Origin: Vulcanimicrobiota bacterium
GTDB lineage: Bacteria; Vulcanimicrobiota; Vulcanimicrobiia; Vulcanimicrobiales; Vulcanimicrobiaceae
Direction of reading: 5' to 3'
NCBI GenBank assembly: GCA_003136355.1
Contig: PLED01000066.1
Span: 1 to 33,722, forward strand
Length of the DNA stretch: 33,722 bases
In this document: piece after piece, positions 1 to 33,722 of the stretch
How the letters are laid out: every line of letters begins with the position of its first letter
Numbering within the stretch: the first letter of the stretch is position 1
The notes under the pieces: model-generated
Seen by the model: only the letters and a program-made list of their open reading frames with translations
Databases searched by the model: none
What the model was told of the DNA's origin: nothing
Program-made: the position numbers and the translations under genes

Positions 1-272
1 TCCTGGATCGAGTTCATGAACCGCCCCTGGAACAGCGAGCTCGAGCACTCGCCGTACGACGAGTCGATGACTTGCAGCATGATGAGGCCGGGAATTAAAA
101 AAACGGAATATGACATCCCGTGCGGCGCATGCACGCGGCTGCCCAGCGCAACGCCGAAAACGAAAACATACAGCGCCGTCGTGATCATCGGCGGCCAAAT
201 GACTTGATTGATGATCTTGAGGCTGCGCACCATCTCGCGCTTCATCAGCGTGAACATCCCGACCGAGTTCAT
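1..272 (-). CDS. ABC-2 type transporter permease, N-terminal part (runs off the left edge)
   Basis: This is the inner-membrane half of an ABC-2 exporter, of the kind that moves drugs, lipids or polysaccharides outward. About 90 residues are visible. They begin MNSVGMFTLMKREMVRSLK, followed by a hydrophobic helix (IINQVIWPPMITTALYVFVF) and a second near GMSYSVFLIPGLIMLQVIDS. The latter resembles the YadH/NodJ/DrrB family, where a Y-x-x-F-L-x-P-G-L motif opens the second helix. The start codon ATG overlaps the stop of the ATPase gene (ATGA, 269-272), so the two are translationally coupled and very likely form one transporter. The C-terminal two thirds lie outside the window. Family assignment is from motif recognition; the substrate is unknown. 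Confidence 0.82.
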   Translation of the reverse strand, partial: MNSVGMFTLMKREMVRSLKIINQVIWPPMITTALYVFVFGVALGSRVHAPHGMSYSVFLIPGLIMLQVIDSSYGECSSSLFQGRFMNSIQ

Positions 273-1018
273 GAAAGGTCCGCCGGAGAACGCGTGAGCT
301 CCAAGAAGACTTCTTGCAGACCCTTGCCTTTGCGGGTCAGCAGTTCTTGCATCGGTTCTTGCGCAACGAGCTTTCCCGCGCGAATGATGCCAACGTCGCG
401 GCAGAGCCGCTCGGCTTCTTCCAGGTAGTGCGTTGTCAGGAAGATCGTCATGCCTTCGCGATTGAGCTGCTGCAGCAGTTCCCACAGTTCGAGGCGCAAC
501 TCGACGTCCACGCCGGCGGTCGGTTCGTCGAGAATGAGCAGTTGCGGCGAATTAATGAGCGCGCGCGCCAGCGTCAGCCGGCGCTTCTGACCGCCGGATA
601 GCTTCAGGTAATCGAGTTTCGACTTCGAGGCCAATCCGAAACGCTCGAGCAGCATGTCGGCACGTTCGGACACATCGCGCGCGCGAATTCCAAAATACCC
701 CGCCTGATAGATCAGGATGTCGCGAATCGAAAGGTAGCGATCGAAGTTATACTCTTGCGGAGCCAAGCCGATGAAGCGGCGCGCGTCGCGCCACTGCGTG
801 AGATTGTCGTAGCCGAAGACGCGGATCGATCCGCCGTTCAGCCGCGCCAGCCCGACGATCGCGTTAATCGTCGTCGTCTTGCCCGCGCCGTTGGGCCCGA
901 GAAATCCGAAGAAGTCGCCGGCCTTCACTTGCAAACAGACGCCGTCCACGGCGGTGAAGTCACCGTAGCGTTTGACGATATTCGTAATTTCGAGCGCTAA
1001 GGGATGAGCGATTTTAAT
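269..1018 (-). CDS. ABC transporter ATP-binding protein (ABC-2/CcmA-type exporter ATPase)
   Basis: This is the ATPase that powers the coupled ABC-2 permease. All nucleotide-binding motifs are present in order: Walker A GPNGAGKTTT, a Q-loop (GLAPQEYNF), the signature LSGGQKRRLTLARAL, Walker B LLILDEPTAGVD and the switch histidine in LTTHYLEEAERL. Homology to the family begins at about LALEITNIVKRYGDF, giving roughly 250 residues, normal for the family. The start is unresolved. No ATG, GTG or TTG lies in frame near the conserved N-terminus. The nearest ATG is at 1240, deep inside the upstream phosphoesterase gene, and would add 74 Arg-rich residues of shadow sequence. I give an ATT at 1018 as a placeholder; ATC at 1012 is equally possible. 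The start overlaps the 3' end of the phosphoesterase gene (stop at 997-999), which fits translational coupling. Confidence 0.88.
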   Translation of the reverse strand: MKIAHPLALEITNIVKRYGDFTAVDGVCLQVKAGDFFGFLGPNGAGKTTTINAIVGLARLNGGSIRVFGYDNLTQWRDARRFIGLAPQEYNFDRYLSIRDILIYQAGYFGIRARDVSERADMLLERFGLASKSKLDYLKLSGGQKRRLTLARALINSPQLLILDEPTAGVDVELRLELWELLQQLNREGMTIFLTTHYLEEAERLCRDVGIIRAGKLVAQEPMQELLTRKGKGLQEVFLELTRSPADLS

Positions 1019-1749
1019 CGTTTGTACCGGTGACGGCGCAGCGTCGTGATCAGATCCGATGAGCCGGGAATTCCGCAGTCGGCGAGCTGCGTCGCGACTT
1101 TCTTGACGTCGAACGCGGCGCGGCGGTGCCGCACTTCCCAGCCGCCGGAGCGCTCGGTGAAAATCGCATAACCCGCCCGCGGGTCGCCGTCCTTCGGTAA
1201 GCCTGCCGAAGAGACGTTGACGAGCATCTTGCCGCGCCACATCCGTACGTACGGAATGTGCAAATGGCCGAATGCGATCGTCCCCGCTGGCTCGGCGCCG
1301 ATCAGCCGCTCGAGTACGTCGTCTTCCGCGCCCGGCCAGAGATGCTCGTTATCGCTCGTCGGATTCGCATGAACCACGAGCAGCTGATTCTCTTCGCTTC
1401 CAAAGCGCAGCGAAAACGGAAGCGCGCGCAGCCACGAGACCAACTTCTCGCCGATCTCTTTACGCTGCCACTCGAGCTGTTTGCGATCGGCCGCATCGGC
1501 GCCGTCCATCTCGTCTTCGGATTGTGCGCCGATGTATCGGTCGGTATTTCCGCGCAAACACTGCGCGCCGATCTCGTGGAGGCGCTGCAGCACCTTCTTT
1601 GGCTTAGGGCCATCCATGCAGAGATCGCCTGCCGCCACCACAATGTCGGCACCGCCTTGCGCCTGCAGGTCGGCTAAGCACGCTTCGAGCCCCATGAGGT
1701 TTCCGTGAATGTCGGAAACAATCGCAATGCGCAGTTGTTTTTTAGCCAC
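997..1749 (-). CDS. calcineurin-like metallophosphoesterase (YfcE/MJ0936-like)
   Basis: This is a 250-residue binuclear-metal phosphoesterase; relatives hydrolyse phosphodiesters or cyclic nucleotides in the cytoplasm. All family motifs are visible: D-x-H at D13/H15 (VSDIHGN), GD at 41-42 (VAAGDLCMDGP), GN-D at 67-70 (LRGNTD), a metal histidine at H127 (LLVVHANPT) and the G-H-x-H motif at 161-164 (FGHLHIPY). The start is a GTG that overlaps the end of the upstream gene by eight bases (GTGGCTAA). There is no signal peptide. Its substrate cannot be read from the sequence. Neighbours are a DDAH-fold protein upstream and an ABC exporter downstream, neither of which suggests one. Confidence 0.88.
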   Translation of the reverse strand: MAKKQLRIAIVSDIHGNLMGLEACLADLQAQGGADIVVAAGDLCMDGPKPKKVLQRLHEIGAQCLRGNTDRYIGAQSEDEMDGADAADRKQLEWQRKEIGEKLVSWLRALPFSLRFGSEENQLLVVHANPTSDNEHLWPGAEDDVLERLIGAEPAGTIAFGHLHIPYVRMWRGKMLVNVSSAGLPKDGDPRAGYAIFTERSGGWEVRHRRAAFDVKKVATQLADCGIPGSSDLITTLRRHRYKRLKSLIP

Positions 1750-2575
1750 GTTTTAAATCGATTGCAAGCACGGACGGAGTCAATCCGATGCGTCCGAAAT
1801 CGTAAAGGTCGATGGCATCTACGCGCGTTCCCGCTGCCCGCAGCGCATCGATGACGCTGGGGAAACGCACGTCCGCAATCACGTGGCGGTAACCCAGGTT
1901 CAAGACTCCGGCGCCGAATTCGTCTCCGCGCTCGACCGCAATCGTTTCGAATCCGGAGAACAGCGAGCGGTCCAGGCGCTCCGTGGCGATGACCAACTCC
2001 TCATCTGAAAGCACGCCGCAAACGGCGCGCAGCGAAGGAACGCCCGCGGCCAATGGCACCTCAACCGGCCTACATCCGTGCGCTTGCGCGATCCGCGCGA
2101 ACCCGTCACGTCCGAGCGCATTGCTGCGGCGGCTCACGCCGATGAACGCCGTCTTGCCGGCCAGCACGACGTCGCTTCCATCCAGCAGCCCCGGCGCCGA
2201 AAGATGTGCCGCTATTGGCACGTCACGCTTTTCAAACTCGGCTTCGATCCAGGCGGCTTCCGCGCGGCGCGCCGGCGACGACGGCCGCATGATTGCGGCG
2301 CCCGATTCAAAGACGACTGCCACATCGGCTACCGCGCTCGCCAGCGGATCGTCCGAAGAGTTTTGCAATTCGACAACGTCGCATCCGAAAAACCGCAGCG
2401 TCTTTGCGAAAACTCCAAGTTCGGCCAGCGCGCGGGTATGCACGGCGTTCGGTTCGCCTTGCAGCGGCCGCGCATTTTCGATCGCCTTCGACGGCATCAC
2501 GATAAGCGCGCGCCGCAGAGCGGCCGCCGGGCTGACGATGAGGCGCGGGCCGTAGTCGACGGCGTGCTCGCTCAT
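1742..2575 (-). CDS. DDAH/amidinotransferase-fold protein lacking the catalytic Cys and His
   Basis: The 277-residue protein resembles dimethylarginine dimethylaminohydrolase. It has the central VADVAVVFESGAAIMRPSS stretch followed by R-R-x-E (103-106), a GLLDGSDVV loop (129-137), GVSRRSN (146-152), and a C-terminal GRIGLTPSVLAIDL strand. In active DDAH the C-terminal strand reads roughly G-x-T-C-x-S-L, with the nucleophilic cysteine; here Pro267 sits at that place. The catalytic histidine, usually in an L-H-L-K context, aligns by eye with Ser181 in VPSLRAV. The Asp/Glu and Arg substrate loops are partly kept. I infer either a pseudoenzyme, perhaps binding arginine-like ligands, or a divergent chemistry. 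It overlaps the upstream phosphoesterase gene by four bases (ATGA) and the downstream one by eight, so it is expressed with them. Fold call fairly sure; loss of catalysis rests on a manual alignment. Confidence 0.72.
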   Translation of the reverse strand: MSEHAVDYGPRLIVSPAAALRRALIVMPSKAIENARPLQGEPNAVHTRALAELGVFAKTLRFFGCDVVELQNSSDDPLASAVADVAVVFESGAAIMRPSSPARRAEAAWIEAEFEKRDVPIAAHLSAPGLLDGSDVVLAGKTAFIGVSRRSNALGRDGFARIAQAHGCRPVEVPLAAGVPSLRAVCGVLSDEELVIATERLDRSLFSGFETIAVERGDEFGAGVLNLGYRHVIADVRFPSVIDALRAAGTRVDAIDLYDFGRIGLTPSVLAIDLKRG

Positions 2576-5337
2576 TTGCGGTCCTCTCCAACAACGCGCA
2601 GAGCCGCCGCGTAGAGCGCGTGCTGCGCGGCTTCATACGCAGCCGCGCCGGTCGCTCCGCGCTGAGCCGCGAGTTTGTCGGCTTGGCGCGAAAGATCGAT
2701 CAGGCGTGCCGATCGCTGCACGTCGGCGTCGGGCCCGCTTTGGTCGGTATACGCGAGCAATGCGGCGATGCGCCGCCCTTCGGCGCTGGCCGTCTGCGTG
2801 GGAACCGGAATCGCATTGTATGGCGCGGCATCGGCGGAGGACGCGGTAAAGAAATCGGCCATGTCGGTCGCCAGCAAATCGCCGAGCGAAAGCGCCGGCA
2901 GTCCGAGCAGCTCTTCTTCCGTTTTTAAAATGCTCACCGTGGAAAGATGCACCGAACCCGTGTAGTGGCGGCGCGCATACGGTGAGACGACGATTCCATA
3001 GAGCCGGTGCTCGCTGACGTGATCGCGTGAACTCTGCGCGTCGTCGGGCGTAATAAAAATCGCGGTTGAATCCCATTCGGGCTGATGACTGATGAAATCG
3101 ACGATCGCTCCGAGCGCGCGGTCGCCGTCGGCGACTTCTTCAGGTATCGGCGGGATGTTCGGGCCTACCCCGGCGTGATCGCTCGGCAGCCAAATGTAGG
3201 TGAAGTCCGGCATCGGCTGATTGCGGAAATCGTTGATATATTCGTTGGCACGCCGGACGTCGCGAATACGCAAATTCCAGCCCGGATAGTTCAAATCAAT
3301 GTGATCTTTCAGCGCTGCGGGCGCGAGGGTATTGAGCGAATACAAGCCGCCCAAGCCGCTGGTCGGCGCGCTTTGATCGTTCATGCCGCGAAAGTTCGGA
3401 TCGTCCGACCGCGGATCCGGCGCGCCGCCCTGATCGTAACCCGATAAGCGGACCAAATCTCCGTAGTCGCGGTACGAAATCCCGCCGCGCGCCGCATTGT
3501 TAAAAATATACCCCGCGCGCGGATAATCCTCAACGTCTTCGTTCTTGTAAACGAACGGGTAGCGCCCGTTTTTTACCAGCAAGGTTTTCTCGGAGTACGA
3601 GCTCGCAATTCCCGCGGTTGCAAATTGATGCCCGGCGTCGGACTCATCGCCGTCGGCATACATATTTACCGCCACCGCGAAATCCCGCGCGAGTTGATGG
3701 AGATTGGGTGTGACGTCCCGTCCGAAAGAAACCAGCGACGGATCGCCTTTGCCATACGGCTGCCCTTGCGCGTCGGTGAGGTCGCCGAGCACGGCATCGT
3801 ACGTCTTGTTCTCTTCCAGAATGAAGACGACGTGCTTGATGAACGTACTGCGTTGTAGCGAGCGCAGGGGCGGGACCATCGTATTCGGCGGCGGATTGCG
3901 AGGCACACGCGTGTATTTCAGCGTCGAAAGCGTGGTTGCCATCAGCGGTAATTTGCGCAGATCGACCTTTTCCAGCGTGGCCCAGACGACGTTGCTGTCT
4001 TGGAGCACTTGCAGAACGCGCCCGTTGGACATGTGCGTTGGAACGGCCCCTTCAAAATTCGGCTCCTGCCCGAAGCCTCTGGCATTTGCGACGTAGAGGT
4101 AACGGCCGTCGCGGGAAAGTGCGAGTGCCGTGGGATACCAGCCGGTCGGAATCAGCCCTAAGCGATGCAGCCGCGATGGCACCTTTGCATCGAGCACGGC
4201 CACCGCATTGAGTCCGGCAAGCGCAACGTAGACGCGCTTGCCGTCGGCGCTCGTGACAATGGCGTTGGGCTGCATACCGTACGGCGCCTTATCGAAGAGG
4301 CGCAGCTCGATGCCGCCCACGACGCGCGGCACGCCGAGCAAATCGACGACGGCTACGCGATCGACGTTCGTCATGCAGACGTAAGCGTAGCGGCCGTTTT
4401 TAGAAATGGCGATCGCGGTGGGCTGCGCGCCGCCCACGTTTTGCACGCCGTCAGGTACGCCGTCAAGACTGAGCGTTCCGATCGCAGGACCGGCAATCAC
4501 ACCGGTAGCGGAAAGCGGAAGCACCGTCAGCGACTGCGCGTATTGCGGCGCAGCGGCGACGTTTGCAAACTGCGGATAGCGCACCAGATCCGGAAGATTC
4601 TCGTAGATGGAAAGACCGGGATTGGTGACGTACAACCGGCGCCCCGCAACCGCCGCACCATACGGAAAATATCCCACGGCAAAAGGCGGCCCATCGTGCA
4701 AGCGCCGGCGCGTTAGAACGTCGACGTCGGTCACCGCATTCCCGAGGTTGTTCACCACGTAGACGATGCGATGATCGGGCGAAAGTACGATCGAGCCGGG
4801 AAAGGCGCGGTTCATGTTGGCGTAAAGCGGTTTGCTCGGCATGGGAAGCGGCGGCATCGTCTGCAGCGGCGGCGCATCTTGCTGCAACTTGCCGGCCGGA
4901 TCCAAATGAAAGAAATAGATCGTATCGTTTCCGCCGCCGGACGCGATCACCAGCGTCTGTCCGGGATGCGCCGGATCGTTTAACGCGACGACCCCCAAGA
5001 AGAGTTTGATGTCTTTTGCCGTGTAGTTGTCGGTGACGGACATCGTCGCGGTATTGACGACGGTCAGCGAATAGCCGCCATGCACTTGTGTGTAGCGGCT
5101 GATCGCAGTGCTTTCCCGTTCGTCATCGTTAGTGACGATCGCATATTTTCCGTCGGGCGAGAGTACAACGCCCAGCGCGTTCATGCCCACCACGACGCTG
5201 CGGCCAACCGGCGCGACAGATCGGCCGTTCGGCAAGATCACGTTGTAGGGATTATTCGGGTTGGCAGCTCCGGCGATACGATTGCCGGCAGGCGCTGAAT
5301 ACAGGGTCAGCGCGAGGGCGAGAAGCGTCAGGGGCAC
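2572..5337 (-). CDS. secreted beta-propeller (YncE-like) / phosphoesterase fusion protein
   Basis: The 921-residue exported protein has two parts. Residues about 30-480 form a YVTN/YncE-type propeller with repeated blades such as LSPDGKYAIVTNDD (59-72), LSPDHRIVYVVNN and LSRDGRYLYVAN (407-418). Residues about 497-860 are a phosphoesterase/phospholipase C-acid phosphatase domain (PF04185 type). It opens with FIKHVVFILEENKTYDAVLG (499-518), where Glu509, Asn510 and Thr512 belong to the metal/nucleophile site. Further motifs are TPNLHQLA (543-550), the ADGDESDAGH motif (561-570) and ITPDDAQSSRDHVSEHR (762-778). The first 15 residues are hydrophobic and look like a signal peptide, but lack the usual positive N-terminus; the start is a GTG and no better one exists before the upstream stop. 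A stretch rich in Ala and Gln at 855-915 ends the protein. The substrate is a phosphate ester, identity unknown. It follows the response regulator gene by 49 bases. Confidence 0.86.
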   Translation of the reverse strand: MPLTLLALALTLYSAPAGNRIAGAANPNNPYNVILPNGRSVAPVGRSVVVGMNALGVVLSPDGKYAIVTNDDERESTAISRYTQVHGGYSLTVVNTATMSVTDNYTAKDIKLFLGVVALNDPAHPGQTLVIASGGGNDTIYFFHLDPAGKLQQDAPPLQTMPPLPMPSKPLYANMNRAFPGSIVLSPDHRIVYVVNNLGNAVTDVDVLTRRRLHDGPPFAVGYFPYGAAVAGRRLYVTNPGLSIYENLPDLVRYPQFANVAAAPQYAQSLTVLPLSATGVIAGPAIGTLSLDGVPDGVQNVGGAQPTAIAISKNGRYAYVCMTNVDRVAVVDLLGVPRVVGGIELRLFDKAPYGMQPNAIVTSADGKRVYVALAGLNAVAVLDAKVPSRLHRLGLIPTGWYPTALALSRDGRYLYVANARGFGQEPNFEGAVPTHMSNGRVLQVLQDSNVVWATLEKVDLRKLPLMATTLSTLKYTRVPRNPPPNTMVPPLRSLQRSTFIKHVVFILEENKTYDAVLGDLTDAQGQPYGKGDPSLVSFGRDVTPNLHQLARDFAVAVNMYADGDESDAGHQFATAGIASSYSEKTLLVKNGRYPFVYKNEDVEDYPRAGYIFNNAARGGISYRDYGDLVRLSGYDQGGAPDPRSDDPNFRGMNDQSAPTSGLGGLYSLNTLAPAALKDHIDLNYPGWNLRIRDVRRANEYINDFRNQPMPDFTYIWLPSDHAGVGPNIPPIPEEVADGDRALGAIVDFISHQPEWDSTAIFITPDDAQSSRDHVSEHRLYGIVVSPYARRHYTGSVHLSTVSILKTEEELLGLPALSLGDLLATDMADFFTASSADAAPYNAIPVPTQTASAEGRRIAALLAYTDQSGPDADVQRSARLIDLSRQADKLAAQRGATGAAAYEAAQHALYAAALRVVGEDRK

Positions 5338-5386
5338 CTGACGTGGGTTACGGACGCTTGGAGAGGCTCACCTGCCGCCGGCCGCG

Positions 5387-6079
5387 TCACTGAGAATCGA
5401 GGCGATATCCGATGCCGCGGACGCTCGCGATTTCTAACGGTGCTTCGACTTCCGACATTTTTTTGCGCAGTGCCGCAATGTGCACGTCGACGACGCGCGT
5501 GGGCACGCCGGAGGTGTCGTTCCAGACCTGTTCGAGAATCTGCGCGCGCGTCAGCAACCGCCCTTCGCCTTCGGCCAAAAACCAGAGCAGCCGGAATTCT
5601 AGCGCCGTCAGCGTGATCGTCCGGTCGTCATAGTTAAGCGTGTGAAAGTCGCGCACCAGATTCGCGCTTCCGATTTGCAATACGCCGGCGTCGTCTTTTT
5701 TCTGCAGATACTTTTCGCGCCGCCGTAAGAAGCTGGCGACGCGCGCCACGAGTTCGTTTCCAGAAAATGGCTTGGTGATGTAATCGTCGGCGCCGAGTCC
5801 GAGTCCGAGCAACACGTCCTGCTCGCGCGAATGTCCGCTGACCATCAGGATGAACGCGCTGGTCGTATTCGAAAGCGTAGTGCAAACGTCGAGACCGGAG
5901 ATATCCGGCAACCCGATGTCCAGGATGACCGCATCAGGCTTGTACGAATCGGCGAGCTCGAGGCCTTGCACACCGCTGGCAGTCACGCGAACTTCGTAGC
6001 CGGCCCGTTCGAGCACGGCTTGCTCGAGTTTGGAGACCTCTTCGTCATCTTCGATGACGAGAATGCGCGCTAATGCCAC
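5387..6079 (-). CDS. OmpR/PhoB-family response regulator (orphan)
   Basis: A 230-residue DNA-binding response regulator. The receiver domain (4-118) has the acidic pair D11/D12, phospho-acceptor D54 (VILDIGLPD), S81 at the switch position and K103 in YITKPFS. The winged-helix effector domain (about 132-228) includes LTALEFRLLWFLAEGEGRLL, RVVDVHIAALRKKM and the terminal RGIGYRL, all typical of OmpR/PhoB. It starts with GTG and overlaps the malic enzyme stop by ten bases. No histidine kinase gene lies beside it, so its partner must be elsewhere. Co-transcription with envelope peptidases and a secreted phosphoesterase suggests, but does not show, an envelope or phosphate response. Confidence 0.92.
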   Translation of the reverse strand: MALARILVIEDDEEVSKLEQAVLERAGYEVRVTASGVQGLELADSYKPDAVILDIGLPDISGLDVCTTLSNTTSAFILMVSGHSREQDVLLGLGLGADDYITKPFSGNELVARVASFLRRREKYLQKKDDAGVLQIGSANLVRDFHTLNYDDRTITLTALEFRLLWFLAEGEGRLLTRAQILEQVWNDTSGVPTRVVDVHIAALRKKMSEVEAPLEIASVRGIGYRLDSQ

Positions 6080-7497
6080 TGAGCAGGTTCGCCTTCGCTC
6101 AAAACGCCCCGGCGCGCTACTCCTTCCTCAACCGCCGCCGATGCGACGGCTTTCGCAACAGTTTCGACGACGCGGGAATCAAAGACGCTCGGCAAGATGT
6201 ACTCGGAGCTGCACTCGTCACCGACGATCGAGGCGATCGCGTGCGCGGCGGCAAGTTTCATTTTGTCGGTGATGCGGCGAGCGCGCGAATCGAGCGCGCC
6301 GCGGAATATTCCGGGAAATGCCAGCAAATTGTTGACTTGGTTCGGGAAATCCGAACGCCCCGTCGCGATGACGCCGACGTACGGTTCCGCGACGTCGGGC
6401 ATGATTTCCGGCGTGGGATTGGCCATCGCGAGCACGATCGGATCGCGCGCCATTCCGCGGATGTCTTCGGGTTTGAGAATGCCCGGCGCCGAAACGCCGA
6501 TGAAGACGTCCGAGCCTTTGAGCACTTCGGCGAGCGAACCCCGGCGGTTTTCGCGGTTGGTGTTCTCCGCCAGCCACCGCCAGTGAGAGTTTTCGTAACG
6601 GTCGGTGCGGTTGAGCGCGCCCGGACGGTCGACCGGGATGACGTCGCGCACTCCCGCTTCGAGCAGCATCTTAATCGTAGCGGTGCCGGCGGCGCCGCTG
6701 CCTGCCACGACGATTTGCAGATCGCTCATCTCTTTGCCGACGACGCGCGATGCGTTGATGAGCGCGGCTAGAATCACGACGGCAGTACCGTGCTGATCGT
6801 CGTGCATCACGGGAATATCCAGCGCTTCGATCAGCCGCTCCTCGATCTCGAAGCAGCGGGGTGCCGATATATCTTCGAGATTTATTCCGCCGAATACCGG
6901 CGCGATGTGCACGACGGTATCCACGATCTCGTCCACGTCTTTGGTGTCGAGGCAAATCGGGAAAGCATCGATGCCGGCGAACTGCTTGAACAGCATCGCT
7001 TTGCCTTCCATCACGGGAAGTGCGCCGAACGGGCCGATGTCGCCCAATCCCAACACCGCCGTGCCGTCGGTCACGACCGCGACCGAGTTGCGCTTGATAG
7101 AAAGGTTGAACGCTTTGCTCGGGTCGGCGGCGATCGCCATGGAAACGCGCGCAACGCCGGGCGTGTAGACGGTCGAGAGATCCTGACGCGTCTTGATCGG
7201 AATCTTCGGTTCGACGGTGATCTTGCCGCCGAGGTGCGCGAGAAACGTGCTGTCGGAAACGAAGACGACATTCACGCCGTCGAGCGCTTCGACTGCTTCG
7301 CGCACGGATTTGCCGATCGATTCGGAGCTGACGTTGACGGTCACGTCGCGCACGACGGTCGTTTTTCCGGGCGCGCGCATATCGACGGCCGAGATCACTC
7401 CGCCGGCGTCGCCGATCGCAGCCGCGAGCTGGCTGAACGCGCCTGGGCTCTTGGGCATCTCGACCCGCATGATCAGAGCGAAGCTAATCGGAACCAT
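6070..7497 (-). CDS. NAD(P)-dependent malic enzyme with N-terminal ACT domain
   Basis: This cytoplasmic enzyme oxidatively decarboxylates malate to pyruvate, feeding gluconeogenic or NAD(P)H pools. Residues 4-84 form an ACT regulatory domain (PKSPGAFSQLAAAIGDAGG), followed by the malic N-domain with the catalytic tyrosine Y111 (LSTVYTPGVA) and lysine K166 (PVMEGKAMLFK). Metal-binding acids are in NLEDISAPRCFEIE (E208/D209) and D234 (MHDDQHGTA). The Rossmann motif VVAGSGAAGTA (264-274) follows. I chose ATG 7497 because GGAGGT sits three bases upstream and family homology begins there, giving 475 residues. A TTG at 7539 would overlap the upstream stop by four bases (TTGA) and add 14 residues without homology. 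ACT fusion suggests allosteric control by an amino acid or related small ligand. Confidence 0.93.
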   Translation of the reverse strand: MVPISFALIMRVEMPKSPGAFSQLAAAIGDAGGVISAVDMRAPGKTTVVRDVTVNVSSESIGKSVREAVEALDGVNVVFVSDSTFLAHLGGKITVEPKIPIKTRQDLSTVYTPGVARVSMAIAADPSKAFNLSIKRNSVAVVTDGTAVLGLGDIGPFGALPVMEGKAMLFKQFAGIDAFPICLDTKDVDEIVDTVVHIAPVFGGINLEDISAPRCFEIEERLIEALDIPVMHDDQHGTAVVILAALINASRVVGKEMSDLQIVVAGSGAAGTATIKMLLEAGVRDVIPVDRPGALNRTDRYENSHWRWLAENTNRENRRGSLAEVLKGSDVFIGVSAPGILKPEDIRGMARDPIVLAMANPTPEIMPDVAEPYVGVIATGRSDFPNQVNNLLAFPGIFRGALDSRARRITDKMKLAAAHAIASIVGDECSSEYILPSVFDSRVVETVAKAVASAAVEEGVARRGVLSEGEPAQWH

Positions 7498-7535
7498 CGC
7501 ACCTCCGTTTCGGCCCGGCCTTGCAAGCGCCCCGC

Positions 7536-9020
7536 TCAACGCCGAGCTATGGAATCAATCGCCGCGACGACGGCCGGGTCGGCCGCATCGCGCACACCGT
7601 TGAACAGAAAAGCGAACGCCACTCGCCCGTGGTGCCTGGTATTCACATACCCCGCCAGCGCAGAAACCGAGGCCAAGTGGCCGCTCTTGGCGCGTACGCG
7701 CCCGCTCGCTTGCGAGAAATGGTACCGCTTCAGCGTGCCGTCCAAGCCGCCGCGGGCGAGCAAGGGATAGAGCGCGTTGCCCCGCTCATCTGCATCGCTG
7801 TGCGCGAGCAGCCGTACGAGCGTTATCGCCGCGACACGGTTTGCATCGGCTAGCCCGCTGCCGTCTACGAGACGCAGTCCCGGGGCGGGAATGCCCTCGT
7901 TCTTCAACACCGCGCGCTCGGCGGCAAGCCCGTGCGCATCGTCGGCGCGTCCGCGCGCCGCGCCCAGCGTTCGTAAGAATTGTTCGGCGAAATGATTGTC
8001 CGAGAAAATCATCATGTGGTGCACGAGTTGCGTCAACGCAGGCGACGGATGATCCCAAAGCGTCTGCGCGTTGCGCGGAACTTTCGCGGCCTGCGACCCG
8101 CGCGCCACGCTGATCCCCGCATCGCGCAAGAATCCCAAAAGCACGACCCCGGCATAATGCGGAATATCGTGCACCGGCAAATAGAACGTGTGGTGTCTGC
8201 CCGGCGGGATCGTTCCGGACAGCCGGAAGACGCCGGGCGTTCCCATCGCCGCGATGGTCACGTCGTCCGCAGATCCGCTTGCAATCGATCCGAAGAAACT
8301 TACGGTGCGGCTCCGCGGTTTGACGCGCACGCCCGCCGGAAGGCCGGTCGACGTACCCGCTATGCGAAACTCAACCGTATCTTCGTCAATGGAAACTCCG
8401 CTGGTCGGCGCCATGAAATCTTCGTTGGCGTCGCCCGGATTCCAGTACGGGTTGAGCTCCGGGCCCGCCAGTACACTCGCGTCAACGGCAACGCCGCCTT
8501 CGATTGCGCGAATGCCAGCCGCGCGAAGTTTTTCGACGCCGCGCCGCACGTCGTCCGAACGCAGCGATGGATCTCCGGATCCAACGAGCCAAAAATCGCC
8601 GGCGATAACGCCGTTGCGGGGCGGCAGCGCGCTTGCAAAGTGCGTGTGAAACCGGTAACCGGAATTGAATTGCGCGAGCGTGACGGCGCCCACGATAAGC
8701 TTCTGCGTCGAAGCCGGAACGACGGCGTGGGCACTTCGGTCGGAGTAGAGCAGCGTGCCATCCTGCGCGACGACCGCGCAGCTCCAGTCGTAGGAGAGCG
8801 CCACTGCCGGAGCCAGCGCTTGCGCGACTGCGCTTCGCAAGTCGCGTTTTGCCGCCTCTCCCCAAGCCGGAGCCGCGCGACGGTGCGCCACGGCGATCGC
8901 ATGCGGCGGAGCGACCGGCGAATGCGCGCATCCGGCCAGCATCGCAAGCGCGACGAAGACGGTGCGCTTAAGCGCGGGAAATCGCGTCGAGCTTTTCTTG
9001 GATTTTGCGGTGTTCTTCAC
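7536..9020 (-). CDS. dacB: D-alanyl-D-alanine carboxypeptidase/endopeptidase, PBP4 type (family S13), probable lipoprotein
   Basis: This enzyme trims or cleaves peptidoglycan stem peptides in the periplasm. The three penicillin-binding motifs are present: S-x-x-K at 104-107 (VVPASTQKLIVGA), S-D-N at 340-342 (MMIFSDNHFAEQ) and K-S-G at 445-447 (RVRAKSGHLASVS). The large insertion between the first two motifs and the GSGDPSL element (147-153) are typical of the PBP4/S13 family rather than PBP5. The N-terminus has a lysine-rich start, a hydrophobic stretch and a lipobox LAGC with Cys31, so it is probably a lipoprotein. At 494 residues its length is normal. The GTG start overlaps the aminopeptidase gene by 53 bases, which is long but needed to include the whole signal peptide. 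Confidence 0.92.
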   Translation of the reverse strand: MKNTAKSKKSSTRFPALKRTVFVALAMLAGCAHSPVAPPHAIAVAHRRAAPAWGEAAKRDLRSAVAQALAPAVALSYDWSCAVVAQDGTLLYSDRSAHAVVPASTQKLIVGAVTLAQFNSGYRFHTHFASALPPRNGVIAGDFWLVGSGDPSLRSDDVRRGVEKLRAAGIRAIEGGVAVDASVLAGPELNPYWNPGDANEDFMAPTSGVSIDEDTVEFRIAGTSTGLPAGVRVKPRSRTVSFFGSIASGSADDVTIAAMGTPGVFRLSGTIPPGRHHTFYLPVHDIPHYAGVVLLGFLRDAGISVARGSQAAKVPRNAQTLWDHPSPALTQLVHHMMIFSDNHFAEQFLRTLGAARGRADDAHGLAAERAVLKNEGIPAPGLRLVDGSGLADANRVAAITLVRLLAHSDADERGNALYPLLARGGLDGTLKRYHFSQASGRVRAKSGHLASVSALAGYVNTRHHGRVAFAFLFNGVRDAADPAVVAAIDSIARR

Positions 9021-11463
9021 GCAATGCGTCGAGGTCGGTGCGCAGCCCCGTCACGGCCGCCGGCGTTTTTTGCCTTTCGCGGATGCGCGCTGCAGCTTCG
9101 GTCGCGTCGCGCCGCAGCCGTCCGTCGAAACCCGTCTGCGCCAAACGATCCAGCGGAGCCAGTAAATGTTGGTCGGCCAAACGCTCGGCGGCGATAACCC
9201 CGCTGCGCGAAATGAAAAAATTGGGGTCCCGGATGGCGCCGGCGATCGCGTCGACGGCGGCTGCACGTTCGGATTCCAGCAGCTCGGCTTGCCGCGCCAG
9301 CGCGAGCAGCGCCGCTCCGCGCGTCGCAACGTCTCCACCGGGTTTCGTAAGATCCAGCAACAGCGGCGTCGCGCGCGGATCGGCAAGTTCTCCCAGCCCC
9401 AGCGCCGCTCCCGATTCGATGACGCCATTCCACGATGTGGTACGCGCAGCGTCGCGTAAAATCTTGAAGGCCTTTTCGCTGCGCGTTTTTCCAAGCGCAT
9501 GCAACGCGGAGCGCTGAACAAAATACGACTCGTCGCCCGTGGCCGGAGCGATCAACGCTTGCGCAACTGACGGTTCTCTAAATCTTCCGAGTGCATCCGC
9601 GACTGCGCGGCGCACTTTGGGATGCGGGTGGGTGAGGGCTCCGAGCAACAGATCGCGCGCCCAGGCGGCTTGCGTTTTTCCGAGCGCAGCGGCCAGTTCG
9701 GCGGCAACGCCCCAAAACACACCGCCTTTGAACGCCGCTTCCACAGCCGATCGTGCCTGTGCGCTTCCGTCTCTCACGAGCTCGCGCCCGGCCCGGATAC
9801 GCGCAACGACGGAGGGATCGCCGGCCAGCGCCGCCGACGAAAATACCACACCAAGCGCGTACGTCACGTCGCCCAAAATGAAAGCGCCCGGATCGAACCG
9901 CACGAGTTTTGGTTCCGAATCCAGCGGAATCGTTATAGTTTCATGTTCGCGTTCGACCTGTACGCGTATGCGCCGTTCGTCGACTTCCACGTCAACGCCG
10001 AACGCAAACGCCGGATTCTGCGCGTCGACGGGCTGGGTTTGATCGATCGTCAGCGTCAGCGCGCGCCGGCCCGCGTCGTAGGTTGCGGCGACGCGAAGCT
10101 GCGGATGCCCGGCGCCGAAGATCCAGCGGTCGAAAAACCCGCGCAGATTTCGCCCGGTGGCTTGCTCGATCGCGCGTATGAGATCGATCGTCTCGACCGA
10201 ACGCTGCGCGTTATCGCGAACGTATCGCCGCAGTGCGCGCCAAAAACGTGCTTCCCCGAGCTCGCCCCGCAGCATGTGTAGAACGGCGCCGCCTTTTTCG
10301 TAGAGATGCCGGTCGAAAAGTTCGATCGGGTCGCGGTAATCGTTGCAGACGATCGGGCGCCGGTACCGCTGACGGTCTTCATCCAGATATCTCTTGACCC
10401 ACTCGAAGACGTCGTAGATATATTCGTCGTAACCGAGATCGTCCTCGCGAAACACGCCTTCGAAGAACGTGGCGAAACTTTCGTTGAGCCACGCTTGTGA
10501 CCAATCGCGGCACGTGAGCAGATCGCCGAACCACTGGTGCGCGAGCTCGTGCGCCACCAGCGGGTCGCTGGAAAAATCCAGATGCGCGCGCGCGTCGTGC
10601 AGCGTGCGATCGGTCTGCGTCGTCGCCGATGTGTTTTCCATTCCGCCGAAGATAAAATCGGAGACGGCGATCTGAGAATAACGCGCATACGGATACGGAC
10701 AGTCGAGGCGCTGTTCGAAAACGGCCATCATCTGCGGGGTCTTTCCGAAGGCGCGCTCGCCGTCGGCTTCCCGGCCCGGAAGCACGTAATAATAGATGGG
10801 AACGCTCGCGCCGGGTTGCGCGACCTCGGTGAAAGGCCCGGCCACCATCGTCACGAGATACGTCGCGTGTGGAATCTCTTGGTTGTAACGGAAGATCGTC
10901 TTCCCGCCTTCGTCGCGGCGTTCGACCTGGGCGCCGTTTCCTAAAGCGAACTGGCCTTTCGGAACGGCGATCGTTGCCGACGTGCTCTGCTTCTCGTGCG
11001 GATAGTCTAAACACGGGAACCAATAGCGCGCGTTCTCGTCTTGAGACTGCGTCCACGCATGGCGGATTTTTTTCGGATATTCCGCCGAGGGTTCGACGAA
11101 GAACAACCCGTGCCGGGGATTTTCGACGCTATAGGTTATCGCAAACGTCGCCGTCGTTTCGGGCGCTAGCGGCGGGTCGAAATGGACGTCCAGGCGGTCG
11201 CCCCGTGGCGTGAACTTGAGCTTGCGCCCGTCCGATTCCACCGAAGAAACGTTGAGGTCCACGGCGTCGAGCGTCAATAGCGCAACGGGCTCGTCGAGCG
11301 CGCGTACTGTCATCGTGCAAACGCCCTCTAAGCGGCGCCGTTCCAAATCCGGAACGAGGTTGAGATCGATGTGCTGTACGTCGACCGTCTTGTCGGGACC
11401 GTAGTGCAGCGTCGAACCGGGCAGCGCAAAGGCGCGTCGCTCGTTCGTGTCGTCGAAACTCAT
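8968..11463 (-). CDS. M1-family zinc aminopeptidase with C-terminal HEAT repeats
   Basis: This 831-residue metallopeptidase removes N-terminal residues from peptides. The exopeptidase motif GGMENTSATT (273-282) and the zinc site HELAHQWFGDLL (305-316, His305, Glu306, His309) with the third ligand Glu328 in WLNESFATFFE are intact. Residues about 30-210 form the N-terminal beta saddle domain. From about 580 the sequence turns into helical HEAT-like repeats (for example HPHPKVRRAVADALGRFREP and DESYFVQRSALHALGKTRSE). These replace the usual ERAP1-like C-terminal domain. The end (LREEHRKIQEKLDAIS) looks like a short coiled coil. No signal peptide is seen, so I infer a cytoplasmic enzyme. It overlaps the SDR gene by four bases (ATGA) and the dacB gene by 53. 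Confidence 0.93.
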   Translation of the reverse strand: MSFDDTNERRAFALPGSTLHYGPDKTVDVQHIDLNLVPDLERRRLEGVCTMTVRALDEPVALLTLDAVDLNVSSVESDGRKLKFTPRGDRLDVHFDPPLAPETTATFAITYSVENPRHGLFFVEPSAEYPKKIRHAWTQSQDENARYWFPCLDYPHEKQSTSATIAVPKGQFALGNGAQVERRDEGGKTIFRYNQEIPHATYLVTMVAGPFTEVAQPGASVPIYYYVLPGREADGERAFGKTPQMMAVFEQRLDCPYPYARYSQIAVSDFIFGGMENTSATTQTDRTLHDARAHLDFSSDPLVAHELAHQWFGDLLTCRDWSQAWLNESFATFFEGVFREDDLGYDEYIYDVFEWVKRYLDEDRQRYRRPIVCNDYRDPIELFDRHLYEKGGAVLHMLRGELGEARFWRALRRYVRDNAQRSVETIDLIRAIEQATGRNLRGFFDRWIFGAGHPQLRVAATYDAGRRALTLTIDQTQPVDAQNPAFAFGVDVEVDERRIRVQVEREHETITIPLDSEPKLVRFDPGAFILGDVTYALGVVFSSAALAGDPSVVARIRAGRELVRDGSAQARSAVEAAFKGGVFWGVAAELAAALGKTQAAWARDLLLGALTHPHPKVRRAVADALGRFREPSVAQALIAPATGDESYFVQRSALHALGKTRSEKAFKILRDAARTTSWNGVIESGAALGLGELADPRATPLLLDLTKPGGDVATRGAALLALARQAELLESERAAAVDAIAGAIRDPNFFISRSGVIAAERLADQHLLAPLDRLAQTGFDGRLRRDATEAAARIRERQKTPAAVTGLRTDLDALREEHRKIQEKLDAISRA

Positions 11464-12209
11464 GAAGGGGGAGCGGTTCGCTCGTACGGTTCGATCAACC
11501 CGCCGCTCACCGCGAGCACCGCGCCGTTGATGAAATCGTTCTTCGGCTCCAGGAAAAACCGCACCGCGCCCGCGACGTCGTCGGCCGTACCGGGCCGGCC
11601 GCGAGGGTTTTGCGCCTGCATTCCCAGCGCTTCTTCGCGCGTGATGGACTTCTGCCGGATATCGCCGGGTTCGATCACATTGACCGTGATCGCATGCTTG
11701 GCTTCTTCGAGCGAGAGCGTGCGCGCGAACGCGACGACGCCGGCCTTTGCCGCAAGATGCAGCGAGAGCCCGCGCGCCGGACGCGTGACGCTCGATCCGT
11801 TCATGCCGAAAAACACCAGGCGCCCGAAACCGCGTTCGCGCATTCCCGGCAGCACCGCGCGCGCCGCGATGACCGCGCTGCGCAGATTGCCGTCGATCAT
11901 GTCGCGGTAATCCGTCTCCGAAGATCGCTCAAACCGTTTCACAACCATCGGGCCGACGGCGTGCACCAGCGCGTCGACGGGCGCGCGCACCGCCTCGCTC
12001 AACGCCGCGGACACGACAGCTTCATCTCCCAGAAACTCGACTGGAAACGCCGCGCCCTCGCGTCCCGCACCGCGGATGAGTTCGAGCGTCGCATCGGGAG
12101 GCGTGCCGCCCGGACGAAACGTGAACGCGACGTCATGCCCGTCTTGGGCCAGCGCCAGCGCGATGCGCTGGGCCAAACCGGCCGCCGCGCCGGTGATCAA
12201 AATCCGCAT
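11460..12209 (-). CDS. atypical short-chain dehydrogenase/reductase with His in place of the catalytic Tyr
   Basis: The 249-residue protein has an SDR Rossmann fold with the nucleotide motif TGAAAGLA (6-13). In place of NNAG it has VHAVGP (82-87). Asn108 (DGNLRSA) matches the conserved structural Asn, and NVIEPGDIR matches the FabG-like N-x-I-x-P-G. The usual Y-x-x-x-K dyad reads H-L-A-A-K (151-155) inside GLSLHLAAKAGVV; the codon is CAT, checked on the minus strand. Lys155 is kept and a serine lies near 139-140. Substrate cannot be deduced. ATG 12209 has AAAGGG at a good distance. It is the first gene of the long overlapping minus-strand run and lies just after a strong hairpin terminator, yet I see no obvious promoter in the 53-base gap. 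Confidence 0.85.
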   Translation of the reverse strand: MRILITGAAAGLAQRIALALAQDGHDVAFTFRPGGTPPDATLELIRGAGREGAAFPVEFLGDEAVVSAALSEAVRAPVDALVHAVGPMVVKRFERSSETDYRDMIDGNLRSAVIAARAVLPGMRERGFGRLVFFGMNGSSVTRPARGLSLHLAAKAGVVAFARTLSLEEAKHAITVNVIEPGDIRQKSITREEALGMQAQNPRGRPGTADDVAGAVRFFLEPKNDFINGAVLAVSGGLIEPYERTAPPS

Positions 12210-12220
12210 GCGCGCCCTTT

Positions 12221-12252
12221 AACGAAGAGAACGCCGGTTTCCCGGCGCTCTC
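12221..12252 (-). terminator. intrinsic terminator of the stalk-domain protein gene
   Basis: On the minus strand an 11-base-pair stem (GAGAGCGCCGG with CCGGCGTTCTC, one G-U pair) closes a GAAA tetraloop and is followed by TTCGTT. The single wobble is a valid G-U pair only in the minus-strand RNA, which supports function on that strand. It lies just after the stop of the stalk protein gene and before the SDR start. The short, interrupted T tract makes termination probably partial, which would allow read-through into the long downstream operon. Confidence 0.65.
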
Positions 12253-12262
12253 GCGAGACGGC

Positions 12263-13051
12263 CTAGCTTGAGTACGCGATGGTTCGCGTTATCGTGATTC
12301 CGTTTGGCGAAGTTGAGGTGAGTTGGATGCGCACGGAACCGCCGGAAACGACGTTCAGCGATATGGGAACGCTAAAGTTGCCGTTGCCGTCGGCCGTTGT
12401 GTCGATCGCATAATTGCCGCGCGGAACCTGGAAGATGCCGCCAAGCGCGGCCGATGTCGACTGCGCGACGATGTGGACGGTCGAACCCGGGCGCGTGTGG
12501 CCCGAGAGCGTGAAGTTCCCGCCGACCTGCGAGTTGGCGGCCGGGCTTAAACGATTGAGCACATTGGCCGAGGGATTTCCCTGACCCGGAATCGGCGTCG
12601 CATAGACCGGCGGCGCATTGGAGCCGTTACCGTTGATGTACACGGTATTGTTGGACGGATTCCAATTGACCGCCGCACCGAGCGCCTGCGCGACGAAGCG
12701 CAGCGGAACGAGCGTACGCGCGCCGACTAAGAATGGCGCGACGTCCATATACAGCGTTTGCCCGTCCACCGTTGCGGCGGTGGATCCGATATGCAAGTGC
12801 ACGCTGCGGCCATTTCCTTGCGCGTTAATATCGTTATTGGCGTACACGACGCTCGCGCCGAGGCGTTCGAAAACGCCGCGCAGCGGTACGAAGACTCTCC
12901 CGGCGCGCTCGATGGGCGGCTGGTCGAATGAGACGGTCGCTCCGTTTACGACGACGTTAACTGCGGATTGCGCGGGTGCGTTGGCGGCCGCCAAACTCGC
13001 AAGAAGTGTCGCGGCCAGCGCCGTTGCCGCGAGCCGTTTTGCCATGATCAT
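12263..13051 (-). CDS. secreted stalk-domain protein (copper amine oxidase N-terminal domain) with Ig-like C-terminus
   Basis: The 262-residue exported protein starts with a signal peptide (MIMAKRLAATALAATLLASLA, cut near A-N-A-P-A-Q). Residues about 30-145 are a copper amine oxidase N-terminal-like stalk domain, marked by two repeats of the form R-x-F-V-P-L-R (RVFVPLRGVFERLGASV, 47-63, and RTLVPLRFVAQALGAAV). No oxidase domain follows. Residues about 165-262 look like an Ig-like/bacterial adhesive fold (LSPAANSQVGGNFTLSGHTR). Such stalk domains decorate cell-surface proteins and bind cell wall or matrix; exact role unknown. GGAGG lies nine bases before the ATG. Upstream there is a promoter candidate and a hairpin covering this ribosome site; downstream there is an intrinsic terminator. 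I therefore read it as a monocistronic, individually controlled gene. Confidence 0.85.
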   Translation of the reverse strand: MIMAKRLAATALAATLLASLAAANAPAQSAVNVVVNGATVSFDQPPIERAGRVFVPLRGVFERLGASVVYANNDINAQGNGRSVHLHIGSTAATVDGQTLYMDVAPFLVGARTLVPLRFVAQALGAAVNWNPSNNTVYINGNGSNAPPVYATPIPGQGNPSANVLNRLSPAANSQVGGNFTLSGHTRPGSTVHIVAQSTSAALGGIFQVPRGNYAIDTTADGNGNFSVPISLNVVSGGSVRIQLTSTSPNGITITRTIAYSS

Positions 13052-13058
13052 CGTTTAT

Positions 13059-13086
13059 AACCTCCGAGAATAAATCTCAGAAGGTT
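13059..13086 (-). promoter_or_regulatory. leader hairpin sequestering the Shine-Dalgarno of the stalk protein gene
   Basis: In the minus-strand transcript AACCUUC-U-GAGA pairs with UCUC-GGAGGUU around a UUUAU loop. The stem has eleven pairs, one bulged U and one U-G wobble. The 3' arm contains the whole GGAGG ribosome-binding site of the stalk protein gene. The wobble is tolerated only in the minus-strand RNA. Such an arrangement can act as a thermometer-like or protein-controlled switch; that role is inference. Confidence 0.5.
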
Positions 13087-13104
13087 GCTTACCCAGAGTG
13101 CAGG

Positions 13105-13133
13105 CTTATAGCGGCAAGCGCTCGGCAGGTTAA
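13105..13133 (-). promoter_or_regulatory. sigma-70-type promoter candidate for the stalk protein gene
   Basis: The minus strand reads TTAACC (13133-13128), a 17-base spacer, then TATAAG (13110-13105). This matches 4 of 6 and 5 of 6 consensus bases at the ideal spacing. The -35 overlaps the stop codon of the RND gene. A start near 13098 would give a leader of about 47 bases holding the hairpin. Confidence 0.45.
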
Positions 13134-16100
13134 GAGGCCGGAACTCCGGCGGCGATTCCCCCGCCCTGGGGTTGAAGCTCTTGGCGCACCGCCTTTGCAT
13201 CCGCGCGCCGTTCGAAGTAGCCCATCCAGGTGTTGTAAACCATTGGCACGATGAAAATCGTCATCGCCAGCGAGCTCAACAAGCCGCCGATAATAACCGT
13301 TCCCATTGCCGTGCGCCATTCGCCGCCTTCGGCGTACCCGAGCGAGAGCGGAAGCATGCCGAAGATCATAGCCGCAGTCGTCATTAAAATCGGGCGGAAC
13401 CGCGTGGCCGATGCGCGCAAAACCGCGTCGCGCACGCGCATGCCGCGCTTCACCAGTGTGTTGGAATAATCGACCAGCAAAATACCGTTCTTCGAGACCA
13501 ACCCGAAGAGCATGATGATGCCCAGCATCGAGATGATGTTGAGGGACTGGCCTTGCTCCGGCTGGACCTTGCCCATCACGGCCAGAAAAACCAGCGCGCC
13601 GATAATCGCCGGGGGGAGCGAGAACATGACGATCAACGGTTCGAGCCACGAGCTGTACAGAATCACCATCAGAATGTAGACCAGCACGAACGACGTGAGC
13701 AGCGCGATGCCGAGGTTGACGATCGTCTCGCCTACCCATTGCGCATTCCCTTGCGCGGCCGGCGTAATGCCCGAAGGCAAGAATCCAGGCTCACGCATTT
13801 TTTTCTGCAGCGGTGTGATCACTTGGCCGGTCGAGTAGCCGGGCATTAAATCGCTGAAGACGTTCACGACGCGCTGGCGGTTTAGCCGCTCGATGCGTGT
13901 CGGCGCCTTGGTCCAAGTAAACGTCGCGAGAGCACCCAGCGGCACGAGCATTCCGTTGTTCGCGCGCACGCGCACGTTTTGAAGCGAGGAGACGGCATTG
14001 CGATCGGCCTGCGGAAACTGTACGCGGACGTCGACCAGACCGTTAGGAGTGCGAACCTTGGTAGCAACAGCTCCGCCGACTGCGATGCGCGCAATGTTGG
14101 CGGCGGCCGCGGGTGCGACCCCCAAGAGCGCGGCCTTCGACTGATCGATGTCTACGTTCAAGCGCGGAGCAGCGATCTCGGCGGACGTTTGCACGTTCAC
14201 CGTCCCCGGAACGGTGCGCAGGAACCTCGCGATTTTTTCCGCCGCCGGCCCAATCTGATCTTCCGGGCCCGTAATGGCGTAAGAAACTGCAGATCCGCCG
14301 CCGCCGCCGCCCTCTGCCGCTACTTCGAACTCGCCGCCCGGAACCAAATACCCGAGCTTGCGGATCTGAGCGACCGCTTTATTCGTATCTTTGATGTGCT
14401 TGTCGTCCATTTGCGCGGTCACTTGCGCGAAATTACCGCCCGTGGTGGCGCCGAATCCGGACGGCTTACGGCCCACCGTCGAACTCACGGATTTTACGCC
14501 CGGCATCTTCATGATAACGTTTTCAAGCTGGCCGACGAACTTCGACGTCGTCGCAATCGGCGTGCCGGTCGAGTAGCTCACCGTCATGTTGATGACGCCC
14601 GTTTGCTGCGCCGGAAAGAAATCAAAATTAATGCCGCCCAGCAGAGACATGACCAATCCAAGCGCAATCGGCCCAGCGAGTGTGGCGATCGTGAGCGGCC
14701 GGTAGGTCCCGAGCGAGCTCAAGCCGCGCAACATCGCGGTAAACGGATTCTTCGCCCCAATCTTGTTGTAGCCGAACATGCGCAGCACAAAACCCAACGC
14801 ATAGAAACCGGCCGTCACGACGACGATGAAGATATCCATCATGACGATAGTCATGCCGCCGCCGCCTACGAGCAGGACCGCATTGAGGACTAAGACGACG
14901 CAGGCAAAGATGACGAAGCTGCCGTGTGCCAGCGCGAACGGGAGCAGTTTGGCCTGGTAGTATTCGGTAAACGCTTCGTAGCGGTGCACGATGAAGTTCA
15001 GCACGAGCAGCGCCACAATGAACACCGCGAAGACGTTGAGCAAGAACCAGCCCGTCATGTTGCCCAGCAAGAACATGCCGACCGCGACCACGAGCAAAAT
15101 GAGGTCAAGGAGACGATTGTCGAGCGCGCGGACCCACTTCGGATCGCCCTCGGAGCGGTTCAGCATGCTCCACTTCGCCGCCAGCAGCGGCGTCAGCGTG
15201 AACGATACGAAGAGCGAGAACAGCGTCGCGGTTACAACGACGGCGCCGTACTCCTTGAGATACTGGCCCGTGATTCCCGGCAAGAACGCGATCGGCAGGA
15301 AGACGACGACGTCGACCATCGTGATGGCGATCGCGGCGCCGCCGATTTCGGACCGGCCGTTGATCGCCGCATCCACCGGCTTCTGTCCCAAGTCTCGATG
15401 TCGAGCGATGTTCTCCAAGACGACGATCGAGTCGTCGACCAGGATACCGATGATGAGCGAGAGCCCCATCATCGACAAATCGTCGATATGGAAACCGAAG
15501 ATTTTCATCAGGATGAATGTCGAAAGAATCGAACTCGGAATCGCCACGAGCACCACGACGGCGTTGCGCCATGCGTGCAGGAAGAGCATCATGACGATCG
15601 CGGTCAGGAAGATACCTTCGATCAGCGACTGCCCGACGCCCCACAATTCTTTGGCGGTGAAATCTCCCGGCGCGTCTTCTTCCGTGAATTGCAAGTGCGG
15701 GAACCGCGCTTCGATCGCCGCCATCTGCGTGCGGGCGATCTTGGTGGCTTTGATCTGGTCGGCGTCGAGGGTCGGGTTGATCGAAATGTAGACGCGCGGT
15801 TTGCCGTTAAAGTGCGAGATCGTGCGCAGCTCAAGATGGCTATCGTAAACGTTTGCAACGTCCGCGATGTGCAAGCCGGTCGCCGCGGCTCCCGCAATGG
15901 GCAGCGGGATCGCAAGAATGTCGCCGGTGTTGTTAATGTAGGAGTTTACCGAAACGGTCGCCTCTTGCGTCGGCTGCGTCATCAGACCGCCGGGCACGTT
16001 GAGATTATCTGCGGAAACGGCGCCGAAGATATCGGTGAGCGTCGCGTTCGTGGCGAGCAGTTTGCCCGGGATCGGCTCGACGTGAAACTCGCGGTTGGCC

Positions 16101-16639
16101 GACCCGTAAACGTCGACCGACTGGACGTTGGGAATTTGTTCGATGAGCGGTTGAACTTGGCTCGTGATCACGTCGGCTATCTCGGCCTGTGAGAGCGACC
16201 TGGAACTCACGGCAATGTCGAGCAGCGGCGGCTGCGAGCTGCCCGCCTTGATCACGTTGGGCGGATCGACGTCGTTGGGCATGTAGATGCGGGCGGTATC
16301 CGTACGGCGCTGGACGTCGACGGCGGCGAGATCGATATTTGTGCCGAGTTTGAAAAACACGGCGACCGAAGCCTGACTCTCTTGAGCTGTCGCCGTGATG
16401 TGATCCAGATTGTCGATGCCGGCCATCTGGTCTTCGATCGGTTTGACGATCATCCGTTCCATGTCTTGCGGTGAGGCGCCGGGATAGAACGAGCTCACCA
16501 CGATGACCGGAAACTCCGTGCCCGGCGGATTGGAGCTGCGCCCCAGCTGCAGGAATGAAATCACACCGAAAACCGCGAGTGCTCCGAAGACCACCCACGT
16601 GATAATGGGACGATTGATCGCAAACCGGGTCAACCACAT
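13130..16639 (-). CDS. RND-family efflux transporter (HAE1/AcrB-like) with extra membrane insertion
   Basis: This is a 1169-residue proton-driven inner-membrane exporter. The N-terminus (RFAINRPIITWVVFGALAV) is the classic RND helix 1. Helix 4 has the proton-relay pair D402/D403 (IIGILVDDSIVVLENIARH) and helix 10 the lysine (MLFGLVSKNGILLVDYSN). The periplasmic pore domains are normal. The protein is about 130 residues longer than AcrB. The extra sequence, about 505-640, lies between helix 6 (LTPLLAAKW) and helix 7 (PLTIATLAGPIALGLVMSLL) and contains four hydrophobic stretches (about 511-527, 531-550, 574-592, 597-620). A six-glycine run lies in the second pore domain. No adaptor (MFP) or outer-membrane channel gene is next to it. 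ATG 16639 has only a weak AAGGATC before it. Substrate is unknown. Confidence 0.93.
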   Translation of the reverse strand: MWLTRFAINRPIITWVVFGALAVFGVISFLQLGRSSNPPGTEFPVIVVSSFYPGASPQDMERMIVKPIEDQMAGIDNLDHITATAQESQASVAVFFKLGTNIDLAAVDVQRRTDTARIYMPNDVDPPNVIKAGSSQPPLLDIAVSSRSLSQAEIADVITSQVQPLIEQIPNVQSVDVYGSANREFHVEPIPGKLLATNATLTDIFGAVSADNLNVPGGLMTQPTQEATVSVNSYINNTGDILAIPLPIAGAAATGLHIADVANVYDSHLELRTISHFNGKPRVYISINPTLDADQIKATKIARTQMAAIEARFPHLQFTEEDAPGDFTAKELWGVGQSLIEGIFLTAIVMMLFLHAWRNAVVVLVAIPSSILSTFILMKIFGFHIDDLSMMGLSLIIGILVDDSIVVLENIARHRDLGQKPVDAAINGRSEIGGAAIAITMVDVVVFLPIAFLPGITGQYLKEYGAVVVTATLFSLFVSFTLTPLLAAKWSMLNRSEGDPKWVRALDNRLLDLILLVVAVGMFLLGNMTGWFLLNVFAVFIVALLVLNFIVHRYEAFTEYYQAKLLPFALAHGSFVIFACVVLVLNAVLLVGGGGMTIVMMDIFIVVVTAGFYALGFVLRMFGYNKIGAKNPFTAMLRGLSSLGTYRPLTIATLAGPIALGLVMSLLGGINFDFFPAQQTGVINMTVSYSTGTPIATTSKFVGQLENVIMKMPGVKSVSSTVGRKPSGFGATTGGNFAQVTAQMDDKHIKDTNKAVAQIRKLGYLVPGGEFEVAAEGGGGGGSAVSYAITGPEDQIGPAAEKIARFLRTVPGTVNVQTSAEIAAPRLNVDIDQSKAALLGVAPAAAANIARIAVGGAVATKVRTPNGLVDVRVQFPQADRNAVSSLQNVRVRANNGMLVPLGALATFTWTKAPTRIERLNRQRVVNVFSDLMPGYSTGQVITPLQKKMREPGFLPSGITPAAQGNAQWVGETIVNLGIALLTSFVLVYILMVILYSSWLEPLIVMFSLPPAIIGALVFLAVMGKVQPEQGQSLNIISMLGIIMLFGLVSKNGILLVDYSNTLVKRGMRVRDAVLRASATRFRPILMTTAAMIFGMLPLSLGYAEGGEWRTAMGTVIIGGLLSSLAMTIFIVPMVYNTWMGYFERRADAKAVRQELQPQGGGIAAGVPAS

Positions 16640-16713
16640 AATAGAGAGATCCTTCGCTGCCTTCTAAGCCGCACTACCCCTAAAGTACGGCGCCGGGCCC
16701 TTGAGGGTTTCAT

Positions 16714-16796
16714 GCGCGAGAGAGGACTCGAACCTCCAGGCCCTTGCGGGCGCTAGCACCTCAAGCTAGTGCGTTTACCAGTTTCGCCACTCGCGC
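16714..16796 (-). tRNA. tRNA-Leu (anticodon GAG)
   Basis: The minus strand folds into a complete 83-base tRNA. The acceptor stem GCGCGAG pairs with CTCGCGC, and the D arm is GCGAAACTGGTAAACGC. The anticodon stem CTAGC/GCTAG encloses the loop TTGAGGT, so the anticodon is GAG and reads CUC/CUU leucine codons. A long variable arm (CGCCCGCAAGGGC), typical of tRNA-Leu, and a T arm with TTCGAGT follow. The 3' CCA is not encoded. It sits between the dppC-like and RND genes on the same strand. Confidence 0.95.
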
Positions 16797-16818
16797 GTGG
16801 GGGTCTCGGCCAGTCTAT

Positions 16819-18126
16819 CTACTTAATGGCGTTGGGGTCAAGCGCGTCACGGAGCCCGTCGCCGATGAAATTGATGGCCAGGACCGTCACCAGGATGCAC
16901 AAGCCCGGGAAGACCGCCACCCACCACTGCTCTTGAAGATTGGCCTCGGCATTGGCAAGCATGCTTCCCCAGGACGCCGTCGGCGGCTGAATGCCGAATC
17001 CGAGAAACGACAGGACCGACTCGAGGATGATCACGTTGGCCACGTCGAGCGTCGCTTGCACGGTGATCGGCGCCATGGCGTTCGGCAGCAAATGACGCAA
17101 CATGATTCGTAAGTCGCTGTTGCCGACCGCTCGGGCCGCTTCGGCGTATTCGCGTTCGCGCAGTGAAAGATAGGTCGCGCGCACCAAGCGGGCTACGGAC
17201 GGCCAGGATAATCCGCCGATGATAAGCACGATCGTTTGAAAACTCAACGCGGCCTTCGTCGAACTTGCCGCCACAATTCCCGTCAGTACTAACAAGAGCG
17301 GCAGCAGCGGAATCGACAAAAATACGTCCGTCACGCGCATGATCACGTGGTCGACGCGCTGGATCCCGAACCCGAATTGAAAACCGACGAGCCCTCCGTA
17401 CAAAACGCCGACGAGAATCATCACGTCTAATGCAAGCGGTTTGCCCGGTAACAGGATCGCAGCGAGATAGCCGGCGGCTGCGCCCGCGACCGTTACGGCT
17501 GCAATCCGCGCGGGCGATTTCGGCGGTATATTCTTGACGACGTCAAAAGCTATTTTTGCACCGAGCAGCGTCAAGACGATGAGCTGCGTCAGACCGCCGT
17601 GTAGCTGGAGCGGAAAATATCTGGCGATAAGATACCCCGCAAATGCACCGGCGACGGTAACGATCGCCAGCCACAGTACCATCACGGCGAGTCCCCACGA
17701 GAAACGTCTCCACGAAAGCGTAACCGTGCCATAGTATCCGGCGAGCGCGCCGAGTAATGTTCCAATGACCAGCTCCATGATGACAGCGGAGACCGCCACC
17801 GTGAGCGAGATCTGCGCGCCAAACATCAAACGCGACAGGAGATCGCGGCCGTTTTCATCCAGGCCCAGAAAGTGGCCGCCACACTGCGCGGCGCTCACGA
17901 AACATGGTGGAACCGGATTGCCTTGCCAATGGACTTCGTCGATTCCGTTCGGATCGAACGGCGCGAGCTTCCAGGCAAAGATCGCGACGAAGACCATCAC
18001 CGCCAGCACGACGACGCCGGCCATAGCTAACTTGTGGCGGCGAAAGCGCTTCCACGCCGTGACCTTGCTAAAGACCTCAGCTTCTTCTTCAATCATCGGT
18101 TGATTGATCGGTGCGGCGAGAGCCAT
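16819..18126 (-). CDS. peptide/nickel-type ABC transporter permease (DppC family) with four-helix insertion
   Basis: This is one of two permeases of a peptide-class ABC importer. The N-terminus has the family pattern W-x-R-F-R-R-x-K-x-A (25-34), a first helix (36-51) and GLDENGRDLLSRLMFGA (88-104). The C-terminal EAA loop is intact (EYAEAARAVGNSDLRIMLRH, 326-345), as are ILESVLSFLGFGIQPPTASW and the terminal LRDALDPN. The protein is 435 residues against about 300 for the family. The surplus is residues about 134-257, inserted between AGYYG and VDHVIMRVTDVFLSIP. It has four hydrophobic stretches (about 144-168, 179-197, 207-226, 231-252). In ordinary DppC proteins these flanks are nearly adjacent. 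It follows dppB by five bases. No binding protein or ATPase gene is visible here. Confidence 0.9.
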   Translation of the reverse strand: MALAAPINQPMIEEEAEVFSKVTAWKRFRRHKLAMAGVVVLAVMVFVAIFAWKLAPFDPNGIDEVHWQGNPVPPCFVSAAQCGGHFLGLDENGRDLLSRLMFGAQISLTVAVSAVIMELVIGTLLGALAGYYGTVTLSWRRFSWGLAVMVLWLAIVTVAGAFAGYLIARYFPLQLHGGLTQLIVLTLLGAKIAFDVVKNIPPKSPARIAAVTVAGAAAGYLAAILLPGKPLALDVMILVGVLYGGLVGFQFGFGIQRVDHVIMRVTDVFLSIPLLPLLLVLTGIVAASSTKAALSFQTIVLIIGGLSWPSVARLVRATYLSLREREYAEAARAVGNSDLRIMLRHLLPNAMAPITVQATLDVANVIILESVLSFLGFGIQPPTASWGSMLANAEANLQEQWWVAVFPGLCILVTVLAINFIGDGLRDALDPNAIK

Positions 18127-18131
18127 CTACA

Positions 18132-19106
18132 TCACTCGTACTTTACGCGCGGATCGAGCCACGCGTAGACGACGTCGGCGAACAAATTAAAGAATACGAC
18201 CAGGCATGCATTAATCATGAGAAATCCGAGCAAGATGGCGATGTCTTCTTGCCCGAGCGCCGTGATGAATAGCCGCCCCTCACCGGGCCACGCAAAAATC
18301 GACTCCGTAACGATCGCGCCGCCGAAGAGCGCAGGCAGGGTAAGGGCCGTCACCGTGACAAGCGGAATCATCGCGTTTTTCAGACCATGCTTGAAAAGGA
18401 TCGTGCGGAAACTCAAGCCTTTCGCCGCAGCGGTTCGCATGTAGTCCGTGCGGATCACTTCGAGCATCGAACTTCGCATGAAACGGCTGTAAAGGGCGAT
18501 GTTCAAAAACGCGAGCACCGTTGCGGGCAAGATCAGGTGCGAGATACGATCGCTGAGGCTGAACGTATCCGAACTGGAGATTTCGGCCGACGGCAATTGG
18601 AGAAGATACCCGAAAGGCAGCGGGATCCCGTGTACGGCCAATGCCAGCTGTAGCATGAGCGCCAGCCAAAAGACCGGCATAGATTGGCCGAAGAACGCAA
18701 ACGTCGTGATGAGATAATCCCAGGTCGTGTATGGTCTTACCGCCGCGAACAGTCCGGCCGACACGCCGATCACGATGGCGATGAAATAGGCCGTGCCCAT
18801 CAACAAGAATGTTGACGGCAAGCGCTCGACGATGGCGTTGAACACCGGCTCGGAGTTGCTCGTCGAGTAGCCGAAATCGCCGTGCAGCACTTGGCCGAGC
18901 CATGTAACGTACTGAACCGGCAGCGGCTTGTCGAGTCCAAGGTTGTGCTTGAGCCGGGCGATGTCCGCCGGAGTGATGTGGGGGTTCTGCAGATACGGTC
19001 CGAGGCCGCCGCCCGGTGCGTTGTGAATGATCAGGAAAAGGATCATCGAGATCAGCAGGAGCAGCGGTACCGCCTGGAACGTTCGCCGCACGACGTACGT
19101 AAACAA
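18132..19106 (-). CDS. peptide/nickel-type ABC transporter permease (DppB family)
   Basis: The 324-residue partner permease of the DppC-like protein. It shows the family opening (YVVRRTFQAVPLLLLISMIL, 4-23) and P-G-D-P-like region NAPGGGLGPY. The periplasmic segment LDKPLPVQYVTWLGQVLHGD (78-99 region) is typical, as are the loop YMRTAAAKGLSFRTILFKHG and the end YAWLDPRVKYE. About six membrane helices are expected. Length is normal, unlike its partner. The start is a TTG six bases after the BKACE stop; no good Shine-Dalgarno is seen, so translation may depend on the upstream gene. It lies in one operon with KamB-like and BKACE genes, which hints that the importer brings in a substrate of that pathway. 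Confidence 0.92.
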   Translation of the reverse strand: MFTYVVRRTFQAVPLLLLISMILFLIIHNAPGGGLGPYLQNPHITPADIARLKHNLGLDKPLPVQYVTWLGQVLHGDFGYSTSNSEPVFNAIVERLPSTFLLMGTAYFIAIVIGVSAGLFAAVRPYTTWDYLITTFAFFGQSMPVFWLALMLQLALAVHGIPLPFGYLLQLPSAEISSSDTFSLSDRISHLILPATVLAFLNIALYSRFMRSSMLEVIRTDYMRTAAAKGLSFRTILFKHGLKNAMIPLVTVTALTLPALFGGAIVTESIFAWPGEGRLFITALGQEDIAILLGFLMINACLVVFFNLFADVVYAWLDPRVKYE

Positions 19107-19112
19107 GACTCG

Positions 19113-19955
19113 CTACATTAAAGCTCCGCGGGCCTGCTCCTGTAGCGACCGCAGCCCCAGGATTTCGCGCGCTTTAGCGGGCGTTGCAACCGGGCGGCCG
19201 AGTTCTCCAGCGATGCGCACGACGCGCGCGACCAGCTCGTCATTGGTGGCGAGTTTTCCCCTGGAATAATAGATGTTGTCCTCGAGCCCGACGCGCACGT
19301 GCCCGCCCATTGCAATCGCGGCCATCGACATGGGCAACTGCGCGCGGCCGATGGCCGCAACCGACCACGTGCAGCCCGGCGGCAGCGAGCCGACCAGATC
19401 GCAGAGGTTCGAAACGCTCGCATCCAATCCGCCGGGCACACCCAACACGAAGTCCACGTGCTGCGGAAATTTCAGCAAGCGTTCGCGTTCGAGCTTGCGC
19501 GCGTTGGAAAGGTGACCCTTATCGAAGATCTCGAGCTCGGGACGGACGCCCAGTTCGTTCATCTTTTTCAAAATGGCGCGCATGATCGGAAAGCTGTTCT
19601 CGAAGATATCGTCGCCGAAGTTGACCGACCCGCACGTCAGCGTCGCCATCTCCGGATGCAAGTCGAGCACGCCCGCGCGCTCTTCGGGCGACATGCCGAT
19701 CGCGCCGCCGGTTGAGAACTGCACGATCAGATCGCTGCGCGCGCGAATCTGGTCGTAGGCTTCTTTGAATCGCCCGGTGTCGTGCGTGTTGCTTCCGTCG
19801 TCGTTACGGCAGTGCACGTGAATGATCGAAGCGCCGGCTTGTTGGCACTTTGCGGCGACGTCGCCCAACTGCTCCGGCTTCACCGCGAGATGCGGCGTCT
19901 GCTCGGGCGTCAGCTCCGCGCCGACGGGCGCGACCGTTACGATCAGCGGATCCAT
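19113..19955 (-). CDS. beta-keto acid cleavage enzyme (BKACE, DUF849; Kce-like)
   Basis: This family converts a beta-keto acid plus acetyl-CoA into acetoacetate and a new CoA ester; the founding member, Kce, acts on 3-keto-5-aminohexanoate in lysine fermentation. The metal-binding H-V-H-C-R motif is at 46-50. It is followed by the family segments FSTGGAIGMSPEER (80-93), EIFDKGHL (142-149), VPGGLD and HVRVGLEDNIYY (219-230). ATG 19955 is preceded by GAAGGAAAG and fits the family start; a TTG at 19973 would add six residues. At 280 residues the length is normal. It lies 20 bases after a KamB-like gene, which supports an amino keto acid substrate, but BKACE members act on many beta-keto acids, so the exact substrate is open. 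Confidence 0.88.
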   Translation of the reverse strand: MDPLIVTVAPVGAELTPEQTPHLAVKPEQLGDVAAKCQQAGASIIHVHCRNDDGSNTHDTGRFKEAYDQIRARSDLIVQFSTGGAIGMSPEERAGVLDLHPEMATLTCGSVNFGDDIFENSFPIMRAILKKMNELGVRPELEIFDKGHLSNARKLERERLLKFPQHVDFVLGVPGGLDASVSNLCDLVGSLPPGCTWSVAAIGRAQLPMSMAAIAMGGHVRVGLEDNIYYSRGKLATNDELVARVVRIAGELGRPVATPAKAREILGLRSLQEQARGALM

Positions 19956-19975
19956 TGCGCTTTCCTTCGCCAACC

Positions 19976-20890
19976 TTAGGACAGGCTCTTCGAATCAGTT
20001 TCGGAGACGGTATTTGCGTACACATCGAACACGGGCAAGCCGGTCTCGCGCGCGACCGCCTCGCGAAACGCGTCCGGCTCGAAATCGCGTTCCCGGCCAA
20101 TCGATGCAACGGTCACTGCGACCACATGCAGCGGGCGCTCGCACCGAAGCGCAACGCGTTCGGCCAAACGCAAAAACGCTTTCCCCGCGATCACGACGCG
20201 CGTCGGATCGCTCACGACGATTTGGCCCCGCGCGCCGTTCTTCATCAACGTCTCGGCCCGCGCGGCGGTCAACGCGCCCGCGATCTTCTCGTAAGGCTGC
20301 GCCGCATCGTACCCAGGCAAACACAGGCGCTGCACCAGCGCGCGCGCGTTGAGCGCCGCTTCCTCAATCGTCGCGCCCGCATCGGGACCCACGGAGACAA
20401 CGCCCGCGTCATCGCCGCCGGCCAGCGCCGCAACGCGGTCGATCGCGCCGTCCACGATCGTCTGATCGCAGCCGAACTCGCGCAACCGTTCGACGCAGCG
20501 GCGCAACTCCGAAGCTTTGGGTGGTCCGGCCAGTTCGAAGAACGCCGCGCTCCCAACGCGCGCGAACACCACCGGGCCGGCCGCGGTTTGCCATGGCGTT
20601 TCTTCGAGCAACTCGTAATCGTGGCGCGCGGAGAGCAAAGCCCGTGCGGTGGCGATCACCGTGCCGGGTTCGAGAAATAACCGCGGTTTGGCGGCGGAGT
20701 CGACCGCGTCGAACATTTCGCCGTCGCGTCCGGCCGACGTCAATCCGATCGTAAAACCGCGCCGCGTGGCAGCCGTCGCGACGGCGCGCATAGCAACGGT
20801 CTTGCCCGCGTTCTTTCCGGTGCCGACGACAAACAGCGAGGTGCGTCCACCGGAGCGTGCGAGATCGAGCAGCGCGTCGCCGGTGTTCAC
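19976..20890 (-). CDS. KamB-like P-loop protein (lysine 5,6-aminomutase reactivase subunit family)
   Basis: The 304-residue cytoplasmic protein has a P-loop GTGKNAGKT at 23-31, followed by GLTSAGRDGEMFD (49-61), KPRLFLEPGTVIATA (68-82) and a VDGAIDRVAAL segment (147-157). This series matches my memory of KamB, which with KamC restores the coenzyme B12 aminomutase of lysine fermentation. The Walker A variant with K-N-A-G-K-T also occurs in other small P-loop NTPases, so a different role is possible. The real start is the GTG at 20890, which overlaps the MntP stop (GTGA); reading on to 21145 would only add antisense-like Arg-rich sequence. The adjacent BKACE gene strengthens the call. No aminomutase (kamD/kamE) or kamC is in the window. 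Confidence 0.65.
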   Translation of the reverse strand: MNTGDALLDLARSGGRTSLFVVGTGKNAGKTVAMRAVATAATRRGFTIGLTSAGRDGEMFDAVDSAAKPRLFLEPGTVIATARALLSARHDYELLEETPWQTAAGPVVFARVGSAAFFELAGPPKASELRRCVERLREFGCDQTIVDGAIDRVAALAGGDDAGVVSVGPDAGATIEEAALNARALVQRLCLPGYDAAQPYEKIAGALTAARAETLMKNGARGQIVVSDPTRVVIAGKAFLRLAERVALRCERPLHVVAVTVASIGRERDFEPDAFREAVARETGLPVFDVYANTVSETDSKSLS

Positions 20891-21483
20891 GCCGGCAAGA
20901 ATATCTTGGCGAGAATGAATGCGATGCCGGTAAGCGCCAGCACGATGCCGGCCCACAGTTCCGCACTCTCTTCTGCGCGGCGTCCGACGATTCGGCCGAG
21001 CGTCAAGCCCAGCGCGGTCGAACAGATCGACACGACAAAGATGACGCCGAGCGAAAGCACCAGCGGCACGCCGATGTAGAGGATCGAAAACCCGATGCCG
21101 AGCGAATCCAGGCTGATCGAAAGCGATCCGATCACTAAGCCCCATCCGCGCGACATGTCGAGCGGGCGCTTTCGCTCGGACTCGCGCACCGCTTGGATAA
21201 TCATGTAGACGCCCAAACCGATCAGCGCCGCAAATCCGATGTAGCCGGCGACATTTCCGAGCAGTTCGCCGGCGATTTTCCCCAAACCGACGCCGGCCAA
21301 ATTCATCACGACTTCGGCGGTCGCGAACGCGATGCCGATGCGCACTTTTATGGCGCGCGAAGTTCCGCGCATGCCGACGCCGACGCCGACCGCAAATACG
21401 TCCAAGCCCAGAGAGAGGGCGACGACCAGAATCTTGAGGAAGTTCAAATGGGAATGGGGTTCTGGAAATTCTCGGTCTTTCAT
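20887..21483 (-). CDS. mntP: MntP-like manganese efflux pump
   Basis: The 198-residue membrane protein belongs to the MntP/YebN family, which exports Mn2+. It has six hydrophobic segments arranged as an inverted repeat, and each half carries the key aspartate motif: LGLDVFAVGVGVGM (25-38) and SISLDSLGIGFSILY. The GTALA-like region AALIGLGVYMIIQAVRES ends the first half. The ATG at 21483 gives a longer N-terminus than usual and overlaps the divergent ModB-like gene by 36 bases; a TTG at 21447 would place the two starts back to back. Neither has a clear ribosome site. It shares a four-base overlap with the KamB-like gene, though manganese export has no evident link to lysine metabolism. Confidence 0.85.
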   Translation of the reverse strand: MKDREFPEPHSHLNFLKILVVALSLGLDVFAVGVGVGMRGTSRAIKVRIGIAFATAEVVMNLAGVGLGKIAGELLGNVAGYIGFAALIGLGVYMIIQAVRESERKRPLDMSRGWGLVIGSLSISLDSLGIGFSILYIGVPLVLSLGVIFVVSICSTALGLTLGRIVGRRAEESAELWAGIVLALTGIAFILAKIFLPA

Positions 21484-22224
21484 GTAGCCGCGGCGCTCCT
21501 CATCGTCATGATGCTAGGCCCCGTGGTTGCGATGCTTGCCGCGGTGCGGCCCGGCGACGTTATCGCCGCCTTTTCCGCACCCCAAGCACGCGACGCGCTC
21601 GTCGTTTCGCTGGTTGCGTCGACCGCCGCGGTCGCGCTCGCTACGCTGCTTGGCGTGCCGGCAGGTTACGCGCTCGCGCATTCGAGCGGGCCCGCGCGAG
21701 CGATCGCACTTGCGGTGTTGGCGCTGCCGCTCGCGTTCCCGCCGGTCGCGTCGGGAATCATGCTGCTGCAAACGGTCGGCGCGCACACGCCGATTGGCGC
21801 AGCACTCGCATCGCATGGAATAACTTTTGTGGATTCGCTGCCCGGCGTGGCGCTCGCGGAGTTTTTCGTCGCCGGATCGTTTGTCGCGATCGTATCTACC
21901 GCCGCCTTTGCCACGCTCGATCCGATCTATGAAGAATCTGCGCGGACGCTAGGAGCCGGCGCCTTACGCGTTTTCTTCCGCGTCGCGCTTCCGCTGGCGG
22001 CACCCAACGTCGTGGCCGGCATCGTGCTTGCTTGGATGCGCGCGATCGGTGAGTACGGCGCGACGTCCATCGTCGCGTACCATCCGACCGCGCTGCCGGT
22101 TCAGCTCTACGTCACGCTCTCGTCGCAAGGCGTCGCTCCTGCGCTTGCACTGAGCTACGGCTTCGTGGTGCTCGCCGCGATCGCCATCGCGCTCCAATGG
22201 GCCTTGCGCCGCCGCGTCGTATAG
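21448..22224 (+). CDS. ModB/TupB-like oxyanion ABC transporter permease
   Basis: The 258-residue permease resembles those importing molybdate, tungstate or sulfate. It has about five to six helices, the loop EESARTLGAGALRVFFRVAL (EAA motif) and the family segment MRAIGEYGATSIVAYHP before the last helices. The ATG at 21448 is preceded by GAGGA seven bases away; a second ATG lies two codons on. An upstream extension to 21193 is antisense to mntP and rejected. No binding protein (ModA) or ATPase (ModC) is next to it, so the partners must lie elsewhere or be shared. The stop is eight bases before the proline dehydrogenase ATG, suggesting one transcript with unrelated genes. Confidence 0.87.
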   Translation: MGMGFWKFSVFHVAAALLIVMMLGPVVAMLAAVRPGDVIAAFSAPQARDALVVSLVASTAAVALATLLGVPAGYALAHSSGPARAIALAVLALPLAFPPVASGIMLLQTVGAHTPIGAALASHGITFVDSLPGVALAEFFVAGSFVAIVSTAAFATLDPIYEESARTLGAGALRVFFRVALPLAAPNVVAGIVLAWMRAIGEYGATSIVAYHPTALPVQLYVTLSSQGVAPALALSYGFVVLAAIAIALQWALRRRVV

Positions 22225-22232
22225 CAGCTGCG

Positions 22233-23126
22233 ATGGCCGCGCTCGATCGTTTCTTCGCACCCGACTCGACTTTCCAAAAACAGTTCTTTTTTTTGGCCAA
22301 GCGGTTTGTTGCGGGCAAAGCCGTTGACGAGGCGATCGCCGCGGTGCGCGAGTTGAACGACGGCGGAATGAGCACCTCGCTCGATTTTCTGGGCGAAGAC
22401 GTCCTCGAACGCGCCGCCGCCACCAAAACGCGCGAAACGTATATGGAGATATTCAACGCGATTCAAAACAGCCGCGTCGACTGCAACGTCTCCGTCAAAC
22501 TGACCGCGCTGGGTTTATTGATCGACGAGGATTTTGCGTTCGAGAACCTCGCAGCGATCTTAGAGCGCGCCAAAGCCAACCCCGATCCCTTCGTCCGTAT
22601 AGACATGGAAGGCTCGGCGGTCACGGAATCGACCTTGCGAGTTTTCGAGCGCGCGTTTAGCGCCTACGATAACGTCGGCAGCGTTCTTCAAGCCTATCTC
22701 AAACGCACGCCGGGCGACGTGGAGCGCATGATCGAGTTGGGGGCACGCGTGCGGCTTTGTAAGGGCGCGTATAACGAACCGGCCGCGATTGCGCACAAAG
22801 AGATGCCGACAATTCGCGAGCAGTACATGCATTGCGCGCGCGAACTCCTGACGCGCGGGAATTATCCCGGCATCGCGACGCACGACCGCCGGCTCATCGC
22901 CGCAGTGAAAGAGTTCGTAAAGGCCAAAAATATTTCGCGCGACCGCTTCGAGTTTCAGATGATTTATGGCGTACGTCCGCAGCTGCAGCGCGATCTCGTG
23001 CGCGAAGGGTACCGCCTGCGCGTCTATGTGCCCTTCGGCACGCATTGGGCGGCGTATTTCTACCGGCGGGTCGCGGAGCGCAAAGAGAACCTCGTCTTCG
23101 CGCTTTCGAGCATCTTCTCGCGCTGA
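22233..23126 (+). CDS. proline dehydrogenase (monofunctional, PutA N-half homologue)
   Basis: This FAD enzyme oxidises proline to pyrroline-5-carboxylate and feeds electrons to quinone. The TIM-barrel motifs are in order: SVKLTALG (FAD/substrate lysine), FVRIDMEGS (barrel Asp), VRLCKGAYNEP (Arg/Lys pair), PGIATHDRRLI, and the substrate-binding end YGVRPQLQRDLVREG with RVYVPFGTHWAAYFYRRVAE, where the paired arginines contact the proline carboxylate. At 297 residues it is a short bacterial form of the type found in Deinococcus and Bacillus. The ATG follows the upstream stop directly. The gene for the second step, P5C dehydrogenase, is not in the window. Confidence 0.93.
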   Translation: MAALDRFFAPDSTFQKQFFFLAKRFVAGKAVDEAIAAVRELNDGGMSTSLDFLGEDVLERAAATKTRETYMEIFNAIQNSRVDCNVSVKLTALGLLIDEDFAFENLAAILERAKANPDPFVRIDMEGSAVTESTLRVFERAFSAYDNVGSVLQAYLKRTPGDVERMIELGARVRLCKGAYNEPAAIAHKEMPTIREQYMHCARELLTRGNYPGIATHDRRLIAAVKEFVKAKNISRDRFEFQMIYGVRPQLQRDLVREGYRLRVYVPFGTHWAAYFYRRVAERKENLVFALSSIFSR

Positions 23127-23127
23127 C

Positions 23128-23577
23128 GTGCGAGCCGTCATTCAACGCGTCTCACGCGCGCAGGTGCGCGTTGCCGGGAACGCCATTGGAACGATCGATC
23201 AAGGTCTCGTCGTGCTCTTGAGCGTCGGCGTGGATGACGACGAGCCCGACGCCCAGCAGATGGCCGAGAAAATCGCGAACCTGCGGATATTCCGCGACGA
23301 CGAAGGGCTGATGAACCGCAGTATTGCCGAGGCGAGCGGCGCGATATTGTTGATCTCGCAGTTCACATTGCACGGCGACGCGCGCAAAGGGCGCCGCCCG
23401 TCATTCGTGGCGGCCGCACGTGAAGAGCAAGCGAAGCCGCTTTACGAGCGCGTGGGCGTTTTATTAAAGCGGGAAGGCTTGCGCGTGGAGCACGGCGAGT
23501 TCGGCGCGACGATGGACGTAGAACTCGTCAACGACGGCCCGGTCACGATCCTCATCGATACGAAGAAAGTTTTTTAG
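23128..23577 (+). CDS. dtd: D-aminoacyl-tRNA deacylase (DTD)
   Basis: DTD removes D-amino acids and glycine wrongly attached to tRNAs, a proofreading task in the cytoplasm. The 149-residue protein has the standard opening MRAVIQRVSRAQVRV, the active-site motif LISQFTLHGDARKGRRPSF (S-Q-F-T-L) and the cross-subunit Gly-cisPro motif NDGPVTILIDT. Length matches the family exactly with a GTG start one base after the proline dehydrogenase stop. Its stop overlaps the stop of the convergent lipoprotein gene, leaving no room for a terminator between them. Confidence 0.96.
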   Translation: MRAVIQRVSRAQVRVAGNAIGTIDQGLVVLLSVGVDDDEPDAQQMAEKIANLRIFRDDEGLMNRSIAEASGAILLISQFTLHGDARKGRRPSFVAAAREEQAKPLYERVGVLLKREGLRVEHGEFGATMDVELVNDGPVTILIDTKKVF

Positions 23578-23945
23578 GGTTTCACGTCCTCCGACGTGCC
23601 GTCAAGATAACTGATGTGCGTCGCAAGACAGCGCAGTGCCCGGCCTTGCGCTTGCGCGGGCGGTGCGGTTATTTTAAAAACGACGCTGCGCTGTCGACCG
23701 GGATCTAGCTCGGGGCTAACAGATGTCGTCGCCTGGAGCGTAGCGGTGCGAAAGTCGTGATAGAAATCCACTGACACGGCGAGGCCGGATATGGGCTTTG
23801 CCGCCTTGCTGATTACCAGCGCGGTGAGCGTAACGCCGTTTGCGGTTTTCACCGCATCACATTGGGGAATCTCCAACGGCAGCTGTTGCGGAGTACCGCA
23901 TGCGCTTAATCCGAGCGCTAGGAGTGCGCCGGCCGCAGCTCTCAC
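23574..23945 (-). CDS. small putative lipoprotein of unknown function
   Basis: I do not recognise the family. The 123-residue protein starts with a short hydrophobic stretch and a lipobox (LGLSACGTP, Cys16), so it is probably lipid-anchored in the envelope. The rest reads as a single beta-sandwich-like domain (VTLTALVISKAAKPISGLAV, then VSPELDPGRQRSVVFKITAP), similar in pattern to FxLYD-type or Ig-like accessory domains. Two further cysteines (C29, C106) could form a disulfide. The GTG start overlaps the stop of the HEAT-cyclophilin gene by four bases (GTGA), so the two are co-translated. Confidence 0.7.
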   Translation of the reverse strand: MRAAAGALLALGLSACGTPQQLPLEIPQCDAVKTANGVTLTALVISKAAKPISGLAVSVDFYHDFRTATLQATTSVSPELDPGRQRSVVFKITAPPAQAQGRALRCLATHISYLDGTSEDVKP

Positions 23946-25483
23946 GGCGAGTCCGAAATCCGTTCGGCGCGAATAATCTTATCCGATTCGATCAAGCGGC
24001 CCAGGACGTCGGTCCCTCCGATGACCCGGCCGAAAACGGTGAAGTCCTTATCCAAATGCAGCTGCGGTGAGAGCGTGATGTAAAACTGTGTTCCTGCCGA
24101 GTCTCGAATCGCGTGCGCGTTGGGCGGGTCGGTGTAGTTCATGCCCATCGAGATGACGTAGCTGCTCTGTTCGATCGGATTCTCTTCGGCCGGAATCGTG
24201 TAGCCGGCATCGCCATTTCCGTTTCCGGTTGGGTCACCGGTCTGCACGACGAAATCCGGCACGATTCTAAACCACCGATTGTTGTCGTAGTATCCCGACT
24301 GCGTAAGGTTGAGAAAATTTTCAGTCGTTAGTGGTGCCCACTCTGGAAACAGCTCGAGATAAATATTGCCTTGCGTCGTGACTAAACGCACGCGCGGGTG
24401 CGGACCTTTGGCGGGACCGGTCATCAAAGCGATCGTCGTCGGATCGAGCTTCGTTGTCGTGGAGATCGCATCCGGCGTCGGCCTTTGCGCTTTTGCAGAA
24501 GAGACTGAGCCAGCGCTCCCGCGGATGATGCAGCAAGGCACCGGCACACGCGGCAGGGCGGGCAGTGATGCAAACTTGTCCGGCTCCGGTGCGGGCGTAT
24601 GCACGCCGGCCGGAATCGCTTTCAAATGCGCAGTCGGCGCACCGCCTTGCAGGGCAATGATGGCCTCCATCGTCTGCTCTTGCACGCGCCACGATGCATC
24701 GTCCGTCAGCGGCTGCAGCAGTGCGATAGCCGATTTGTCGCCGCGGCGCCCGAAAGCGCGCACGGCTTCGACGCGCACCAGCTCCGCGCGGTCGTGAAGC
24801 GCCGCCTGCAGCGTTTCGACGGGCGCCCGTTTTGCATAGGCGCGGAAAAGCGTCCATACGATATGCCAGCGCACGTACGAATCCGGTTCGCGGGCGTAGG
24901 CCCGCGCCAGCGTTCCGACGACGTCGTGCGCAAACGCCGATCCATGAAACGCTTCGAGTGCCGTCGCGGCCCGGGCGCGCACGATAACGTCCCCGACGCC
25001 AAGCAGTTCGCGAATACGCCGTCCAGCTTGGCGCTCTTGCGTCACCGACAACATGTGCGCCGTCTCTAAACGGTCGGTAGCATCGAGCGCTGCGACTTGC
25101 ACCGCGCCGGCGCGATCGTGCAACAGCGCGTTCAAGACCGGTTGCGCCGCGGGAATGCCGCCGATCAGCCCGAGCGCGTAGATGCTCATACCACGCATGG
25201 CGACATCGGTGTCCGTTACGCGTCTGAGCAGCAGCGGAACCCCCGCGCTCTTCCTCGCGCGGCCGATCGCCAGCGCCGCTCGAACAGCGATCGCCGTATT
25301 ACACTGCTGCAAGAAGCCGGCGAGCGCCCTGTTGCCCAAGTCACGCGCGGCCTCCAGGCGCGTTATCTGAACGAAGACCCTAGGATCAGGCGGCGGACAC
25401 GACGGGATTCCAGCCGATACTAGGATGGGAGCGCTTGCTAGTGTGAGGCAAAAAATGAAACGCAGGACCACTTGAGACCCCAA
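23942..25483 (-). CDS. secreted HEAT-repeat / cyclophilin-type peptidyl-prolyl isomerase fusion
   Basis: The 513-residue exported protein joins two modules. After a signal peptide (about 1-24), residues 35-285 are HEAT repeats (for example SWRVQEQTMEAIIALQGGAP and ELVRVEAVRAFGRRGDKSA). After a Pro/Thr-rich linker with a Cys pair (317-318), residues 363-510 are a cyclophilin domain. The latter has the catalytic arginine R406 and Q414 (FRIVPDFVVQTGDPTGNGNG) and the DSAGTQFYITLSP motif (461-473). It should catalyse proline isomerisation in the periplasm, with the repeats probably holding a client or partner. The start is a TTG at 25483; GTG at 25471 is an alternative, and neither has a clear ribosome site. 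It overlaps the small lipoprotein gene by four bases. Confidence 0.88.
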   Translation of the reverse strand: MGSQVVLRFIFCLTLASAPILVSAGIPSCPPPDPRVFVQITRLEAARDLGNRALAGFLQQCNTAIAVRAALAIGRARKSAGVPLLLRRVTDTDVAMRGMSIYALGLIGGIPAAQPVLNALLHDRAGAVQVAALDATDRLETAHMLSVTQERQAGRRIRELLGVGDVIVRARAATALEAFHGSAFAHDVVGTLARAYAREPDSYVRWHIVWTLFRAYAKRAPVETLQAALHDRAELVRVEAVRAFGRRGDKSAIALLQPLTDDASWRVQEQTMEAIIALQGGAPTAHLKAIPAGVHTPAPEPDKFASLPALPRVPVPCCIIRGSAGSVSSAKAQRPTPDAISTTTKLDPTTIALMTGPAKGPHPRVRLVTTQGNIYLELFPEWAPLTTENFLNLTQSGYYDNNRWFRIVPDFVVQTGDPTGNGNGDAGYTIPAEENPIEQSSYVISMGMNYTDPPNAHAIRDSAGTQFYITLSPQLHLDKDFTVFGRVIGGTDVLGRLIESDKIIRAERISDSP

Positions 25484-25527
25484 CTTTCCGGGCCGAATGT
25501 GCGTTCTAGTATATGGAGCATGAGATT

Positions 25528-25546
25528 GCCGTCCTTCTTGGGCGGC
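25528..25546 (+). promoter_or_regulatory. leader hairpin upstream of the KGG-repeat gene
   Basis: GCCGTCC pairs with GGGCGGC around a TTCTT loop (seven pairs, one U-G in plus-strand RNA). The loop could pair with AAGAA at 25550-25554, just before the GAGG ribosome site at 25557-25560, giving a possible pseudoknot or alternative structure. The role is speculative. Confidence 0.35.
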
Positions 25547-25572
25547 GCAAAGAACCGAGGTAAAGCACCCCT

Positions 25573-25914
25573 ATGAGCAACCCGAACGGCCCCCTGAAAA
25601 AAGCCGGCGGCATGACCGTCCGCGAAGCCGGTCAAAAAGGCGGCGAAACCGTCAAGAAAAAGTACGGCCCCGAATTCTACGAGCAAATCGGCCGCAAAGG
25701 CGGCCAGGCCACGAAGAATGCCCACGGCCACGCCTTCTACGAGCAGATCGGCAAGAAGGGCGGCAAGAAGGGCGGCGAAGCCACGCGTGACCGCTACGGC
25801 CCCAGCTTCTACGAACAGATCGGTCAGAAGGGCGGCCAAAAGGTCAAGCAGCTGATCGAAGAGGGAAAACGTGCCGCAGCCGCAGCCGCCGAAGTCCAAA
25901 AGAAAGCCAGCTAA
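25573..25914 (+). CDS. KGG-motif stress-type hydrophilic protein (GsiB/group-1 LEA-like)
   Basis: The 113-residue, highly charged protein contains four K/R-G-G motifs (QKGG 21-24, RKGG 41-44, KKGG 61-64 with KKGG 65-68, QKGG 86-89). Three units share the form YGPEFYEQIGRKGGQ. This is the KGG repeat of Bacillus GsiB and plant Em/LEA proteins, which are linked to desiccation, starvation and general stress and are largely unfolded. There is no signal peptide. The C-terminal RAAAAAAEVQKKAS is helical. GAGG lies about twelve bases before ATG, behind a leader hairpin. Function in this organism is inferred from the family only. Confidence 0.88.
   Translation: MSNPNGPLKKAGGMTVREAGQKGGETVKKKYGPEFYEQIGRKGGQATKNAHGHAFYEQIGKKGGKKGGEATRDRYGPSFYEQIGQKGGQKVKQLIEEGKRAAAAAAEVQKKAS
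25663..25854 (+). repeat. three in-frame tandem repeats coding the KGG units
   Basis: Three degenerate repeats start at 25663, 25723 and 25795, each coding for Y/H-G-x-x-F-Y-E-Q-I-G-x-K-G-G. Codon differences between copies (for example GAGCAAATC, GAGCAGATC, GAACAGATC) show old duplication rather than a recent one. The middle unit has an extra four residues from a duplicated KKGG. Confidence 0.85.
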
Positions 25915-26662
25915 AATCGGACGCGCCGCGCTAGCGGCGCTCGCTGCCGCGGCCGCGGCAGTTTCAATGAGCGCGAGCCCTCAAACGGCTCGCGCCATTG
26001 TCGTTCCGAGAACGGTCTCGAGCGCCAGTCCGCTGCCCGAACCGTCGGCAAGTAAAAACGACGTGCCGAACAACTCGAGCCTGTTCTTCGTACTCGACGG
26101 CGACATCAGTTCGCATAGTCAGGAAGGCACGTCCGTGCGCGCGCATCTGCGCGATCCGCTCGTGATCGGCGGCGTCACCGCCGCTGCGGCCGGCACGCCC
26201 GTGCAAATCCGGATCGTGCACTCGTCGGGCGCGCAGCTGGCTAACGTCGACGGGTCGGTGGATATTTATTTCGAGCCGTTCACCCTTGCAAGCGGAAAAA
26301 CAATGCCGCTGCTCACGCCGACCGGACACATCGACCCTCACCTCACCGCCGGACAGAACTCGACGCGCAACGTCACCGACACTGTCGGCGACATTTTCAT
26401 CCCCTATCACTTTCTGTATCACATGCTGCGTAAAGGCATGGAGGTCGATTTGAGGCCGGGCACCGTCATCCGGGCGCGCACCGCAGCCGACCTGCGCCTC
26501 ACCGCAGGCTCGCTGGCCGTCCTCGCGCCGCCGTCCATCGCCGGCGCCGCCGACGCACCCCGTGCGGCCATCAAAATACCGCCGGTCGCCACGCCTCCGG
26601 GATTCGAAACGCCCACGCCGAAGCCGTCGCCAAGCGTTCTACCGACCGCTCAACCCACGTAA
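25871..26662 (+). CDS. secreted protein of unknown function with Pro-rich tail
   Basis: I do not recognise the family. The 263-residue protein has a basic N-terminus (PPKSKRKPAKIGR), an Ala-rich hydrophobic segment (about 18-36) ending in SASPQTARA, then a globular part. That part holds HSQEGTSVRAHLRDPLVIGG, GTPVQIRIVHSSGAQLANVD and DIYFEPFTLASGKTMPLLTP, and looks beta-rich. The end is a Pro/Thr-rich tail (TPKPSPSVLPTAQPT), which may span the envelope. The GTG start overlaps the KGG gene by 44 bases and has GAGGG at a proper distance, so the two are expressed together. It is probably envelope-associated; no catalytic motif is visible. Confidence 0.75.
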   Translation: MPQPQPPKSKRKPAKIGRAALAALAAAAAAVSMSASPQTARAIVVPRTVSSASPLPEPSASKNDVPNNSSLFFVLDGDISSHSQEGTSVRAHLRDPLVIGGVTAAAAGTPVQIRIVHSSGAQLANVDGSVDIYFEPFTLASGKTMPLLTPTGHIDPHLTAGQNSTRNVTDTVGDIFIPYHFLYHMLRKGMEVDLRPGTVIRARTAADLRLTAGSLAVLAPPSIAGAADAPRAAIKIPPVATPPGFETPTPKPSPSVLPTAQPT

Positions 26663-26683
26663 TACAGACGGAGTGTAGACCCT

Positions 26684-27355
26684 ATGAAACGTGCGCTTTT
26701 CGCACTGGCGCTATCATTGTTCGCTTCCTCAGCCGTGATGGCTCAGACGCCCGCCCCGCTTCCCGACACGCCGCTTCCAAGCGAAGTGGCATTCGTGCAA
26801 AACGCCACCAAAGATCTCAACGCCCGCTTTCCTAATCCGGCAGCGGCCGTGAAAGGCGGTTACTTCCGCTACAACAATGAAGACAAAACCGGCGCGATCA
26901 GCTACGCGAATCTCCACTGGAACAGCGTCGATCCGCGTCACCCGAGCCAACTTTGGTACGACGTCAAGGGACGTTTGCTCGGCGCAGATTTTTCGCGCAC
27001 GCTCGCGATGCCGGCGGTGACCCCGAATCTCTGGGGCCTCAGCCCGCAGCGCTGGTTTAAGTTCAAGTCTTCTCACGTGCACTGGATTCTGAAAAATCCC
27101 GATGGGACGATGAGCTACGGGCTGGCCGCGCGCGCCAAAGATTTTCTGGCCGCCGGCGGCAGCCTAAGCAATCCGCAAGCCGCCACGCTCGTGAAGATGG
27201 GCAAAGTCAAAGATGCATCGCAGGTCGTAAAAGTCTTTACTTTTCCGGCGCAATGGGATACGGAAATTTGGCTGACACCCAATCCGAGCGGCGCGTTTGC
27301 AACCGCCAACCCACTGGTGCACCCTTCGACGGCAAACGCCAAAGGGGAGATGTAA
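26684..27355 (+). CDS. secreted protein of unknown function
   Basis: I do not recognise the family. The 223-residue protein has a clear Sec signal peptide (MKRALFALALSLFASSAVMA, cut before QTPAP). The mature part has a segment around YFRYNNEDKTGAISYANLHW, a conserved-looking WYDVKGRLLGADFSR, and a W-rich stretch (NLWGLSPQRWFKFKSSHVHW). It is secreted or periplasmic, with no cysteine and no known catalytic motif. It lies 21 bases after the previous gene, with GGAG ten bases before ATG, and probably belongs to the same transcript as the KGG gene. The inverted-repeat element begins 37 bases after its stop. Confidence 0.75.
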   Translation: MKRALFALALSLFASSAVMAQTPAPLPDTPLPSEVAFVQNATKDLNARFPNPAAAVKGGYFRYNNEDKTGAISYANLHWNSVDPRHPSQLWYDVKGRLLGADFSRTLAMPAVTPNLWGLSPQRWFKFKSSHVHWILKNPDGTMSYGLAARAKDFLAAGGSLSNPQAATLVKMGKVKDASQVVKVFTFPAQWDTEIWLTPNPSGAFATANPLVHPSTANAKGEM

Positions 27356-27392
27356 CGCCGGAGCCCCAGATTGTTGTTCATGCGAAAGGCGT

Positions 27393-27479
27393 GGTGACGC
27401 TCCGTTTGAGATGTTATAAAGAACTCACCGAGCCAACATTTTCCGGGCTAGAAGCACATTTCTCGAACGGAGTGTCACC
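27393..27479. repeat. 87-base element with 19-base inverted ends between convergent genes
   Basis: Bases 27393-27411 and 27461-27479 form a 19-pair stem: 17 Watson-Crick pairs and two wobbles (27399 with 27473, 27407 with 27465). Both wobbles are G-U only in plus-strand RNA and would be C-A mismatches in minus-strand RNA. The 49-base interior has no ORF. No T run follows on either strand, so it is not a classic terminator. It fills most of the gap between the secreted-protein gene and the 3' end of rpoD. Confidence 0.75.
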
Positions 27480-27488
27480 CCGCCGAGT

Positions 27489-28685
27489 TTATTCGTTGCT
27501 CCAGTAGTCTTTGAGCGCTTTGCCGCGCGAGGGATGGCGCAGCTTGCGCAAGGCTTTAGCTTCGATTTGACGGATGCGTTCGCGCGTCACGCCGAACTCT
27601 TGGCCGACTTCCTCGAGCGTACGCTGGTGGCCGTCTTCTAAACCGAAGCGCAGCACGAGCACTTTGCGCTCGCGGTCGGTCAGATTTTGCAGTACGTCCT
27701 GCATCTTTTCTTTGAGCAGCATCACCGACGCGGCTTCGGCCGGCGCGACGGCTTCCTGATCTTCGATGAAGTCGCCCAGATGCGAATCTTCTTCTTCGCC
27801 GATTGGCGTTTCAAGCGAGATCGGTTCTTGGCTGATCTTGATGACCTCGCGCACTTTTTCGGGCGTTAAGCCCATTTCGGTGGCGATCTCTTCGACCGAC
27901 GGGTCGCGTCCGAGCTCTTGCAAGAGCTGGCGCGAAATCTTGATGAGCCGGTTGATCGTCTCGACCATGTGCACCGGAATGCGAATCGTCCGCGCCTGAT
28001 CGGCCAACGCGCGCGTGATGGCTTGGCGTATCCACCAGGTGGCGTACGTTGAAAACTTATAGCCTTTGCGGTAGTCGAATTTTTCGACCGCGCGGATCAA
28101 GCCCAGGTTGCCTTCTTGAATCAAGTCCAAGAAGAGCATGCCGCGGCCGACGTATTTCTTGGCAATCGATACGACCAAACGGAGATTGGCCTCCGTCAAC
28201 TGGCGTTTGGCTTCTTCGCCGATCGTCACGATGCGTGAATCGACCGAGCCATTGCGCTCGAGTTCGCGCTCGCCCGCCTCGATTTTCATGGCGAGATCTT
28301 TCTCGTCTTGCATCGAGAGCAGCGGCACGCGTCCGATCTCTTTGAGATACATCCGGACGGGATCATCCAGCGCGAGTCCGGCGGCGACCGCTTCTGCCGC
28401 CTCGGCCTCGGCCTCGTCTTCGGCCTTCTCTTCTTCCGTTTCTTCGAGAACTTCGATTCCGGCGGCATTGAGATCCGTCATCAATTCTTCAAAGATCTCG
28501 GCTTCGTTGAGTTCGTCGCGCGTTTCAGCCAGGCGGCCGACTTCGAGGTTGATCTCATCGAGCGTTACCGAGCCGCGTTTATTTCCGCGCTCCAGGATCC
28601 GCTTTTTGAGTTCCTCAACTGATGTCGCCGGCGCTTCGAGAACGGCCGTGCCGTTTGCCGATGCAGCTGCTTTTTTGCGTGGCAT
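27489..28685 (-). CDS. rpoD: RNA polymerase primary sigma factor (RpoD/SigA)
   Basis: This is the housekeeping sigma-70 factor. The 398-residue protein has region 1.2 ([18 protein letters not shown]), and region 2 with [40 protein letters not shown] and the promoter-melting helix [18 protein letters not shown]. Region 3 is [20 protein letters not shown], and region 4 has the -35-recognition helix [20 protein letters not shown] with the closing ALRKLRHP. The N-terminus is short and carries an acidic Glu/Ala stretch (about 80-103) in place of the long E. coli region 1.1 and non-conserved region. The ATG overlaps the dnaG stop by one base (TAATG); GGAGG lies 13 bases upstream inside dnaG. dnaG-rpoD is the conserved macromolecular-synthesis order; rpsU is absent here. 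Confidence 0.97.
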
Positions 28686-30487
28686 TATTTTACTTTTACC
28701 TCCTTCCTATTTTTTAATTTAGCAACGAGCGAATCGTATTCGCCGCGCAATTCCGTGCTAATGTTTTGCCCGGCCGTCGCAAGTTCATCTATCTTTAGGG
28801 AAAGTTCGCGATAGCGTTCGCGCTCGTCGTCGAGCTGCAGCCGTTCGACCACCCGCTCCAAGTGGGCTCGCCGCTCGTCGGAGTCTGTATAAGGCAGAAT
28901 GGAGCTCCGGTCCCGCTGGCTCAACCCGGAAAGCAGTTCGAGGGTTTCACTGTCATCCCCAAAGAGCGTAAAGACGTCGGTCGTGCTCTCCAGCTGCTCG
29001 GCACTGCTCGCCAGCCGATCGTAAATCCGCCGGTAGACCTCGTTCCTGAAGCGCGCCTGCGGAATCCGATCCCGGAAGTCACGCAGCAGCGCCGGCTCTT
29101 CGACGATAATGGCGAGAACGTCGCGCTCGAAGGACGACGGGAGCACGGTCCGCGCGCGGTGTCCGGTGATGGGGAGTTGGCGCGGACCGAAGTTCGCGCT
29201 GTTGGCGAGAAAGCGGCTGTTGCGCAGGTCGTCCACGTTCAAGTGCAAGCGCTGCGCGATCCAAACGCGCCAGCGGTCCCATTCGGGCGCCGGAATGAGG
29301 CGGCGGATCAGGGCTTCGGCTTCGCGCGCGATCGCCGCCGGCGAATTGAACCCGGTCTGAAGCCGCGTGACTTCGCCTTCCAACCGGAACTCGATTGCCG
29401 GCTTGGCGTTTTTGAGCAGTTCCGCGAATGCTTCGGGACCTTGCTCGCGGACGAAGCCGTCCGGATCGCTTCCGTCCGGCAACTCGACGATACGCACGCC
29501 CGACCCGGCATGTTCGATGACTTGCGCGGCGGTTTCGATGGCTTTGGACGCGGCCGCGTTGCCGGCGGTGTCGGCATCGAAGCACAAAAAGATTCCGTCG
29601 GCGTACTTGCGCAGTTCTTTGGCCTGGTCTTGCGTGAACGACGTGCCGAGCGCGGCGACCGCGCTTTCGAATCCGGCCTGATGCAGCGCGATGCAATCTA
29701 AGTAGCCTTCGACCACGATCAGCGTGCGGTCGTGCGAGGCTGCGCGCCGTGCAACATTGAGCGCGAACAGGTGCTGGCCTTTCTCGTAGACCGGCGTTCT
29801 CATCGTATTGATGTATTTGGGCTCGCCCTCGTGCAGCAGCCGTCCGCCGAAGGCGATCGCTTCGCCGGTCGTGGAATAGGTCGGCACAATTAACCGGTCG
29901 CGATAGAAATCGTAGTAGCCGCGCTCGCCGCGTTTGAGCAACCCCGCCTTTTCAGCCAGCGCCGCTTCGACGTTGTTGCGGGCGAGTTCGCGCGTCAGCC
30001 CTTCCCACTCATCGGGAGCGTAGCCGAGGTGGAATTTCTCGATGGTTGCTTCCGAGAGACCCCGCTTTTCGCAGTAGGTCCGAGCTTTGGCGCCGGCCGG
30101 TTCGCGTAACATGCGTTCGAAGAACGCCACTGCGATGCGGTTGGCTTCGTAAATCATCTCGCGTTCGTTGCGCGCGCGGGCAGCCTGCGGGTTTTGCGGT
30201 TCCAACTCGACGCCGGCGCGCTGCGCCAGCATCCGCTTTGCGTCGGGAAACGTTAAATTCTCGTGCAGCTGCGCGAACGTGATAACGTCGCCGCCGGCGC
30301 CGCAGCCGAAGCACTTGAAAAAGCCTTTATCGGGATGAACGTGAAACGACGGAGTCTTCTCGGCGTGAAAAGGGCACAAGCCGACGAGATCGTTTCCGCG
30401 CTTGCGCAGCTGAACGTGCGATCCGATGTAACTTGCGATGTCGATGCGCGCTTTTATCTCGCGAATCGTGCCGTCGTCCACAGGCAT
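28685..30487 (-). CDS. dnaG: DNA primase
   Basis: DnaG makes RNA primers for replication. The 600-residue protein starts with a CHC2 zinc-binding domain (C38, H41, C59, C62 in [13 protein letters not shown] and [12 protein letters not shown]). A catalytic core follows with [20 protein letters not shown] (195-214), and the TOPRIM acids are E260 (LIVVEGYLD) and D304/D306 ([10 protein letters not shown]). The C-terminal 150 residues are helical and should be the DnaB-binding domain. I chose ATG 30487 ([16 protein letters not shown]); the longer reading to 30541 adds an Arg-rich stretch without homology. It diverges from the HD gene with 65 bases between the starts. I could not pick a convincing promoter there. 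Confidence 0.96.
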
Positions 30488-30552
30488 CCGCGCATCTTCG
30501 CCGCCCCGCCGGAGTCTCCGCCGCTGCCGCAGAACTCGCAAGATGTATTCAA

Positions 30553-31758
30553 ATGAAGCGGATTTACGATCCAGTCCACCATTTCATCGAGTTGGAGCCC
30601 GCCGAGGCTCGCTTGTTGGACACGCCCGCGCTGCAGCGCCTGCGCCGCCTGCGCCAGCTCGGCTTGGCTTACCTGGCGTTCCCGTCGGCGGAACATTCGC
30701 GCTTCAGCCACGCCCTCGGCGCGCTCGCCGTCGGAACGCGCGCCTTCGACGAGTTGCTCCATCACGGCCGCCAATTCTTTACAAATGAAGACGACGTCGC
30801 TTATCAGCGCCGCCTGGTTCGCGCCGCGCTCATTCTGCACGACGTCGGCCACGGGCCATTCAGCCATGCGTGCGAAGCCGTTGTGGGCGTTCGTCACGAA
30901 GACCGCACGCTCGCGATTTTAGCGCGACCCGAGATTCAAGCGCACCTTGCCGATATCGACGTCGACTCGCAGCACGTTGCCGACCTTATTTTGGGGCAAG
31001 GTCAATCGCAATTTCCGGTGCTGGCCGAACTCGTGAGCGGTCCGAACCTGGACGCGGACCGCATGGACTATCTCCAGCGCGACGCATACTTCACCGGCGT
31101 CGCCGGCGGCAAGTACGACGCCGACCAGCTCTTGGGTTCGCTGCGCATCTTCCAAGTCGAAGGCCGGCCCGTGCTGGGAATCGACCGGCGCGGCGTCGTG
31201 GCGCTGGAATCGTTCTTGCTCGCGCGCTACATGATGTTCGCCTCGGTTTACTTTCATCACACGACGCGCATGTTCGAGCGAATACTGCAAGAAGCGCTGC
31301 GGGAGTTGTGGCCCGACCCGCGGATGCTCGATCCGATCGACGAATTCTTACGCTGGGATGACTTTCGCGTGCTCAACGAGCTGCGCGACCGCGACTCGAT
31401 CCCGGCGCGCGCGCTGCGCGAACGTGTCCGCCTCTACGCGCTTTCCGCAGAATTTAACGCCGAGCGAGACCTCAAAGCATTCGAGCGCTGCGAGAAAGCT
31501 TTAAGGAAGGCCTACGGCGACGCGGTCTGGGCCGACGAGCAGTCGCAGCTGCTCCACCGGTTGCCGCTGCAAGCCGATCCGAAAGCGCCGACTATTTGGG
31601 TAAGCACGAGTTCGGGAGCGGTGGTCGATGCACGTGAGGCGTCGGACCTGATCGCAAAACTTTCCGGGAAAGCCTACTGGCGCAAACTCTTCGTCGAACG
31701 CGCCCGCGTCGACGTCGCTGAAGCACGCCGCATTTGCAGAGACACGATGGGCACGTGA
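30553..31758 (+). CDS. HD-domain phosphohydrolase (SAMHD1/dGTPase-like)
   Basis: The 401-residue cytoplasmic protein belongs to the HD superfamily group that includes SAMHD1 and bacterial dNTP triphosphohydrolases. The N-terminal IYDPVHHFIEL segment is typical of the SAMHD1-like branch. Metal ligands are H53 (RFSHALGAL), H96/D97 (LILHDVGHGPFSHACE) and a later aspartate in NLDADRMDYLQRDAYF (165-180). It may hydrolyse dNTPs to nucleosides, or a related phosphate ester; substrate is not shown by sequence. The ATG at 30553 has no clear Shine-Dalgarno. Its stop overlaps the next gene's GTG (GTGA), so the two are coupled. Confidence 0.9.
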   Translation: MKRIYDPVHHFIELEPAEARLLDTPALQRLRRLRQLGLAYLAFPSAEHSRFSHALGALAVGTRAFDELLHHGRQFFTNEDDVAYQRRLVRAALILHDVGHGPFSHACEAVVGVRHEDRTLAILARPEIQAHLADIDVDSQHVADLILGQGQSQFPVLAELVSGPNLDADRMDYLQRDAYFTGVAGGKYDADQLLGSLRIFQVEGRPVLGIDRRGVVALESFLLARYMMFASVYFHHTTRMFERILQEALRELWPDPRMLDPIDEFLRWDDFRVLNELRDRDSIPARALRERVRLYALSAEFNAERDLKAFERCEKALRKAYGDAVWADEQSQLLHRLPLQADPKAPTIWVSTSSGAVVDAREASDLIAKLSGKAYWRKLFVERARVDVAEARRICRDTMGT

Positions 31759-32579
31759 TCGCAGCCGCAGCACTGTTGCTGGGGCTTGCAACGCCGGCCC
31801 CCTCGCCGACGCCTGAACCGTACCAAATCTACAAACGCGCGATGGAGCACCTAGCCGCGTTACCACAACCGGCCTATATCATCGACACCGAACACTGGAT
31901 CACCGTCAGCCGCTTTGCGGGTGGAAGTAGTGATACGCACGATTGGGATGAACGCCGGATCTTCGATTCAACAAACCGGCGGGAGTGCGTTCTCAATGTC
32001 CCGTTTAATCCTTCCCACCACACTCCGCAAATTGGCGAATCGTACTTCGCTCCGGACACGTGGCTGATCGGCCAGCGCCAACCGGCACCGGCGTCCGACA
32101 GCTCGAATATTGCGCCCGACCTCTCGGACCTAAAGACGATTGCAAGCGTCATTTCGATTGGCAAGCAGGCGTATGATATTCGACTCGTCGCCGTTGAAAC
32201 ACTAACGCATGGCGCGTCCGCGTTTCATCTTTCACTACACCCGCGTTCGGATCCGATGAGGCATAATCTCCGGGAGCTGTGGATCAACACCTCAACCTTC
32301 GATATCATGCGGGCCGTGATTGAGGGCAATTACCGCCCGACTTATAGCGATATGGTGCAAGATACATTCGTCTCAGAAGATTTTGGGCGCATTGGTCCCT
32401 ACTGGCTGATGATTCATCACGTGTGGACCTATGGCGATCCTTTCTCGAGCCTCAAGTATCAGGACGATGCCACTTCCACCGCCATGCAGTTTCCCCCGGA
32501 GATCCCCGGCTGGTTCTTCGATGCGAAACTCTTCCTGCTGCACCTCGGTGACGTACCAGCGATTATCGGAGGACCTTGA
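31755..32579 (+). CDS. exported protein of unknown function (possibly LolA-like fold)
   Basis: I do not recognise the family with certainty. The 274-residue protein begins with a short hydrophobic stretch (VIAAAALLLGLATPAP) that looks like a minimal signal peptide, followed by a Pro/Thr stretch and a globular part. The pattern FHLSLHPRSDPMRHNLRELW then INTSTFDIMRAVI resembles the middle of LolA/LolB-like lipoprotein carriers, where a W-x-D/N-x-x-T-F/Y strand follows; this is a weak lead. The GTG at 31755 overlaps the HD stop; an ATG-free longer reading from 31734 would sit inside the HD gene. Its stop overlaps the next gene's TTG. Confidence 0.7.
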   Translation: MIAAAALLLGLATPAPSPTPEPYQIYKRAMEHLAALPQPAYIIDTEHWITVSRFAGGSSDTHDWDERRIFDSTNRRECVLNVPFNPSHHTPQIGESYFAPDTWLIGQRQPAPASDSSNIAPDLSDLKTIASVISIGKQAYDIRLVAVETLTHGASAFHLSLHPRSDPMRHNLRELWINTSTFDIMRAVIEGNYRPTYSDMVQDTFVSEDFGRIGPYWLMIHHVWTYGDPFSSLKYQDDATSTAMQFPPEIPGWFFDAKLFLLHLGDVPAIIGGP

Positions 32580-33340
32580 AAAGACTTATCGTTTTCGACC
32601 TCGACGGGACGCTGGCGCCGAGCAAATCGGCGATCGATGCCGAGATGTCCGGCCTTCTGGGCGCCCTTCTCAACGTCGTTCAGGTCGCTATTATTTCCGG
32701 CGGCGGATTTCCGCAGTTCGAAACCCAGCTCGTCGCAAATCTGCCAAAGAACGCGCCACTCGACAAACTGTCGCTGTTGCCGACCTGCGGCACGAGATTC
32801 TATCAGTACAAAGACGGCGGCTGGCAGCTTCTCTACGCCGAAGACTTCACCGATGCCGAAAAAGCGACCATCATCGACGCGCTGAAAAAAGCGGTCGCCT
32901 CGTCCGGCTTTGCGGTCCAACAGGTTTGGGGAGAGACCATCGAAGACCGGGGAAGCCAAATCACCTACTCCGCGCTCGGCCAGCAAGCTCCGCTGGATGC
33001 CAAAGAAAAGTGGGATCCGGATTTTGCAAAACGCAAGGCGATAAAAGCGCTGCTGGACCCGATGCTGCCGAACTTCTCCGTTCACATGGGCGGCACCACG
33101 TCGATCGACGTCACGAAGCCGGGAATCGACAAGGCCTACGGTATTCGGAAACTGCGCGACATCCTCGGCATAAGCATCGACGAAATGATCTACGTAGGCG
33201 ATGCGCTCTTTCCGGGCGGCAACGATTATCCGGCGCGCGAAACTGGAGCGATCTGCATTCAGGTCCGAGATCCTGATGAAACCAAACGCGTGATCGAAAC
33301 AATCGTCGCCTGCCTGAGTGATTCCCCTCCGAAAACTTGA
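32576..33340 (+). CDS. HAD-IIB phosphatase, eukaryotic phosphomannomutase/sucrose-phosphatase-like
   Basis: The 254-residue protein has the HAD nucleophile motif FDLDGTLAPSK (D8/D10), motif II around VAIISGGGFPQF, and the metal-binding motif VGDALFPGGNDYPA (IV), which reads just as in phosphomannomutase PMM2-type proteins. The cap domain spans about 80-185, making it class IIB; the lysine before motif IV is in GIDKAYGIRKLRDILG. It may act as a phosphatase on sugar phosphates or as a phosphomannomutase; sequence alone does not decide. The TTG start overlaps the upstream stop (TTGA) with GGAGG three bases before. The stop at 33340 is followed almost at once by the decayed GrpB gene. Confidence 0.85.
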   Translation: MKRLIVFDLDGTLAPSKSAIDAEMSGLLGALLNVVQVAIISGGGFPQFETQLVANLPKNAPLDKLSLLPTCGTRFYQYKDGGWQLLYAEDFTDAEKATIIDALKKAVASSGFAVQQVWGETIEDRGSQITYSALGQQAPLDAKEKWDPDFAKRKAIKALLDPMLPNFSVHMGGTTSIDVTKPGIDKAYGIRKLRDILGISIDEMIYVGDALFPGGNDYPARETGAICIQVRDPDETKRVIETIVACLSDSPPKT

Positions 33341-33347
33341 GTCAATT

Positions 33348-33675
33348 TTGCGTGTCATTATCCGCCGGTACAGCGAAAAATGGCCTTTAGAATTCAGACA
33401 CGCCAAGGAGCGGCTGTGCCTGGGCTCGATGCGAAACCGGCTACTCTTTAAGAGTTGATGAGCCCGGACATCGGATGTTCGGTAACACCTCTCATGACGT
33501 GCATCTGCATGTTTGGCAATCGGGCGATGCGGAAATCGAGCGGCATCTGCGCTTCCGGGACCGAAAACGGCGCCTGGCCAAGATGGAATGGGCCACGCAA
33601 AACGATTACGCGCAGGCCAAGTCACCGGTCATCGACCAGATCCTGGCCCGCGCGAGGAAAAGCTCAAAGCCCTAG
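33348..33675 (+). pseudogene. decayed GrpB-family (UPF0157) gene, two internal deletions
   Basis: GrpB-family proteins (nucleotidyltransferase fold, about 170 residues) begin like V-x-I-x-x-Y-x-x-x-W-P-x-x-F, have G-S-T-A-V-P-G-L-x-A-K-P, and end V-H-L-H-V...E-I-x-R-H-L-x-F-R-D. Here all three pieces exist but in broken order of frames. RVIIRRYSEKWPLEFRHAKE is read from 33351; VPGLDAKP from 33416 in another frame, ending in a stop at 33449-33451; and HDVHLHVWQSGDAEIERHLR from about 33493, reaching a stop at 33675. About 20 residues before VPGL and at least 60 in the middle are missing. The 66-residue open reading from 33475 is therefore a remnant, not a small gene. Confidence 0.78.
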
Positions 33676-33689
33676 CACAACCTTCCGGC

Positions 33690-33722
33690 ATGAAGAATGC
33701 AGGGCGCGCGGCCTTAGCCGCG
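33690..33722 (+). CDS. possible start of a further gene, cut by the window edge
   Basis: ATG at 33690 opens MKNAGRAALAA, which looks like the start of a signal peptide, and CCTTCCGGC precedes it without a clear ribosome site. Only 11 codons are visible, so this is a weak call. Confidence 0.25.
   Translation, partial: MKNAGRAALAA

Follow-up and report, generated by a model that had tools for sequence, protein, structure and literature searches.

The gene at positions 16819–18126 of the window (the whole stretch of 33,722 nt analysed here, from contig PLED01000066.1 of a Vulcanimicrobiota bacterium) encodes, by family match and alignment, a DppC/OppC-type permease with its core and motifs intact. 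The four-helix expansion that it carries is real, fairly recent and selected; it affects a single permease and occurs in three species of one genus. The protein is probably a working half of a peptide-importer permease that has grown from six to about ten helices. Its insert, a pair of hairpins, would have been gained once in the TM2-TM3 loop, kept by selection and later spread with dppBC by recombination. Two points are new here: the insert as likely two copies of one hairpin, and the grouping of dppBC against both of its flanks.

The permease and its insert

The gene and the insert are located as follows.

16819..18126, minus strand: dppC-type permease gene, 435 aa, insert-bearing (open frame; PF12911 and PF00528 above cut-offs)
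17356..17727, minus strand: 124-codon in-frame insert, residues 134–257, four hydrophobic helices (alignments, hydropathy)

The minus-strand frame has an ATG start and 435 codons, and the plus strand shows many stops in the frame read. Pfam matches are well above the cut-offs, with OppC_N (PF12911) at residues 24–63 (50.9 bits, cut-off 23.9) and BPD_transp_1 (PF00528) at residues 256–432 (106 bits, cut-off 26.4). The solved chains most similar to it are of the DppC/OppC kind, and residues 134–257 have no counterpart in them when they are aligned. In the alignment with the DppC chain 8z1v_B, blocks 24–134 and 258–432 of the frame correspond to 22–128 and 130–297, which are adjacent in 8z1v_B. 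Hydropathy suggests 10 membrane helices in all, four of them in the insert at about 143–166, 179–197, 208–225 and 232–252. The sequence-only reading had described a DppC-type permease with about 124 extra residues and four helices, in which AGYYG and a second segment that normally lies almost next to it are split by residues 134–257. The Pfam matches, the 8z1v_B alignment and the hydropathy profile agree with this description.

The named NCBIfam equivalogs (Opp4C, DppC, NikC and others) stay below their whole-protein cut-offs, the best being Opp4C with 321.9 of 350 bits, and so no named equivalog or substrate is claimed. Their matches fall in two stretches with the insert between them. Compared with DppC/OppC permeases in general, the protein has the same core sequence, OppC_N helix and permease domain, and an adjoining DppB partner, but it has 124 further residues with four helices in the TM2-TM3 loop.

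The insert is located between TM2 and TM3 of the core, in a loop which we take to be cytoplasmic. Basic residues are present before helix 1 (WRRF), between helices 2 and 3 (KNIPPKSPAR) and after helix 4 (QR). Because of this arrangement, the positive-inside rule suggests that the insert enters and leaves on the cytoplasmic side and that the topology of the core is unchanged. With an even number of helices and with basic residues at the entry, middle loop and exit, neither the topology nor the way in which the core pairs with DppB would be expected to change. A full-length structure model from a 4-row alignment has a mean pLDDT of 37.9 and a pTM of 0.21, and the helices and topology given here therefore rest on hydropathy.

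MalF, a type I importer permease with eight helices, has extra helices at its N-terminus and a periplasmic P2 loop. The present DppC is likewise a type I permease with helices beyond the core six, but its addition is internal, a pair of hairpins predicted to be attached on the cytoplasmic side.

Distribution of the insert

Of the 149 phylum genomes searched with an insert profile, three have the insert: the source genome (G000), G001 and G004. The copy in G001 is also 124 residues long, lies at the same site and is 75% identical. In G004 an insert at the same site is present in two pieces, with a scaffold N gap inside it. A fourth, weak match in the phylum (G008:C163, E 0.006) is in a 541–545-aa frame that looks like a many-helix membrane protein and was judged to be due to chance.

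The other four of the seven genus members (G002, G003, G005 and G006) do not have the insert, and the DppC cores of the other genus members are 84–93% identical to that of G000. The TM2-TM3 loop is short in all 27 insert-free orthologues that were fetched and aligned, i.e., the four genus members and 23 further relatives. This set includes family relatives that serve as an outgroup; since the outgroup lacks the insert, it must have been gained. Those close relatives that have a name are recorded as Candidatus Eremiobacterota. The gain would have been a single event, in which a four-helix segment, most likely two hairpin copies, entered the short TM2-TM3 loop in one lineage of the genus.

A frame error producing a spurious open reading frame, which the sequence-only reading had named as a possible objection, was not seen: the insert is present in three genomes, with dN/dS values of 0.10–0.17. 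More broadly, an origin of the insert as a frame error, a chimeric assembly or a binning artefact is extremely improbable. The draft assemblies are fragmented and the N gap lies within the G004 insert, but the same insert, at 75% identity, recurs in two further genomes with a signal of selection and with gene order kept, and artefacts of this type were ruled out on these grounds.

When transporters have acquired additional membrane helices, this mostly happened long ago and is difficult to date. If the gain occurred as proposed, this is a case of membrane-domain growth caught soon after the event, for which the insert-free sister species provide a natural control. As carriers and non-carriers are found in one genus, what four additional helices cost, what they bring and how they affect the structure is open to experiment.

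Probable internal repeat and possible origin

The insert appears to have an internal repeat, which consists of two segments.

17545..17670, minus strand: first insert hairpin, repeat copy 1, residues 153–194 (42-residue ungapped match to copy 2)
17380..17505, minus strand: second insert hairpin, repeat copy 2, residues 208–249 (42-residue ungapped match to copy 1)

In G000 the two hairpins align over 42 residues without gaps, with a score of 60 (z 6.1) that none of 1000 shuffles reached. The corresponding score in G001 is 49 (z 4.1), reached by 3 of 1000 shuffles. A control with other hydrophobic 60-mers was added because shuffles lose membrane patterning. Among 465 pairs of such segments from G000, from a pool that excluded orthologues, one reached 49, and this was a true pair of DppC paralogues. 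These statistics make it probable that the insert consists of two copies of one helical hairpin. Protein identity between the aligned hairpins is only 40% in G000 and falls to 31% for the G001 insert. The halves are 47–48% identical in DNA, and so the duplication is either old or was inherited from a source protein.

The sequence-only reading had proposed a search of the insert against databases. This was carried out and gave no solid relative: Pfam, PHROGs and NCBIfam gave no match better than E 0.048, a PDB profile search gave a sole match at E 1.4, and no matches were found in viral contigs. Viral contigs were also scanned for sequences that could be added to the alignment, again with no relatives, and none of the 3168 plasmid records with a match to P0001 covers 80% of P0001. 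The insert has no similarity to DppB. Its junctions show only short, imperfect DNA repeats, which were not taken as target-site duplications. A limited literature search, which is no proof of the insert being unpublished, found nothing on such an insert in DppC, and the part of PMC11466899 that was available makes no mention of an expanded DppC.

The insert could also be home-grown, i.e., TM2 of DppC itself could have been duplicated repeatedly and the copies have diverged. Against a TM2 profile, helix 1 of the insert scores 11.1 bits; just four of 400 hydrophobic fragments used as background exceed this and all four are from a DppC paralogue, which leaves helix 1 as the best non-paralogue match. 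In addition, the NCBIfam DppC/OppC models reach into the last helix of the insert, with stretches that start at 220–237. Helix 1 of the G001 insert is unremarkable by comparison, at 7.4 bits, as 8 of the 400 background fragments score as high; the insert gives a z of only 1.0 against its own core, and helix 1 would need an orientation reverse to that of TM2. A TM2 origin is considered unlikely.

Selection and possible role

The dN/dS of the insert is 0.167 between G000 and G001 (bootstrap upper bound 0.265), 0.152 between G000 and G004 (upper bound 0.244) and 0.098 between G001 and G004 (upper bound 0.199); the values for the two pairs with G000 are only rough because dS exceeds 1 in these. 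All three indicate that the insert sequence is under purifying selection. The positions kept in the three species are 9 of 10 in the cytoplasmic loop, 16 of 19 in helix 2 and 16 of 21 in helix 4; helix 1 is the least conserved, with 11 of 24. The insert is maintained by selection, most stringently in its loops and in helices 2 and 4. This pattern fits a docking peripheral bundle. From conservation and topology together, the most likely role is that of a bundle that packs or docks on DppC, the transporter or a partner. The genome encodes nine SBP_bac_5 binding proteins, with zero of them within the window.

The insert may instead be a passive, tolerated expansion of the neutral ratchet type, in which helices packed at the edge have no specific role and are kept since breakage harms folding. 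The rate of evolution of the insert is about four times that of the core (dN/dS 0.167 compared with 0.042 for the dppC core in the G000–G001 pair), helix 1 varies as described, and known families have no match to the insert. Conservation of the loops and of helices 2 and 4 is not what a passive expansion would suggest, nor is retention of the insert allele after an apparent exchange into another species. We regard a passive expansion as an appreciable possibility, although clearly short of an even chance. Also short of even is the chance of the more specific proposal that a duplicated hairpin of otherwise unknown kind serves as a selected accessory membrane module of the peptide importer of one genus, with the permease pair spreading by allele exchange.

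Relationships of dppB, dppC and the flanking genes

The genes adjoining dppC are the following.

18132..19106, minus strand: partner permease of the dppB type, 324 aa, not expanded in length, apparently exchanged together with dppC (identities, length)
19113..19973, minus strand: upstream BKACE-family gene, groups with insert-free species (PF05853, identities, tree)
13130..16639, minus strand: downstream RND pump (ACR_tran), P0002, 1169 aa, groups with insert-free species, has its own older insert (family match, tree)

dppB ends 5 bases before dppC, and with 324 aa it has the normal length that had been noted for it from the sequence. The G000 DppB is 92.6% identical to that of G004 and 91.4% to the partial sequence of G001, and 83–88% identical to those of G002, G003, G005 and G006, which lack the insert. 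For the RND pump and the BKACE gene, G000 is 93–95% identical to G002, G005 and G006; the BKACE identity is 95% to G002 and G005 and 90% to G004.

Trees of dppBC conflict with those of the flanks. In a tree of dppB plus the dppC core, with the insert left out, G000 joins the two other carriers, G001 and G004, with a support of 96/96, and a grouping with G002, G005 and G006 is rejected (p-AU 0.0002); for this and the other p-AU values, the groupings were named after the identities had been seen, a choice that the stated condition of the test does not cover. The dppC core alone places G000 with the carriers with weak support (70/77), and the alternative is rejected (p-AU 0.0014). In the RND tree, by contrast, G000 is placed with G002, G005 and G006 (100/100), and the AU test rejects G001 as its partner (p-AU 2.6e-114). 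The tree of the two upstream genes also places G000 with insert-free species (96/97), and a grouping with G004 is rejected (p-AU 4.8e-07). In these trees G001 is represented by a partial dppB (82%) and no upstream genes, as its contig starts inside dppB, and G004 has no RND match.

Since dppBC groups with the carriers and both flanks group with the insert-free species, it is probable that recombination brought in the dppBC allele with the insert, and the retained gene order indicates an exchange in place. Under this proposal an insert-bearing dppB-dppC allele would have replaced an insert-free one in the ancestor of G000 by homologous recombination; we infer this direction of transfer. DNA identity between G000 and G005 is 75–84% from about 19,060 to 16,811 and 81–93% in most blocks on either side. 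The identity of the G000 dppBC tract to G001 and G004, excluding the insert, is 72–87%, and in the middle of the tract (about 18,460–17,861) it is no higher than the identity to G005. Such modest values imply that the exchange is old, that the tract is a mosaic or that the donor is unsampled. The likeliest account would be that the exchange took place long ago, possibly in several steps, and that the donor was a relative of G001 and G004 outside the sampled genomes.

These modest identities are also compatible with a history without transfer, in which an ancestor within the genus gained the insert once and both G003 and the G002/G005/G006 group later lost it, the DppB and DppC cores of the carriers being alike by co-adaptation to the insert. 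Co-adaptation would touch both permeases and could pull the carriers together. The losses, however, would have to be clean, each one restoring the ancestral loop length, and the tree conflict is limited to dppB and dppC and is upheld by the AU tests. A history of this kind is improbable.

The insert of the RND pump

The pump downstream of dppC has extra helices, as had been read from the sequence, and P0002 is about 118 aa longer than its G011 relative between about residues 504 and 665. This insert seems to contain two hairpins that are kept apart by what looks like native sequence, FTEYYQAKLLPFALAH. It is common to all six genus members with an RND match and is found, as one continuous match, in five or more further genera of the family; G008, G014, G018, G019 and G024 at least share it. 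Relatives in G011, G023 and others match in two blocks only and lack the insert.

The RND and DppC inserts are of similar size and both add helices inside a transporter. They differ in that the RND insert is older and present in other genera too; its occurrence in more genomes than the DppC insert implies different ages. The comparison of the two inserts proposed in the sequence-only reading showed no sequence similarity, with a score below the shuffle mean.

The same reading had suggested a lineage habit of membrane-domain expansion, and this did not hold. Orthologues without the DppC insert, which it had listed as counter-evidence, exist in the same phylum, including four of the seven genus members, against three carriers among 149 genomes. 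Expansion was also surveyed between 335,057 bases of the source genome and 800,000 bases of G003, which gave 120 reciprocal ORF pairs. An identity and length filter was passed by 104 of the 120 (median identity 0.80), and 16 of the 104 have three or more hydrophobic segments. Internal indels of at least 30 residues are present in three of the 104 pairs, and only that of DppC contains membrane helices. The RND pump is not counted here, its insert being present in both G000 and G003. A lineage habit was rejected on the differing ages, the lack of similarity, the narrow distribution and the single helix-bearing insertion among 104 pairs. As far as these data go, the side-by-side location of the two inserts is a coincidence, and it is a warning that two odd neighbours should not be read as one lineage trait.

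Gene neighborhood

Further downstream, on the same strand as dppBC, positions 7536–11463 encode an S13-type D-Ala-D-Ala carboxypeptidase as well as a HEAT-repeat aminopeptidase of the M1 type. Together with dppBC these plausibly form a peptide-use neighborhood. Directly upstream of dppB, also on the same strand, are the BKACE gene and weakly DUF1611-like genes (19113–21145), which may point to the substrate of the transporter. The Cu_amine_oxidN1/Big_6 protein at 12263–13051 has two neighboring matches in G002 and also in G003, which means that the genus is not uniform in how many copies there are or in how the protein is composed. On the plus strand, a frame at 21193–22224 contains an ABC-permease-like stretch, VALATLLGVPAGYALAH.
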